From: Prochlorococcus sp. MIT 0701
GTDB taxonomy: Bacteria > Cyanobacteriota > Cyanobacteriia > PCC-6307 > Cyanobiaceae
Assembly: GCF_000760295.1 (NCBI RefSeq)
Contig: NZ_JNBA01000011.1
Location: forward strand, 1 to 54,088
Reading direction: 5' to 3'
DNA length: 54,088 nt
A program made the position numbers and the translations under genes. The notes beneath the pieces are model-generated. The model did not search any database and was not told the DNA's origin. It saw only the letters and a list, made by a program, of their open reading frames with translations. This document shows, piece by piece, positions 1 through 54,088 of this stretch. Each line of letters opens with the position of its first letter. Positions within the stretch are counted from its first letter, which is position 1.

Positions 1-12
1 GGCAGCTGATGT

Positions 13-80
13 CGACATTTTTTCTGGTTGCAGGAATTGGCTTTTCTGAAGTCACATTGCTTGCTTGATACAGTGTTTAA
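13..80 (-). pseudogene. Possible RAYT 3'-end relic upstream of cassette 1
   Basis: This stretch weakly matches, by eye, the relics further down the array: a TCTGG block, then ATTGGCTTTTCTGAA, then TCACATTGC. It lies about 60-130 bp before the first CACCAG site, the same slot as the relics before cassettes 4 and 5. It is too decayed to translate, so this is a tentative call by position and partial similarity. Confidence 0.3.
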
Positions 81-140
81 ATTGCTTGTAAGGGATTGAT
101 CTAGTTGTGAGAGGCGCTGCAGGGGAAGTGCTAAGTGCTT

Positions 141-202
141 CACCAGCTTTTCACCAGTAACCCCTGCTCTCTCCACCAGAAAGAAATAGGAGTTTTCACC
201 AG
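141..202 (+). promoter_or_regulatory. Phased CACCAG quartet, cassette 1 (type B)
   Basis: CACCAG begins at 141, 152, 174 and 197, giving spacings of 11, 22 and 23 bp, close to whole helical turns. The last site is 78 bp before the start codon at 275. The same spacing precedes all five cassettes. I infer a tandem operator or activator site. The binding protein is unknown. Confidence 0.7.
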
Positions 203-274
203 AAAGTCTGAGATCTTGTAGGAGTCGAGGGAAAACAACCCAACACAATTCACACACTTATCACCTTTAAAACA

Positions 275-562
275 ATGACTACTTTCAACACTGACTACAA
301 CAACACTGAACTGCTCGATCAAGAGCTGACTACTAGTCAATTAATCGCTATTGCTGGTGGTTTACCCAATTTGGGCAATCAAATTTACCCTGAAGGATAT
401 GACGGTCCTAGATTTTCTGATAGCCCTGCTGAAGCTGCTAGAAGAGCAGGCAAGCCAAACACCATTGCAGAGGTGCACGAGGCTACCCTGGGGAACCTAC
501 CAACTCCACAAAATGCAGCAATCAAAGGGGTTAGAACTATTCTGAAAATATTCGGACTTTGA
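275..562 (+). CDS. Double-glycine leader peptide precursor, cassette 1
   Basis: A 95-residue precursor. Residues 1-29 form the shared leader (MT-x-FNTDYNNTELLDQEL, then a variable stretch ending AIAGG). Hydrophobic residues L18, L23 and I26 lie at -12, -7 and -4 from the Gly-Gly cut, the pattern read by C39-peptidase ABC exporters. The 66-residue core has no Cys, has Pro/Gly/Tyr in its first third, and carries a basic, possibly helical end (KGVRTILKIF). By family analogy it is an exported RiPP- or bacteriocin-like peptide, and no activity is shown. No Shine-Dalgarno sequence precedes the ATG. The 5' leader from 232 to 274 contains no G. The gene has its own terminator, so it is probably monocistronic. 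Confidence 0.8.
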   Translation: MTTFNTDYNNTELLDQELTTSQLIAIAGGLPNLGNQIYPEGYDGPRFSDSPAEAARRAGKPNTIAEVHEATLGNLPTPQNAAIKGVRTILKIFGL

Positions 563-621
563 GCAAAACTTAATCCTAAGCTACTTGCCTCTTGTTAATT
601 CCATATGCTCCTATCAACAGA

Positions 622-648
622 AAGCCCCGCACTAACTCGGGGCTTTTT
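622..648 (+). terminator. Intrinsic terminator of cassette 1
   Basis: The inverted repeat AGCCCCG/CGGGGCT (623-629 with 638-644) and a following T run form a standard rho-independent terminator 60 bp after the stop codon. Confidence 0.85.
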
Positions 649-715
649 ATTGCTTCGATCACTGCCTAATCACGCCTAAACATCATCTGATACCTGGCAC
701 TAATTAATACTGAGT

Positions 716-739
716 CCTGCCACGAGCGGGGTTTTTTAT
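716..739 (+). terminator. Orphan terminator, likely remnant of a lost cassette
   Basis: CCTGC-CACGA-GCGGG followed by six T's forms a stem with one G-U pair. It resembles the cassette 2 terminator at 1184-1206 but has no gene in front of it. The sequence after it matches the sequence after the cassette 2 terminator. A deleted cassette is the simplest reading. Confidence 0.5.
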
Positions 740-785
740 TGGCTGTGGTGACCACTTCCAGGCTTTGACTGGGATCGGAGCGGTT

Positions 786-847
786 CACCAGAAGCTCACC
801 AGAAGTATTCCGGCGCTTCACCAGAGCTATGTAGTGGGGTTCACCAG
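786..847 (+). promoter_or_regulatory. Phased CACCAG quartet, cassette 2 (type A)
   Basis: CACCAG begins at 786, 797, 819 and 842 (spacings 11, 22, 23), and the last site is 78 bp from the start codon at 920. The filler between sites differs from the type B regions of cassettes 1, 4 and 5, but the spacing is the same. Confidence 0.7.
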
Positions 848-919
848 AAAGGCTGAGATCTTGTAGGAGTCGAGGGAAAATAACCCAACACAACTCACAC
901 ACTTATCACCTTTAAAACA

Positions 920-1096
920 ATGACTACTTTCAACACTGACTACAACAACACTGAACTGCTCGATCAAGAGCTGACTGATGACCAATTGGAACTTGTTGCA
1001 GGCGGCAGCGTGATTATGCCTCCAATGCTTCGGCTGCCAGGTGGTATCTACAACTACTACCCAAAGCCTGATGTGAATCGTGCCATTAGTATCTGA
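920..1096 (+). CDS. Double-glycine leader peptide precursor, cassette 2 (58 aa)
   Basis: This 58-codon gene is short enough to be missed by common ORF length cut-offs. The leader is residues 1-29, ending DDQLELVAGG, with L18, L23 and V26 at -12, -7 and -4. The core is 29 residues, runs from SVIMPP to VNRAISI, is rich in Pro and Tyr, and has no Cys or acidic cluster. The 5' leader is almost identical to those of the other four cassettes, and a strong terminator follows at 1184. The leader identity makes the gene call firm. The role as an exported peptide is inferred from the leader type. Confidence 0.8.
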   Translation: MTTFNTDYNNTELLDQELTDDQLELVAGGSVIMPPMLRLPGGIYNYYPKPDVNRAISI

Positions 1097-1183
1097 CCGA
1101 CTGGACACCCCAATTAGTAGGCCTGGAGAAAGCAGAGTAAAGACAACATAGTCAGGGACTGGATCACTTAAGGCCCCACAACG

Positions 1184-1206
1184 CCCCGCCATGAGCGGGG
1201 TTTTTT
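1184..1206 (+). terminator. Intrinsic terminator of cassette 2
   Basis: CCCCGC-CATGA-GCGGGG followed by six T's lies 88 bp after the stop codon. Confidence 0.85.
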
Positions 1207-1255
1207 CATGTCTGTGGTGTCTGCACTTCATCCTCTTACAAGGATCTGAGCGGTT

Positions 1256-1317
1256 CACCAGAAGCTCACCAATACCTCTTGGGGTCTACACCAGAGCTGT
1301 GTAGTGGAGATCACCAG
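1256..1317 (+). promoter_or_regulatory. Phased CACCAG quartet, cassette 3 (type A)
   Basis: Sites begin at 1256, 1267 (CACCAA variant), 1289 and 1312, with the same 11-22-23 spacing. The last site is 77 bp from the start, because the 5' leader is one base shorter than in the other cassettes. Confidence 0.65.
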
Positions 1318-1388
1318 AAAGGCTGAGATCTTGTAGGAGTCGAGGGAAACAACCCAACACAACTCACACACTTATCACCTTTAAAACA

Positions 1389-1625
1389 ATGACTGATTTC
1401 AACACTGACTACAACAACACTGAACTGCTCGATCAAGAGCTGACTACTACAGAACTATCAGAAGTATCTGGTGGGCTTGGTGGTGACACCATCAATCCCG
1501 ACCTGGATCCTGGGTTTGGTGGCATGCCCGCCGGTATTATCTTCTATCCCATAGCAAGAGCAGCGATTGACCTTTTTTTTCCTCAGCTATTAGACTCGGC
1601 AACTTCCGATGATGTAGCTCTTTAG
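1389..1625 (+). CDS. Double-glycine leader peptide precursor, cassette 3
   Basis: A 78-residue precursor with the shared 29-residue leader ending TELSEVSGG (L18, L23, V26). The 49-residue core begins LGGDTINPD and is Gly/Pro/Asp-rich. It then has a hydrophobic stretch (GIIFYPIARAAIDLFF) that could be a membrane-active helix, and an acidic tail. There is no Cys, so a lanthipeptide is unlikely. The gene has its own promoter region and terminator. Export by a C39-type transporter is inferred. No transporter lies in the window. Confidence 0.8.
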   Translation: MTDFNTDYNNTELLDQELTTTELSEVSGGLGGDTINPDLDPGFGGMPAGIIFYPIARAAIDLFFPQLLDSATSDDVAL

Positions 1626-1718
1626 TCCGATTCGATCTAGGTCTGTGATCAGCCTGAACCTTTAACTCCTTTCTCAAAACAGGCGCCCTCTTTTGAGTTG
1701 AGTTGTTGGTGAACCCCG

Positions 1719-1743
1719 AGCCCCGCCATTGTGCGGGGCTTTT
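1719..1743 (+). terminator. Intrinsic terminator of cassette 3
   Basis: AGCCCCGC-CATTGT-GCGGGGCT followed by T's. The loop and stem are shared with the cassette 5 terminator. Confidence 0.8.
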
Positions 1744-1931
1744 AAATGCCTAAAGCCATCCAATACCTGACTCCTTCTTGACTTTATCTGCATAAATACG
1801 TATGCACTAGATCAGAGTAAAACTGTTGCTATTTCTTTGAGACTAAAAAAATAGGATACATCCATTAGCCCCTTGACTTCTTTTGAATCCTCAACTAACC
1901 CATCAGAGAACCCATCAGAAGCGGAACTCAC
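1744..1931. other. Spacer with RAYT-flank motif, no gene seen
   Basis: No credible ORF. It contains CAATACCTGACT at 1761. Related sequences (AATACCTGGCACT and variants) lie at 688, 3299 and 4838. The motif sits about 160-180 bp from the 3' end of the next RAYT copy here, at 3299 and at 4838, so it may mark one edge of a transposase-derived segment. Confidence 0.4.
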
Positions 1932-2010
1932 ATCACCATCTCTGATTCCATTTGCCCTACGGAGCCTGACTGCAAATTGATTGCACTCTACTGGAGTCTG
2001 ATTCAGCCTT
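1932..2010 (-). pseudogene. Relic of RAYT transposase 3' end, before cassette 4
   Basis: Read on the minus strand, this translates as RLNQTPVECNQFAVRLRR followed by ANGIRDGD. It aligns without gaps to the C-terminal part of the intact RAYT at 5001-5786 (RLNQIPEDWQQVAVRFRR, then ANGIRDGD), with 19 of 26 residues identical by my count. The frame breaks just upstream of RLN. The rest of the gene is absent, and the cassette 4 CACCAG sites begin about 60 bp away. Confidence 0.75.
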
Positions 2011-2072
2011 AGATCCCCATCTCAACTCCAGGTAGTAGCAAAAACTTGTCGAGAAGGTTGATCTGAGCTTTT

Positions 2073-2134
2073 CACCAGCTTTTCACCAACAACCCCTGCT
2101 CTCTCCACCAGAAAGAAATAGGAGTTTTCACCAG
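2073..2134 (+). promoter_or_regulatory. Phased CACCAG quartet, cassette 4 (type B)
   Basis: Sites begin at 2073, 2084 (CACCAA variant), 2106 and 2129, with the same 11-22-23 spacing. The last site is 78 bp from the start at 2207. Confidence 0.7.
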
Positions 2135-2206
2135 AAATGCTGAGATCTTGTAGGAGTCGAGGGAAAACAACCCAACACAACTCACACACTTATCACCTTT
2201 AAAACA

Positions 2207-2398
2207 ATGACTGGTTTCAACACTGACTACAACAACACTGAACTGCTCGACCAAGAGCTGATTCATGAAGATCTATCAGCTTTGTCTGGTGGGTTACTTC
2301 CTATTGGGCCGGGGGATTTCAATGTAGATCCATTTCCATTTAAATACTTGTACCGAGCATTAGGGATCGATCCACAAGATCCGCTTGGCCTAAAATAG
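2207..2398 (+). CDS. Double-glycine leader peptide precursor, cassette 4
   Basis: A 63-residue precursor. The leader is residues 1-29, ending HEDLSALSGG (L18, L23, L26). It differs from the others mainly in IHED in place of the usual TT-x-x. The 34-residue core begins LLPIGPGDF, contains the aromatic segment PFPFKYLYRAL, and ends with DP repeats and GLK. It has no Cys or Thr. The flanking DNA is the first copy of a 750-bp-spaced direct repeat, which points to recent duplication. Function is inferred from the leader only. Confidence 0.8.
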   Translation: MTGFNTDYNNTELLDQELIHEDLSALSGGLLPIGPGDFNVDPFPFKYLYRALGIDPQDPLGLK

Positions 2399-2458
2399 TG
2401 CTCCGGGCCATACAGAGTTATGGTTTAAAGTGAGATCATCTAACCAGCGTCTCCATCG

Positions 2459-2485
2459 ATCCCTTCCAATAGGAGGGGATTTTTG
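2459..2485 (+). terminator. Intrinsic terminator of cassette 4
   Basis: ATCCCTTCC-AATA-GGAGGGGAT (one G-U pair) followed by TTTTG. The stem sequence is unlike those of the other cassette terminators. Confidence 0.75.
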
Positions 2486-2681
2486 TTTGCATACAATCTA
2501 AATCGCTTGGAAAAATTACAGACAATTGGCGCCTTGTTTCCGAAGAGATGGTCAGGTAGGAGTGTCATTTATCAAACGCAAGTTTGAAGTATCTGCTAGA
2601 CAAGTAAATTACAGCTGCCAACTTCTTGGCTCTAGTTAATACCTGTATCTCCTCGGCTATTCATCAAATATTGTGCGAGAG

Positions 2682-2760
2682 ATCACCATCTCTGATTCCA
2701 TTTGCCCTACGGAGCCTGACTGCAAATTGATTGCACTCTACTGGAGTCTGATTCAGCCTT
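2682..2760 (-). pseudogene. Relic of RAYT transposase 3' end, before cassette 5
   Basis: Identical by eye to the relic at 1932-2010, as part of the same duplicated block. It encodes the same RAYT-like C-terminal segment on the minus strand, ending ANGIRDGD, with nothing of the rest of the gene. Confidence 0.75.
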
Positions 2761-2822
2761 TGGACCTAATCTCAACTCCAGGTAGTAGCAAAAACTCGTC
2801 GAGAAGGTGGATCTTAGCTTTT

Positions 2823-2884
2823 CACCAGCTTTTCACCAGTAACCCCTGCTCTCTCCACCAGAAAGAAATAGGAGTTTTCACCAG
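2823..2884 (+). promoter_or_regulatory. Phased CACCAG quartet, cassette 5 (type B)
   Basis: CACCAG begins at 2823, 2834, 2856 and 2879 (spacings 11, 22, 23), and the last site is 78 bp from the start at 2957. Confidence 0.7.
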
Positions 2885-2956
2885 AAATGCTGAGATCTTG
2901 TAGGAGTCGAGGGAAAACAACCCAACACAACTCACACACTTATCACCTTTAAAACA

Positions 2957-3217
2957 ATGACTGGTTTCAACACTGACTACAACAACACTGAACTGCTCGA
3001 TCAAGAGCTGACTACTGCAGAGCTGACACGATTTTCTGGTGGCATGCTTAGCGAATTTCACAACATGAGTGAGGACAGGCGTTTGGAAATTTCACAATAT
3101 CCAAAGGAAGCATGGGATGCGGCCAAAAGAGTTGATTCGTGGAGGGGCTTAGGACGAGAGTTTGGATTTTTTGAAGGGCAGCAAGTGCAATTAGGCCCGC
3201 TCACACTTACATTCTAA
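2957..3217 (+). CDS. Double-glycine leader peptide precursor, cassette 5
   Basis: An 86-residue precursor. The leader is residues 1-29, ending AELTRFSGG (L18, L23, F26). The 57-residue core begins MLSEFHNMSEDRR. It is highly charged and probably helical in its first two thirds (EISQYPKEAWDAAKRVDSW), then has a Gly/Phe segment and the hydrophobic end PLTLTF. It has no Cys. This core is far more polar than those of cassettes 2-4, which shows how widely the cores differ behind one leader. A terminator follows within 15 bp of the stop. Confidence 0.8.
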   Translation: MTGFNTDYNNTELLDQELTTAELTRFSGGMLSEFHNMSEDRRLEISQYPKEAWDAAKRVDSWRGLGREFGFFEGQQVQLGPLTLTF

Positions 3218-3231
3218 TTGAATTAATGTCG

Positions 3232-3255
3232 AACCCCGCCATTGTGCGGGGTTTT
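3232..3255 (+). terminator. Intrinsic terminator of cassette 5
   Basis: AACCCCGC-CATTGT-GCGGGGTT followed by T's, 14 bp after the stop. It is the same stem family as the cassette 3 terminator. Confidence 0.85.
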
Positions 3256-3460
3256 CAATTGCCTATTGATACGCTTAGAACCTTCCCCAAAAGCCACCCG
3301 ATGCCTGGCCCTGCATTGTAAATAAGAGGCCTGTAAAGACGTGTGATTGATAGAAGCAAATGCTTCCTATGGTCCCTGGAAACTGCAAATCCAACCATCA
3401 ACTGTCCGTCTCTAGCTAATATCCTTACCTCTGTCACTAATCATCAGCAGCGGAATTGAC

Positions 3461-3577
3461 ATCACCATCTCTGGATCTATTCGCTTTTCTAAATCTCACT
3501 GCAACTTGATGCCACTCTTCTGGTATTTAATTGAGGCGAACATCCCAATCCCACGGCAATCGTTGTTGGCCTGGTGA
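3461..3577 (-). pseudogene. Third RAYT 3'-end relic, with in-frame stop
   Basis: The minus strand reads SPGQQRLPWDWDVRLN, a TAA stop, then IPEEWHQVAVRFRKANRSRD and GD. This aligns to SPGQQKLPFAFDIRLN, then QIPEDWQQVAVRFRRANGIR and DGD in the intact RAYT at 5001-5786. It is the longest relic and differs from the two earlier ones, so it comes from a separate copy. It lies just upstream of the beta-barrel gene at 3663. Confidence 0.75.
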
Positions 3578-3662
3578 GATCGATTGCTGCAGTTGATGTG
3601 GCCTAGTGGCTGAAACCAAAAATAGCCGAGATCATGAGTGAACTTTTAAGCGTTCAATCCCA

Positions 3663-4772
3663 GTGCAGCGTTCGATTCGTCTCTCCTTATCGCTCACTGG
3701 TGCTGCTGCACTAGCTCTAGCCAACACTCCTATCCAACCAGTCGCGGCTCAAGACAACGGCAGTGCAGCAGATCTCGGCGTGATGGAGATCAACCTCAAA
3801 GATGCTGTGCGCTTCAACTGGGGTTTTCAAGGTGCCTTGCAAGGAGCAGGCACACCAAACCAGGCAGGTATTGGTGGGTTCTTGCCAATCGCTGTTGGCG
3901 AGAACAGTGTGTTCTTTGCTGATGTACTGCTCAATGCCAACTTTGCTGATTACGACGGCTACAGCAGCATCATCAATACAGAGGTTGCTGGTACCACCAT
4001 CTCCACCTCAACCAGGATTGGTTACCGCTGGCTGAACGGTGATCGCAGCTGGATGTATGGAGTGAATGCTGGCTATGACAGCCGGCCAATGAATACAGGC
4101 AATGCTGATTCAGGTGTCACCCTCTACGACAAGGAAAGTGCCTTCTTCCAGCAGATCGCAGCAGGTCTAGAAGCTGTATCGGATACCTGGAACTTCAATG
4201 CCTATGCCTTAATTCCTGTTGGTGATACAGAGCAACGCCTCAATGTGCGTTATCTCGGTGGGGCGCTTGATACCTATGGCCTGGATGTTGGTTATTTCAT
4301 CACCCCTGCTCTTAATGCTTCTGTTGGTTATTACTACCAGCAAGGTGATCTGGATGATGCTGATGGTTCTGGCGTGCAGGTGGAGCTGGATTATCAGATC
4401 GCTGATGGTTTAACTGCTGGTGTCAATGTTTCCTATGACGAAGTCTTTGAAACCAGAGTTTCAGGCAACATCAGCTATCGCTTTGGTAGCAATAGTACAG
4501 CTGCAGAAACGAAGAAAAAAGCATGGCAAAAGCCAACGATTCAAGCCTTATCTGAAAGCGTTAAAAACAGGAATATCCGCGTTCATGATGGGATCCATGG
4601 CACTTCCTTGACGAAGTGCAAGCTATTTGATCCGCGCAATGGCCACTTCCTTAAGTCCGTCTCCCCGACCTTCCACCACGCGACCATTCCAACCACCTCC
4701 CCCGTTCGTTACTACCTTCATTGTAACCCTGGCGCGCCCAAAGCAACTCCGGCCGGCTGGGAACCCGCTTAA
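3663..4772 (+). CDS. Outer-membrane beta-barrel protein (inverse-autotransporter-like barrel)
   Basis: A 369-residue protein from a GTG start. Residues 1-29 look like a signal peptide ending PVAAQ. Residues of about 45-280 are alternating amphipathic strands with the motifs IGYRWLNGDRSWMYGVNAGYD and GLEAVSDTWNFNAYALIPVGD. They resemble the barrel domain of intimin/invasin-type inverse autotransporters and related cyanobacterial proteins, and end in a strand closing with YRFG. After a short linker (NIRVHD) the last 60 or so residues look like translated non-coding DNA: Pro/His/Cys-rich with no strand pattern. A frameshift or lost stop near 4590 is possible. It would act in the outer membrane. 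Its cargo or ligand is unknown. A RAYT relic lies just upstream and an intact RAYT just downstream. Confidence 0.65.
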   Translation: MQRSIRLSLSLTGAAALALANTPIQPVAAQDNGSAADLGVMEINLKDAVRFNWGFQGALQGAGTPNQAGIGGFLPIAVGENSVFFADVLLNANFADYDGYSSIINTEVAGTTISTSTRIGYRWLNGDRSWMYGVNAGYDSRPMNTGNADSGVTLYDKESAFFQQIAAGLEAVSDTWNFNAYALIPVGDTEQRLNVRYLGGALDTYGLDVGYFITPALNASVGYYYQQGDLDDADGSGVQVELDYQIADGLTAGVNVSYDEVFETRVSGNISYRFGSNSTAAETKKKAWQKPTIQALSESVKNRNIRVHDGIHGTSLTKCKLFDPRNGHFLKSVSPTFHHATIPTTSPVRYYLHCNPGAPKATPAGWEPA

Positions 4773-5000
4773 GTACTGGCCTATCTAGGATTTAATATCT
4801 CATCAAAACTCTCATAAAAAGCAGCCAACCAGCCTTTCAATACCTGGCACTATCTAAGTGCAGAGCTAGCTTGCTTGGGTCAATTTATTTAATATCTAAG
4901 TTGCATTAAAGCCTGGGCAAAGTGAATACATTTTCGCATTTGAGTCCGCTAGTAATGTAGTTATTTGCTCTATTATTGCGTCGTTAATCGCGAAAATAAT
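4773..5000. other. Intergenic, AATACCTGGCACT motif, AT-rich
   Basis: No ORF. CAATACCTGGCACT lies at 4838-4851, about 180 bp from the RAYT 3' end, like the motif copies near the relics. No clear terminator follows the barrel gene. Confidence 0.35.
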
Positions 5001-5786
5001 TTATGAAAGCAGTATTCTTGTGTCACCATCGCGGATGCCATTCGCTCTTCTAAATCTCACCGCAACTTGCTGCCAATCTTCTGGGATTTGATTGAGTCTG
5101 ATGTCAAAGGCAAAGGGTAATTTCTGTTGTCCTGGTGATACTCGGTTCTTTTTGCTTTGTCTGCCTCTGCCCTTCTCTACTAATCGTTTCAGCATCCTTG
5201 AGCCCCAATGGCACCTTGAGCCGCTTTTGCTTTGGTGCCGGTAGTTCTGGCAAAACCATGCATACCGTTTGGAGCAGCCTTTCAGGCTTGATGCCAGCTG
5301 CAGAAAGCTGGGGTGCCACTCACTAATGCCATCACATTCCAACCTGCCGTAATGCCCGTAATTGGAATAGGGATCATAAAACCCTTTCCTGATTCCTGCT
5401 GCCTTTGGGTTGGCGTGGATGTAGCGCAAGGTATTCAGCACTCGTCTGTGATCTTTTGGAGCAATTGCAGTGGCGTAATACCTAGCCTCCCAAAAATGTC
5501 CGCAACGACCAGAAAGACGATTAAGTGCCATCGCTGAATACCAGCCAATCCAATGCATCAATTTCGGCAGCTCACTTGCATCATCAGGACGCAGCAGCAA
5601 GTGCAGGTGGTTGGCCATCAGGCACACCGCATACAAGCGATGAGGAACCTTCTGCTTGGCTTTAGCAAGCACAGCTAGCAGCACATCTCGCCTAAGGGCT
5701 TTAGCAATCAGAACCTGACGGCTATTGCATCTGAGCGTGATGTGAAAGGAGTGGCCTGCTGGCAGTAAGCGTTTGGCTCGAGCCAT
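5001..5786 (-). CDS. REP-associated tyrosine transposase (RAYT, Y1/HUH family)
   Basis: A 261-residue single-strand transposase of the IS200-like superfamily. The HUH pair is at H60 and H62 in MANHLHLLLRP. The likely catalytic tyrosine is Y122 in LRYIHANPKAAG, the conserved helix of the family. The start region (LLPAGHSFHITLRCNSR) is typical. The basic C-terminal extension, from about residue 185, is the part found as relics at 1932, 2682 and 3461. The gene stands alone, without TnpB or IS ends. In other bacteria RAYTs mobilise or maintain REP hairpins. Whether it acts on the peptide array here is inference. The catalytic residues look intact. Confidence 0.9.
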   Translation of the reverse strand: MARAKRLLPAGHSFHITLRCNSRQVLIAKALRRDVLLAVLAKAKQKVPHRLYAVCLMANHLHLLLRPDDASELPKLMHWIGWYSAMALNRLSGRCGHFWEARYYATAIAPKDHRRVLNTLRYIHANPKAAGIRKGFYDPYSNYGHYGRLECDGISEWHPSFLQLASSLKGCSKRYAWFCQNYRHQSKSGSRCHWGSRMLKRLVEKGRGRQSKKNRVSPGQQKLPFAFDIRLNQIPEDWQQVAVRFRRANGIRDGDTRILLS

Positions 5787-5979
5787 GCGTAGTACCCAGT
5801 TGTCGGCAGTAGGTCATCCGAGCCATGGGCAGACGGCATCAGAGCTCGATCATCAGCAAGGGGTTACCGAGTAACTGATCAAGAGAACGAATAACGCAAA
5901 GATCAATCAGTTCATGGGCTCCATTGTTCAGCTTTTGTTGAATCGTTTATACCGCCGAAAACCTAGTCGCCGAACATCG

Positions 5980-6005
5980 GTAGACGTAGCAAAAAAGTTT
6001 GCTAC
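5980..6005. repeat. GTAG-flanked perfect hairpin between RAYT and hrcA
   Basis: GTAGCAAA-AAAG-TTTGCTAC (5986-6005) is an 8-bp perfect stem with a tetraloop, preceded by another GTAG at 5980. REP elements linked to RAYTs often combine GTAG with a palindrome, so this may be a REP-like site. It may equally be a weak terminator for hrcA, whose stop is 20 bp away, although the T's lie inside the stem. Confidence 0.35.
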
Positions 6006-6024
6006 TAATAGCTAGCTGTCTCGC

Positions 6025-7023
6025 TTAGCAGAGCAGCCTTTCAAGGTGATTCGCCACGCTGCTCACGGCTGCCTTGGCTGTGGCATAAGCCATGCGCATC
6101 GGGCCAACGAGAGCAACCTGTCCGATGCCTTCCCCGGAGCTGTGATAGGTCGCTTGCACCACGGAACAGGCTTCCAGGGCGCTCTTGGGGTGCTCCGCGC
6201 CGATCCACACGCCTCCCAGTTGCTCATTGCCAACTGGAACCACTGCAGCAGGCTGCGTATCCATCAGTTCAAGTAAAGGTTGGAGGCTGGCGCTACTGCT
6301 GAATTCTGGCTGCGCAAGCAGCCTTGACATCCCATGGAACACTGCATCTGATTCAGCCGGTGTTTGAGCTTGGCTGTGGCTGTGAATCGCCTCTCGCAGT
6401 AAAGATCCGCTCAGATTGAGCTGCGGTGGCAGGCTCGACCAGTCGAGGCTGCCGTTGCCGGTTGTGGCCAGTTGATCGCGGGTCCACTCCTCGATGGCTT
6501 CGAGTTCGTTGCTGGCTTCATGGGGCAGCCGCAGATTGAGATGACTGGCTTGGTTGGAGCTTTCCACCAGCATCACCAGCAGCCTGTCGCCACTGCGCAC
6601 CAGGCGTACGGCTTGAAGCGTTGGCTTTGGCCGTGCTGGCCTTGTGATCAAGCTCATCAGGCCAGTGAAATCGGTGAGGCGTCGGGCCAATTGCCACATC
6701 AAGTCATCGAGAGCTGCCCAGCGCAGACTGAGGTTTGTCAGTTCCCGTTCCAGGTGCTGCGCCGCCGATCCTGGAGGCGGCAGCAAGCAGTCCACATAGT
6801 GGCGATAGCCCTGCGGGCTCGGCACTCTTCCCGCCGAGGTATGAGGTTGGGTGAGCAGGCCACGCTGTTCAAGGGCTCCCATTGCCGAACGAACCGTTGC
6901 GGCGCTGGCTTTGAGGCCAAAGCGTTGCACCAGGGTTTTGCTGCCGACGGGCTCAATCGTGTCCACGTAGTGGTGCACCGTTGCTTGAAGCACCTGCTGT
7001 TGTCGTGCCGGTAGCGACTCCAA
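6025..7023 (-). CDS. hrcA: Heat-inducible transcription repressor HrcA
   Basis: A 332-residue repressor. The N-terminal winged helix-turn-helix (residues 1-85) includes VGSKTLVQRFGLKASAATVRSAM and the wing GLLTQPHTSAGRVPSPQGYRHYV. The rest is the GAF-like dimerisation region. The length is normal. HrcA binds CIRCE operators upstream of groESL/dnaK-type genes and is kept active by GroEL. No CIRCE palindrome (TTAGCACTC-N9-GAGTGCTAA) is visible in its own upstream region, and no chaperone gene is in the window, so its targets lie elsewhere. Confidence 0.95.
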   Translation of the reverse strand: MESLPARQQQVLQATVHHYVDTIEPVGSKTLVQRFGLKASAATVRSAMGALEQRGLLTQPHTSAGRVPSPQGYRHYVDCLLPPPGSAAQHLERELTNLSLRWAALDDLMWQLARRLTDFTGLMSLITRPARPKPTLQAVRLVRSGDRLLVMLVESSNQASHLNLRLPHEASNELEAIEEWTRDQLATTGNGSLDWSSLPPQLNLSGSLLREAIHSHSQAQTPAESDAVFHGMSRLLAQPEFSSSASLQPLLELMDTQPAAVVPVGNEQLGGVWIGAEHPKSALEACSVVQATYHSSGEGIGQVALVGPMRMAYATAKAAVSSVANHLERLLC

Positions 7024-7362
7024 AGCGGTGACGTCGGGATCTTGATGGTACGGGGGGGCGCCCTGCTTTTGTGCTCTGTCACGAACTCACTAAGCCGGTC
7101 TCAGTGTTGGCGCAGTTTGCTTGCAACCCAGCATCACCACTGTCGAGGGTTCTTTCCAGATTGCAGCTGTTGTGTTTCTCGTCGTGCAGCTAGACAAGAT
7201 TTTGTGGCGGAAATTGTGTAGCTGTTCGCGATTTAGTTGGCTTGCACAAAGAGACCTGTCAATCGCCTCATTGATGTTGACTTTGTGAGCGCTTCATACT
7301 GGTCGCAAGACGATCAGACGATTAATGGATAAAGATGATCTAAAGAGTCCCATTGCCGGCCC
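7024..7362. other. Divergent intergenic region hrcA / DUF3352 gene
   Basis: 339 bp between divergent genes. No tRNA or convincing small ORF is seen. A weak sigma70-like pair, TTGATG (7271) and CATACT (7295) with an 18-bp spacer, faces the DUF3352 gene. Confidence 0.3.
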
Positions 7363-8976
7363 ATGAAGGCCCGCCCGTTTTTGATTGCCGTGGTGGCCAC
7401 GGTGTTTGTCCTGTTCTCATTGGTGGCGGGGCTTGGATGGGCTATGGCCCGCCAAAACCCTCTGCGTTTGGTTGATCAACCACTGGAGTTGCCACGTGCT
7501 GCAAGGTTTGTGCCTCGAGATGCTGCTCTTGCCGTTCATTGGTTGATGGATCCAGTGCGTGTGCCTGCCTATGCCCAGGCTGTAGCTCCGGCACGCAACC
7601 GTCGTAAGGCTCGCGATGGTGCTCAGCAGATTCGTGATGGTGCCTTCGCACTCGCTGGTTTGGATTTTGAGTCGGAGTTGGTCGACTGGCTTGGTCCGCA
7701 AGTGAGCATGGCTCTGTTGGAACCCGACGGGTCAGAAGGATCCATGGGTTGGCTTTTGGTTCTAGAGAGTCGAGATCAGGATGGTGCGAGGCGGTTTTTG
7801 CAGCGCTTTTGGCAAGCACGCAGCTTGGCTGGCACAGATCTGCAGATCAGCCGCTATCGAGGAATGGGAGTGATTAGTGGCAAAGGGGCTTTGAGCGGAC
7901 GCAATCCCCAGCCTTTGGCAACAGCATTGATCGACGATGACCTGCTGTTGCTTGCCTCCGGCCGGGGGGTATTGGAACAGGCTCTTGATGTTTCCCAGTT
8001 GTCTGATCAGCATCAACTTGGGGATCAGGAGCTTGTCGAGATCGTGCGCCAGCTTGGTGAGGGTGTGGCGCTGATGGTTGCCTCGCCGCCCGCTATTCAC
8101 TCTTGGTTAGGCCTGCCTAAGCAGCTCAGCCAGCGTGAGGATCTGTTGGGTTTGGTGGCTGCCTTGAAGCCTGAAGGGTCCGATTTGGCGTTGGAAGGGC
8201 TGTTGCGTTTCCAGCAACCCCTGGAAGTCGTTGCAAGTGAGGCTGGGGCAGGTGATGGACTTGCTCAGCTCACTGCCTCTGCTGGTGGTCAGGCGGAGGC
8301 ACTCGCTTTGTTGAGTTCACCTTCTCGATTACTTGATCCTTCAGATCAGGATCCTCTGGTGCAGTGGTTAGGCCCCTTACTGCGTCAGCAGTTGACGGCA
8401 AATGAACTGTCTTCGGCTGCCACGATTGCTGGTTTGGACGATGGACCGTTGTTGTGGCTTCAGCAGCCCGAAGGCTGGGTGGTTGCGACCAAGCAGGACC
8501 ATCCAGCTGTCTCGGTGGTGGATGATGCGCTGACTGAGCAGGGTTTTATTCGTTCGGATTTGCCGTCTGATGACGAATCTCTGCAGGTGTGGACGCGCTT
8601 GGCACGTCAACAAAGCTCCAGTAAGAACTTGCTTGAAGCTCAGTTGGGCGTTGCTTTGGCCGAGGAGCCAGACCTGGCCTGGTGGGGTCAGACCCTTGCG
8701 GCTCTACAGCAGCGCAAGCAGGGTAAGGCGTTGCAGCCTCGTCTTCGTCAGCTGAACAATCTCAATAGAGATGATCGTCCGCTTAATCAACAGCTGGTTC
8801 TTGGTGCAAATCCTGGTCGCGTGCAGCTTCAGCATTGGCGCCCCTGGACGTTGATGCAAACGCTTGCTGGTGGCTCATTGCAGCCCAGTGTGCAGGGGTT
8901 GGCCATGGCTGTGGGGCCTGACCAGGATGAGCAAAGCTCTTCTCTTCGCATGCGTGCCCGCCTCAACCTCGGTTGA
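7363..8976 (+). CDS. DUF3352 family protein
   Basis: A 537-residue protein with one N-terminal membrane anchor (residues 5-28, LIAVVATVFVLFSLVAGLGW) and a large extracytoplasmic domain. The sequence pattern is that of DUF3352, common in cyanobacteria: FVPRDAALAVHW, then GLDFESELVDWLGPQVSMALLE and LVLESRDQDGARRFLQRFW, with repeated open alpha/beta units. No catalytic motif is seen and the biochemical role is unknown. The next gene, sixA, starts within its last codons, so the two are probably co-transcribed. Confidence 0.85.
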   Translation: MKARPFLIAVVATVFVLFSLVAGLGWAMARQNPLRLVDQPLELPRAARFVPRDAALAVHWLMDPVRVPAYAQAVAPARNRRKARDGAQQIRDGAFALAGLDFESELVDWLGPQVSMALLEPDGSEGSMGWLLVLESRDQDGARRFLQRFWQARSLAGTDLQISRYRGMGVISGKGALSGRNPQPLATALIDDDLLLLASGRGVLEQALDVSQLSDQHQLGDQELVEIVRQLGEGVALMVASPPAIHSWLGLPKQLSQREDLLGLVAALKPEGSDLALEGLLRFQQPLEVVASEAGAGDGLAQLTASAGGQAEALALLSSPSRLLDPSDQDPLVQWLGPLLRQQLTANELSSAATIAGLDDGPLLWLQQPEGWVVATKQDHPAVSVVDDALTEQGFIRSDLPSDDESLQVWTRLARQQSSSKNLLEAQLGVALAEEPDLAWWGQTLAALQQRKQGKALQPRLRQLNNLNRDDRPLNQQLVLGANPGRVQLQHWRPWTLMQTLAGGSLQPSVQGLAMAVGPDQDEQSSSLRMRARLNLG

Positions 8977-9454
8977 TCTTTTCTTATTTCGCCATGGCAT
9001 CGCTGAGCAGCGATGCCATGGCGTTGATGATTCGCTACGCCCACTTACAGAACAAGGAATTCTGCGCACGATGGAGGTCGCTCGTCGCTTGCGAAGCCTT
9101 GGCTTTGCTGCTGATCGTCTGTTGAGTAGTCCTTATCTGCGTGCTGTTCAGACGGCCGAACTTGCGCAGCAGGCGGGTCTGGCGGGGCGGGTGGAATTCG
9201 AGAGTTGCTTGCTTCCTGGAAGGGATCCTTGGCCTTTACTTGAAGGATTGGTTGGGCGCTGCCTTTTGGTGGGTCATGAACCTGATTTGACCCATCTAGC
9301 AGCAAGGTTGCTTGGCATCCCTTCGGGCTGCCTGGTGTTGAAGAAGGCTGGTTTTGCTCACCTCAGATGGTCGCAGCAGAAACGAAGCCCTGCTGGTAGG
9401 GCAACGCTGCAGGTGTTGTTGAGGCCGTCGGTGTTGCTGCCCTGTTCCGCTTAG
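8954..9454 (+). CDS. sixA: SixA-type phosphohistidine phosphatase
   Basis: A 166-residue histidine-phosphatase superfamily protein. The RHG catalytic motif is in VDLFLFRHGIAEQR near residue 14. The second region is LLSSPYLRAVQTAELA, and the second catalytic His is in LLVGHEPDLTHLAARLL. I chose GTG at 8954 because the frame further upstream is a shadow of the preceding gene. This gives a 23-bp overlap with it. SixA proteins remove phosphate from phosphohistidine on HPt domains or related proteins. The partner here is unknown. The codons for the RHG region form a 15-bp perfect inverted repeat. Confidence 0.88.
   Translation: MPASTSVDLFLFRHGIAEQRCHGVDDSLRPLTEQGILRTMEVARRLRSLGFAADRLLSSPYLRAVQTAELAQQAGLAGRVEFESCLLPGRDPWPLLEGLVGRCLLVGHEPDLTHLAARLLGIPSGCLVLKKAGFAHLRWSQQKRSPAGRATLQVLLRPSVLLPCSA
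8990..9023. repeat. 15-bp perfect inverted repeat inside sixA
   Basis: CGCCATGGCATCGCT (8990-9004) pairs perfectly with AGCGATGCCATGGCG (9009-9023) across the loop GAGC. It begins 14 bp after the DUF3352 stop and covers the sixA codons for R-H-G-I-A-E-Q-R-C-H-G. There is no T run, so it is not a standard terminator. Confidence 0.8.
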
Positions 9455-9455
9455 G

Positions 9456-10670
9456 TTGCCAAGCAGTTGTCGAGATGCGGTGGGGCAGGAGCAGGTTGGG
9501 GAGATTCGCCACGATCGCAGTGGCATCACCTTTCGTCCGGGGCTGGAGGGAGTGCCAGTAACCCAATCCGCCATCTGTGATATCGATGGACTGCAGGGGA
9601 GGCTTGCTTATCGGGGTTATCCAATTGCGGAGCTCTCAGCACATAGCAGCTTTTTGGAAACCACCTATCTGTTGATCTGGGGCGATCTGCCTAGCCCACA
9701 GCAACTTCGTGATTTCGAAGCTGAGGTGCAGATGCACCGTCGTGTGAGTTTCCGTGTACGGGACATGATGAAGTGCTTCCCAGCTTCGGGGCATCCGATG
9801 GATGCACTTCAGTCGAGTGCGGCATCCCTGGGGCTGTTCTATTCCCGTCGAGCCATCGATGACCCGAAGTACGTCTATGACGCCGTGGTGAGGCTGATCG
9901 CCAAGATTCCCACGATGGTGGCGGCCTTCAAGTTGATACGCAAAGGGCAAGATCCCATTCAGCCTCGTGACGACCTGGCCTACTCAGCCAATTTCCTCTA
10001 CATGCTCACCGAGCGTGAACCGGACCCTTTGGCGGCAAGGGTTCTTGATCGCTGCTTGATCCTGCATGCGGAACACAGTCTTAATGCCAGTACTTTTAGT
10101 GCTCGAGTGACCGCCAGTACGCTCACAGACCCTTATGCAGTGGTGGCCTCCGCAGTGGGCACCCTTGCAGGACCTCTACATGGTGGTGCCAATGAGGATG
10201 TTTTGGCGATGCTCGAAGAGATCGGCAGCCCAGAGCATGCTGATGATTATCTCAATGAAGCCACCACTTCTAAGCGCAAGGTGATGGGCTTTGGTCATAG
10301 GGAATATCGGGTCAAGGATCCTCGCGCTGTGATCCTTCAGGGTCTTGCAGAGGAGTTGTTTGCTCGATTCGGCACCGATGAGATGTACGACGTGGCCAAG
10401 GCGTTGGAGCAGGCGGCTGCCACCTGTTTAGGCCCTAAAGGGATCTATCCGAATGTGGACTTCTATTCCGGTCTTGTGTATCGCAAGCTTGGAATTCCAC
10501 GCGATCTTTTTACTCCTGTGTTTGCCATCTCAAGGGTGGCTGGTTGGCTAGCTCATTGGCGAGAGCAACTTGGCGCGAATCGGATTTTCAGGCCTTCGCA
10601 GATTTACACAGGTGCCCAGAACAGAACTTGGATCCCTAGTGATGAGCGTGTCTCTTCTACGGGCGCCTAA
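9456..10670 (+). CDS. gltA: Citrate synthase
   Basis: A 404-residue enzyme condensing oxaloacetate and acetyl-CoA to citrate, the entry to the incomplete TCA branch supplying 2-oxoglutarate in cyanobacteria. The signatures are LHAEHSLNASTFSARV, GPLHGGANEDVL, KVMGFGHREYRVKDPR and YPNVDFYSG, with the active-site His and Asp in the last two. The TTG at 9456 gives a one-base gap from sixA. GTG at 9480 is an alternative start. Length and motifs fit the type II bacterial hexamer/dimer family. It probably shares a transcript with sixA, and ndhA follows 24 bp later. Confidence 0.95.
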   Translation: MPSSCRDAVGQEQVGEIRHDRSGITFRPGLEGVPVTQSAICDIDGLQGRLAYRGYPIAELSAHSSFLETTYLLIWGDLPSPQQLRDFEAEVQMHRRVSFRVRDMMKCFPASGHPMDALQSSAASLGLFYSRRAIDDPKYVYDAVVRLIAKIPTMVAAFKLIRKGQDPIQPRDDLAYSANFLYMLTEREPDPLAARVLDRCLILHAEHSLNASTFSARVTASTLTDPYAVVASAVGTLAGPLHGGANEDVLAMLEEIGSPEHADDYLNEATTSKRKVMGFGHREYRVKDPRAVILQGLAEELFARFGTDEMYDVAKALEQAAATCLGPKGIYPNVDFYSGLVYRKLGIPRDLFTPVFAISRVAGWLAHWREQLGANRIFRPSQIYTGAQNRTWIPSDERVSSTGA

Positions 10671-10694
10671 GTTGCAGCCAGCTCAGCCATCACC

Positions 10695-11849
10695 ATGGTG
10701 ACCACCTTTGCCACTGAAACCTCAGGCTTGGTGAGTTCTGGCCTTGATCTGGAGTTGAGCTTTAGTCAGTCATTACAAGGGCTGGGACTTTCCCCTCAGG
10801 TGGCTCATCTGCTTTGGCTGCCGCTACCGATGCTGTTGGTGTTGACAGCGGCGATGGTGGGCGTTTTGGTCACCGTGTGGCTGGAGCGGAAGATTTCGGC
10901 GGCTGTTCAGCAGCGGATCGGACCGGAATACGCAGGAGCTCTCGGAGTGTTGCAACCGATGGCCGATGGCTTGAAGTTGCTGGTGAAGGAAGACGTGATC
11001 CCTGTCAGGGCGGATGGCCTGCTGTTCACTCTTGGTCCGGTCCTGGTGCTTGTGCCTGTGATCCTCTCCTGGCTGATCGTGCCCTTTGGTCAAAATCTGC
11101 TGATCAGCAATGTGGGGATAGGGATTTTCCTCTGGATCTCCCTCAGCAGCATTCAGCCCATTGGCCTATTGATGAGTGGCTATGCCTCCAATAACAAGTA
11201 CTCACTCTTGGGTGGGCTGAGGGCTGCAGCTCAATCGATCAGTTACGAAATCCCTCTTGCCTTGGCTGTTCTGGCAGTGGTGATGATGAGCAATTCACTC
11301 AGCACGGTCGACATTGTTGCCCAACAAAATGGTGCTGGCTTGCTGAGCTGGAATGTGTGGCGGCAGCCTGTGGGCTTTTTGATCTTTTGGATCTGTGCGC
11401 TGGCCGAGTGCGAACGACTTCCTTTCGATCTCCCTGAAGCGGAGGAAGAGCTGGTGGCGGGTTATCAGACCGAGTACGCAGGGATGAAGTTTGCCCTGTT
11501 TTATCTCGGTAGTTACATCAACCTTGTGCTGTCGTCCTTGTTGGTCGCAGTGCTCTACCTAGGGGGATGGGGCTTCCCCATCCCGGTGGAATGGCTGGCT
11601 GGTTGGCTTGGTCAGTCGGTTGATGCTCCCTTGGTGCAGGTGATCACTGGCTCCGTTGGCATTGTGATGACAGTGCTGAAGGCTTATCTGCTGGTGTTCT
11701 TAGCCATCTTGTTGCGCTGGACGACTCCACGCGTACGCATTGATCAATTGCTTGATTTGGGCTGGAAGTTTCTTTTGCCGATCGCTCTTGGAAATCTGTT
11801 GATCACCGCTGCTCTTAAGTTGGCTTTCCCTGTTGCCTTTGGCGGTTGA
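10695..11849 (+). CDS. ndhA: NDH-1 subunit NdhA (NuoH-like)
   Basis: A 384-residue polytopic thylakoid/plasma membrane protein and the quinone-site subunit of the NDH-1 complex (plastoquinone reduction, cyclic electron flow, respiration). The signatures are [77 protein letters not shown] and about eight membrane spans. The [16 protein letters not shown] loop is the Q-binding region. It heads an ndhA-ndhI-ndhG-ndhE block with the usual cyanobacterial order. Confidence 0.96.
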
Positions 11850-11976
11850 TGCGGCGAAGGCGCTTGAAGGTGCTGGATCTCGTCCCGGCAAGGCTAAGCA
11901 CTTTTACTTATCCTGGTTAAAAAGCTTGTAGGATTTCTTGCATGCTCCTAGTGGGCCTCTTAGAGGTTCCTTTCGC

Positions 11977-12633
11977 ATGTTCGGGTTCCTCAAAAAAGTT
12001 GCTGACTACACCCGCGACGCTGCGGATGCAGCGAACTATCTGATCCAGGGCCTTGCGGTCACATTCGATCACCTGCGCCGGCGTCCGATCACGGTGCAGT
12101 ATCCATACGAGAAGCTCATCCCCTCAGAGCGTTATCGCGGTCGTATCCACTACGAGTTTGATAAATGCATTGCTTGTGAGGTTTGCGTCAGGGTTTGTCC
12201 CATCAACCTGCCTGTTGTGGACTGGGTGATGAATAAGGAGACGAAGAAAAAGGAGCTGCGCAATTATTCCATTGATTTCGGTGTCTGCATCTTCTGTGGC
12301 AACTGTGTGGAGTACTGCCCTACCAATTGCCTATCGATGACGGAGGAATATGAGCTGGCTGCGTACGATCGTCATAGCCTCAACTACGACAATGTTGCAT
12401 TGGGTCGTTTGCCAACCAGTGTGACGACAGACCCATCTGTGCAGCCTTTACGAGAGCTGGCCTATCTGCCTAAAGGGGTCATGGATCCCCATGATGTACC
12501 TGCCAATCAACCTCGTGCCGGACAGCTCCCGGCAGAGGTGCTCAAGAGTCTGAGCTTGCAGCAAGACTCTCCTCAAGGGGATAAGAGAGAATCGTTGCAG
12601 GATGCTCCTGATCAAGACCAGCCCAAAGGATGA
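11977..12633 (+). CDS. ndhI: NDH-1 iron-sulfur subunit NdhI
   Basis: A 218-residue protein of the peripheral arm carrying two 4Fe-4S clusters. The ligands are C64, C67, C70, C74 ([12 protein letters not shown]) and C104, C107, C110, C114 ([12 protein letters not shown]). I chose the ATG at 11977 ([14 protein letters not shown]) over the upstream ATG at 11938, as it matches the usual NdhI start. In cyanobacterial NDH-1 the clusters pass electrons from ferredoxin towards plastoquinone. The gene overlaps ndhG by 4 bp, pointing to translational coupling. Confidence 0.96.
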
Positions 12634-13232
12634 CGATTGCTACTTCCACAGAATTAATCTGTTTCCTGGTTCTAGGCGCCGTGGTGGTTCTCGGCAGTCT
12701 TGGTGTTGTCTTGCTGGGCAATATCGTCTACTCCGCCTTTTTGCTTGGTGGCGTATTTATGGCTGTGGCTGGTCTCTATCTGCTCCTCAATGCCAGTTTT
12801 GTTGCAGCAGCACAGGTGCTGGTTTATGTGGGTGCCGTCAACGTGCTGATTCTCTTTGCGATCATGCTGGTGAATAAGCGCGAAGATTTGAAGCCTATCG
12901 AGGGATTGCCTATTCGAAGGCTGCTCTCTGGTGGAGTCTGTGCAGGGCTGTTTGTTCTTTTCTTTCGTGTGGTGATCACCACGCCTTGGGCAGTGCCAGG
13001 CCCCGCAGCGATTGGAGTAGGGGCTACTGAGCGAATTGGTGAACACCTATTTACTGACTACCTTTTGCCTTTTGAGCTGGCATCTGTGCTTCTACTGATG
13101 GCCATGATCGGTGCAATTGTGTTGGCCCGCAGAGATGTGCTGGAGGTTGATGTTGGTACAGGTGATGCTGTCAATCAGGGTCTGATCGAGAAGGCTCGAA
13201 CACCGTTGCTTGTCGATAAGTCCACGCCCTGA
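12630..13232 (+). CDS. ndhG: NDH-1 subunit NdhG (NuoJ-like)
   Basis: A 200-residue membrane protein with five predicted spans. The conserved stretch [23 protein letters not shown] is the kinked helix region typical of NuoJ/ND6. It starts within the ndhI stop (ATGA overlap). It is part of the membrane arm of NDH-1, between the quinone subunit and the proton-pumping subunits. Confidence 0.95.
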
Positions 13233-13271
13233 TCAGTTCAGGACACTTTGTTTTTTCCCCTGATCGATCCC

Positions 13272-13601
13272 ATGCTCGAGTCCTCGTCCGGTCTTGTTCC
13301 TCTTCAGGCCTATCTCTTGCTTGCTGCGATGCTTTTCTGTATCGGCGTGTGGGGGCTGATCAATAGCCGTAATGCTGTTCGGGTTTTGATGAGCATTGAG
13401 CTGATGCTCAATGCGGTGAATATCAATCTGATGGCATTCTCTTCATATATTGATGGCGATCTGATCCGCGGTCAGGTCTTTGCTGTGTTTGTCATTACTG
13501 TTGCTGCTGCAGAGGCAGCTGTGGGTCTTGCGATCCTCCTTTCCTTGTATCGCAATCGCGTCACTGTGGATATGGAGCGCTTCAATCTGTTGCGCTGGTA
13601 A
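13272..13601 (+). CDS. ndhE: NDH-1 subunit NdhE (NuoK-like)
   Basis: A 109-residue, three-span membrane subunit. It has the conserved glutamates of the NuoK proton channel in [16 protein letters not shown] and [20 protein letters not shown]. The ATG at 13272 ([14 protein letters not shown]) is preferred to the upstream TTG at 13248, because it matches the family's start and length. The stop overlaps the ribosome binding site (AAGGAGA) of nadK, so the genes are in one transcript. Confidence 0.95.
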
Positions 13602-13613
13602 GGAGACCCAAGC

Positions 13614-14564
13614 ATGCGTCTCGATTTGGTCTGGGTGATCTATCGGGCGGGAAGTCATTCTGCGCATCGTGAAGCCTGTTGTTGTGTTGACGAGCTCCAA
13701 GCGCTTGGAGTGAAAGTGGTGATGGCCATGAGTGGAGTGAGGGCCAACCCTTTCCCCGATTTATTGGCCTCAGAATCCGGCCTGCCTGATTTGGCTGTTG
13801 TGCTTGGGGGCGATGGCACGGTGCTCGGTGCGGCCCGTCATCTTGCCGTTCATGATGTACCAATCCTTAGTTTCAACGTCGGAGGGCATCTAGGTTTTCT
13901 GACGCATGAACGCGCTCTGCTTGATGGCGGCGGTCAGCTATGGCAGCGATTGTTGCAGGACAACTTTGCTTTGGAGCGCAGAATGATGTTGCAGGCTGCG
14001 GTGGACAGCCGCTCCCCTGTTGAACGAACTGCTCGACCTATTGCTTCGCTCCAGGATTTGAATGGGAGTAAGGCACCGCACTGGGCCCTGAATGATTTTT
14101 ATATGCGTCCTTATCGCGATGATGTGTCGCCTACCTGCACCCTTGAACTTGAGATCGATGGTGAGGTGGTGGATCATTACCGTGGCGATGGTTTGATCTT
14201 GGCGACACCGACAGGGTCTACCGGCTACTCGATGGCGTCTGGAGGACCGATTCTTCACCCTGGCATTGATGCCATCATCGTTAGTCCAATCTGTCCGATG
14301 AGTCTCTCTAGTCGTCCCGTCATCGTGCCTCCAGCCTCACGGCTAGTGATTGGGCTTCTGGGAGAAAACACTCGCCGGGTGAAGCTCTGGAAAGATGGGG
14401 CGAGTGGTGCCCTGCTTGAACCAGGCGAGTGTTGTGTTGTTCAGAGGGCTCGGCACCATGCATTGATGGTGGTTCTTGAACAGAGCCCCTCTTATTACAG
14501 AACTCTCACGCACAAGCTGCATTGGGCGGGAAGTCTGCTCAACAATCAACAATCTCCCAGCTGA
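13614..14564 (+). CDS. nadK: NAD kinase
   Basis: A 316-residue enzyme that phosphorylates NAD+ to NADP+. It has the GGDGT motif at residues 65-69, [11 protein letters not shown] and [23 protein letters not shown]. The length is normal. A good ribosome binding site (AAGGAGA) lies 8 bp before the ATG, overlapping the ndhE stop. Its place behind the ndh genes fits supply of NADP(H) for photosynthetic electron transport. The CYTH gene starts 5 bp after its stop. Confidence 0.95.
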
Positions 14565-14569
14565 AGCTC

Positions 14570-15070
14570 ATGGGCCTCGAGATCGAACGGAGGTTTTTGG
14601 TGGTGGGAGAAGAGTGGCGATCTTTGGCAGGACCGGCCTTGCCTTTGCGTCAGGGTTACCTGGCCGGGTCTCCTCAGGGATTCACTGTCAGGATGAGAAT
14701 CCTGGCGATGGATCAGGCTTGGCTCACCCTCAAGGCTCCTGCTGAGGGTATTGCTCGCCATGAGTTCGAATATTTGATCCCTCTAGTCGATGCAGAGGCT
14801 CTCTGGGGTTTGGCACCTGATCGTCTGATCAAGACACGTTATGAACTAAGCCTTAAAGGTGGTGATTGGGTGGTCGATTGCTTCGAAGGAGCGAATGCTC
14901 CTCTTGTGTTAGCGGAGGTGGAACTTGTCTCTGCGGATGAGCTGCTAGAGATTCCCGCGTGGTGCTGGCAGGAGGTGACTGGTGAATCTGAGTGGAACAA
15001 TGCCGCTTTGGCACGCACCCCTATTCAGCAATGGTCCGATCAGAGGCGCCGAGATTACGGCCTGGCTTGA
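14570..15070 (+). CDS. CYTH-domain phosphatase-like protein
   Basis: A 166-residue protein beginning MGLEIERRFLV. The CYTH signature ExExK appears as E4-I-E6-R-R8, with Arg in place of the Lys. Later charged strands (TVRMRI, TLKAPAEGIARHEFEY, KTRYELSLKG, PLVLAEVEL) match the triphosphate tunnel barrel. Family members are inorganic triphosphatases or thiamine-triphosphatase-like enzymes. The substrate here is unknown. Start 14570 was chosen because the earlier frame overlaps nadK. It probably shares a transcript with nadK. Confidence 0.88.
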   Translation: MGLEIERRFLVVGEEWRSLAGPALPLRQGYLAGSPQGFTVRMRILAMDQAWLTLKAPAEGIARHEFEYLIPLVDAEALWGLAPDRLIKTRYELSLKGGDWVVDCFEGANAPLVLAEVELVSADELLEIPAWCWQEVTGESEWNNAALARTPIQQWSDQRRRDYGLA

Positions 15071-15161
15071 CCAAAGCACCCCCAGGCCCTTTAGAATCTC
15101 TTAACAGTTCCGATTAAGCGAACTGGTTGTTCGGGCAGCCGATGCTGCGGGAAGGCAACTT

Positions 15162-15347
15162 GTGTTTGGTTTGTACGATACCGATGGCATCCTCCGCTTT
15201 ACATGCCGGGATCGTGAGGCTTGTATGGCCTATGTCGAGTTGTTTGATCTCGAGTCGGACGGATGTTCTCTGATGCCCATACCAGAGCCGGCTGTGCTTG
15301 GGTTTAGGAGTCAGAGTCGGATTCGTCTGGCAAGGAGCAGCAATTGA
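15162..15347 (+). CDS. Small conserved-looking protein, start uncertain
   Basis: The 61 residues from GTG 15162 (VFGLYDTDGILRFTCRDREACMAYVELFDLES) look like real protein. The frame stays open upstream to a stop at 15102, reading SELVVRAADAAGRQLVFGLY, so translation may begin earlier at a non-ATG codon such as CTG 15123. It is a one-domain protein of unknown function. Its 3' end overlaps the convergent LuxR-type gene by 44 bp. It could be an antisense shadow only in that overlap. Confidence 0.45.
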   Translation: MFGLYDTDGILRFTCRDREACMAYVELFDLESDGCSLMPIPEPAVLGFRSQSRIRLARSSN

Positions 15348-15582
15348 AACCATCGCGGCAGATCTTGCCGTGATCCATGGCCCAGTTCAGAAGGGCCACA
15401 CGATTTTTTGAGCCTGTTTTGGTGAACATGTTGCTGACATGATTGTCGACAGTTCGCTTGCTGATGGTTAGCTTTTCGGCGATTTCTTGGTTGGTTAGCC
15501 CGTCGGCGACAAGGTCAATGATTTCCATTTCTCTCGAAGAGAGTGAGATATGAACGGAACTGGGGATTTTGCCTGTGGCCAT
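15304..15582 (-). CDS. Minimal LuxR/GerE-type DNA-binding protein
   Basis: 92 residues, almost all one helix-turn-helix domain: LSSREMEIIDLVADGLTNQEIAEKLTISKRTVDNHVSNMFTKTG (about residues 15-58). There is no receiver domain, so it resembles the free-standing GerE-like regulators of marine picocyanobacteria. The tail is Cys/Asp/Ser-rich (CRDGFNCCSLPDESDSDS), and its three Cys could sense metal or redox, which is inference. It is divergent from metF, 65 bp apart. Targets are unknown. Confidence 0.85.
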   Translation of the reverse strand: MATGKIPSSVHISLSSREMEIIDLVADGLTNQEIAEKLTISKRTVDNHVSNMFTKTGSKNRVALLNWAMDHGKICRDGFNCCSLPDESDSDS

Positions 15583-15647
15583 TCCCTATTCATGATCTCC
15601 GGTCATCTTACGCAGACTTTGGGCAAGCGATCCCTCATAGTTGGTGA

Positions 15648-16562
15648 GTGAGTGAAGGACATCGTGATTTGAGTTCAGCCTTGCAGCGCTCCATCGATGC
15701 CGGAGCGGTGACGATCACTGCTGAGGTCATGCCTCCTCGTGGTGCAGATCCTGCTCATTCCTTGTCGATGGCTCAAGGTTTGAAAGGTTATGTTCATGCC
15801 ATCAATGTGACTGATGGCAGCCGTGCAGTGATGCGGATGAGCAGCCTTGCTCTCTGCCGGTTGCTGTTAGATGAGGGTCTTGAACCGATTTTGCAGCTCG
15901 CTTGCCGTGATCGCAATCGGATAGCCCTTCAATCAGATTTACTTGGCGCTCATGCCCTGGGTATTCGCAACTTGCTCTGCCTCACAGGTGATCCGGTCCG
16001 GGTCGGTGATCAACCTGAGGCGAGACCTGTTCATGACTACGAGTCGGTGAAATTGCTGCATCAGGTCGCTGCCTTCAACCGTGCGGAGGACCCTGTTTCG
16101 GGATTACTCCCTGATGGAGCGACTGCTTTGTTTGCTGGGGCCGCTGCTGATCCCAATTGCCAGAGCTTGAGTGGTCTGCGTCGTCGCCTCGAACGAAAGA
16201 AGGAGGCCGGCGCTCGCTTTCTTCAGACTCAGATGGTGATGAAACCCGCTGTGCTTGAACACTTTTGCAATGAGGTGGCCAATCCCCTTGGCTTACCTGT
16301 GCTTGCTGGGGTGTTTTTGCTGAAATCAGCTCGTAATGCAAGCTTCATTAATAGGGTTGTGCCTGGAGCATGCATTCCTGAATCACTTGTGGTTCGGCTG
16401 GAGGAAGCATCTGATCCAATGGCTGAGGGGATCGCTATTGCTGCTGAGCAGGTAAGGAGTTATTTGTCTCTTACCCAGGGCGTTCATCTGATGGCCGTGA
16501 AAGCAGAAGAGCGCATCCCCGAGATTCTTGATCAAGCAGGAATCAGCTTGGTGCCGGTGTGA
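15648..16562 (+). CDS. metF: Methylenetetrahydrofolate reductase
   Basis: A 304-residue FAD-dependent enzyme that makes 5-methyl-THF for methionine synthesis. It has the TIM-barrel motifs TITAEVMPPRGADP, INVTDGSRAVMRMSS, QLACRDRNRIALQSDLLGAHALGIRNLLCLTGDP and AGARFLQTQMVMKP. The start is GTG at 15648. The 3' end overlaps the convergent sugar-nucleotide transferase gene by 20 bp. Confidence 0.93.
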   Translation: MSEGHRDLSSALQRSIDAGAVTITAEVMPPRGADPAHSLSMAQGLKGYVHAINVTDGSRAVMRMSSLALCRLLLDEGLEPILQLACRDRNRIALQSDLLGAHALGIRNLLCLTGDPVRVGDQPEARPVHDYESVKLLHQVAAFNRAEDPVSGLLPDGATALFAGAAADPNCQSLSGLRRRLERKKEAGARFLQTQMVMKPAVLEHFCNEVANPLGLPVLAGVFLLKSARNASFINRVVPGACIPESLVVRLEEASDPMAEGIAIAAEQVRSYLSLTQGVHLMAVKAEERIPEILDQAGISLVPV

Positions 16563-17721
16563 GGTCTGTGCCAAGCAGTTCGGCCATGGCCTTCTGCTGA
16601 GGAGATGGTTCCACAAGGTCTTGGCGCCTTGCATCGGTGATCAGCCAATCAAGGGCTGCTTCTTGAAGGTCAAAGTGATCGCCATTTTTGCCAACGCAGT
16701 AACGGCCAAACACCAGCTTTTCCACCAGCTGCACACCAGGTCCAATACGGGAATAGTCAAAGATGATCGAGTTGTCGACGGTTGCCCCCTCGCAGATGCA
16801 ACAGCTAGGGCCGATCATTGATGGCCCAATAATTGTTGCTCCATCTTCGATGCGGGTCATGCCACCTACATAAATTGGGCCTTGCACATTGATCTTGTCC
16901 CAGTTTGCGGCAACGTTCAAGCCTGTGTAGATGCCAGGACGGACCTCTTTACCAGGGATGCCTACTTGGCGAACCTCTCCTTGCAGCACGCTGCGAATGG
17001 CCCTCCAATAATCGGGAACCTTGCCAATGTCCACCCATTCGAAATCCATTGGTAGGGCGAAGAAAGGTAAGCCCATCTCCACCAGCTTGGGGAATAGGTC
17101 AGAGCCGATATCGAAGGGTTGGTCCGAAGGAATGTGCTCGAAAATCTCTGGTTCAAAGAGATAGATGCCTGTGTTGATTGTGTCGCTTAGCGCTGCATCA
17201 GTGGCGGGTTTTTCTTGGAATGCCTGAACACAATCATTCTCGTCTGTGACCACCACGCCATAGCTGCTTACTTGATCTTTAGGGACTCGTTTGGTCACCA
17301 AGCTGGCCAGAGCGCCTTTGGCACGATGGCGTCTCACGGCTTCTGAGAGGTCGAGATCAATGAGGGCGTCACCACAGAGCACCACAAAGGTGTCATCAAA
17401 GAATTGCTGAAAGTCTTGGATTTTTTTGAGGCCGCCAGCGGAACCAAGGGCATCGCCAATTAGTTCTCCCTCTTCGATGCGTCCCTCGAAGCTGTAGGCG
17501 ATTTCTACGCCAAAGCGCTGGCCATCTCGGAAGTAGTTTTCAATTTCCTCAGCTAGGTGAGACACATTCACCATCACTTCTTTGAAGCCGTGCTCCTTCA
17601 GCAGTTCGAGCAGAAACTCCATCACGGGTTTCTGAAGGATGGGAATCATCGGCTTGGGGATCACGTGGGTGATCGGCTGGACGCGCGTCCCTTTGCCGGC
17701 CGCCAAAATCATCGCCTTCAT
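16543..17721 (-). CDS. NDP-sugar pyrophosphorylase (mannose-/glucose-1-phosphate nucleotidyltransferase type)
   Basis: A 392-residue protein. The N-terminal nucleotidyltransferase fold begins MKAMILAAGKGTRVQPITHVIPKPMIPI, with the GXGTR-type nucleotide-binding loop, and has VVLCGDALIDLDLSEAV with the metal-binding Asp. The C-terminal part (residues 260-360) has left-handed beta-helix hexapeptides (GPIYVGGMTRIEDGATIIGPSMIGPSC). It activates a sugar 1-phosphate for polysaccharide or glycolipid synthesis. The exact sugar cannot be told. It lies 45 bp downstream of scpA on the same strand. Confidence 0.88.
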   Translation of the reverse strand: MKAMILAAGKGTRVQPITHVIPKPMIPILQKPVMEFLLELLKEHGFKEVMVNVSHLAEEIENYFRDGQRFGVEIAYSFEGRIEEGELIGDALGSAGGLKKIQDFQQFFDDTFVVLCGDALIDLDLSEAVRRHRAKGALASLVTKRVPKDQVSSYGVVVTDENDCVQAFQEKPATDAALSDTINTGIYLFEPEIFEHIPSDQPFDIGSDLFPKLVEMGLPFFALPMDFEWVDIGKVPDYWRAIRSVLQGEVRQVGIPGKEVRPGIYTGLNVAANWDKINVQGPIYVGGMTRIEDGATIIGPSMIGPSCCICEGATVDNSIIFDYSRIGPGVQLVEKLVFGRYCVGKNGDHFDLQEAALDWLITDARRQDLVEPSPQQKAMAELLGTDLTPAPS

Positions 17722-17766
17722 TGGCGTTGTTAGGCCTCAGGTCGTTCAAACAACATAGACCTCCAT

Positions 17767-18681
17767 TCAGGCGGCATTCACGGCCTCGGCCGGCGTGGCA
17801 GCTGGCACGTGAAGGCTGGTAAGCGGCAGTTGAGCAATTGTTCCTGGGGCCAGCAGTCGCTTGAGGAGTAGGGGGGCATAGAGAGATCCTTCCTGCGCCA
17901 GCTCCACTTTCCCCTGTGAGCATAGAAATAACAGAGCCCAGAACACGCCCACCCGATCAGTGTCCAGGTCTGCTGTTGAGACCTGTTCCCACTGACCAAC
18001 CAACACTTCGAAATCAACCCAATGCAGAGCCTGTTCCCAATCGTTGAGGAAGACTCCTAAGGCTGCAGTCGTTTCAGGAAGTTTTTCCCGGTGAGCCAGA
18101 GCGGTGACTTGGGCAATGGCCTCACGCTCGCTAAAACGTTTATTGCGTTTGCGGCGTCGCTGTTGCAGTTCGTCGGATTCGAGTTGCTCGGCGATGGATT
18201 CCAGTTGTTCGATTAACTCCCCAAGGGTCACTGGCCTGCGAAGGGGTGGTGGTGCTGCCGGACGACGTAATAGGTGGCGCTCTGGGCGCCTGGGCAGTGC
18301 AAAACTTGGATCTAGCCAGCCTTGCTCTCCCAGCTCTGCTTCGAAGCCTTCTTCATATAGAGGTTCCGGTGGAAAGGTTTGGGCTTCTAGAACCTCTGCT
18401 TTTAGACCAACCAGTACGGATGCGGCCAAAAAGGCTTCACTGCTGTCAGCTAAATCCTGTTCATAACTGCCGCCTTGCCGTTGAACTTGTACGGCCACTT
18501 GCCGGGGCACCTCAATCCGTTGGCGTAGTTGATCGAGGAAACCATCAACCACAGCGATCACATCGACATCCCAGGGATCTAATTCGCCTCGCTCTGCGGC
18601 ATCTTGCAGCAGGCGGATCGCAAGGCGTGCGCCTGAATCAGTCCCCCTGGTCAGTCCATCATCCTGCAAGGTAAAGATCAC
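17767..18681 (-). CDS. scpA: Segregation and condensation protein A
   Basis: A 304-residue kleisin subunit of the SMC-ScpAB condensin. The N-terminal part reads ARLAIRLLQDAAERGELDPWDVDVIAVVDGFLDQL and the C-terminal winged helix reads VGVFWALLFLCSQGKVELAQEGSLYAPLLL. The middle is a variable acidic linker. The start is GTG at 18681. Imperfect direct repeats lie just upstream of it. Confidence 0.93.
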   Translation of the reverse strand: MIFTLQDDGLTRGTDSGARLAIRLLQDAAERGELDPWDVDVIAVVDGFLDQLRQRIEVPRQVAVQVQRQGGSYEQDLADSSEAFLAASVLVGLKAEVLEAQTFPPEPLYEEGFEAELGEQGWLDPSFALPRRPERHLLRRPAAPPPLRRPVTLGELIEQLESIAEQLESDELQQRRRKRNKRFSEREAIAQVTALAHREKLPETTAALGVFLNDWEQALHWVDFEVLVGQWEQVSTADLDTDRVGVFWALLFLCSQGKVELAQEGSLYAPLLLKRLLAPGTIAQLPLTSLHVPAATPAEAVNAA

Positions 18682-18773
18682 GCTTTAAATAAGCTATCGA
18701 TCTTGTTAGGCGTGCGCTAGGGGGGATTTCATAGATCATCATGCTTTTAAAAAGCTATATGAATTTTGTTAAG
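18682..18773. repeat. Imperfect direct repeat upstream of scpA
   Basis: GCTTTAAATAAGCTATCGAT with TTGTTAG following (18682-18710), and GCTTTTAAAAAGCTATATGA with TTTTGTTAAG following (18743-18773), are alike over about 30 bp. They lie at the scpA 5' end and could be paired regulatory sites or a small duplication. Confidence 0.4.
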
Positions 18774-19114
18774 AGGAAGCTGATGAGATGGTTTCTAGTC
18801 AGCTTTCAATTCAAAGGTTGATCGTCTTGCTTTGTCTTGGTCACTTGAGTTGGTGGCTTAGAGGTTTAGGTCGGGATTGCTTGGCATGGTTCTAGATCAG
18901 CCACTCCAGGCAGCGAATAACCATCAATTGTTAGCCCTTAGACCTGCAATGACATCTAAAAAGGGTTCGAGAGAATTGTGAATCGCTTTGTTGAGTTCGA
19001 GGCACAAGATCAAGATGAAATTGATCTTACGAATCCCTTGAAATAGCAATTAGCTAACAATTACTGCGTCAGACTTCAGGGTTAAGTCTCTGTGAAGAGA
19101 AAGGCCGAAGTCTC
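18774..19114. other. Intergenic, no gene seen
   Basis: 341 AT-rich bases between the scpA promoter side and the ndhD 3' end. Only a 31-codon frame (18886) with no family resemblance is present. No RNA gene or strong hairpin is seen. Confidence 0.4.
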
Positions 19115-20806
19115 TTATTTCCTAGTGAGCTGCTCCGATCGCGTTTGACTGATCGGCAGCCTTGGGGATGAGATCACAGCAGGTGTCATGGTGGTGTTTC
19201 GAATCATCAATGCTGAGGGTTTTTTGATGCGTTGCATGGCGAGCTCATCTCGCTTTACTAGTGCTTGGATGGATGCGGTATAGCTATCGGTCACTAGTCG
19301 GGGGTAGAGGCCAATGCCGATGATCGGCACGAGTAAGCAGCTAATGATGTAGACCTCTCTTGGTTCCGCATCAACAAGGTTGGTATGGGAGACAAGTTGG
19401 TCATTTTCTTTGCCGAAGAAGATTTCTCTCAGCATGGAGAGTAGATAGATGGGAGTAAGAATGACGCCGATTGCCGCAAGCCCTGCAATCACAATCCGGA
19501 ATGTCAGCGTGTAGGCCTCATCGGTCGCAAAGCCCACGAACACCATCAATTCAGATACGAAGCCACTCATGCCAGGAAGGGCGAGTGAGGCGAGTGCACA
19601 GACTGTCCATAGCGCGAACATGATTCGCATCTTTTGACCCACTCCTCCCATCTCATCAAGTTGCAAGGTGTGAGTGCGGTCGTAGGTGGCTCCTACAAGG
19701 AAGAACAGACTGGCTCCGATTAGACCATGACTGATCATCTGCAACATGGCGCCACTCGTTCCTAGGGCACTGAAGCTGCCAATGCCGATCAGTACAAAGC
19801 CCATGTGGCTAATTGAGCTATAGGCGATCTTGCGTTTGAGGTTGCGCTGGGCGAAGGAGGTGAGAGCGGCATAGATGATGTTGACCACCCCAAGCACGAT
19901 CAGAAGTGGTGCGAACTGGGCATGGGCTTCAGGTAGCAGTTGAGCGTTAAAGCGCATCAAGGCATAGCCGCCCATCTTCAGCAGGATTCCAGCAAGCAGC
20001 ATGTGAACTGGCGCCGTTGCTTCTCCATGGGCGTCTGGCAGCCAGGTGTGTAGAGGCACAATCGGCAGCTTGACGCCGAAGGCAATCAGCAGTCCCGCAT
20101 AACAGAGCAACTGGAAACCTGTACCAAAGCTTTGTTGGGCGAGGTTGGTGTATTCGAAGTTGGGTGTGCCTCCGCCGAAGAACCCCATCGCTAGGGCCAC
20201 CAGCAGAATGAACAGCGAACTGCCAGCTGTATAAATGATGAATTTTGTGGCTGCATATTGCCGTTTTTTGCCACCCCAGATCGCTAGCAGCAGATAGACC
20301 GGCAACAATTCCAGTTCCCAGGCCAGGAAGAACAGCAGCATGTCTTGAACGGCAAAAACTGCGATCTGGCCGCCATCCATGGCCAGGATCAGGAAAAAGA
20401 ACAGCTTGGGCTTGAAAGTCACTGGCCAGGCTGCCAGGACAGCCAGTGCTGTGATGAAACTGGTGAGCAGAATGAGTGGCATCGAGATGCCATCTGCTCC
20501 GACGGCCCAGGTGAGGCCCAGATCAGGTAGCCAGCTCACCCGTTCGGATAGTTGTAAGCCGCTAAGACTGGGGTCATAGCCGTATAGGTAGGCAGCCACG
20601 GTGATCAGAAAGGTCACCAGGGCGATGCCGAGTGCAAACCAACGAACCTGCTTCCCCTCCCCTTCATCAGGGATGAACGGCACCAGAAAGGCACCCACAA
20701 TTGGGAACAGAATTGAGAGGCTCAGCCAGGGGAAGTTAGCGCTCACTTCATCGCTCAGCAGCTCTGCACCTGTTTCCAAGGGTGCGCTTATGGCAAACTC
20801 CAGCAC
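19115..20806 (-). CDS. ndhD: NDH-1 subunit NdhD (NuoM-like)
   Basis: A 563-residue proton-pumping antiporter-like subunit with about 14 spans. The family motifs are [58 protein letters not shown] and [19 protein letters not shown]. It starts at GTG 20806. It lies 90 bp downstream of ndhF on the same strand, so the two are probably expressed together as the distal membrane arm of the NDH-1L form. The D1 rather than a CO2-uptake D3/D4 type is inferred from its pairing with ndhF. Confidence 0.95.
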
Positions 20807-20895
20807 GGACAGGCCTTTTCAGCACTGGACGGAGTGTAGAAATGCTTGGCGTTCTGACACTGCCTCGATAGGGGTTAACACACAATTTGGTTTGA

Positions 20896-22908
20896 TCAGC
20901 TCACAGGACTGCCTAGGACGCCGAAAAGCACGACCAAGGCGATGACACCACCGAAAACGATTAGGGCGTAAAACTGAGCGCGGCCTGTTTCAAAGTACTT
21001 AAGACCTTCGCCACTTCCAAGCGTGAGTAGGCCGGTGAGATTAACCACGCCGTCCACAACCTTGGCATCCACCTCAAGCACTTCACGAGCCAGTTTGCGG
21101 CTGCCGCGTACGAAGATCTTTTCATTGATGTCATCCAAATACCACTTGTTGGCCAGGAAGGTATTGATGGCAGGGAAGCGATTGGCTAATAGTTCTTCGA
21201 GATCCAGGCGGTGCAGTGCATAGGCCAAGACAGCCAAGCTGATGCCTGCCGTTGAAATCGCCACTGAAGCACCTGCGAGTGGCAGGAATTCACTCCAGCT
21301 GAATGTTGCGGCCATTTCAAGGGCCTCCTCTGGGTTGAGCAGGCCTGCAAAGCGGCTGTTCCAGGGGGTGCCGAGTAGACCGATCAGCATCGAGGGCACT
21401 GCCAAGATTGCTAATGGCAGAGTCATGGACCAGGGCGACTCATGCAGTACCCCGGCTTGATGAGGGTGTTCGTCTTCACTGCCTTTGCCTGCAGCAGCAA
21501 GCAGTTTTGTCTGTAGGGCTTTGTCGTTTCCGCGGAATGGCCCTTCAAATGTGAGGAAGTAGAGGCGGAACATGTAGAAGGCCGTCATCCCTGCTGTCAG
21601 AAAGCCGACAACCCAGAGCAATGGGAAGGTCGTGAATGCTTGTCCCAGAATTTCGTCCTTGCTCCAGAAGCCGGCTAGAGGTGGAATACCGCTGATGGCA
21701 ATGCAGCCGATCAGGAAGGTGATGGCGGTGATCGGCATTTTTTGGCGCAGGCCGCCCATCAGCCGCATGTCTTGGGCCAGGATGGGCTCGTGACCAACAA
21801 CGTCTTCCATGGAGTGGATCACTGAACCTGAGCCAAGGAAAAGCATGGCCTTGAAAAAGGCATGGGTCACCAGGTGGAACATTCCTGCTACGGGTGCGCC
21901 GCAGCCCATCGCCAGCATCATGTATCCAAGTTGAGACACCGTGCTGTAAGCAAGTCCCTTCTTGAGGTCCATCTGGGTGAGCGCGATGGACGCTCCCAGA
22001 AAACAGGTGATCGTGCCGATCACGGCGATCACCAAACCCACCAAGGGGAACTGACTGTAGAGAGGTTCGAGCCTGGCAACGAGGAAGACACCGGCTGCCA
22101 CCATGGTTGCCGCATGGATGAGAGCTGAAATTGGTGTGGGCCCTTCCATGGCATCGGGAAGCCAAACATGAAGGGGGAATTGAGCTGACTTTGCCATCGG
22201 CCCCATGAAGACCAACAGACATAACGTCACAGCCGCCCAGCCGGGCACGGTGCCGCTCGCGATGGCATCTGATAAGCCATTAGCGATGCCATTGAAATCA
22301 AAACTGCCTGTTGCCCAGAACAGCCCGAGAATGCCCAGGAGCAAGCCAAAATCACCCACACGGTTGACGACAAAGGCCTTTTGAGCTGCATGGGCGGCAC
22401 CATCTCGGTCGTACCAGAAGCCCACCAGGAGATATGAGCACATCCCTACCAGCTCCCAGAACACATAGATTTCGAGAAGGTTTGGGCTGATAATCAAGCC
22501 CAGCATCGAGCTGCTGAACAGGGCTAGATAGGTAAAGAAGCGCACGTAGCCCTTGTCGTGGGCCATGTAGCCGTGGGAGTAGATCATCACCAGCAGAGCG
22601 ATGGTGGTGACCAGGGCAAGCATCACGGCTCCAAGGGGATCAATCACATAACCCATTGGCAGAATGAAACTGCCGGCGCTGGCCCAGACGAAGAGATGTT
22701 CGACAGGTTCGCCACCGGCCAGCTGCTCCGCGAGGACTGCATAGCTCAAGACGGCTGCAGCACCAAGAGAGGTGAGCAGCAGCACTGCTACCGGCTTACG
22801 CAGGCGGTTAATGGTGCGGTTGAAACTGATTAGTCCCAGGCCTGTGGCGATCGCTCCGAGGAGGGGGAACACCGGGATTAACCAGGCGAGGTCGGCGGCC
22901 GAGGTCAT
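20896..22908 (-). CDS. ndhF: NDH-1 subunit NdhF (NuoL-like)
   Basis: A 670-residue antiporter-like subunit. Its motifs are YVIDPLGAVMLALVTTIALLVMIYSHGYM, IYVFWELVGMCSYLLVGFWYD, PLHVWLPDAMEGPTPISALIHAATMVAAGVFLVARL and GLAYSTVSQLGYMMLAMG. The C-terminal part includes the long lateral helix and a final span. I chose ATG 22908 (MTSAADLAWLIPVFPLLGA) over the frame's first ATG at 22941, which adds a segment outside the family. Confidence 0.95.
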   Translation of the reverse strand: MTSAADLAWLIPVFPLLGAIATGLGLISFNRTINRLRKPVAVLLLTSLGAAAVLSYAVLAEQLAGGEPVEHLFVWASAGSFILPMGYVIDPLGAVMLALVTTIALLVMIYSHGYMAHDKGYVRFFTYLALFSSSMLGLIISPNLLEIYVFWELVGMCSYLLVGFWYDRDGAAHAAQKAFVVNRVGDFGLLLGILGLFWATGSFDFNGIANGLSDAIASGTVPGWAAVTLCLLVFMGPMAKSAQFPLHVWLPDAMEGPTPISALIHAATMVAAGVFLVARLEPLYSQFPLVGLVIAVIGTITCFLGASIALTQMDLKKGLAYSTVSQLGYMMLAMGCGAPVAGMFHLVTHAFFKAMLFLGSGSVIHSMEDVVGHEPILAQDMRLMGGLRQKMPITAITFLIGCIAISGIPPLAGFWSKDEILGQAFTTFPLLWVVGFLTAGMTAFYMFRLYFLTFEGPFRGNDKALQTKLLAAAGKGSEDEHPHQAGVLHESPWSMTLPLAILAVPSMLIGLLGTPWNSRFAGLLNPEEALEMAATFSWSEFLPLAGASVAISTAGISLAVLAYALHRLDLEELLANRFPAINTFLANKWYLDDINEKIFVRGSRKLAREVLEVDAKVVDGVVNLTGLLTLGSGEGLKYFETGRAQFYALIVFGGVIALVVLFGVLGSPVS

Positions 22909-22942
22909 CCGGTCCAGGCAGGATCCTGGGAGTGTAGGCAAT

Positions 22943-23689
22943 TCAGCTCAGAAGGCCCTCCAGCTTGGAGGAAAGGAAGGCCGCGCTGCCGATGGGGATG
23001 AAGCGATGGGCATACCAGAACACTCCCACAGCAATAGCGATTCCTAGCTGGGAAGGCTTCAGAGCCTCTTGCCATAGCAATTGTTGTCGTCCATCGATTA
23101 CCGCCCTGAAGGGGATTACGGAGGTGTTTTGACGCAGTTCCTCAAAAGCATCACCGAAACGAGCTTGCAATCTGCGATCGCCATGCCATACAGCAAATAA
23201 GTGATGGCCGATCAGGCCTACACAAGTCACCAGCATGAAGCTGCTGCCAATCCAGAGTGCATGGGTAAAACACCAGAGGATTTGGCCAATGGCTTGGGGA
23301 TGTCTACTGATGCGGATGATCCCCGTGGCATAAAGCCGTACTTTCGGCTTGAGCAAGGCGGGGATTTCCAGCAGGTTGTAGGTAGCGGGATAGAGGAAGA
23401 GGAAACTGATGGCCGTGAGGGCCCAGATCATTGGCACCATGCCTGGCACCCCTTGCAGATTCCAGAGCCGCACCCCGTCATAGCGATGTGCGAGGAAGTA
23501 ACCGATCACCACCACAGCAGAGGGAATGCTTGTTGCGGCAAAAATCAATCTCCATGCCCTGGCCCCGATCTTGGTTTCGGCATGGCTACGTAGGGCTGCT
23601 CCGCCGCTGTGGATCACAGCGAAGAGAAACAACAGCCCAAGCATCACAAGGGTGCTGTGATGGAGCCCAGTGGATGACAATTGTGCCAA
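22943..23689 (-). CDS. NnrU-family membrane protein, Z-ISO-like
   Basis: A 248-residue protein with about six spans. It begins near [24 protein letters not shown], and its conserved core ([46 protein letters not shown]) carries several His residues. This is the NnrU family, which includes plant 15-cis-zeta-carotene isomerase (Z-ISO), whose His residues bind haem. The carotenoid genes pds and crtB lie 2 kb away, so a Z-ISO-like role is an attractive inference but not shown. The start is uncertain (TTG 23689 or a later ATG). It is divergent from rbcR. Confidence 0.8.
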
Positions 23690-23777
23690 GCGGCCGTGGC
23701 AATGGTGCTCGATTCTGGCGCCCAGGCTTTTCCGCTTACAGTTTTTCTATTGTTGCTGCCGGGTTGGCAGGTCCTCC

Positions 23778-24749
23778 ATGGCCGATCTGCCTTTCACCCT
23801 CGATCAGTTGCGCATCCTCCACGCAATCGTGAGTGAGGGCAGCTTCAAGAAAGCAGCCGATAGCCTTTACGTCACTCAGCCGGCGGTGAGCCTGCAGATT
23901 CAGAACCTGGAGAAGCAGTTAGAGGTCTCCTTGTTTGATCGTGGGGGCCGCAAGGCTCAGCTAACCGAAGCGGGCCGACTTCTGTTGAGCTACTGCGAGA
24001 GGATTCTTAGTCAGTGCCAGGAAGCCTGCCGAGCTCTTGATGATCTTCATAACCTCAAAGGTGGATCATTAGTCATTGGGGCTAGCCAGACGACTGGCAC
24101 CTATTTGATGCCGCGCATGATTGGCTTATTTCGCCAAAAGTACCCGGACGTTTCCGTGCAATTGCAAGTGCACAGCACCCGACGCACCGGCTGGAGCATT
24201 GCCAATGGTCAAATTGATCTAGCGATCATTGGTGGCGAGCTTCCGTCGGAGCTCAACGAACTTCTTCAGGTTTTGCCTTACGCCAGCGATGAACTGGCCC
24301 TAGTTCTTCCGGTGAAACATCCCTTGTCGAGGCTTGTTGAACTCACCAAGGAAGATCTCTATCGCTTGGGTTTTATCAGTCTTGATTCCCAGTCCACCAC
24401 TCGCAAGATGCTGGACCAGCTCCTAGCTCGATCCGGCTTGGATGTGCAGCGCTTGCGGATAGAGATGGAGCTCAATTCTCTTGAGGCGATCAAGAATGCA
24501 GTTCAATCTGGTCTTGGGGCAGCCTTTCTGCCTGTGGTATCGATTGAACGTGAACTAACCGCTGGCACAGTGCATAAGCCGGTGGTGGTTGATCTGCAGG
24601 TGCGGCGTCAGTTGAAGTTGATCAGCCATCCTGCGCGTTACTGTTCACGCGCAGCAGAAGCCTTTAGACGGGATGTGCTGCCAGTGTTCGCTAGTGCCGA
24701 CAGCCCCCTGCGTCAGAGTAGGGCTGTGATTGCAGATAGCAACGGCTAA
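23778..24749 (+). CDS. rbcR: LysR-type regulator RbcR
   Basis: A 323-residue LysR regulator. The N-terminal helix-turn-helix is [43 protein letters not shown]. The effector domain begins [28 protein letters not shown]. The [11 protein letters not shown] start and the [23 protein letters not shown] segment match RbcR (Ycf30), the activator of Rubisco and carbon-fixation genes in cyanobacteria and red plastids. The ATG at 23778 is used, since upstream codons overlap the NnrU gene on the other strand. It sits next to ndhF, as in other cyanobacteria. Confidence 0.92.
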
Positions 24750-24757
24750 GAGTCGAC

Positions 24758-25411
24758 TCAGAATTGATCCGCTTCGGGTGTTATGCCCACGGAATCGTCA
24801 GCAACTCCTTTAGTAATAAATTTATTCTCTCTGATATCTGTCTGGTAGACGCAGCGGACGATGGGTTTATCGCGGATTGAACCGATGTAGGCAAAGGTGT
24901 TCATGCGTTGCTTGCACTCTCTCACCTGGTTATTGGTGACCGCACCTTGTTTTTCCAGCACCGTCCAGTTTTCCCGACGAATGACACAGCCAGGCTGCAG
25001 GCTGGGCTGGGTGACGAAACTGCTTGAAGGGTTAAGCGTGGTGTACATCTCAACGTCAATGACGAGGGCACTGGCTCCCCATTGCCGGCAGAATTCAGGA
25101 TCGGGTACAGCCATATCCAGCTGCTGACCGCTAGCAATATTGCCTTGATCGCCCCCAGTGGTGCTAGTGACAGCACTGCCGATCCCGATCCCCACGATCA
25201 GAACCCCTGCGAGCACAGCCAGGCTGGCTGTATTCAAGCGGATTCCATTGCCTCCAGGTGGGGAGGGAGGGCCAGAACGATTTGAAGGGGAACGGTCATA
25301 GTTGGAGCCATCGCTTTCATAGCGGTTGCGGCGGGAGTAGCGGTCCCCGCGGCCTCCCTCTTGACCGTAGTTCTCAGGAGGTGATTGGCGGTTGTAACGG
25401 GAGCGATTCAC
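24758..25411 (-). CDS. DUF3172 family single-span protein
   Basis: A 217-residue protein. Residues 1-57 are disordered and rich in Arg, Ser, Tyr, Gly and Pro. One span follows at about 60-83 ([20 protein letters not shown]). The conserved outer domain ([25 protein letters not shown], then CVIRRENW and [28 protein letters not shown]) has four Cys that could pair. The family is widespread in cyanobacteria and its function is unknown. Its ATG overlaps the ndhM stop, so it is probably co-transcribed with ndhM. Confidence 0.88.
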
Positions 25412-25755
25412 AACAGCTCAGGTGTACGCGGGAGCCCCATGGAGTAATTCAACACGCGGCACTCTGGGTTGTAGCTTAATTTTCCAGCCTGAAGCAGCTG
25501 GCGGATGGTCCCTTCTAGCTCTGAGCCGATTCGCCGCAGGTTGTAATCACTCAGTTCGCCTCCGGCATGTGAGGCCACCAACTCTTGGAAGCGTTGCTGG
25601 ATCTCTTTTGTGATCGATTCTGTCCAAAGGAACTCGTTGTCAGGATCGAGATCAAGCGTGAGCTGGTCGGGGTCTGGAACGAGATCATTGTTTTCAACCC
25701 TGGCCGTGAAGATCCTTACGTGACGGGTCGTGCACTTCAACAGGGTCTCGTTCAT
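25408..25755 (-). CDS. ndhM: NDH-1 subunit NdhM
   Basis: A 115-residue cyanobacterial/plastid-specific hydrophilic NDH-1 subunit. Signatures are [40 protein letters not shown] and [20 protein letters not shown]. It stabilises the ferredoxin-docking arm of the complex. The stop overlaps the start of the DUF3172 gene by 4 bp. It is divergent from pds, with 108 bp between the starts. Confidence 0.95.
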
Positions 25756-25842
25756 GGCATGGACCGGTCCGCCAATGGGGACCGCTAGAGCAATTGAAGT
25801 GACTCTAGGAAGAGGATGGGGGAGGGCTCCTTTTAGGGTTGA

Positions 25843-27282
<1,440 letters not shown>

Positions 27283-27285
27283 AGA

Positions 27286-28227
27286 ATGACTCAGCTAGCG
27301 CCGGATTCGTCGATTATCAGTACTCAGGCTTGCTTGAGTCTTGAGGAGGCTTATGAGGCTTGTCGGAAGGAAACAGCTCAGTGGGCGAAAACCTTCTATC
27401 TCGGCACCATGTTGCTTCCTTCGATCAAACGCAGAGCGATTTGGGCCATCTATGTGTGGTGTCGGCGAACTGATGAGCTTATGGATAGCGCAGAGGCTCA
27501 GACGCGTCCTGTTTCAGAATTAGCCAATCGGCTGGATCAATGGGAAGAACGCACTCGGGCCATGTTCGCTGGTCAGGTGCGGGATGGCCTGGATGCTGTC
27601 ATGGCAGACACTCTTGAACGTTTCCCTCAGTCCATACAGCCTTATCTGGACATGATTGAGGGGCAGCGCATGGATCTGAATCAGCATCGATACGCCACCT
27701 TTCAGCAGCTAGAGCTCTATTGCTATCGAGTCGCAGGCACTGTGGGTTTGATGACCCAGCACGTCATGGGTCTTGACCCTGCATACACAACAGCCCCTTG
27801 GAGTTCTTCTCCAGAGACATCAGATGCTGCTATCGCTCTGGGAATTGCCAATCAACTGACCAACATTCTTCGTGATGTAGGAGAGGACCGTGGTCGTGGC
27901 CGTATTTACATTCCTCAGGAAGATCTCGACCGGTTTGGTTATTCAGAAGCTGATTTGATGGCTGGACGTTTGAATAGTGCTTGGAAGGCTTTGATGGCTT
28001 TTCAATTGGAGCGTGCTCGCGAGTGGTTTGCCCGGTCGGAAGCTGGAGTGCGCTGGCTATCTCAAGATGCCCGTTGGCCAGTATGGGCTTCATTGCGTCT
28101 TTATAGAGGAATCCTCGATTCCATCGAACGCTTGGACTATGACGTTTTTAATAATCGGGCTTATGTGAGTCGCTGGATGAAGTTGATTGATCTGCCTCTT
28201 TCATATCTGATGGCCCAGGCACGCTGA
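27286..28227 (+). CDS. crtB: Phytoene synthase
   Basis: A 313-residue prenyltransferase that joins two geranylgeranyl diphosphates to phytoene. It has both Asp-rich Mg-binding motifs: DELMD (in WCRRTDELMDSAE) and DVGED (in LTNILRDVGEDRGRGRIYIPQEDL). YCYRVAGTVGLM is also conserved. The length is normal. Its start is 3 bp after the pds stop, so synthesis and desaturation of phytoene are co-expressed. Confidence 0.96.
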   Translation: MTQLAPDSSIISTQACLSLEEAYEACRKETAQWAKTFYLGTMLLPSIKRRAIWAIYVWCRRTDELMDSAEAQTRPVSELANRLDQWEERTRAMFAGQVRDGLDAVMADTLERFPQSIQPYLDMIEGQRMDLNQHRYATFQQLELYCYRVAGTVGLMTQHVMGLDPAYTTAPWSSSPETSDAAIALGIANQLTNILRDVGEDRGRGRIYIPQEDLDRFGYSEADLMAGRLNSAWKALMAFQLERAREWFARSEAGVRWLSQDARWPVWASLRLYRGILDSIERLDYDVFNNRAYVSRWMKLIDLPLSYLMAQAR

Positions 28228-28268
28228 GGCTGGACAAGCAGATTTTGAAAGAGGATTAACGGTTCAGT

Positions 28269-28712
28269 TCAAACAGTTGTTTTTTGATTGGCGAGGAGAT
28301 CCTTCAGTTTTGAAAGTTCTCCAGCCCAGCGTGGGTCGGGTGCTTCTTCAGCAGGCCCATCACTGTGTACAACTTTGTTGGCTGATTTTCGGGCTGATCC
28401 TGGGGCATTGCCGCTTGAATTTGTACCGTTGCGGCGTGAACCACCACCGGATCCTTCGTTTGTATTGCGGCGTTCAGAACGCTCAACTCGTAAGTTATTT
28501 CCGTTGAATTCTCGGCCGTTGAACTGTTCAATTACCGCATTGGCAATTTTCTCATCATTGACATTGGCGAAGCCGAATCCACGACAACCTCCGGTTTCTC
28601 GGTCGAGAACTGCCTTGAAGCGAATCCCCTCTCCAACGCTGGCCAGCTGCGTTTCCAGCTCTTTGCTTTCAAAAGTTTGCGGCAGGTTGCCGATGTAAAG
28701 GCGAACGCTCAT
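28269..28712 (-). CDS. RRM-type RNA-binding protein with disordered tail
   Basis: A 147-residue protein. One RRM lies at residues 1-80, with RNP2 (LYIGNL, 5-10) and RNP1 (CRGFGFANV, 43-51). A low-complexity tail rich in Arg, Asn, Ser and Gly follows. The C-terminal 25 residues form a conserved-looking charged helix (PDPRWAGELSKLKDLLANQK). Small RRM proteins (Rbp) of cyanobacteria bind U-rich RNA, often in cold response. The C-terminal helix is extra to the simplest Rbp and could bind a partner (inference). Confidence 0.92.
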   Translation of the reverse strand: MSVRLYIGNLPQTFESKELETQLASVGEGIRFKAVLDRETGGCRGFGFANVNDEKIANAVIEQFNGREFNGNNLRVERSERRNTNEGSGGGSRRNGTNSSGNAPGSARKSANKVVHSDGPAEEAPDPRWAGELSKLKDLLANQKTTV

Positions 28713-28782
28713 GAAAAAGAGAGGGGAACGAGAAAAGGATGTGGATCAGGCCGATCGATGTCCTTATTGCCAGTGCAGTTAA

Positions 28783-30021
28783 TCACAGCAAGGTTTGTTT
28801 TTGTTCCCACCAGTAAGTTGCTGCCTTAAAAGCTTGCTTTCGACTCTGTACCCGACCAAAGGCTTTTTCTTTGCAGAGATGGCGAAGCAGCTCACCTAGA
28901 GCTTGCCCCTTTGGGAGTTTGAGGGTCTTTTGCAGTGCATAGCCGTCCACAGGAGGTGAGGGATGGAAAAGAGGATCATCGGCGTTCCGCCAACGCTCTA
29001 GCCACTGCAACTGGCTGATTTGCGGTAGCTGCAGGATGAGGGCTGGAAGGTCTGTTTCTAGATCGAGGTGCAATTGCAGCCGATCAAATTCGCTGAGGCT
29101 TGCAAAAGCCATGCCGTCGTTGCGTTCTTCCCAGTAACGAAGGAGTTGGCAGCGTTGACATTGTCGTCGGCTGAAGCGCAATGCGCTCAGCCCCTCATTG
29201 CTGAGCAGATGAGTGAGACGAGCCAAGGGAAGTGCTACGGCTTGCTCTTCAGGTTTGAGGGATTTGGCAACCTTTAAACATGGTGCTGGTCGGCTGATTC
29301 CTGCAATGGTGTTTTGCCAACAATCCAGTAGGCCAGTTCGCAGCAGCAGTGGCAGCGCGTCATCGGCCCAAGGCGCAGTCACGATCCGTTGTAGTTCCGC
29401 CTGAATTCGTTCAGGAGCTGCTTGGGGCAGAAGTCTGTGGTGGCAATTGATCCACGACAAGGTTTGTTTGTCCAGGCTGAGCTGCAGTTCGGCCATTAGT
29501 CGCAGACCGCGCAGCAACCTCAGGGGATCGTCGAGCAGGTTTTGCTCACGTACCGCAACAAGTTTTTTTTGCTCCAGATCACTCAGCCCTCCCGTTGGGT
29601 CCACGAGCTGAGGGGTGGCCTCGAGGGTGAGGGCAATGGCGTTGAGACGGAAGTCCCGCCGCCAAAGGTCCTCTTCAAGGTTGGATCCCTCTTGGGCGGC
29701 CATGTCGATGGTCCACCCTTTGATAACCAATCGCGCTATGTCCCTTTCTGCGTCTAGCACCACACATGTGCCTCCCAGTGTCTTGGCCAGACTGCGGGTG
29801 AGCTCTAGGGCCTTGCTTGGCACAATTAAGTCGAGATCCGGTTGCTTCTGGAGTCGGCCAAGCAGGCCATCACGAACGGCACCTCCTACTAGGACCGTTC
29901 CAGCAGGCAGTTCTTGAGTCGATAGTGGCCAGCGATCAGGATGTAATTGTTCCCAAAGGGCCTGGACCCGGATGGTGGGATCGCCCTCCAGAATGGGTGC
30001 AGCAGAGCGAAGGGAGGGCAT
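28783..30021 (-). CDS. cca: CCA tRNA nucleotidyltransferase / poly(A) polymerase family
   Basis: A 412-residue class II nucleotidyltransferase. Motifs are VLVGGAVRDGLLGRLQKQPDLDLIVP (with the catalytic DLD), RRDFRLNAIAL, DPTGGLSDLEQKKLVAV and DDPLRLLRGLRLMAELQL. It adds or repairs the 3' CCA of tRNAs. In cyanobacteria the work may be split between CC- and A-adding forms, and this sequence alone does not tell which. Its ATG overlaps the ATG of divergent ycf34 by 2 bp. Confidence 0.9.
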   Translation of the reverse strand: MPSLRSAAPILEGDPTIRVQALWEQLHPDRWPLSTQELPAGTVLVGGAVRDGLLGRLQKQPDLDLIVPSKALELTRSLAKTLGGTCVVLDAERDIARLVIKGWTIDMAAQEGSNLEEDLWRRDFRLNAIALTLEATPQLVDPTGGLSDLEQKKLVAVREQNLLDDPLRLLRGLRLMAELQLSLDKQTLSWINCHHRLLPQAAPERIQAELQRIVTAPWADDALPLLLRTGLLDCWQNTIAGISRPAPCLKVAKSLKPEEQAVALPLARLTHLLSNEGLSALRFSRRQCQRCQLLRYWEERNDGMAFASLSEFDRLQLHLDLETDLPALILQLPQISQLQWLERWRNADDPLFHPSPPVDGYALQKTLKLPKGQALGELLRHLCKEKAFGRVQSRKQAFKAATYWWEQKQTLL

Positions 30022-30271
30022 GTGTATTTGTGTCGACTGCCGCTGGGTTGATCGTTGCCAGGCCTATCACGCGGTGGAGCGGCAGCACGGGGTTGCCCAT
30101 CTCAATGCGGTACCGGATCTGGAGCCTCAGAATCCACGCATCCATATCAGTGTGATTGATTTGCCTGAAGGCGTGACAGGCGTGGAATGGGATGTACGTG
30201 ATTGCGGTAGTTTTCTTTTAGATCATGGGCGCTGGAAGCGATTGTGCCCTGGTCAGGAGCTGCCTCGATGA
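30020..30271 (+). CDS. ycf34: Ycf34 family protein
   Basis: An 83-residue protein with an N-terminal Cys cluster, MCICVDCRWVDRCQAYH (C2, C4, C7, C13), then VERQHGVAHLN. This matches Ycf34, reported in cyanobacteria to bind an iron-sulfur cluster and influence photosynthetic electron transport. The ATG at 30020 is fixed by the family start, and the upstream frame is antisense to cca. The stop overlaps the tsaB ATG (ATGA). Confidence 0.92.
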   Translation: MCICVDCRWVDRCQAYHAVERQHGVAHLNAVPDLEPQNPRIHISVIDLPEGVTGVEWDVRDCGSFLLDHGRWKRLCPGQELPR

Positions 30272-30945
30272 CCTTTCAGACCGGTTCATCCTTGGAAGCA
30301 GATAAAGCTTGTTTGCTTTTGGCTCTCCACAGTTCTTCAGAAACGCTTGGTGTAGCTGTTCTCGATTGCCGTGATCCCAAGACCAGTCGGCGTACCGCAA
30401 CTTTCCCACTGGGCCGCGGGCTCTCAAATAGTTTGCTCAATTGTGTAGAGGAGCTTTTGCCAGCAGCCTCTTGGCCTCAATTGGCTCGCTTGGCAGTGGC
30501 CATTGGTCCTGGCGGATTTACTGGGACTCGTTTAACCGTAGTGATGGCAAGAACTCTGGCCCAGCAGCTTGGTTGTTCCCTCGATGGGGTGAGCAGTTTT
30601 GCTTTGATGGCTCCTCGGTTGGCGATTGCGTTAAGCCATGAGCAAATGGAGCAGCCATTTTGGATCGTGAAACCCCTGCCGCGGCGAGGAACTGTGGCCG
30701 GTCGCTATCAGTTGCAAATGGCTGCAGAAGTTGGCGCTGCAAAGGTTGTTGTGGAGTTGGAATCGCCCCATTTGTTGGCAGAGGATTTCAAGGCCTTCCC
30801 TGCCCTATATGCCCAAGATGATGTGGCTAAGGATGTAGAGCATTTGCTTGAGCTGTGCGCCACGGCGCACAGTTTGGGCCAGGAGGTCGCCTGGACTGAT
30901 GTGCTTCCTGTTTATCCAACATCTCCGGTGGTGGTCTCGCCTTGA
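30268..30945 (+). CDS. tsaB: tRNA threonylcarbamoyladenosine protein TsaB
   Basis: A 225-residue partner of TsaD in t6A37 synthesis on ANN-decoding tRNAs. Signatures are LLLALHSSSETLGVAVLD, ARLAVAIGPGGFTGTRLTVVMARTLAQQLG and the late DVLPVYP. Start 30268 (MTFQTGSS) overlaps the ycf34 stop by 4 bp, so translation is coupled. The following gene starts on its stop as well (TTGA). Confidence 0.9.
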   Translation: MTFQTGSSLEADKACLLLALHSSSETLGVAVLDCRDPKTSRRTATFPLGRGLSNSLLNCVEELLPAASWPQLARLAVAIGPGGFTGTRLTVVMARTLAQQLGCSLDGVSSFALMAPRLAIALSHEQMEQPFWIVKPLPRRGTVAGRYQLQMAAEVGAAKVVVELESPHLLAEDFKAFPALYAQDDVAKDVEHLLELCATAHSLGQEVAWTDVLPVYPTSPVVVSP

Positions 30946-31583
30946 GGAGTTGGTGTCGTCCTGGGCCGATTGTTGTTGGAGGCCTGTTGTTCTGGCTGAT
31001 TGCTGCCGGACCTTTGCGTCCGTATCGGCAAGCGCTAACGAATGGGAAGCCTCCTCAGTTGATCTTGGTACTAGGAGGTGATGTTGATCGTGAGCATCTA
31101 GGCATCCGATTAGCGAGGGATTTGAATTTGCCTCTGGTTGTTAGTGGTGGCAGCAACCTGGAATATGCCCAGTGGTTGGTTCGTGAGGTGGGGATTCCTC
31201 CGAGTCAGGTTCAGCTCGACTACCGCGCTAAGGACACCCTTGGTAACTTCACGTCTCTTGTGGATGAACTGCGGTTAAAGGGCATCCAACATGTCTTACT
31301 GGTGACTAGTGAGGATCATCTGCCCCGTTCCATGGCCGTGGGTCATGTTGTGGCTGGTAGCCGAGGGATCCGCCTGACAGGCATCTCTGTCTCTTGCGCT
31401 AATCAATGTCGGGAGGAGGGGTTGCGTAAGCGGATCAGCGATTGGGTAAGGGCTTGGGCTTGGGTGGCTACAGGTCGTGATCTTAAGGATTGGGCCCAGC
31501 GGCGCTGGTCAGAGGCACTCAGCGCTGGCGGCGGAGACGCTCTTCTGCAGAACTCAAAAGCCCTTGATCCAGCAGCGCATTGA
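30942..31583 (+). CDS. YdcF/DUF218-family protein
   Basis: A 213-residue protein from a TTG start that overlaps the tsaB stop. It has an N-terminal hydrophobic anchor (IVVGGLLFWLIAAG). The DUF218 core follows: LILVLGGDVDREHLGIRLARDL, LPLVVSGGSNLEYA, the acidic/Asn site DTLGNFTSL and LVTSEDHLPRSMAVGHVV. DUF218 proteins such as SanA, ElyC and YdcF act in envelope processes, and the reaction is uncertain. The 3' end overlaps convergent plsC by 65 bp. Confidence 0.85.
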   Translation: MRSWCRPGPIVVGGLLFWLIAAGPLRPYRQALTNGKPPQLILVLGGDVDREHLGIRLARDLNLPLVVSGGSNLEYAQWLVREVGIPPSQVQLDYRAKDTLGNFTSLVDELRLKGIQHVLLVTSEDHLPRSMAVGHVVAGSRGIRLTGISVSCANQCREEGLRKRISDWVRAWAWVATGRDLKDWAQRRWSEALSAGGGDALLQNSKALDPAAH

Positions 31584-32190
31584 TTCTTTTTTGGAGTTCT
31601 GCGCTGGTGGCTTCCAGGTCGTGTTTACGACGGCTGGAAGGTGGGGGAATTGGTTTGCCGATCCGCAGCTGTATTGGTATGAGTCGGGGTAATTGTCCAC
31701 GTTTACCAAGGGCACGGTGGCTATTGATGATCGCTACTGGAAGTAGGGGTGCATCGCTGCGAGCCGCTAGCAGTGCGGCTCCAGGCATGGGGGCATTGAC
31801 GCGGCCGTTGGCTTGGCGAGTGCCATCAAGGAAGACCCCTATGGCCCAGCCTTCGCCCAGGCGGGCAGTGGCCATGCGGATGGCTTCTCTGTCACTGGCG
31901 CCGCGTTTCACCGGGTAAGCACCACAGGCACGGATGAGTGCTCCTAAGAGGGGGATCCGGAAAAGTTCTGCTTTGGCCATGAAGGCCACAGGCCGCCCAA
32001 GAGCATGGCCAAGCAGGGGGGGGTCAAGGTGAGAACCGTGGTTGGCTACAACCACGACAGCACCTTGATGAGGAACATTTTCGTTGCCAAAGGTGCATCC
32101 CCTAAATAGACCCCTGAAGATGGGAAACACCAGTAGATAGCTAACGAGTCGGTAGGTGAGACTTGGCTGCGGTGTCATCAGCACCGGCAT
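31519..32190 (-). CDS. plsC: 1-acyl-glycerol-3-phosphate acyltransferase (PlsC family)
   Basis: A 223-residue membrane-associated acyltransferase that makes phosphatidic acid. The catalytic box is NHGSHLD (NHx4D). FMAKAELFRIPLLGALIRACGAYPVKR and FLDGTRQANG follow, the last standing where most members have FPEGTRS, a notable Glu-to-Asp change. Start candidates are ATG 32190 (used), ATG 32178 and TTG 32223. It lies immediately downstream of fabD on the same strand, so with fabD, fabH and plsX it forms a fatty-acid/phospholipid block. Confidence 0.9.
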   Translation of the reverse strand: MPVLMTPQPSLTYRLVSYLLVFPIFRGLFRGCTFGNENVPHQGAVVVVANHGSHLDPPLLGHALGRPVAFMAKAELFRIPLLGALIRACGAYPVKRGASDREAIRMATARLGEGWAIGVFLDGTRQANGRVNAPMPGAALLAARSDAPLLPVAIINSHRALGKRGQLPRLIPIQLRIGKPIPPPSSRRKHDLEATSAELQKRINALLDQGLLSSAEERLRRQR

Positions 32191-32226
32191 GCTTGAGTTC
32201 AACAGGGGTTTGGCTTGGGTCAAAGT

Positions 32227-33123
32227 TCAATTCCCCAGGTCTGCAGCACAGCTCAGCTGGATGGTCGCAACTCCTTGAAGAGATCGTTTTACGAGACCAC
32301 TCAGCACATTGCCAGGGCCGATTTCGACCACTGTGTTGATCCCTTGACTGGCCATGGTATCCATCGTTTCGCGCCAACGGACGCCTGTTGTCATCTGATC
32401 TTTTAGCCGTTGCTTAAGCAGGTTGGCATCGCAGGTTGGAGTTGGATCGGCATTGCAGAGAACGGGGACACGGGCATCTTTGAAAGTCACCTGATCCAGT
32501 TCAGCTGCAAATTCTGTGGCCGCTTTGGCCATGAAAGGCGAATGGAAGGCTCCCGAGACTGGCAAGGGAATTGCTCGCTTGCATGTCAACTGGCTGCTGA
32601 CCTTGCTAACAGCCTCTGGGGTGCCCGATAAAACCACCTGGGCAGCACTGTTGTCATTGGCAATCACGACTCCTTCTGTTGCTGCTACCTGAGCTTCTAG
32701 CTGTGTGCGGTCAAAGCCCAATATTGCTGTCATGGCACCACCGCCGGCTGAGGCCATCAGCTCTGAGCGGCGTCGCAGCAGCATCAGGGCGGTGTTCACA
32801 TCAAAAACCTCAGCTGCGTAGAGGGCTACAAGTTCACCCAGGCTGTGTCCTGCGATTAGCGAGGCGTCACGACCCTGCCTGCGAAGTTCATCCACCAGCA
32901 ATGATTCAACGACAAAAAGTGCCGGCTGGGTATTACGGGTGTCATTGAGGTCGGCCGGGTCATTATTGGTTTGGTCGCTATCACGGCAAATAGCAAGGAG
33001 ATCACGTCCCATGAGTCGAGAGGCGAGAGCAAAGCGCTCTTCGGCATCGGGCAAGCTGATGATCGGGTCAGCCATGCCCAGCTTTTGTGAGCCCTGACCA
33101 GGGAACACCCAGGCAATCGACAT
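32227..33123 (-). CDS. fabD: Malonyl-CoA:ACP transacylase
   Basis: A 298-residue enzyme loading malonate onto acyl carrier protein. It has WVFPGQGSQKLGM at the start, the active-site Ser in AGHSLGELVALYAA, the conserved Arg in LLRRRSELM, and the second His in PVSGAFHSPFMAKA. The ATG at 33123 and the length are normal. It follows fabH after 28 bp. Confidence 0.95.
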   Translation of the reverse strand: MSIAWVFPGQGSQKLGMADPIISLPDAEERFALASRLMGRDLLAICRDSDQTNNDPADLNDTRNTQPALFVVESLLVDELRRQGRDASLIAGHSLGELVALYAAEVFDVNTALMLLRRRSELMASAGGGAMTAILGFDRTQLEAQVAATEGVVIANDNSAAQVVLSGTPEAVSKVSSQLTCKRAIPLPVSGAFHSPFMAKAATEFAAELDQVTFKDARVPVLCNADPTPTCDANLLKQRLKDQMTTGVRWRETMDTMASQGINTVVEIGPGNVLSGLVKRSLQGVATIQLSCAADLGN

Positions 33124-33151
33124 CAGAACGCTATAGCGATTTAGCGGGAGC

Positions 33152-34171
33152 CTAGATGGGCCCTTGCCAGCGGACTAACGCTGCACCCCAACTGAGACCA
33201 GCTCCAAAACCGCTGCTTGCGATCAGTTGACCAGGCTTAATCCTCCCGTCTTGTACGGCTTCATCAAGCATGAGTGGGATGGTGGCTGCCGATGTGTTGC
33301 CGTACTCAGCCAGGTTGCTGAGCACCTTGGCCTGCGGAATGGCGAATCGATCCCCGACAGCATCGAGGATGCGTTGATTGGCTTGATGAAGCAGGAGCCA
33401 GTCCAGTGACTCCGGGGCTGTGTTGGTGGCTTTGAGAAGGGTTTGGAGGATGGCAGGCACTTCTCGGACAGCGAATTTGTAGACCTCCTGTCCGTTCATC
33501 TGAATTGACTGAAAACCGCCTTGTTGATGGCTATTGCCCGCTACCAGGGATAGATAGTTTTGAACTTGCGGCAGGTTGAGGCAGTCGCCGCGGCTGCCAT
33601 CAGATTTCAGCTGAAAGCCCAGCAGCCCGTTCTGAGCAGCACTCGTTGCTTCCAGAGCAACAGCTCCGGCTCCATCGCCAAACAGCACACAACTGCGACG
33701 ATCGTCCCAGTTGACCCAGCGGCTTAGTTGGTCCGCACCGATCACGAGTGCTCGCCGCATCGCACCAGTGCGAAGGAACTGGGCGGCAGTGACCAGGGCG
33801 AATAGAAAACCACTGCAAGCGGCTGTGAGATCAAAAGCCACTGCTCCTCGAGCTCCCAAAATGGCTTGTAGTTGCGGGGCTGAACCAAATAGATCATCAG
33901 GGGTCGATGTGGCCAGGATGATCAGATCAACACTTTCGGATTCCCAGCCAGCCATTGTCAGGGCGTTGGCTGCAGCTTGATGGCTGAGACCTGTGAGCGT
34001 TTCATCCGGTCCGATGACACGTCGGGCACTGATGCCAGTACGGCTACGGATCCATGCATCGCTTGTATCAACCCTTTGGCCGAGTTGGTCGTTGCTAATC
34101 CGTTGGGATGGTGTGGCACTGCCGCAGCCCACCAGAGCTACTCCACTACCGATTGTGGACGTTTCAGCCAA
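33152..34171 (-). CDS. fabH: 3-oxoacyl-ACP synthase III
   Basis: A 339-residue condensing enzyme that starts fatty acid chains from acetyl-CoA and malonyl-ACP. The catalytic Cys is in LTAACSGFLFAL, His in LLLHQANQRILDAV and Asn in EYGNTSAATIPLML. GFGAGLSWGAALVRW closes the protein. The start is a TTG at 34171 in this reading. plsX lies 31 bp upstream on the same strand. Confidence 0.95.
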   Translation of the reverse strand: MAETSTIGSGVALVGCGSATPSQRISNDQLGQRVDTSDAWIRSRTGISARRVIGPDETLTGLSHQAAANALTMAGWESESVDLIILATSTPDDLFGSAPQLQAILGARGAVAFDLTAACSGFLFALVTAAQFLRTGAMRRALVIGADQLSRWVNWDDRRSCVLFGDGAGAVALEATSAAQNGLLGFQLKSDGSRGDCLNLPQVQNYLSLVAGNSHQQGGFQSIQMNGQEVYKFAVREVPAILQTLLKATNTAPESLDWLLLHQANQRILDAVGDRFAIPQAKVLSNLAEYGNTSAATIPLMLDEAVQDGRIKPGQLIASSGFGAGLSWGAALVRWQGPI

Positions 34172-34202
34172 GGGGCAAGTGGTCCAAGGTGGCGTCAGTC
34201 AA

Positions 34203-35573
34203 TCACAGCGTTTCAGGAGAGTGCCTTGAGGCGCTTGCAGCAGGAGACTTTTGCAGTTCGGCTAAATCGTCCATGACACCATGGCTCGCTGCGGAGTGGG
34301 CTAGTCGTAGTGCACTGACCACCGATAGCGCCTTACTGCTGCCATGGCCGATCACACAGATGCCATTTACACCCAGCAATAGTGCCCCACCATGTTCTGC
34401 ATGGTCGAGGCGTTTTTTAATTCGCTTGAGGTTGCTGCGTAGGAACGCAGAACCCACTTTGCCGCGTCTGCCTCGGGGCAGTTCGGCTCGCAATACATCA
34501 AGCAGCACGCTGCCGACAGATTCCAGGAATTTGAGGAGCACATTGCCGGTGAAGCCATCGCATACCACCACGTCGAAAGCCCCTGAAAGAACATCTCGTC
34601 CTTCGCAGTTGCCCGCGAATTGAAGGCGATGCTCTTCGCTGAGTAGCTCATGAGTGCGAATGGCTAGATCGTTGCCCTTGCACTCCTCTTCGCCAATATT
34701 CAGAAGCCCGATGCGTGGTCGAGCCACCTGGAGAACATCGCGGGAATAGATATTGCCAAGTAGGGCAAATTGGTGGAGGTAGATGGGCTTGCAATCCATG
34801 TTGGCGCCCACATCCAGCACCAGCACTGGTTGTGTTGGATCCTTTGTTGGGAATAGAGCACCTATGGCGGGACGGTCTATCCCTGCTAGACGCCCCAGCC
34901 GGAAGATGGCTGAGGCCATCATGGCTCCGGAATTTCCAGCTGAATACATCGCTAGAGCTTCGCCCTTCTTGACCAGGTCCATGGTCAGGTTGATGCTGGC
35001 GTCGCGTTTGCGGCGCACCACAGTGGCCTCTTCATCCATGCCCACAGAGGGGCCGCTTGCGACAAGCTCCAGATGACCCGCGGCTGTGGCTTGGTTGAAG
35101 AGTTCGGTGAGACCCATGGTTTGGACAGCGCCTAGCACTTTCTTGGTCTCTCCGACGAACTTGATGCGTAGGGGAAGTCTTTGAATCGCTTTTAGACAGC
35201 CATCAAGAATGGGGCCAGGGGCCTGGTCTCCACCCATGCCATCGACGGCAACCCAGAGCCGATCGCTATTTTTGATGTCCTCAGCTTCAGTGTTGTTCTC
35301 GCTGCCTTGTAGTCGCCGCAGAGGATCAAAAACGAGTGGCTGAAGCATGCTTCCTGCCATTGATCCAGCATTCGACACGACGGATCCAGCACTGGAAACA
35401 ACTGTTCCGGCTACGTTTCCAGCGGCGGAAGCAGAGTTCGTGGCACTTCCTACCAGGCTGGTAACGGCTGCATTGCGGCGATACCAAATCACCAGACGCC
35501 TAATGGCTCTGGGGCGGGTGGTCTTGCTCCGGGGCCCGGAGGCCGCGGAGGGTTCAGAGTCCTTCGGGGGCAA
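34203..35573 (-). CDS. plsX: Phosphate acyltransferase PlsX with N-terminal extension
   Basis: A 456-residue protein making acyl-phosphate from acyl-ACP. The PlsX domain starts only at about residue 105 (LWVAVDGMGGDQAPGPIL) and includes VGMDEEATVVRRKRDASI, AMYSAGNSGAMMASAIF and CDGFTGNVLLK. Standard PlsX is about 340 residues. The extra first 100 contain a basic stretch (KTTRPRAIRRLVIWYRR) followed by Gly/Ala/Ser/Val repeats (residues 42-76), which could anchor it to membrane. The TTG start at 35573 overlaps the rpaB end by 20 bp. ATG at M72 or M76 would give a shorter form. Confidence 0.9.
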   Translation of the reverse strand: MPPKDSEPSAASGPRSKTTRPRAIRRLVIWYRRNAAVTSLVGSATNSASAAGNVAGTVVSSAGSVVSNAGSMAGSMLQPLVFDPLRRLQGSENNTEAEDIKNSDRLWVAVDGMGGDQAPGPILDGCLKAIQRLPLRIKFVGETKKVLGAVQTMGLTELFNQATAAGHLELVASGPSVGMDEEATVVRRKRDASINLTMDLVKKGEALAMYSAGNSGAMMASAIFRLGRLAGIDRPAIGALFPTKDPTQPVLVLDVGANMDCKPIYLHQFALLGNIYSRDVLQVARPRIGLLNIGEEECKGNDLAIRTHELLSEEHRLQFAGNCEGRDVLSGAFDVVVCDGFTGNVLLKFLESVGSVLLDVLRAELPRGRRGKVGSAFLRSNLKRIKKRLDHAEHGGALLLGVNGICVIGHGSSKALSVVSALRLAHSAASHGVMDDLAELQKSPAASASRHSPETL

Positions 35574-36300
35574 CGGAGTCGATGATGCGCTGGAACAGGT
35601 AGCCGGTCCCCCGAGCGGTGAGGATCAGCTCGGGATTGGCGGGATCGTCTTCCAGTTTGGAGCGAAGACGTGAAATATGAACATCCACGACCCTGGTATC
35701 TACATGTCGTTCGGGTGTATAACCCCATACCTCCTTGAGGATTTCGCCGCGGCTGAAAGGCTCCCCTGAGCGGCTGACCAGTAGCTCAAGCAGGCTGAAT
35801 TCCATACCGGTAAGGCGAATGCGCTCATCTCCTCGGAAAACCTGTCGCTTGTTGGTGTCGACTCTTAGTTCAGCCACTTGAATCACCCCTGAGTTAGGGA
35901 TGCCGGCAACGTGCTCTTTCTCGACGCGCCGAAGCACGCAGCGTATGCGCGCTTCAAGTTCCTTGGGGCTGAAGGGTTTGACGACGTAGTCGTCTGCACC
36001 CAGCTCAAGCCCCGTGATTCTGTCAGCGACATCTCCAAGGGCCGTGAGCATCACGATCGGGACATCCGATTCTTTGCGAATCTCTTGACATACGCCATAG
36101 CCATCAAGCTTTGGCATCATCACGTCGAGCACGACAAGATCAGGCTCACAGTTGTGGAAGATATCGAGGGCTTCGTTGCCGTCACATGCCGTGACCACTT
36201 GATAGCCGATCATCGAGAGGCGGGTTTCGAGGATCCGACGAATGCTGGCCTCATCGTCGACCACGAGGATCGTCTCTTTAGATGGGCTGGTGGCCGTCAT
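35554..36300 (-). CDS. rpaB: OmpR-type response regulator RpaB
   Basis: A 248-residue regulator. The receiver domain has the phospho-acceptor D59 (LVVLDVMMPK) and K in VVKPFSPKELEARIRCVLRR. The C-terminal winged helix includes [52 protein letters not shown] and ILTARGTGYLF. This is the RpaB (Ycf27) type, an essential cyanobacterial regulator of high-light, PSI and circadian-output genes, phosphorylated by Hik33/NblS. No kinase is in the window. It is divergent from radA. Confidence 0.93.
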   Translation of the reverse strand: MTATSPSKETILVVDDEASIRRILETRLSMIGYQVVTACDGNEALDIFHNCEPDLVVLDVMMPKLDGYGVCQEIRKESDVPIVMLTALGDVADRITGLELGADDYVVKPFSPKELEARIRCVLRRVEKEHVAGIPNSGVIQVAELRVDTNKRQVFRGDERIRLTGMEFSLLELLVSRSGEPFSRGEILKEVWGYTPERHVDTRVVDVHISRLRSKLEDDPANPELILTARGTGYLFQRIIDSVAPEGL

Positions 36301-36405
36301 TTTTTTTCTTTGGCGGCTGCAATCAATGAATCTTAGATAAGAGCTGTTAAGGCTTGCCGGCCTTTTGGTTCATTTAAAGCCAACTTTCTTTACCTATCTT
36401 AGTAA

Positions 36406-37797
36406 GTGCGCACTGCTTCCGTCTACGTCTGCCAGAGCTGTGGCGCTAAGACCAGCCAGTTTTTTGGTCGCTGCGCCAGTTGCGGGACTTGGAATTCCCT
36501 GGTCGAACAGGTCGCTCATTCAACCGATAGCCGCCGCCGTAACGGTTTGGATCCGGCCGTGGAACCAGCGGCGCGTCGCTCGATGGCGATGGCTTCTCTC
36601 GGGGATCAACCCGTGCGGCGTCTTGCCAGTGGTTACGACGAACTTGATCGAGTCTTGGGAGGAGGTCTGGTGCCTGGATCAATGGTGTTAGTTGGAGGTG
36701 ATCCTGGTATTGGCAAGAGCACGCTGCTGTTGCAGAGCGCCACGGCTATGGCACTGCAACACTCAGTGCTCTATGTGAGTGCTGAGGAGTCTGCCCAGCA
36801 GGTGAAGTTGCGTTGGCTGCGTCTTGAGGGGATTGCGTCGGACCTGCAGCTTTTGGCGGAAACGGACTTGGAATTGGTGCTTCAGGAATTGGAAGCACTG
36901 CGGCCTGCGGTGGCGATTATCGACAGCATCCAGGCTTTGCATGATGGGGCCCTTTCTAGTGCGCCTGGCTCCGTTGCTCAGGTGCGCGAGTGTGCAGCGG
37001 CTTTACAGCGCTTGGCTAAGCGTCAGGACACAGCATTGGTTTTGGTGGGCCATGTCACCAAGGAGGGGATGCTTGCCGGCCCCAAGGTGCTTGAGCATCT
37101 GGTCGATGCAGTACTCACTTTTGAGGGCGATCGGTTTGCCAGTCATCGCCTTCTGAGGGCTGTAAAAAACCGCTTTGGAGCCACCCATGAGTTGGGGGTG
37201 TTCGAGATGCAGGGGAAGGGTTTGGCGGAAGTAGGGAACCCCAGCGAACTCTTCCTCAAGGGTGAGTCTGCCTCTGGCGTGGCCACCATCGTGGCCTTTG
37301 AAGGGACCCGTTCATTGGTGGTGGATCTGCAGGCTTTGGTGGGTGTCACCAGCTATGCCAGTCCACGCCGTACCGCTACGGGATTAGGCACCAACCGCTT
37401 GCACCAAATTCTGGCCGTATTGGAGAAGCACATGGGCTTGCCATTGTCACGCTATGACTGTTATCTGGCTGTTGCTGGCGGACTAGAGGTCGAAGAGCCT
37501 GCTGCTGATTTGGGTGTCGCCGCTGCTGTTGTCTCCAGTTATCGGGATCTCACGTTGCCAAAAGGCACAGTTTTGCTTGGGGAGTTGGGCCTGGGGGGGC
37601 AATTGCGGCCAGTGGGGCAACTTGCGCAGCGTCTTAAGGAAGCAGTTCGCTTAGGTTTTCATCGTGCAGTAGTGCCGCGGGGCAGTGGCCTAGGACCCAT
37701 CGGGGAGGGGCTGGAGTTGGAGCTACTTGAAGCTGCGAGTGTTACTGAGGCTTTGGTAATGGCCCTCGGTGTGGATCCAGCTGATGATGACTGCTGA
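36406..37797 (+). CDS. radA: DNA repair protein RadA
   Basis: A 463-residue RecA-like branch-migration helicase. The N-terminal zinc finger uses C9, C12, C23 and C26. Walker A is GGDPGIGKST, the RadA motif is KNRFGATHELGVFEM, and the C-terminal part (from about 290) is the Lon-like domain. The start is GTG at 36406. Length and domain order are normal. Confidence 0.95.
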   Translation: MRTASVYVCQSCGAKTSQFFGRCASCGTWNSLVEQVAHSTDSRRRNGLDPAVEPAARRSMAMASLGDQPVRRLASGYDELDRVLGGGLVPGSMVLVGGDPGIGKSTLLLQSATAMALQHSVLYVSAEESAQQVKLRWLRLEGIASDLQLLAETDLELVLQELEALRPAVAIIDSIQALHDGALSSAPGSVAQVRECAAALQRLAKRQDTALVLVGHVTKEGMLAGPKVLEHLVDAVLTFEGDRFASHRLLRAVKNRFGATHELGVFEMQGKGLAEVGNPSELFLKGESASGVATIVAFEGTRSLVVDLQALVGVTSYASPRRTATGLGTNRLHQILAVLEKHMGLPLSRYDCYLAVAGGLEVEEPAADLGVAAAVVSSYRDLTLPKGTVLLGELGLGGQLRPVGQLAQRLKEAVRLGFHRAVVPRGSGLGPIGEGLELELLEAASVTEALVMALGVDPADDDC

Positions 37798-37811
37798 ATG
37801 ATGTTTTCGCT

Positions 37812-38333
37812 TTAGAAGTAGACGTCGATGTTGCTGCGGCCTGTTGTCTTCAGCCAATTCTCAATATCTAGGTAGCCGCCGGGATAGAGCCGTACCGCTT
37901 GGGTCCACACATCTGCAGCTCGGTCGAACAATCGATCAGCTTCGTCTTGAAGACCAGCTTCTTGCGCTGTGCGGCCGCGCTTTTCGTAAATCAAGCCCAT
38001 GTTTTTGAGGCAGGAGGGCTGATTTGAGTTTTGGTCAAGGGCCTTCTGATATGTGTCAAGAGCGAGGTCCTCGTCCCCGTTGCTCATATAGATGATCGCC
38101 ATGTTCTTGAGGGTTTCACTGCGGTCGAAGGGGCTTTCCTCAATCTTCAGACTCTCTTCATAGTTTTCCAGTGCCTCTGCATAGTCGCCGGCATTCTGGG
38201 CTGATAGACCATCGCGGTAATACACATAGGCTCTTTTGGCCTTATCGTTGATTGGCATCATCTTCACGATTAGATCGGCCATCACCGTGAAGGTCTTGTC
38301 AATGAAGTTGTCTTTGTTTTGGGTGCGTGGCAC
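37812..38333 (-). CDS. ycf3: Photosystem I assembly protein Ycf3
   Basis: A 173-residue TPR protein. At least three TPR units lie between about residues 35 and 150 ([66 protein letters not shown]). The start [21 protein letters not shown] and the end RSNIDVYF match Ycf3, a chaperone needed to assemble PsaA/PsaB and other PSI subunits on the thylakoid. It is convergent with radA, 14 bp apart. Confidence 0.95.
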
Positions 38334-38477
38334 GGCGTGAATAAAGGAATCACACCATTATCCTCGCCTTATTCTGAAAAGACTGTTTTGAGTCTCTGGT
38401 GAGATCTTTGAGCTGCTTTTATGGGATGGGCTATCCGTAACGATTGTCATTAGCGTGCGAGAACACTTCACCGTTCC

Positions 38478-40811
38478 GTGAGCCGCAACGACCGTCCATT
38501 GGCTCATCAATCCGTCTCACTCGATATCGAGGGGATGAAATGCGGCGGCTGCGTTCAATCTGTGGAGCGTATTTTGCTTGAGCAGCCCAGTGTTGCTCAT
38601 GCCAGTGTCAACTTGGTAACTCGAACTGCTTGGCTTGATCTCAATGATCCAGGCCAGTCTCTTGAGCCGATCCTTGCTGCTCTGGCAGCTCGCGGTTTCT
38701 CTGCTCAGCAAAGAAATACGGGCTCATTAGAACAGCTGACCTCTTCAACGCGTGATTCCCTCGCGGATTGGTGGAGTCAGTGGCGTCAGTTGATGGTGGC
38801 CTTGGTGTTGTTGCTGCTTTCGGTCCTTGGCCACCTTGCTGCAGGTGGGCATCTTCAAGTGATGATTTTAGGGGCGTTGCCCTTCCATGCCGGATTGGCC
38901 ACGGTGGCTTTGTTGGGCCCTGGTCGGCCGATTCTGGTTGGCGGAGCTCGGGCAGCTCTTGCCTTAACCCCCACCATGGACACCTTGGTGGGGTTGGGCG
39001 TTAGCAGTGCTTATCTGGCGAGCCTGGTTGCTCTGCTTTGGCCTCAGGTGGGTTGGCCTTGCTTCTTCAATGAACCCGTGATGTTGCTCGGCTTTGTCTT
39101 GCTGGGAAGGTTCCTTGAGGAGCGGGCTCGCTTCCGCACTGGGCGGGCCCTCCAACAGTTGGCTCAATTGCAGCCTGATACTGCCAGGTTGCTGGCAGGT
39201 GATGGGACTATCCGTGAGGTAAGAGTCGGTGCTCTCAGGCCTGGAGAGAGGGTTCAGTTGTTGGCAGGGGATCGCATTCCTGTTGATGGCATGGTGCTGG
39301 AGGGACATTCCGCTGTCGACGTGTCCAGCATTACTGGTGAGCCCTTGCCGTTGGATGCAGCTCCAGGAATGGAGCTGACTTCAGGCAGCCTCAATCTTGA
39401 AGCCACCTTGTTGCTAGAGGTGCGACGTGTGGGAGCTGAGACAGCTCTGGCAAGAATCATTAGTTTGGTGGAACAGGCCCAGGCGCGTAAGGCTCCTATT
39501 CAAGGCCTGGCTGATCGGGTTGCAGGTCGCTTTTGCTACGGCGTTGTCAGCCTGGCACTGTTGACCTTTCTGTTTTGGTGGCAGCTGGGTGCACGTCTTT
39601 GGCCACAGGTGTTGCACGCTTCGGGTCAGGGGTTGGTGCATGGATATGGACATGGTGGTCTGCATGCCCCGCTTGGAGGCGTCGCTGAAACCTCGTTAGG
39701 ATTGGCTTTACAGCTGGCCATCTCTGTTCTAGTCGTGGCTTGTCCCTGTGCATTGGGATTGGCAACGCCCACAGTGATCACTGTGGCCTCTGGTCAGGCG
39801 GCCCGCCGGGGGTGGTTATTTCGCGGTGGGGATGTGATTGAAATGGCAGCCTCGCTGAGGCAGGTTGTCTTCGACAAAACTGGCACTCTTACCCTGGGCC
39901 GCCCTTTGGTGGCGGGGGTTCTTGGCACAAAAAAGCCTGATCAATTGATGAAGCTAGCTGCAAGTCTTGAGCAGAACAGTCGCCATCCCTTGGCCCATGC
40001 TGTTTTGCAAGAGGCTCAACGGCATCGGCTGTCGCTACTGCCCACTTTGGCAACCCGTACCTATCCAGGCTCCGGCCTGGCCGGTGAGCTTGAAGGTGTA
40101 GAAGGAACGGTGAGAGTCGGCACACCGGAATGGCTTCAGGCTGAAGGGGTTCATTGGACTGCTGAACTTCAGGCTGATGTTGATCAGGCGTCTCTTCTGG
40201 GGCAATCGGTGGTAGCCGTGGCTCTTGGGGAAGAGCCTTTGGGTCTTGTGACCATTGATGATCGGCTTCGACCTGATGTGTCTGTTGCTTTGGATCGATT
40301 ACGAGAGCAGGGGATGACTCTGGCCATGCTTAGTGGTGACAGACGTCAGGCTGTGGAACGCCTGGGTGAGCAGCTGGGTTTTCAACCCCATCAGCTGGGC
40401 TGGCAGTTGTTGCCTGATCAGAAGCTGGAGCGCTTGCAACGTCTTCGCAAGGCTGGACTGTTGGCAATGGTTGGGGATGGCATTAATGATGCCCCAGCCC
40501 TGGCGGCAGCAGATCTTGGTATCGCTGTGGGTACCGGCACGCAGATTGCTCAGGATTCTGCTGATCTGGTGTTGCTTGGGGATCGCCTGGAGGGTTTGCC
40601 GGAAGCCCTCTTGTTGGCTCGCCGCACCATGGCAAAAGTGCGTCAAAACCTGACTTGGGCCTTTGGCTACAACCTCATTGCTTTGCCCATTGCTGCAGGA
40701 TTGTTGCTGCCGGGCTTTGGGTTGCTGCTCTCCCCACCCATCGCAGCTCTATTGATGGCCCTTAGTTCGATCACAGTGGTCGTTAACGCTTTGGCGCTGC
40801 GTACTACATGA
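38478..40811 (+). CDS. Copper-type P1B ATPase
   Basis: A 777-residue heavy-metal ATPase. The N-terminal metal-binding domain has GMKCGGC (C22, C25). Eight or so membrane spans include the CPC ion site (C422-P-C424). The actuator motif is SSITGEPLPL, the phosphorylation site is D466 in DKTGTLTLG, and the ATP-site GDGINDAPALAAADLGIAVG follows. The CPC pair and the N-terminal domain indicate Cu(I). Cyanobacteria have CtaA (import) and PacS (thylakoid), and I cannot tell which. A His/Gly-rich loop (LHASGQGLVHGYGHGGLHA, before the CPC helix) might bind metal. The start is GTG. It overlaps tmk by 4 bp. Confidence 0.92.
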   Translation: MSRNDRPLAHQSVSLDIEGMKCGGCVQSVERILLEQPSVAHASVNLVTRTAWLDLNDPGQSLEPILAALAARGFSAQQRNTGSLEQLTSSTRDSLADWWSQWRQLMVALVLLLLSVLGHLAAGGHLQVMILGALPFHAGLATVALLGPGRPILVGGARAALALTPTMDTLVGLGVSSAYLASLVALLWPQVGWPCFFNEPVMLLGFVLLGRFLEERARFRTGRALQQLAQLQPDTARLLAGDGTIREVRVGALRPGERVQLLAGDRIPVDGMVLEGHSAVDVSSITGEPLPLDAAPGMELTSGSLNLEATLLLEVRRVGAETALARIISLVEQAQARKAPIQGLADRVAGRFCYGVVSLALLTFLFWWQLGARLWPQVLHASGQGLVHGYGHGGLHAPLGGVAETSLGLALQLAISVLVVACPCALGLATPTVITVASGQAARRGWLFRGGDVIEMAASLRQVVFDKTGTLTLGRPLVAGVLGTKKPDQLMKLAASLEQNSRHPLAHAVLQEAQRHRLSLLPTLATRTYPGSGLAGELEGVEGTVRVGTPEWLQAEGVHWTAELQADVDQASLLGQSVVAVALGEEPLGLVTIDDRLRPDVSVALDRLREQGMTLAMLSGDRRQAVERLGEQLGFQPHQLGWQLLPDQKLERLQRLRKAGLLAMVGDGINDAPALAAADLGIAVGTGTQIAQDSADLVLLGDRLEGLPEALLLARRTMAKVRQNLTWAFGYNLIALPIAAGLLLPGFGLLLSPPIAALLMALSSITVVVNALALRTT

Positions 40812-41458
40812 GTGGTCGCCTTCTTGTTCTGGAGGGCATTGATGGCTGTGGCAAGACCACTCAGCTCCGTCACCTTGCTAACTGGCTGCCACGCAGTGGT
40901 TTGATGCCTGAGGGTGCAAGGTTGCATCTCACCCGTGAGCCCGGTGGGACGGCTTTGGGTGTTGCCTTGCGCAAGTTGGTTCTTCACCCGCCTGGGGATG
41001 CCTCTCCTGAGCCTCTTGCGGAACTGTTGTTGTATGCGGCTGATCGGGCCCAGCATGTGGCTCAGTTGATCCGACCGGCGCTTGAGCAGGGTCACTGGGT
41101 ACTCAGTGATCGTTTTAGTGGCTCTACCCTTGCTTATCAGGGTTATGGAAGAGAGTTGGATCTGGATTTGATTCAGCAACTCGAGCAGATCGCCACGGCT
41201 GGACTTGTCCCGGACCTAACGTTTTTGTTGGAGTTGTCTGTAGAAGAAAGTCTGGTTCGGCGGGATGCAAGATCTAACGATCGAATCGAAGCGGAGGGAG
41301 TTGATTTTTTAACCAGGGTGGCAACTGGATTTGCTGTTTTGGCTAGGGAACGATCTTGGGTGCCGTTGCAGGCGGATCAACAAGTTGAGTTAGTTAGTTC
41401 TGCTTTGGAGAGCCAGCTGAAGCATCATTTCGGGCCTTTGCAAGAGAGCATGCGATGA
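40808..41458 (+). CDS. tmk: Thymidylate kinase
   Basis: A 216-residue enzyme converting dTMP to dTDP. The P-loop is LEGIDGCGKTTQ, the DR motif is LSDRFSGSTLAYQGYGR, and TREPGGT is also conserved. The ATG overlaps the ATPase stop (ATGA) and its own stop overlaps the holB start in the same way, so the three genes are translationally coupled. Confidence 0.95.
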   Translation: MSGRLLVLEGIDGCGKTTQLRHLANWLPRSGLMPEGARLHLTREPGGTALGVALRKLVLHPPGDASPEPLAELLLYAADRAQHVAQLIRPALEQGHWVLSDRFSGSTLAYQGYGRELDLDLIQQLEQIATAGLVPDLTFLLELSVEESLVRRDARSNDRIEAEGVDFLTRVATGFAVLARERSWVPLQADQQVELVSSALESQLKHHFGPLQESMR

Positions 41459-42435
41459 GCCTTGAGATTGAGTCGCGTGGGCTGTTTGAAGATTTGATCG
41501 CTCAGCCGTTTGCAGTTGCATTGCTGGAGGCAGCGTTGAGTCAGGGTCGACTGGCTCCCGCATATCTCTTTTCTGGTCCAGATGGAGTGGGTCGCAGTCT
41601 GGCGGCATTGCGTTTTCTCGAGGGCGTCATCAGCAGTGGCAAGCCGGCTCTGCGTGAACGCCGTCGTCTAGAGGCGTTCAACCATCCTGATCTGCTTTGG
41701 GTCGAGCCGACTTATCAGCATCAAGGCCGTCTGGTCCCCAAGTCCCAGGCAGAGGAAGAAGGCGTCAACCGCCGTTCCCCCCCACAGGTGCGCCTCGAGC
41801 AGATTCGGGGGGTGACAAGATTCCTAGGACGACGACCTGTTGAGGCCCCAAGGGGCATGGTGGTGATTGAAGCAGCGGACTCTATGCCCGAAGCTGCTGC
41901 CAATGCCTTGCTTAAAACGCTGGAAGAACCAGGTCATGGCTTGTTGATTCTGCTTTCGGCCGCTTCTGAGCGCTTGCTCACGACAATTCGTTCTCGATGC
42001 CAACAGATCCTTTTTGCTCGTCTTGAAGCAGCTGACATGCAGGCTGCTCTGGCCAGGACGAGCAAAGCTGAGATGGGGTCGTCCTTGTTGGCATTGGATC
42101 AGCCGGAACTGGTTGCGATGGCCGCTGGTTCTCCGGGGGCGCTGTTGCAGCATTTTTGGCTCTGGCAGGCAGTTCCAGAGGAGTTTTGGCTACGCCTTGA
42201 AGAGCGTCCCCAAAAGCCAATGGAAGCCTTAGCTCTGGCGAGGGATCTGACTGAGGCTCTTAATGGGGAGCAGCAGCTTTGGCTGATTGATTGGTGGCAG
42301 CAACATTTTTGGATCCAACGGCCTGATCCAAGACCACTAAAACGTTTAGAAAGGCTGCGTTCACACCTGCTGGGGTTTGTGCAGCCCAGGCTGGCCTGGG
42401 AAGTGGCTTTGCTGGAACTGATTGCTTGCGTTTAA
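41455..42435 (+). CDS. holB: DNA polymerase III delta' subunit
   Basis: A 326-residue clamp-loader subunit. The P-loop is degenerate ([13 protein letters not shown], with Arg instead of Lys), as expected for the non-hydrolysing delta' subunit. [48 protein letters not shown] and the SRC-type motif [11 protein letters not shown] follow. The tmk-holB pairing is common in bacteria. The stop overlaps that of convergent rpaA by 4 bp. Confidence 0.93.
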
Positions 42436-43238
42436 ACGCTGGCGCGTTCTCCTTGCTTGTTTTGTGCTTCCCTGGCTTCCCTCTCTTGGCGTGCCTGAAT
42501 TAGCAGGTCTTGAAGTCCTTCGAGTTGTCCTCCCGTAGGCAATTCAAGGCAGTACCCGGCACCGTAGACGGTTTTGATGAAACGAGGTTTGCGCGGATCG
42601 GGCTCAAGCTTGGTGCGCAGGTGGCGAACGTGTACTCGGATGGTTTCGATGTCATCATCAGGTTCATAGCCCCACACCTCCTTGAGGATTAGGGAAGGTG
42701 CCACGGTTTGTCCATGGCGCTGAAGTAGGCAGTGGAGCAGCTCAAATTCCAGGTGAGTAAGCCGTACGGGCCGGTCAAACCAAATCGCTTCAAATCGCTC
42801 AGGCACAAGTGTGAGAGGGCCGTAGCTGAGGATCTCGTGATGAGCGTTGGTTCCCACCGGCGCTCGATCGGTGCGACGTAGTAGGGCTTTCACCCTCACT
42901 TGCAATTCTTCAAGATCAAAAGGCTTTGTTAGGTAATCATCCGCGCCTGAATTGAAGCCGGTGACCTTATCTTTTGTGCCCCCCAAGGCGGTGATCATCA
43001 AGATCGGAATCCCCGCGGTGCGCTCGTCTCGACGCAACCTCTGGCAGAGAGTTAGCCCATCTACGTTGGGAAGCATCAAGTCGAGCAAAATCAGGTCTGG
43101 GGTGTACTGAAGAGCAAGAGCCTGACCTTTGATGCCGTCATCAGCCTTCTGTACGTCAAAACCATTGTGCTCTAAATGGCTGCTCACCAGTTCACGCATG
43201 TCCTGGTCGTCTTCGATCAGCAGGATGCAAGGCTTCAT
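42432..43238 (-). CDS. rpaA: OmpR-type response regulator RpaA
   Basis: A 268-residue regulator. The receiver domain has phospho-acceptor D53 ([13 protein letters not shown]) and [26 protein letters not shown]. The winged helix reads [75 protein letters not shown]. The close match to RpaA in [19 protein letters not shown] identifies the master output regulator of the Kai clock, phosphorylated by SasA. Its kinase is not in the window. Confidence 0.92.
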
Positions 43239-43485
43239 TTAGATCGGAGTCCAGGAGGAATTTGAAATCATCGGGGTGCTGTGAAGTCAGCTCTTGTCAG
43301 ATTCTCTCAAGATTTGCTTTGAGGTGCATCATTGGCATCTTTGTGGTGGCATAGAGCCCAATCACTGAAACTCCCATGCAGACGGACCTTTTGACTGGCT
43401 GAAGAATGCCTTAAAGGTGTCCTCTTTTTAGGAAGTCTTCCGAATCTGTCCACGCACTGTTGTGGATGCCCTCTCATAGGCAATC

Positions 43486-43509
43486 AAAAACCACAGCCAC
43501 CGGCTGTGG
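43486..43509 (-). terminator. Terminator after tRNA-Asn
   Basis: On the minus strand CCACAGCC-GGT-GGCTGTGG is followed by TTTTTG, directly downstream of tRNA-Asn. Confidence 0.75.
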
Positions 43510-43519
43510 ATCTGAAAAA

Positions 43520-43591
43520 CTCCCCGGGCGGGATTCGAACCTGCGACCAATCGATTAACAGTCGACCGCTCTACCGCTGAGCTACCGAGGA
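43520..43591 (-). tRNA. tRNA-Asn (GUU anticodon)
   Basis: 72 bases on the minus strand fold as a cloverleaf. The acceptor stem is TCCTCGG/CCGGGGA (one mismatch-tolerant pair), the D arm is AGCTCAGCGGTAGAGC, the anticodon loop is CTGTTAA with GTT, and the T arm is GGTTCGAATCC. There is no encoded CCA. A terminator follows. Confidence 0.95.
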
Positions 43592-43614
43592 TTGCAACCC
43601 GAAGAACCTACCCC

Positions 43615-44292
43615 TCATCCCCGCCGACCTGCAAGGGGTTGGAGGTTTTGTCTTAGCTGATGGCCAGATTGCCAGGCTCCTACTTGGCCGTGTTCCATCC
43701 TGGCAGCCCCATCAGCGTGGTCGAGTTCCTCTAGACGATGAGTGACCCATAGGGCTGTCAGGGGTGCGTGGGAGCGATGGCAAAGCTGTTGAACTGTTGC
43801 CAGAATTCTTTGTTGGCTTGCTGGGTCTAGGAGTGCTGTTGGTTCATCCAGCAGCAGTAGCTTGGCTTCACTGGCCAGGGCGCCGGCAATTGCGAGGCGT
43901 TGTTTTTGGCCTCCGCTAAGGGTGTGAATCGGGCGCGATTCCATGCCGGCCAAACCCACCTGCTCGAGGGAATCGCCAATGCGCTGTTGCCGTTGTTTGA
44001 TTGTGAGACCGCTAGGCAAATTCAGTAGCAAGTCGCTGCCGCAACTTGGCAACAGCAGTTGATGGTCAGGGTTTTGAAACACCAGAGCAGGTTTGAGCAG
44101 GCAAGTCACCTGGCCACGCTGCGGCTGCAATAAACCGCTGATTAGCTTGGCAAGGGTGCTTTTGCCGCTGCCATTGCTACCTACGAGCATCCATAGGCCT
44201 GGTTCTGGGATTGCAAAACTGCATTGGTCCAAGGCTTTTGTGCCGCAGGGCCAAATGAAGCTCACCTGCTCAAAACTTAGGAGGGGGGCCAT
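43615..44292 (-). CDS. ECF-type ABC transporter ATPase
   Basis: A 225-residue ATPase. Walker A is GSNGSGKST, the Q-loop is FQNPDHQLLLPSCGSDLLL (the NPDHQ signature of EcfA/CbiO ATPases), the signature is LSGGQKQR, Walker B is LLLLDEPT and the switch His is in WVTHRLEEL. It powers uptake of a vitamin or metal through an EcfT/EcfS partner that is not encoded next to it, so the substrate is unknown. Confidence 0.88.
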   Translation of the reverse strand: MAPLLSFEQVSFIWPCGTKALDQCSFAIPEPGLWMLVGSNGSGKSTLAKLISGLLQPQRGQVTCLLKPALVFQNPDHQLLLPSCGSDLLLNLPSGLTIKQRQQRIGDSLEQVGLAGMESRPIHTLSGGQKQRLAIAGALASEAKLLLLDEPTALLDPASQQRILATVQQLCHRSHAPLTALWVTHRLEELDHADGAARMEHGQVGAWQSGHQLRQNLQPLAGRRG

Positions 44293-44333
44293 CTCTAAAG
44301 ATGCTTTGATCAGCGTTTTCGGCCACCATGGCC

Positions 44334-44597
44334 TCAGGTCTCAAAGGAAAAGCCAGGCCGCTTACTGCCTCCAGTGGCTGCTGTCTTCTCATAGAGCTGT
44401 ACAGCAACTACTTCACTGACCAAAACAGTGACTTTTTTGTCTTCGACTTTTTCGCAACTGAGCTCCAGAAGGTGAGGCTGACCTCTCTCCAGGCACTTTC
44501 GCACTTGCTGGTAAACGGCTTCCGCATCTGCCAATGCTTTGCGCTGCACAGATACCGGCAAGGGGCTCAATTTGAGGGCCAGCTCAATGACGTACAC
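44334..44597 (-). CDS. UPF0367 family protein
   Basis: 87 residues from a GTG start at 44597 ([32 protein letters not shown]). It matches the small cyanobacterial UPF0367 family, including [32 protein letters not shown]. The open frame extends 13 codons further upstream, but the family starts at this point. Function is unknown. It lies 41 bp upstream of the ECF ATPase on the same strand. Confidence 0.85.
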
Positions 44598-45221
44598 GGA
44601 CAACGTTGGCAGGATTGCTTCATTCTTGCGAATCAAGCTCCACTATCTGCCATGCAGACCAAAGCAGATGAGCATTTGCACTTGGAATGGACGGTTTTGC
44701 TTGAGTGGCCGTCAGGCATCCTCTCCATGGGGCCAGTGTCCTTAGCTTCCTGTGGAAAGGCAAGGTTCTTTTGCTCTGATTGGTTATTTATGTCGCTTTA
44801 GGCCTTGATCTTGTCTTGTCGGCTTTGTGTGTTTGGTTGTCGATCTGCGGCTCACCGATTCCTTCTCACAGGAGATCTGCTCCCCAGAGGAGCCAGAGTT
44901 CGACAGCTTTTAGATTGAGTATTTATTTTTGAATGCCGTGATTAGAGCCTGCAAGCCCTTTGTGGACAAGTATTTTTAAAACAGTGTTTCCCTTTGCGAT
45001 CTACTTGCTGCAGGCAATGCCGTGCAATCAATGGCATCAAGGGTTGGATTTTAATTTTAAATCAATCCCTGCGTGAGCAGTGAATCTATTGATTTAAGTC
45101 CTTTACTTTGAGTCGTTTTGTGAGGCCAATGGCCTTGGTAGCTGTGATGGCTTGTTCTCTTGAGTATCACATGGCGGATTAGATTGTATTAATCTTCCCT
45201 TAAGAGACAGAGCAGTGCCTA
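44598..45221. other. 624-bp intergenic region, AT-rich, no gene seen
   Basis: Divergent flanks. By eye the second half is more AT-rich than the core genes around it, and this continues into the next gene. No RNA gene, strong hairpin or credible small ORF is found. Together with the unrecognised gene that follows, it may mark the edge of an accessory region. Confidence 0.4.
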
Positions 45222-46217
45222 ATGAGTACTCCCCTTCCATCGAATGCCCAGGCTCAGCGAGATGCTGGAGATTATCTTTGCGAGAGCTTGATTAGACAAA
45301 AGCTGGTGCAACGTATTTGCGGCCAGGCTGTCATCTATTTTGGGGTATTGATTGTTGCAGTTTCTCTGTATAAATTTGTTAGCGCTTTCTCGTTAGAGGT
45401 CTCTCCTTGGCCTGAGCTGCAGCTTGGAGTCGCTGGCCTGCTGTTAGTTTTTTTAGGTAATTTCCTGCGACGCTCAACCTTTTTAAAGTCTTTGCTTTCG
45501 GAGGTTAGTTCTTCGGCTAGAGCAAGAAGATCTCTGTTGATGTTGATCTTTGCCTTATTTATTATGGGATCTGTAGCTCTCTTCAAGCTTTCAGTTCAGG
45601 ATGTTTTGCGTTACAAACGTCTGCTTGGAGAAGGAGGAATTCTTGAGTATTTACAGGCTCTAATTCTTTTCACTTCTGCCTGGGTCTCTTGGCTGATTTC
45701 TAGGGACCTATGGAGGCGTTTGTTGATGCGCTTGCATGGAGTAATTTATGGGATTATCGCTTTAGGACTGCTCTTTGTTGGCTTAGAGGAGCTTGCTTGG
45801 GGGCAGGTTTTGTTTGGCTGGAGAACACCTGAGAATATAGCCTCTCTTAATGCTCAGAATCAGACAACAATTCATAACCTCGAGTTTTTTCAGGATTATC
45901 TCGATATTAATCTTTTTCTGGTCTCAGCATTGATTCTGGTTTTGGTGTTATGGCGGCCATCTCTTGGAGTATTGAAAACAAGACTATCTCGAGTCGATGT
46001 CATTCCTGTCGGAACATTTTTTCTGCCTAGGTATTTCTGGCCTCTATTCTTTTGTGCTGCGTTTTTATCTTATTTTGTCGCTACTAGGTCAGCGACAGCT
46101 TTGGTTCTCAACATCGATCAGGAGTGGGCAGAATTGATGCTTTATCTCTCCTTCGGTCTAGGGTTGTTGCGAACCTATGTTTTGCTAGCCAATCCATTAC
46201 AGCGCCAGAATAGCTGA
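45222..46217 (+). CDS. Polytopic membrane protein of unknown function
   Basis: A 331-residue protein with about eight hydrophobic spans (for example VIYFGVLIVAVSLYKFVSAF, LLMLIFALFIMGSVALFKL, IYGIIALGLLFVGLEELAWG and FFCAAFLSYFVATRSA). The acidic segments GLEELAWGQ and NLEFFQDYLDINLF sit at span edges. I do not recognise the family. Codon use is A/T-rich beside its neighbours, and the flanks are AT-rich, compatible with recent acquisition or relaxed selection. The neighbours are glycosyltransferase-like membrane proteins, so an envelope role is possible. Confidence 0.75.
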   Translation: MSTPLPSNAQAQRDAGDYLCESLIRQKLVQRICGQAVIYFGVLIVAVSLYKFVSAFSLEVSPWPELQLGVAGLLLVFLGNFLRRSTFLKSLLSEVSSSARARRSLLMLIFALFIMGSVALFKLSVQDVLRYKRLLGEGGILEYLQALILFTSAWVSWLISRDLWRRLLMRLHGVIYGIIALGLLFVGLEELAWGQVLFGWRTPENIASLNAQNQTTIHNLEFFQDYLDINLFLVSALILVLVLWRPSLGVLKTRLSRVDVIPVGTFFLPRYFWPLFFCAAFLSYFVATRSATALVLNIDQEWAELMLYLSFGLGLLRTYVLLANPLQRQNS

Positions 46218-46442
46218 TAGATATCTGCCGATATTGATAGATATCTAGCCTGAGTCAGTGTTGCTATGAGTTGAGGTTATCTTATGGTGTTAAGTATAAT
46301 TATTTTTGCCTATTATTCTATTGATGTCTGGACTTAGAGTAAGCCTCCAGTCAACACTGGCTATGCTCTTATCTCCTGGTCTTTATTTTTTCGTTAGGGT
46401 GGTATTTGTCGGCTGTCTATTATTCATTTTGGCAGCTGAGGA

Positions 46443-48080
46443 ATGATGCGAATGTCATCTCTTGTCAGTGGGTTGAGGTCCTATCGCAGAGACAACTTCC
46501 CTTGGGTTGTTCTTGGGATGGCTGGTGGCTTTGGGCTGGTCGGGCTGTTGATTCAGTTTTGGCGCCTTGAAAGCCTTACTGCTACTTACGACCAAGCTCT
46601 TTTTTTGCAAGAGCTGTGGTCTACTGCCAGAGGTCATTTTTTTGAAAGCAGCCTTTCGTCGGAGTTGTCGGCAGCTGTTGCCAATCAAGATGCTTTGCCA
46701 AGCATCGACTATCTCCATCTTGGCCAGCACGCCAATGTGCTGACTGTGTTAGCAGCGCCCTTAGTAGCACTCTTTGGTCGCTGGGCCTTGCCGTTGATTC
46801 AAGTGGGGCTGTTGGCTCTTGCAGGTTTGGTGTTGTGGCGGATGGCGTCGGCCCGATTGTCGAGGCCCTTGGCGATTCGTTTGACAGCTTCTTACTACCT
46901 GAGTGGAACCGTGATTGGCCCACTTGTTGAAAACTTTCACGACCTTTGTTGGTTGCCATTACTGGGCTTTTTGGTTGTTGATGGTCTCCTCAAGCAGGGA
47001 TGGCGCCAGGTGATGGCCTGCAGTCTCCTGATGCTGTTGGTGCGTGAAGATTCCGGACTAACCCTGTTTTCACTTGGATTGTGGGCATCGCTTCGTCGAC
47101 CTGGTGCACGCGCCATGGGCCTCATGGTCATGGCGATGTCGTTGGTTTATGTGGCAGTCATGACTGGCTGGATCCAACCCCAGTTTGATTCCACCCTCTC
47201 TGATCGCTTCCTGCAGGAAAAGTTTGGGCATCTTTTGCAAGGCCGCTCTGGTGGGACCTTCACCGTTCTATGGACGATGGTCACCCATCCGCTTCGTTTG
47301 CTGGCGGCCTTGGTGTCTCCTCCTGGAACCACCTTGGCTTTTCTGCTGGCACCAGCGTTGCCTTTGGCCTTTATCCCCTTTTTCTCGCTGGATGTGGCCC
47401 TGATGGTGGCTGTGCCTTTATTCATCGCCTTGGTGTCCCAGGGTATGAGTGCGTTGTCGGTAACGCTCAGGTATGTGCTTGCTTTGGTCCCAGGGTTATT
47501 TATGGGCGCAATGCTTTGGTGGCAGGCCCATCCAGGTTTCTGGTCTCATCTTTGGTTCCGGCGTTTCTGGACGGGATGTCTTGCCCTAGGGCTTGTTTTG
47601 ACTTTGGCAAGCAATCCCCATCGCACCTTCTCCGCTCTTGTACCGGATAGTTTTAGTCCATTGGTTCATGTCTCGCCGGTCGCCATGCTGCAGCGAGCTG
47701 CAACGGCCCGTCATGCCGTTGGGCTGGTGCCAGATAACGCCTCGGTCGCTGCTGATACTCCCTTGTTGCCGCTTCTGGCGGAACGGGAGGTTGCCTTGCG
47801 CTTTCCGAAAAATATCGAGTACTACAACCGTCAGGATCAAATTGAATCGGTTCAATGGGTCTTGGCTTTCCCTGGCTATTACCGTTCGTTGATGCCACTG
47901 TTTCGCCAGGAAACGTCTCGTTGGCGATCCATCAATAAGGCCTTGCAGGAACTCATTGACGAGGGGCGTTACGGGGTGGTGAGCTGCGCGGATGGGTTGG
48001 TGGTCTTGCGCAATGGCGTCGAGTCTTCTTCTGATGCAAGACGTTGCCTTGATGCATTGCTAGCACTTGAGCCTGGATGA
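46443..48080 (+). CDS. DUF2079 membrane protein
   Basis: A 545-residue protein with about ten to eleven spans. The DUF2079 features are TYDQALFLQELWS near the first loop, HLGQHANVLTVLAAPL, GPLVENFHDLCWLPLLGFLVVDGLL and LLVREDSGLTLFSLGLW. The family resembles GT-C glycosyltransferases, which use lipid-linked sugars, but the activity is unproven. It is convergent with a second, divergent DUF2079 gene at 48390, so the window holds two paralogous forms. Confidence 0.85.
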   Translation: MMRMSSLVSGLRSYRRDNFPWVVLGMAGGFGLVGLLIQFWRLESLTATYDQALFLQELWSTARGHFFESSLSSELSAAVANQDALPSIDYLHLGQHANVLTVLAAPLVALFGRWALPLIQVGLLALAGLVLWRMASARLSRPLAIRLTASYYLSGTVIGPLVENFHDLCWLPLLGFLVVDGLLKQGWRQVMACSLLMLLVREDSGLTLFSLGLWASLRRPGARAMGLMVMAMSLVYVAVMTGWIQPQFDSTLSDRFLQEKFGHLLQGRSGGTFTVLWTMVTHPLRLLAALVSPPGTTLAFLLAPALPLAFIPFFSLDVALMVAVPLFIALVSQGMSALSVTLRYVLALVPGLFMGAMLWWQAHPGFWSHLWFRRFWTGCLALGLVLTLASNPHRTFSALVPDSFSPLVHVSPVAMLQRAATARHAVGLVPDNASVAADTPLLPLLAEREVALRFPKNIEYYNRQDQIESVQWVLAFPGYYRSLMPLFRQETSRWRSINKALQELIDEGRYGVVSCADGLVVLRNGVESSSDARRCLDALLALEPG

Positions 48081-48329
48081 AATAGAAGGTTCAGAACGTG
48101 CCTTCTGCTCGATTCCGGTTACTGTTGATTTGCTTTGGCAATAGCGAAGTGACGTTGTCTGAAATAGGCATTCGTCGCATGCTTCGTGAATTGTCGTTAT
48201 CCCCAAAGGAGGAGGTGCTCATGAGTTCCAGTTGTTCGATGCAGGGTCTGCTGATCGCGGAGAACGCCGGCTGATTTTTACACCTGTTCCCTGATCAAAC
48301 GGTTCCGCGCCAGAGTGGACCCGACGAGA
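48081..48329. other. Intergenic between the two DUF2079 genes
   Basis: Holds a 58-codon frame from GTG 48098 to 48274 (it includes SEVTLSEIGIRRMLRELSLS) that I cannot assign. No ribosome binding site is evident, so I do not call it a gene. Confidence 0.3.
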
Positions 48330-48357
48330 GCCCCCGCCATGCATGCATGGCGGGGGC
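48330..48357. terminator. 28-bp perfect palindrome, bidirectional terminator
   Basis: GCCCCCGCCATGCA and TGCATGGCGGGGGC are exact complements with no spacer. The palindrome lies between two convergent genes and is followed on the plus strand by ATCGTTTTG. It probably terminates both transcripts. Confidence 0.7.
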
Positions 48358-48389
48358 ATCGTTTTGCAGTCGTTTATTTGATTGGGGCC

Positions 48390-49838
48390 TCAAGGTTGTT
48401 TGATGGATTTGTGCTCGGACCGCTTACAAAGTTCCAAGCCGTTCTCCCAGCTTTTGCATGTCCAGCCAGCTTGTTTGGCTTGGCCCAATAGGTTTTGTTG
48501 ATGTTTTCGGCTGGATCCCCAACCTGGATCTTTTGGGTTGAGAAGCAGTACATCAAAGTTTTCTAGATCTAAGGCCTTGCTCTTGCGGCGCGGAAAGCTA
48601 AGCGCAATGCGTTGGCTGAGATGGGGGGCGAGATAGCTTGTGGTAGCAAGGCGGCTATTGCTAGGAATGCTTGCGATTGCTTCATAGCTTGGAGCTAGAG
48701 CATGGAGTCTTTCCAGATAAGGCCCACTAAAAAACCAGGGTTTGGCAAGGCTTACCCAGCAGATGGCGCTCCAGGTCAGCAGCAGCCAGGGAACGGCTTG
48801 TTTTGGGCTTATCGCAAGGCCATCGATGGCAGCCACGACAGCTATGACCGCAATTGGCAGGCTGTAGTGATTGGTCAGTGCCCGTAGTTGTGAGTCTTCC
48901 GATAGCAGATTCACCAGCACTAGCGGTAAACCTCCCATCAGAACGGGTAGGGAGTCTCGACGCCAGAATGGAACGACGGCAATGCTGATGAACAGCAGAT
49001 ACAGCAGTCCACCGATCCAATCCACATGCTCGATTAACAACTGAGGCTTTGTGATCAGATTGAAGAGAACCTCATCGAAGCTGTCGCCTAGGTAGGAGAA
49101 AAGGGCTCCGGCTGCCTTAGGGCCTCCAGTACTGCCTTTCAGCCAGGGGTAAAGCCAGTGATTGAGCATGGCTAACCAGCCCAAGGCCAGTCCAATGGCG
49201 GCACCGGCCCAGATCCAGCGCTTGCGCAAGGCCTGCTCTAACCCCAGGCCTACCACCACAAGCACAAGTCCATCACGGCAGCCAAGCAATAAGAGCAGCA
49301 AGCCAAACCAGAGCCAGGCTTTTTTGGCTCGACTGGCCCAGTAGCAACCTGCCAGGGCTGGCATCACCCATGTTTCGGGGTGGAAGTCGAACAGATTTGC
49401 GTTGAATACCACTGGCTGCAGCCACCAAAGAGCGCAGATCAGCCAACACAATTTTGGAGTAAGGCCTGCTTGGCGGCCCACCCACCAAAGGGGTAGTGCT
49501 GTCAGGCTTAGTCCAGCCGCTTGGCTGGCGAGTAGCCATTGAGCGCTGGCATGGAAGTGATATGGCAGGGCTGCCAGATAGAGAGCCCAGGCTCCGTGAT
49601 CGCCTAGCAGATGCAACCCTCCTTGCATCGAGGAATAGGGCGGCAACCCTTGGCTGGCCAACCAGATCCACTGGTCGAAAAGGCCAAGATCGTAAGCATT
49701 ACTCTGCAGCAGAGCATGACGTGTTGCGGCGGCGGCCCAAAGCAGCAGGAAGATTGCCAGGCAGGTGAGGCTCAGGCGGCGGGGTGGGCAAGCCTTGGTG
49801 TTCAAGCGGTAATGCTCGAGTGTTGTTGAGCTTCCCAT
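48390..49838 (-). CDS. DUF2079 membrane protein (second, divergent copy)
   Basis: A 482-residue protein with about ten spans. It has YDLGLFDQWIWLASQG, LLGDHGAWALYLAALPYHF, FNANLFDFHPETWVMPALAGCYWAS (the DFHPE motif) and LLLGCRDGLVLVVVGLGLEQAL, typical of DUF2079. It is a stronger match to the family signature than the gene at 46443. The C-terminal 80 residues form a soluble, Lys-rich domain. It is probably in one transcript unit with the two GT39-like genes upstream on the same strand. A role in sugar transfer to envelope polymers is inferred. Confidence 0.85.
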   Translation of the reverse strand: MGSSTTLEHYRLNTKACPPRRLSLTCLAIFLLLWAAAATRHALLQSNAYDLGLFDQWIWLASQGLPPYSSMQGGLHLLGDHGAWALYLAALPYHFHASAQWLLASQAAGLSLTALPLWWVGRQAGLTPKLCWLICALWWLQPVVFNANLFDFHPETWVMPALAGCYWASRAKKAWLWFGLLLLLLGCRDGLVLVVVGLGLEQALRKRWIWAGAAIGLALGWLAMLNHWLYPWLKGSTGGPKAAGALFSYLGDSFDEVLFNLITKPQLLIEHVDWIGGLLYLLFISIAVVPFWRRDSLPVLMGGLPLVLVNLLSEDSQLRALTNHYSLPIAVIAVVAAIDGLAISPKQAVPWLLLTWSAICWVSLAKPWFFSGPYLERLHALAPSYEAIASIPSNSRLATTSYLAPHLSQRIALSFPRRKSKALDLENFDVLLLNPKDPGWGSSRKHQQNLLGQAKQAGWTCKSWENGLELCKRSEHKSIKQP

Positions 49839-49885
49839 AGGCTTTCGCCTCGGGTCAGATACAGCACGTTGCCGGTGCTGATGAT

Positions 49886-51439
49886 TTATCGGATTAACAG
49901 GTTGATGGGCGCCAGATAAGTTTGATTAGATGTTTGGGGGCAGAACTTGGAGTTTGATTGTTTGCACAAAAGCTTATGCAGGCGATTTCTTGTATTTCCT
50001 TGAGTAAGAGGTTTAAAGCTTTCTTCCCAGTTAAGGCTGCCCACTACATGGGTAGCACCTTGTGCTGCCCATGCTTGTAGCTGTTTCTGATTAATACTTT
50101 TGGCAGTGGTGAGCCAGCCTTGACGCCGTGCAAGGTTCAACAAACTGGGATCATTGCCAGTCACGCTCACGATCCGGGCCTTGCTTGGCACCTCTTTGCG
50201 GATGCTTTGGGCTAATGGCATCCAGATTTCTGTTTGTTGGCGCTCGAGAGCCCAATAATCAAAATTGAGTACAGCGAGACTGATGGCAATAATCAGTGCC
50301 AGGTTGATGTTGATCAACCATTGGTGGTGTAGCCCTTTGGATGCGATTAGCTTCGTTAAAGATTGCCAGCCCCGTCCCATTAATGGACAGAGAAAAATCA
50401 ATAGGGGCAGTTGGTAGTACTCATGAATGGAGCTTGCTCGTAAGAAGACTGCTGTGCAGGCTCCCATGCCTAGTAGGCCTGCTGCCAGAATTTGACCACC
50501 TGCATCTCGGCGGCATTCCCATAGGCCAAAAAGCACGATCGGTACACCCAGCACAGCTAGGTTGCGTACGCTGATTCTCAGCAATAGGTTTAGCCAGAGA
50601 TTGACATCCAGTAGCAGGCTCAGGCTGCTGCGATCAGAGTTGTTGCCCCAGAACCCGAAGCTCAAGTCACTGGTTTGGCCAAGTTGATAAGCATGGCTAT
50701 ACCAAAGGGCTCCAATCAGTATTGAGCTACCCGCATAGAGCCAAGGACCAGGTGAACGTAGAAGTTTTCCTAAGCCTTGAATGAATGTCGCCAGTGGTAG
50801 TGCTGGTCCAAGTGGCTGAGGCTGCATTTGCACGACCAAAAGGGGTATGCCGAGCCAGATCAAGGGCAGTACTTTGATTAAGCAGGCAAGGCAAAATGCC
50901 AACCAGCTGGTGAGCAGAGCCCAGCGAGATCGCCGCTGTTTCCAGACAAGCAGACGCTCGATACTCAGTGCTGCCAGTAGCATTAGAAGCGCTTCTGCCT
51001 GCAAAGTGCGGCCGTAGTAAACCCCTAGTGGCAGGACAGCGAAGAAGACCCCGCCCCACCAAGCGCTAATCGGATCCAGCAGGCGACGACCGATGCGGAT
51101 GATGAACACGATGGCGAGTGCGCTACATAAAACTGAAAGGCCTCGTCCCAACCATTCGTGCAAGCCTGCAAGTTTGTAAAGCTGGCCAAGCAGATAGGGA
51201 TATAACGGGAACTCGCATTCCACATATCCAGCACTGGCTCCACTCCAATCAATTTGCGGTAACCAGATCGGTGTGCCTTCTAGGGCAAAATGTCTCGCCA
51301 TGGCTGCTGTATCCGCCTGACGCCAGCTATGGATGCCGAGGATGGGAGCCTGCACTTGGATAAGGCGCAGGATCACCCCTAAGCCCACGGGAAACCAGAT
51401 TTGTTGTGCCCAGCGGTCAACAGACTTCGCCATCAGCAA
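49886..51439 (-). CDS. GT39/ArnT-like glycosyltransferase, membrane
   Basis: A 517-residue GT-C protein. The first extracytoplasmic loop is GIHSWRQADTAAMARHFALEG, with acidic residues further on (YVECEFPLYPYLLGQL). About ten spans follow, including PLGVYYGRTLQAEALLMLLAALSIERLL. The C-terminal soluble domain ends near residue 517. Such enzymes move sugars from polyprenyl phosphate to lipids or proteins on the outer face of the plasma membrane. Donor and acceptor are unknown. Confidence 0.85.
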   Translation of the reverse strand: MLMAKSVDRWAQQIWFPVGLGVILRLIQVQAPILGIHSWRQADTAAMARHFALEGTPIWLPQIDWSGASAGYVECEFPLYPYLLGQLYKLAGLHEWLGRGLSVLCSALAIVFIIRIGRRLLDPISAWWGGVFFAVLPLGVYYGRTLQAEALLMLLAALSIERLLVWKQRRSRWALLTSWLAFCLACLIKVLPLIWLGIPLLVVQMQPQPLGPALPLATFIQGLGKLLRSPGPWLYAGSSILIGALWYSHAYQLGQTSDLSFGFWGNNSDRSSLSLLLDVNLWLNLLLRISVRNLAVLGVPIVLFGLWECRRDAGGQILAAGLLGMGACTAVFLRASSIHEYYQLPLLIFLCPLMGRGWQSLTKLIASKGLHHQWLININLALIIAISLAVLNFDYWALERQQTEIWMPLAQSIRKEVPSKARIVSVTGNDPSLLNLARRQGWLTTAKSINQKQLQAWAAQGATHVVGSLNWEESFKPLTQGNTRNRLHKLLCKQSNSKFCPQTSNQTYLAPINLLIR

Positions 51440-51617
51440 CTGTTTTCAATCAAGGGATATACCGGATGCAACTTGATCAGGTGACATCCTTCCAGGCAAT
51501 GATCATCAGGCTCACTGCTATTTGAGCCCAAAAGGTAATTGCTACAACGTTTTTGTAGCCACCTCCAGTGGCTTCTGGTAAACAAATTCAGCTTCCTTTC
51601 ATTGTGTTCGTTAAGTC

Positions 51618-51881
51618 TTAGTTGCTGAAACGATGAATGAGTTGGATGCGTTGATCTTGGAGGGTCAGCGCCAGGATGAGTGCTGCGGTGCGATGGTTTG
51701 AAACGCCAGCCACCACGAATTTTTTGAGCTCATAGGGCTTCGCCAGAGCAAGCAGTTCCTTGAGCTGAGTGGTGAGGCTGTTGTCGCGTTCGTTGTGGTT
51801 TTGCCGAATCGCCTACAGGCGTTCTGTTTGGTGTGTTCGGCAGAATGCGTGACAGGCCTCGGCTTCCCTAGATCGAGGCAA
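51618..51881 (-). pseudogene. Small gene interrupted by an in-frame TAG
   Basis: The minus-strand frame reads PRSREAEACHAFCRTHQTER then L, TAG (51813-51815), then AIRQNHNERDNSLTTQLKEL followed by LALAKPYELKKFVVAGVSNH and 23 more residues to TAA at 51618. Both sides of the stop look like protein, with charged helical text and codon structure, so this is probably one broken 86-codon gene, or else a 64-codon gene with an odd start. I do not recognise the family. It starts 2 bp after the upstream glycosyltransferase stop. Confidence 0.5.
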
Positions 51882-51882
51882 G

Positions 51883-53523
51883 TTATTGGGTTTGCGGGCC
51901 ACAAAAAAGCAGCGCCCAGTCTTGCTTGCTTTCCGCAACCTTGCACTGCCGCTTCTGAGCCATGCTGCTGATTCGCTGGGGATTGCGCGTCAAGATCCAT
52001 TCAGCGTCTGGAACAGCATCTAAGGAGCTGATGCGCTGGCCTGCATACCAGTTGAGGCTGGGCCTTTCATCATTCCCCTCGAGCACCACCTTCGCTCCCT
52101 TTGCTTGTGCGGCGAGCTGGGCGACAGGTTCAACGGGCCAGTTCTCATTGAGTTCCCAGAGCCAGAGTGAGGAGCCCATTAATAGGTATAGAGCTGCGAC
52201 GCTTCCAGCCACCATGCTGATTGCGCCCAATTTGCGTTTGGCATGGGTTGGGCGCAGCATCAGCCATCCGCCGATACTCCAGCCAACCCCAGCAGCGAGT
52301 GCAATACCGCTATAGGGATAAAACGTGAGAACTTGCCCTGATGCGCCGATCAGCCCTAATAGAACAAGGGTGACTCCTAGGGCCAGCCAGAGGAACGGAA
52401 CATGTTTTAAAACTGCTGCACCGGCAGGATTTGTTAGACCCTTCCTGTGAATGAGCCAGGCCAGTGGTGCTCCACAGAGCAGTGCAAATGGGAGCCATAG
52501 GGGGTGGCTGTACCAGGGGAGTTGGGTCTTCAGTGGCAGGATTGCAATGGCCAAAATGACCTGCGTGCCGAGTGCCCATTTGCCCCAACGGCTGTGTCGT
52601 TGACGCCAGGCCCAGGCCATTGCGAAGGGCCATAGCAAAAGCCATGGCCAACCACCCTCGAGCATCTCAATTGCCGGGACTCTCCAGCCGAGGTCGCTGC
52701 CTTCTCCAGCATCAAACAGGACGCGGCCTGCACCATCGCCTCCCCAGAGCCACAGCGCCCCAGTACCTCTATGTAAGCCATGCCACAGGTGCCAGGCCAG
52801 GCCAGGGATCAGCCCCACTCCAAACCAGCCTGCCAGTGGCCATCGCCACCATCGCCTGAATTCACCACCCCAGAGGATAGGAATCAAGGCTGCTGCTGCT
52901 GCTGGCAGCAGCAGAGGCGCTTTGAGCAGAAGCATGCCACTGCTGATGAGTCCTGCCCCAAGCGTTCGCCAGCGGTCCATTGGGCTGCGGTCGAGGCTTA
53001 AAACGAGTAACCACAACAAGGCCATGGCACTGAGTTGTGGGCCATCGAGCATGGCCAGCCGACCATGTCGTACCACTGGCATCAGCGTCAGCAGAACCCC
53101 AGCTGTAGCAAGGCAGCTCGTTCGATCATTTGGTCTTAGATGCCATTGAACGAGCCCCCCTAAGGGAACAATCAGCGTCGATAGCAATGCAGGCACCAGT
53201 CTCACCAGAGTGTTTGAGGGGAGCAGAGGTGAAGAGTCCCCGCCGTTGTTGTTGAGTTGAACGGCGGCAGCTATCAGCCAATGCAAGCCTGGTGGTTTAT
53301 TGAGGTAGGGCGAATCCCACAGGGTGGGAAGTAGAGCTTCGGCGCCCTGTTTTTGGCTTAACTCAAAGGCCACTCTGGCAACGATGCCTTCATCAAAATC
53401 GCGCAGGGGCAGATCTCCTAGCCCCACCAGTGCAAGCACGCAAGCCACGAGCCACAGCACTAGCAACCCCACAAGAGGCGCTCTTTGAATGGATGGCCTG
53501 TGATCAGCTGATGGCGAGAGCAA
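51883..53523 (-). CDS. GT39/ArnT-like glycosyltransferase, membrane
   Basis: A 546-residue GT-C protein. The first loop has LPLRDFDEGIVARVAFELSQ (the acidic catalytic motif) and YLNKPPGLHWLIAAAVQL, the KPP-type signature of ArnT/PMT-like enzymes. About twelve spans and a short soluble C-terminal domain follow. It probably transfers a lipid-linked sugar to an envelope acceptor. With the genes at 49886 and 48390 it forms a minus-strand series of polytopic transferase-like proteins. Confidence 0.88.
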   Translation of the reverse strand: MLSPSADHRPSIQRAPLVGLLVLWLVACVLALVGLGDLPLRDFDEGIVARVAFELSQKQGAEALLPTLWDSPYLNKPPGLHWLIAAAVQLNNNGGDSSPLLPSNTLVRLVPALLSTLIVPLGGLVQWHLRPNDRTSCLATAGVLLTLMPVVRHGRLAMLDGPQLSAMALLWLLVLSLDRSPMDRWRTLGAGLISSGMLLLKAPLLLPAAAAALIPILWGGEFRRWWRWPLAGWFGVGLIPGLAWHLWHGLHRGTGALWLWGGDGAGRVLFDAGEGSDLGWRVPAIEMLEGGWPWLLLWPFAMAWAWRQRHSRWGKWALGTQVILAIAILPLKTQLPWYSHPLWLPFALLCGAPLAWLIHRKGLTNPAGAAVLKHVPFLWLALGVTLVLLGLIGASGQVLTFYPYSGIALAAGVGWSIGGWLMLRPTHAKRKLGAISMVAGSVAALYLLMGSSLWLWELNENWPVEPVAQLAAQAKGAKVVLEGNDERPSLNWYAGQRISSLDAVPDAEWILTRNPQRISSMAQKRQCKVAESKQDWALLFCGPQTQ

Positions 53524-53831
53524 TGGTTAGGGCTGGTAGGCGAACATGGCATGGGGATTCGGGATGAGAGCTGTCGACCAAAAGTTCCTTTTTATTGGTC
53601 ATTCACATCCTTTTTCTGCTTCAGCTTGGTTCAGTTCGCAAGGGATGACTTCAGGGGGCAAGTCAGCACTGGCGAGACCTAGAAGGGATGCTGGCTGGCA
53701 TGGTTTGACTTGGTGTTTCTGATACCCACCATTGAAACCATTGATACATCTGTCACACCAACAGGTGTTTAAACAGAGAGTAAGGGCCAGCATCGAAACG
53801 GCGCATTGCGCCCATCCGTGTGAGGAACCAA
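53524..53831. other. Upstream region of the SLH porin gene
   Basis: 308 bp with no gene. It includes the ribosome binding site GAGGA at 53822-53826, six bases before the porin ATG. No clear operator is seen. Confidence 0.4.
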
Positions 53832-54088
53832 ATGAAACTCTTCCAGCAATTGCTGGTGGCACCTGCTGCCTTGGGCCTGATGGCCCCTATGGCTGCTAAT
53901 GCCGCAGACCTAGATATCAAAGGTGTGTCCGATTATTCGGCCTCCAGCGAGCAGGTCACCAGCATCTCCCAATTCCAAGATGTTTACCCAACCGATTGGG
54001 CTTATCAGGCTCTTAGCAACCTGATTGAGCGCTACGGCTGTGTAGCTGGCTATCCAAGCGGTAGCTACCTCGGCAACAGAGCAATGAC
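53832..54088 (+). CDS. SLH-domain outer-membrane porin, N-terminal part
   Basis: 85 residues to the window edge. The signal peptide MKLFQQLLVAPAALGLMAPM ends near AANA/ADLD. The start of an SLH domain follows (SISQFQDVYPTDWAYQALSNLIERYGCVAGYPSG). This is the N-terminal layout of cyanobacterial Som-type porins (iron-uptake porin family), in which the SLH domain binds peptidoglycan and a 16-strand barrel follows. The barrel lies outside the window. Confidence 0.92.
   Translation, partial: MKLFQQLLVAPAALGLMAPMAANAADLDIKGVSDYSASSEQVTSISQFQDVYPTDWAYQALSNLIERYGCVAGYPSGSYLGNRAM

Follow-up and report, generated by a model that had tools for sequence, protein, structure and literature searches.

Picocyanobacteria rank among the most abundant photosynthetic organisms, and to our knowledge it is not known why some of them produce prochlorosins and further secreted peptides by the dozen. 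Among the closest described systems, prochlorosins and synechococsins are Nif11-leader lanthipeptides in which a conserved leader precedes a highly variable core; they occur in many copies per genome, are cleaved at a Gly-Gly motif, and are reported with IS200-type transposases nearby (PMC10783134). The EbfG1-4/PteB system of Synechococcus elongatus comprises small double-glycine proteins encoded in one four-gene operon adjoining the transporter; they depend on a C39 peptidase transporter to be secreted efficiently, and their demonstrated role is in biofilm formation, not killing (PMC4997328). Wang et al. (2011) surveyed cyanobacterial bacteriocin clusters by seeking precursors around transporters, with a group V that combines a C39-ABC protein, a second, peptidase-less ABC protein, and HlyD (PMC3140520). 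Microcin PDI, a single system in E. coli, is a secreted peptide under EnvZ/OmpR control, with several binding sites for this OmpR-family regulator (PMC5311971).

A peptide-gene array in Prochlorococcus sp. MIT 0701 shares traits with each of these. Like the prochlorosins, it has a conserved leader, highly variable cores, many copies per genome, Gly-Gly cleavage motifs, and IS200-type transposases nearby; unlike them, it has a short 29-aa leader without a Nif11 domain, cores mostly without Cys, and no modifying enzyme tied to the cassettes. Like EbfG1-4, it encodes small double-glycine proteins of a cyanobacterium, and it consists of dispersed single-gene units instead of an operon; array-type cassettes are scattered, whereas the 2011 survey looked around transporters. 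Its predicted regulator is of the same family as that of microcin PDI, but its leader family numbers about 20 units with one promoter design. We consider it probable, from sequence comparison, that the array is part of a dispersed, co-regulated, secreted-peptide repertoire in which leaders and cores are shuffled.

The stretch analysed (the window) covers 54,088 nucleotides of contig NZ_JNBA01000011.1, and five precursor ORFs span 275-3217 on its forward strand: gene 1 (275..562, 95 aa), gene 2 (920..1096, 58 aa, an apparent chimaera), gene 3 (1389..1625, 78 aa), gene 4 (2207..2398, 63 aa), and gene 5 (2957..3217, 86 aa). The first-pass annotation had described five genes with a common leader and Cys-free cores of 66, 29, 49, 34, and 57 aa, all of which proved exact on re-check; the array itself stands as described but is not isolated, and its left edge is the contig end. 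The five cores show no similarity to one another. The absence of Cys must be limited to these five genes because 7 of the 20 cassettes in the same genome have Cys in the core, leaving 13 cores without it; the cores are mostly polar and mutually unlike, with some (L102, L097, and L091) hydrophobic and GxxxG-rich.

The repeated block begins at the promoter (at about 139, 784, 1253, 2071, and 2821). Leader codons 1-18 are identical at 51 of 54 nucleotides in all five genes, including 17 of 18 third positions, and column identity drops to background directly past the Gly-Gly codons. Each unit is a single gene with its own promoter, and terminator-like hairpins (a GC hairpin plus a T-run) lie 3' of four of the five genes on the forward strand, after gene 1 (621..656), gene 2 (1179..1214), gene 3 (1717..1752), and gene 5 (3230..3265), all assigned to repeat family D4 and the first also recognised from sequence. 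Pfam and NCBIfam searches of the five precursors returned nothing above cut-off, an Rfam search of window positions 1-4000 gave only sub-threshold isrJ matches ending on the terminator-like hairpins, and the leader string had no occurrence in the open literature searched.

The leader recurs well beyond the array, as the annotation had anticipated in proposing an expanding and diversifying family, and cassette ORFs in this and related genomes, together with related cores, bear that proposal out. A 29-bp piece of leader DNA has 20 matches in the genome (up to 3 mismatches) and its reversed control has none, so chance origin of the leader repeat is excluded. Leader matches in the genome number 25, of which 20 are strong, that is, about 15 beyond the array, and further cassettes are found in four other picocyanobacterial genomes: G270 (13 matches), G168, G259, and G276. 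Scanning the contig collection gave two loci only, both in Synechococcus sp. UW105. The cassettes form a dispersed set of about 20 units through the genome, nearly all behind one unusual promoter design. Many cassettes are located at contig ends.

That promoter, absent from the earlier reading of the array, consists of four CACCA boxes in direct repeat with spacings of 11, 22, and 23 bp, and it precedes each array gene on the forward strand (141..201, 786..846, 1256..1316, 2073..2133, and 2823..2883); in every window promoter a conserved start/5'UTR block follows. Candidate hairpin arms made of a G-run and a C-run, of variable length, are frequent in the 5'UTR. The exact four-box pattern was found at 118 sites in 15 of 400 family genomes, with none in the reversed control and a chance expectation of about 1e-6 per genome from base composition; the site in G082 was judged to be due to chance, and 117 sites in 14 of 400 genomes were therefore used. 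Box spacing is the same in almost every cassette of two genera, and box positions hold about 1.7-2 bits of information, against about 0.1-0.8 bits in a portion of the spacer that separates box 2 from box 3. Half-sites of PhoB-like regulators are phased by 11 bp, and direct repeats with a phase of about 11 bp would be as expected for a regulator of the OmpR/PhoB type. A GG motif is present in 74 of the 92 promoter targets that have a short closed ORF, compared with 11.5% of control ORFs. These double-glycine targets fall into at least four leader classes, including Nif11 leaders (prochlorosins) in related genomes, and other targets in relatives include some apparently Sec-exported, subtilase-like, and other proteins.

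Leaders and cores, or tags and payloads, appear to have been swapped in evolution, since a core found here stands elsewhere behind a different leader: the core of gene 2 has a homologue behind another leader class in Synechococcus sp. UW105 (G168; 81.8% identity over 22 aa, E 1.55e-18), a relationship also examined in a nucleotide alignment. Related cores under different leader classes form 15 pairs at E<=1e-3, compared with 0-1 in 20 shuffles; five of the 15 involve the leader class of the array, and DNA alignments were made. This recurrence is best explained by leader-core recombination. Recurrent cores are kept between genera with few replacements, one having a dN/dS of 0.10. The first-pass annotation had made no mention of core exchange between leader classes. 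Positive selection on cores is not claimed; one pair gave a dN/dS of 4.1 but with only one synonymous change.

The earlier proposal that these double-glycine precursors are suited to C39 export, by a transporter encoded elsewhere, agrees with what the leaders and the genome contain. All five leaders end in Gly-Gly and have hydrophobic residues at -12 (Leu), -7 (Leu), and -4 (Ile, Val, Val, Leu, and Phe in genes 1-5), the same positions that are bound in the solved C39 protease-leader complex of LahT150 (PMC6363468). Three C39-domain proteins are encoded in the genome, one of which, on contig C36, is a full-length NHLM exporter (TIGR03796, 1036.9 bits against a cut-off of 853.3) whose locus shares with the group V clusters a C39-ABC protein, a second, peptidase-less ABC protein, and HlyD (PMC3140520). 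This NHLM-type exporter is the likely processor of the array precursors. It co-occurs with the promoter within genus g34 (p=0.009, without kinship correction) and is also found in many promoter-less genomes. Another C39 protein lies on contig C20. A C2 system with C39, a second ABC protein, HlyD, TolC, and a halogenase-like protein is not favoured as the exporter because the other leader-bearing genomes have no close relative of it.

Double-glycine leaders and a C39 exporter also suit a bacteriocin or microcin arsenal directed at competing picocyanobacteria, with diversification as an arms race. We regard this reading as possible but doubtful. The hydrophobic, GxxxG-rich cores are like those of two-peptide bacteriocins, and microcin PDI is likewise under an OmpR-family regulator (PMC5311971). 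However, the window units are single genes with their own promoters, and the ORF list shows no consistent companion ORF between cassettes that could be a linked immunity gene; this lack of neighbouring immunity genes is an argument against a simple bacteriocin array, as are the mostly polar and mutually unlike cores. Nor did any bacteriocin family score above cut-off: the class II models PF10439 and TIGR01847 matched gene 3 only (14.6 against 27.1 and 14.8 against 15.7 bits), and the CTB family model (NF038167) gave a weak match to one leader end, around the GG motif only (17.7 bits against a cut-off of 32).

A candidate regulatory system next door, likewise missing from the earlier reading, accompanies the promoter. 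Window positions 1..327 overlap end to end with positions 1-327 of contig C23 of the same genome in reverse complement, at 99.7% identity with one mismatch; about 139 bp of this overlap is flank that lies beyond the repeat. A sensor kinase (HAMP/HisKA/HATPase), a PhnD-like lipoprotein (PF12974), and a PhoB-like response regulator (Response_reg/Trans_reg_C; C23:3602-4288) are therefore apparently encoded next to the array. Alternatively, the two contig ends could be separate copies of one larger repeat. The regulator scores 208.4 bits against the model of PhoB itself (TIGR02154), below the cut-off of 296.2, and in the tree made here it belongs to a clade of 15 genomes delimited by a clear score gap (314 against 266 bits). 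In five genomes (G155, G168, G259, G318, and G331) the regulator lies apart from the kinase/lipoprotein pair.

The clade is present in 11 of 14 promoter-positive genomes and 4 of 348 promoter-negative ones (p=1.6e-15, genomes counted without kinship correction). The boxes might nevertheless bind another protein, such as a global regulator, with the two-component genes merely linked to the same lineages, which we think unlikely. Apart from the lack of phylogenetic correction, what favours a different binder is that three promoter-positive genomes (G245, G306, and G311, with 1-3 sites each) have no clade regulator; four others (G024, G097, G221, and G331) have the regulator without an exact promoter. 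Against it, the association persists inside genus g34 (9 of 12 against 2 of 19, p=4.6e-4, again without kinship correction), the regulator gene adjoins the promoter in four genomes (G270, G276, G294, and G316) and lies near six tandem box-like 11-bp units in a fifth (G221), and the 11-bp phasing agrees with PhoB-like proteins occupying tandem half-sites head to tail (PMC4660055).

In the repertoire that we favour, the PhoB-like regulator, with its sensor kinase and PhnD-like binding lipoprotein, would bind the boxes and turn the whole set on, and the C39 exporter would cleave past Gly-Gly and secrete the cores, which might act outside the cell in antagonism, signalling, or the surface or matrix. 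New units would arise when the promoter-leader block is copied, in half of cases near an IS200-like transposase remnant, and recombination close to the conserved leader end attaches a different core to it. The more general proposition, that a dedicated sensing circuit of this composition in marine picocyanobacteria acts through four-box promoters on genome-wide exported peptides, with leaders and cores recombined across classes and prochlorosins co-regulated in relatives, as a combinatorial, switchable secretome, we hold to be an even call. The common promoter and candidate regulator offer a direct way in; once the signal of the sensor is found, the whole set could be turned on and studied. 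If true, the swapping of leaders and cores across classes would give these peptide libraries a second evolutionary route besides point diversification.

IS200-like pieces lie within 1.5 kb of 10 of the 20 cassettes and of none of 1166 background points. In the window, 3' remnants of one IS200-like (Y1) transposase gene were located by tblastn on the reverse strand at 1929..2015 (in a spacer; residues 228-256, E 2e-7), 2682..2759, and 3458..3619, and a full-length transposase of the same family (Y1_Tnp; PF01797, E 1.1e-13; also tblastn) is encoded at 5001..5786 on the same strand. Beside the promoter, several remnants have nearly the same first residue (about 225-230) and thus look carried along; the element is not claimed as the driver of spread. 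These pieces, together with the many cassettes at contig ends, a partial duplication (C1:53049), and a few lost ATG codons, could also indicate a decaying mobile or recombinogenic promoter-leader repeat whose "cores" are random downstream sequence. We find this very unlikely: most reading frames are unbroken, recurrent cores have changed little from one genus to another (with the low dN/dS of the one noted above) and occur under different leaders, and the boxes have stayed at fixed distances while some of the spacer sequence has drifted. A phage origin of the array was also considered and set aside, with no phage DNA match and no confirmed viral contig.

It is less likely still that the array peptides are substrates of the LanM/ProcM-like synthetase of this genome, that is, prochlorosin relatives with an altered leader: a LanC-like domain protein (C7:6478-7515, in a 1092-aa frame) is encoded on a contig with one cassette at its start, the leader end ELxxVxGG is like that of Nif11 leaders, and in relatives the promoter also stands before Nif11 genes, but a Nif11 domain is lacking (no Pfam match in the five precursors; TIGR03798 at 12.1 bits against a cut-off of 32.3 in one of them only) and the 13 Cys-free cores have no residue for the lanthionine. 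Of the features that define prochlorosins, a LanM/ProcM-type enzyme is present in the genome, and the Nif11 leader and the core with Cys plus Ser/Thr are absent from the array. The first-pass view that the array is not prochlorosin-like therefore holds for leader and chemistry and fails for regulation and mode of evolution. The array genes are not prochlorosins but apparently belong to one regulon with them in relatives, where the prochlorosin genes of G276 and G294 have the same four-box promoter as the array.

The array stands at the start of contig C11 in a picocyanobacterial genome of 2.59 Mb in 53 contigs and comprises five precursor ORFs (275-3217) with a common 29-aa leader of the form MTxFNTDYNNTELLDQEL-x9-GG, hydrophobic at positions -12, -7 and -4, and followed by cores of 66, 29, 49, 34 and 57 aa that contain no Cys and show no mutual similarity when the five are compared. 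The first-pass annotation had recorded the five ORFs, the single leader, the core lengths and the lack of Cys, with every number correct; its interpretation, a diversifying family of secreted peptides, holds in outline but overlooked three features to which the sequences point: a common phased promoter, a two-component regulator candidate that seems to adjoin the array, and core exchange between leader classes sharing a promoter that, in relatives, appears to drive prochlorosin-type genes as well. GG precursors with variable cores are already known; the organisation seen here was not found in the literature searched. Across the five ORFs, 51 of 54 nt in leader codons 1-18 are invariant, third positions included, and among the cassettes of this genome per-column identity drops to background directly past the GG codons.

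Nearly all cassettes in two genera are preceded by four CACCA boxes with start-to-start distances of 11, 22 and 23 bp, the last box lying 72-82 nt upstream of the ATG in most cassettes and a conserved block (TCACCAGAAgGGCTGtGAtCTTGAAGGAGTCGAGGG) following 3' of the boxes. Information content across 103 sites is ~1.7-2 bits at the box positions and ~0.1-0.8 bits in part of the box 2-box 3 spacer. The exact pattern, expected ~1e-6 times per genome, has 118 sites in 15 of 400 genomes of the family; the reversed pattern, used as a control, has none in the 400, and a single odd site in genome G082 is judged to be chance. Downstream, 74 of 92 short closed ORFs in eight genomes carry a GG motif, versus 11.5% of random ORFs from the fetched loci. 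The targets comprise at least four leader classes: that of the array, MTxLNTQAQIIELTDDQLE...GG, MTTQTFDAQTINEDDLE...GG and, in G276 and G294, a Nif11/prochlorosin type. Judged by eye, most remaining targets look like proteins exported by other routes (e.g., with Sec-type N-termini), one in MIT 0701 being a subtilase-like protein of 555 aa; no housekeeping-like gene was seen among the listed targets. Some distant leader relatives have a second promoter type upstream (loci L053, L054, L057 and L101 ~4865), holding a palindrome like TGTGAGCNNNCTCACA that is reminiscent of CRP-family sites.

Regulators of the OmpR/PhoB type bind head to tail with an 11-bp period, and the ~11-bp phasing of the boxes suggests such binding here. 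Tandem half-sites of these regulators have been described (PMC4660055). A scan of Trans_reg_C proteins and a tree yield one clade of PhoB-like regulators found, among the genomes compared, only in promoter-positive ones; a family-wide search places it in 15 of 362 genomes, clearly set apart in score from the next relatives (314 bits against 266). It occurs in 11 of 14 promoter-positive versus 4 of 348 negative genomes (p = 1.6e-15) and, within genus g34, in 9 of 12 versus 2 of 19 (p = 4.6e-4), both tests ignoring phylogeny and taking the 362 genomes as a subset of the 400 searched for the promoter, the listed handles being identical. In G270, G276, G294 and G316, ~0.3 kb separate the gene from a four-box promoter. 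G221 lacks an exact site; there, six 11-bp units in a row near the regulator (five starting CACCA, one CACCC) precede the gene for an RTX-type repeat protein. In MIT 0701, the regulator gene (C23:3602-4288) is divergent from those for a PhnD-like lipoprotein (PF12974, also on contig C23) and a HAMP/HisKA/HATPase sensor kinase (C23:631-2100). The first 327 positions of the window recur, reverse-complemented and with one mismatch, at positions 1-327 of C23. This overlap includes ~139 bp beyond the repeat and is most simply read as adjacency of C23 and C11, which would put the array directly downstream of the kinase. Directly after the array, 3663-4772 encodes a protein with a signal-peptide-like N-terminus and no Pfam match; near the regulator, C23 likewise encodes a very similar stretch (AETKKKAWQKPTIQAL).

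When cores are compared across leader classes, 15 pairs match at E <= 1e-3, five of them including the leader class of the array, versus 0 or 1 cross-class pairs in 20 control shuffles. The clearest case is the gene 2 core (MPPMLRLPGGIYNYYPKPDVNR), whose counterpart in G168 (MPPMLRLPGGIYNFYPRRQVNR) is preceded by the leader MTELNTQAQITELTDEQLELVEGG. The DNA of the two is near-identical across the early part of the core, while the leaders align poorly in their N-terminal halves. The segment leading up to the GG (TDDQLELVAGG / TDEQLELVEGG) stays with the core, which places the probable join within the leader. A Cys-containing core of MIT 0701 (C23:35440), linked with G276, is a second case. Long similar blocks, such as the one shared by window 1596-2303 and the C23 end (86% over 710 bp), stop within ~10 nt of the GG codons: they hold a copied promoter and leader, with a different core beyond. 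Purifying selection acts on one core that MIT 0701 and G270 have in common (dN/dS 0.10).

The leader has at least ~15 further copies in MIT 0701 (C1, C7, C18, C22, C23, C37, C40 and C45), a lower bound because many lie close to contig ends, besides truncated or diverged ones. Elsewhere it occurs in G270 (13 copies), G259, G276 and G168, which we equate with Synechococcus sp. UW105 through matching contigs, and weakly in G071 and G120; it matched no curated family above cut-off, and a search of the open literature did not find its string. Remnants of the 3' part of an IS200-like transposase gene lie in the array spacers (1929-2015, 2682-2759 and 3458-3619), a full copy lies at 5001-5786, and a piece of this kind lies within 1.5 kb of 10 of 20 cassettes in the genome, versus 0 of 1166 background points. 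Transposases near prochlorosin genes were reported previously (PMC10783134); here, the pieces may be mere passengers of the copied block. At C1:53049-53296 (L107), just inside a cassette end, a second leader and core start lie in another frame without their own promoter, which looks like a snapshot of unit duplication, and in a leader on C18 (L110:515) SNTEY is repeated (MTTINTDYSNTEYSNTEYSNTELLDQEL) through a small repeat expansion that keeps the frame.

Three C39 proteins are encoded in the genome. The C36 locus has an NHLM set of peptidase-ABC, second ABC (637 bits, under the cut-off of 709) and HlyD; at E <= 1e-100, its C39 protein has relatives in 12 of 14 promoter-positive versus 38 of 386 other genomes (10 of 12 versus 6 of 19 within g34). 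In a complex of C39 protease and leader, residues -4/-7/-12 sit in a groove (PMC6363468), and the array leader matches that leader at these residues. The C39 proteins, the exporter's co-occurrence and this match together argue that the cassette products are likely exported and cleaved by the C39 route, as predicted from sequence. Most cores are polar, some hydrophobic and GxxxG-rich, and no immunity gene was seen beside the cassettes. Cyanobacterial GG proteins that leave the cell through a C39 transporter can act in biofilm formation rather than killing, as the EbfG proteins of S. elongatus show (PMC4997328); it is quite possible that the cores are a mixed set, with community or surface roles as well as antagonism.

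One end of contig C36 holds a truncated cassette; beside it, at C36:366-728 and ~11 kb from the NHLM exporter, lies a Nif11 (prochlorosin-like) precursor. The single-contig relative G029 has this exporter at 97% identity and no four-box site, clade regulator or strong leader match. The C39 system on C2 has no close relative among other leader-bearing genomes, and close relatives of its C39 protein occur only in G252 and G282; with tryptophan-halogenase-like, TolC-like, HlyD-like, C39-ABC, second ABC and cupin-like proteins (L099:2369-14598), it is possibly a second biosynthetic/export locus.
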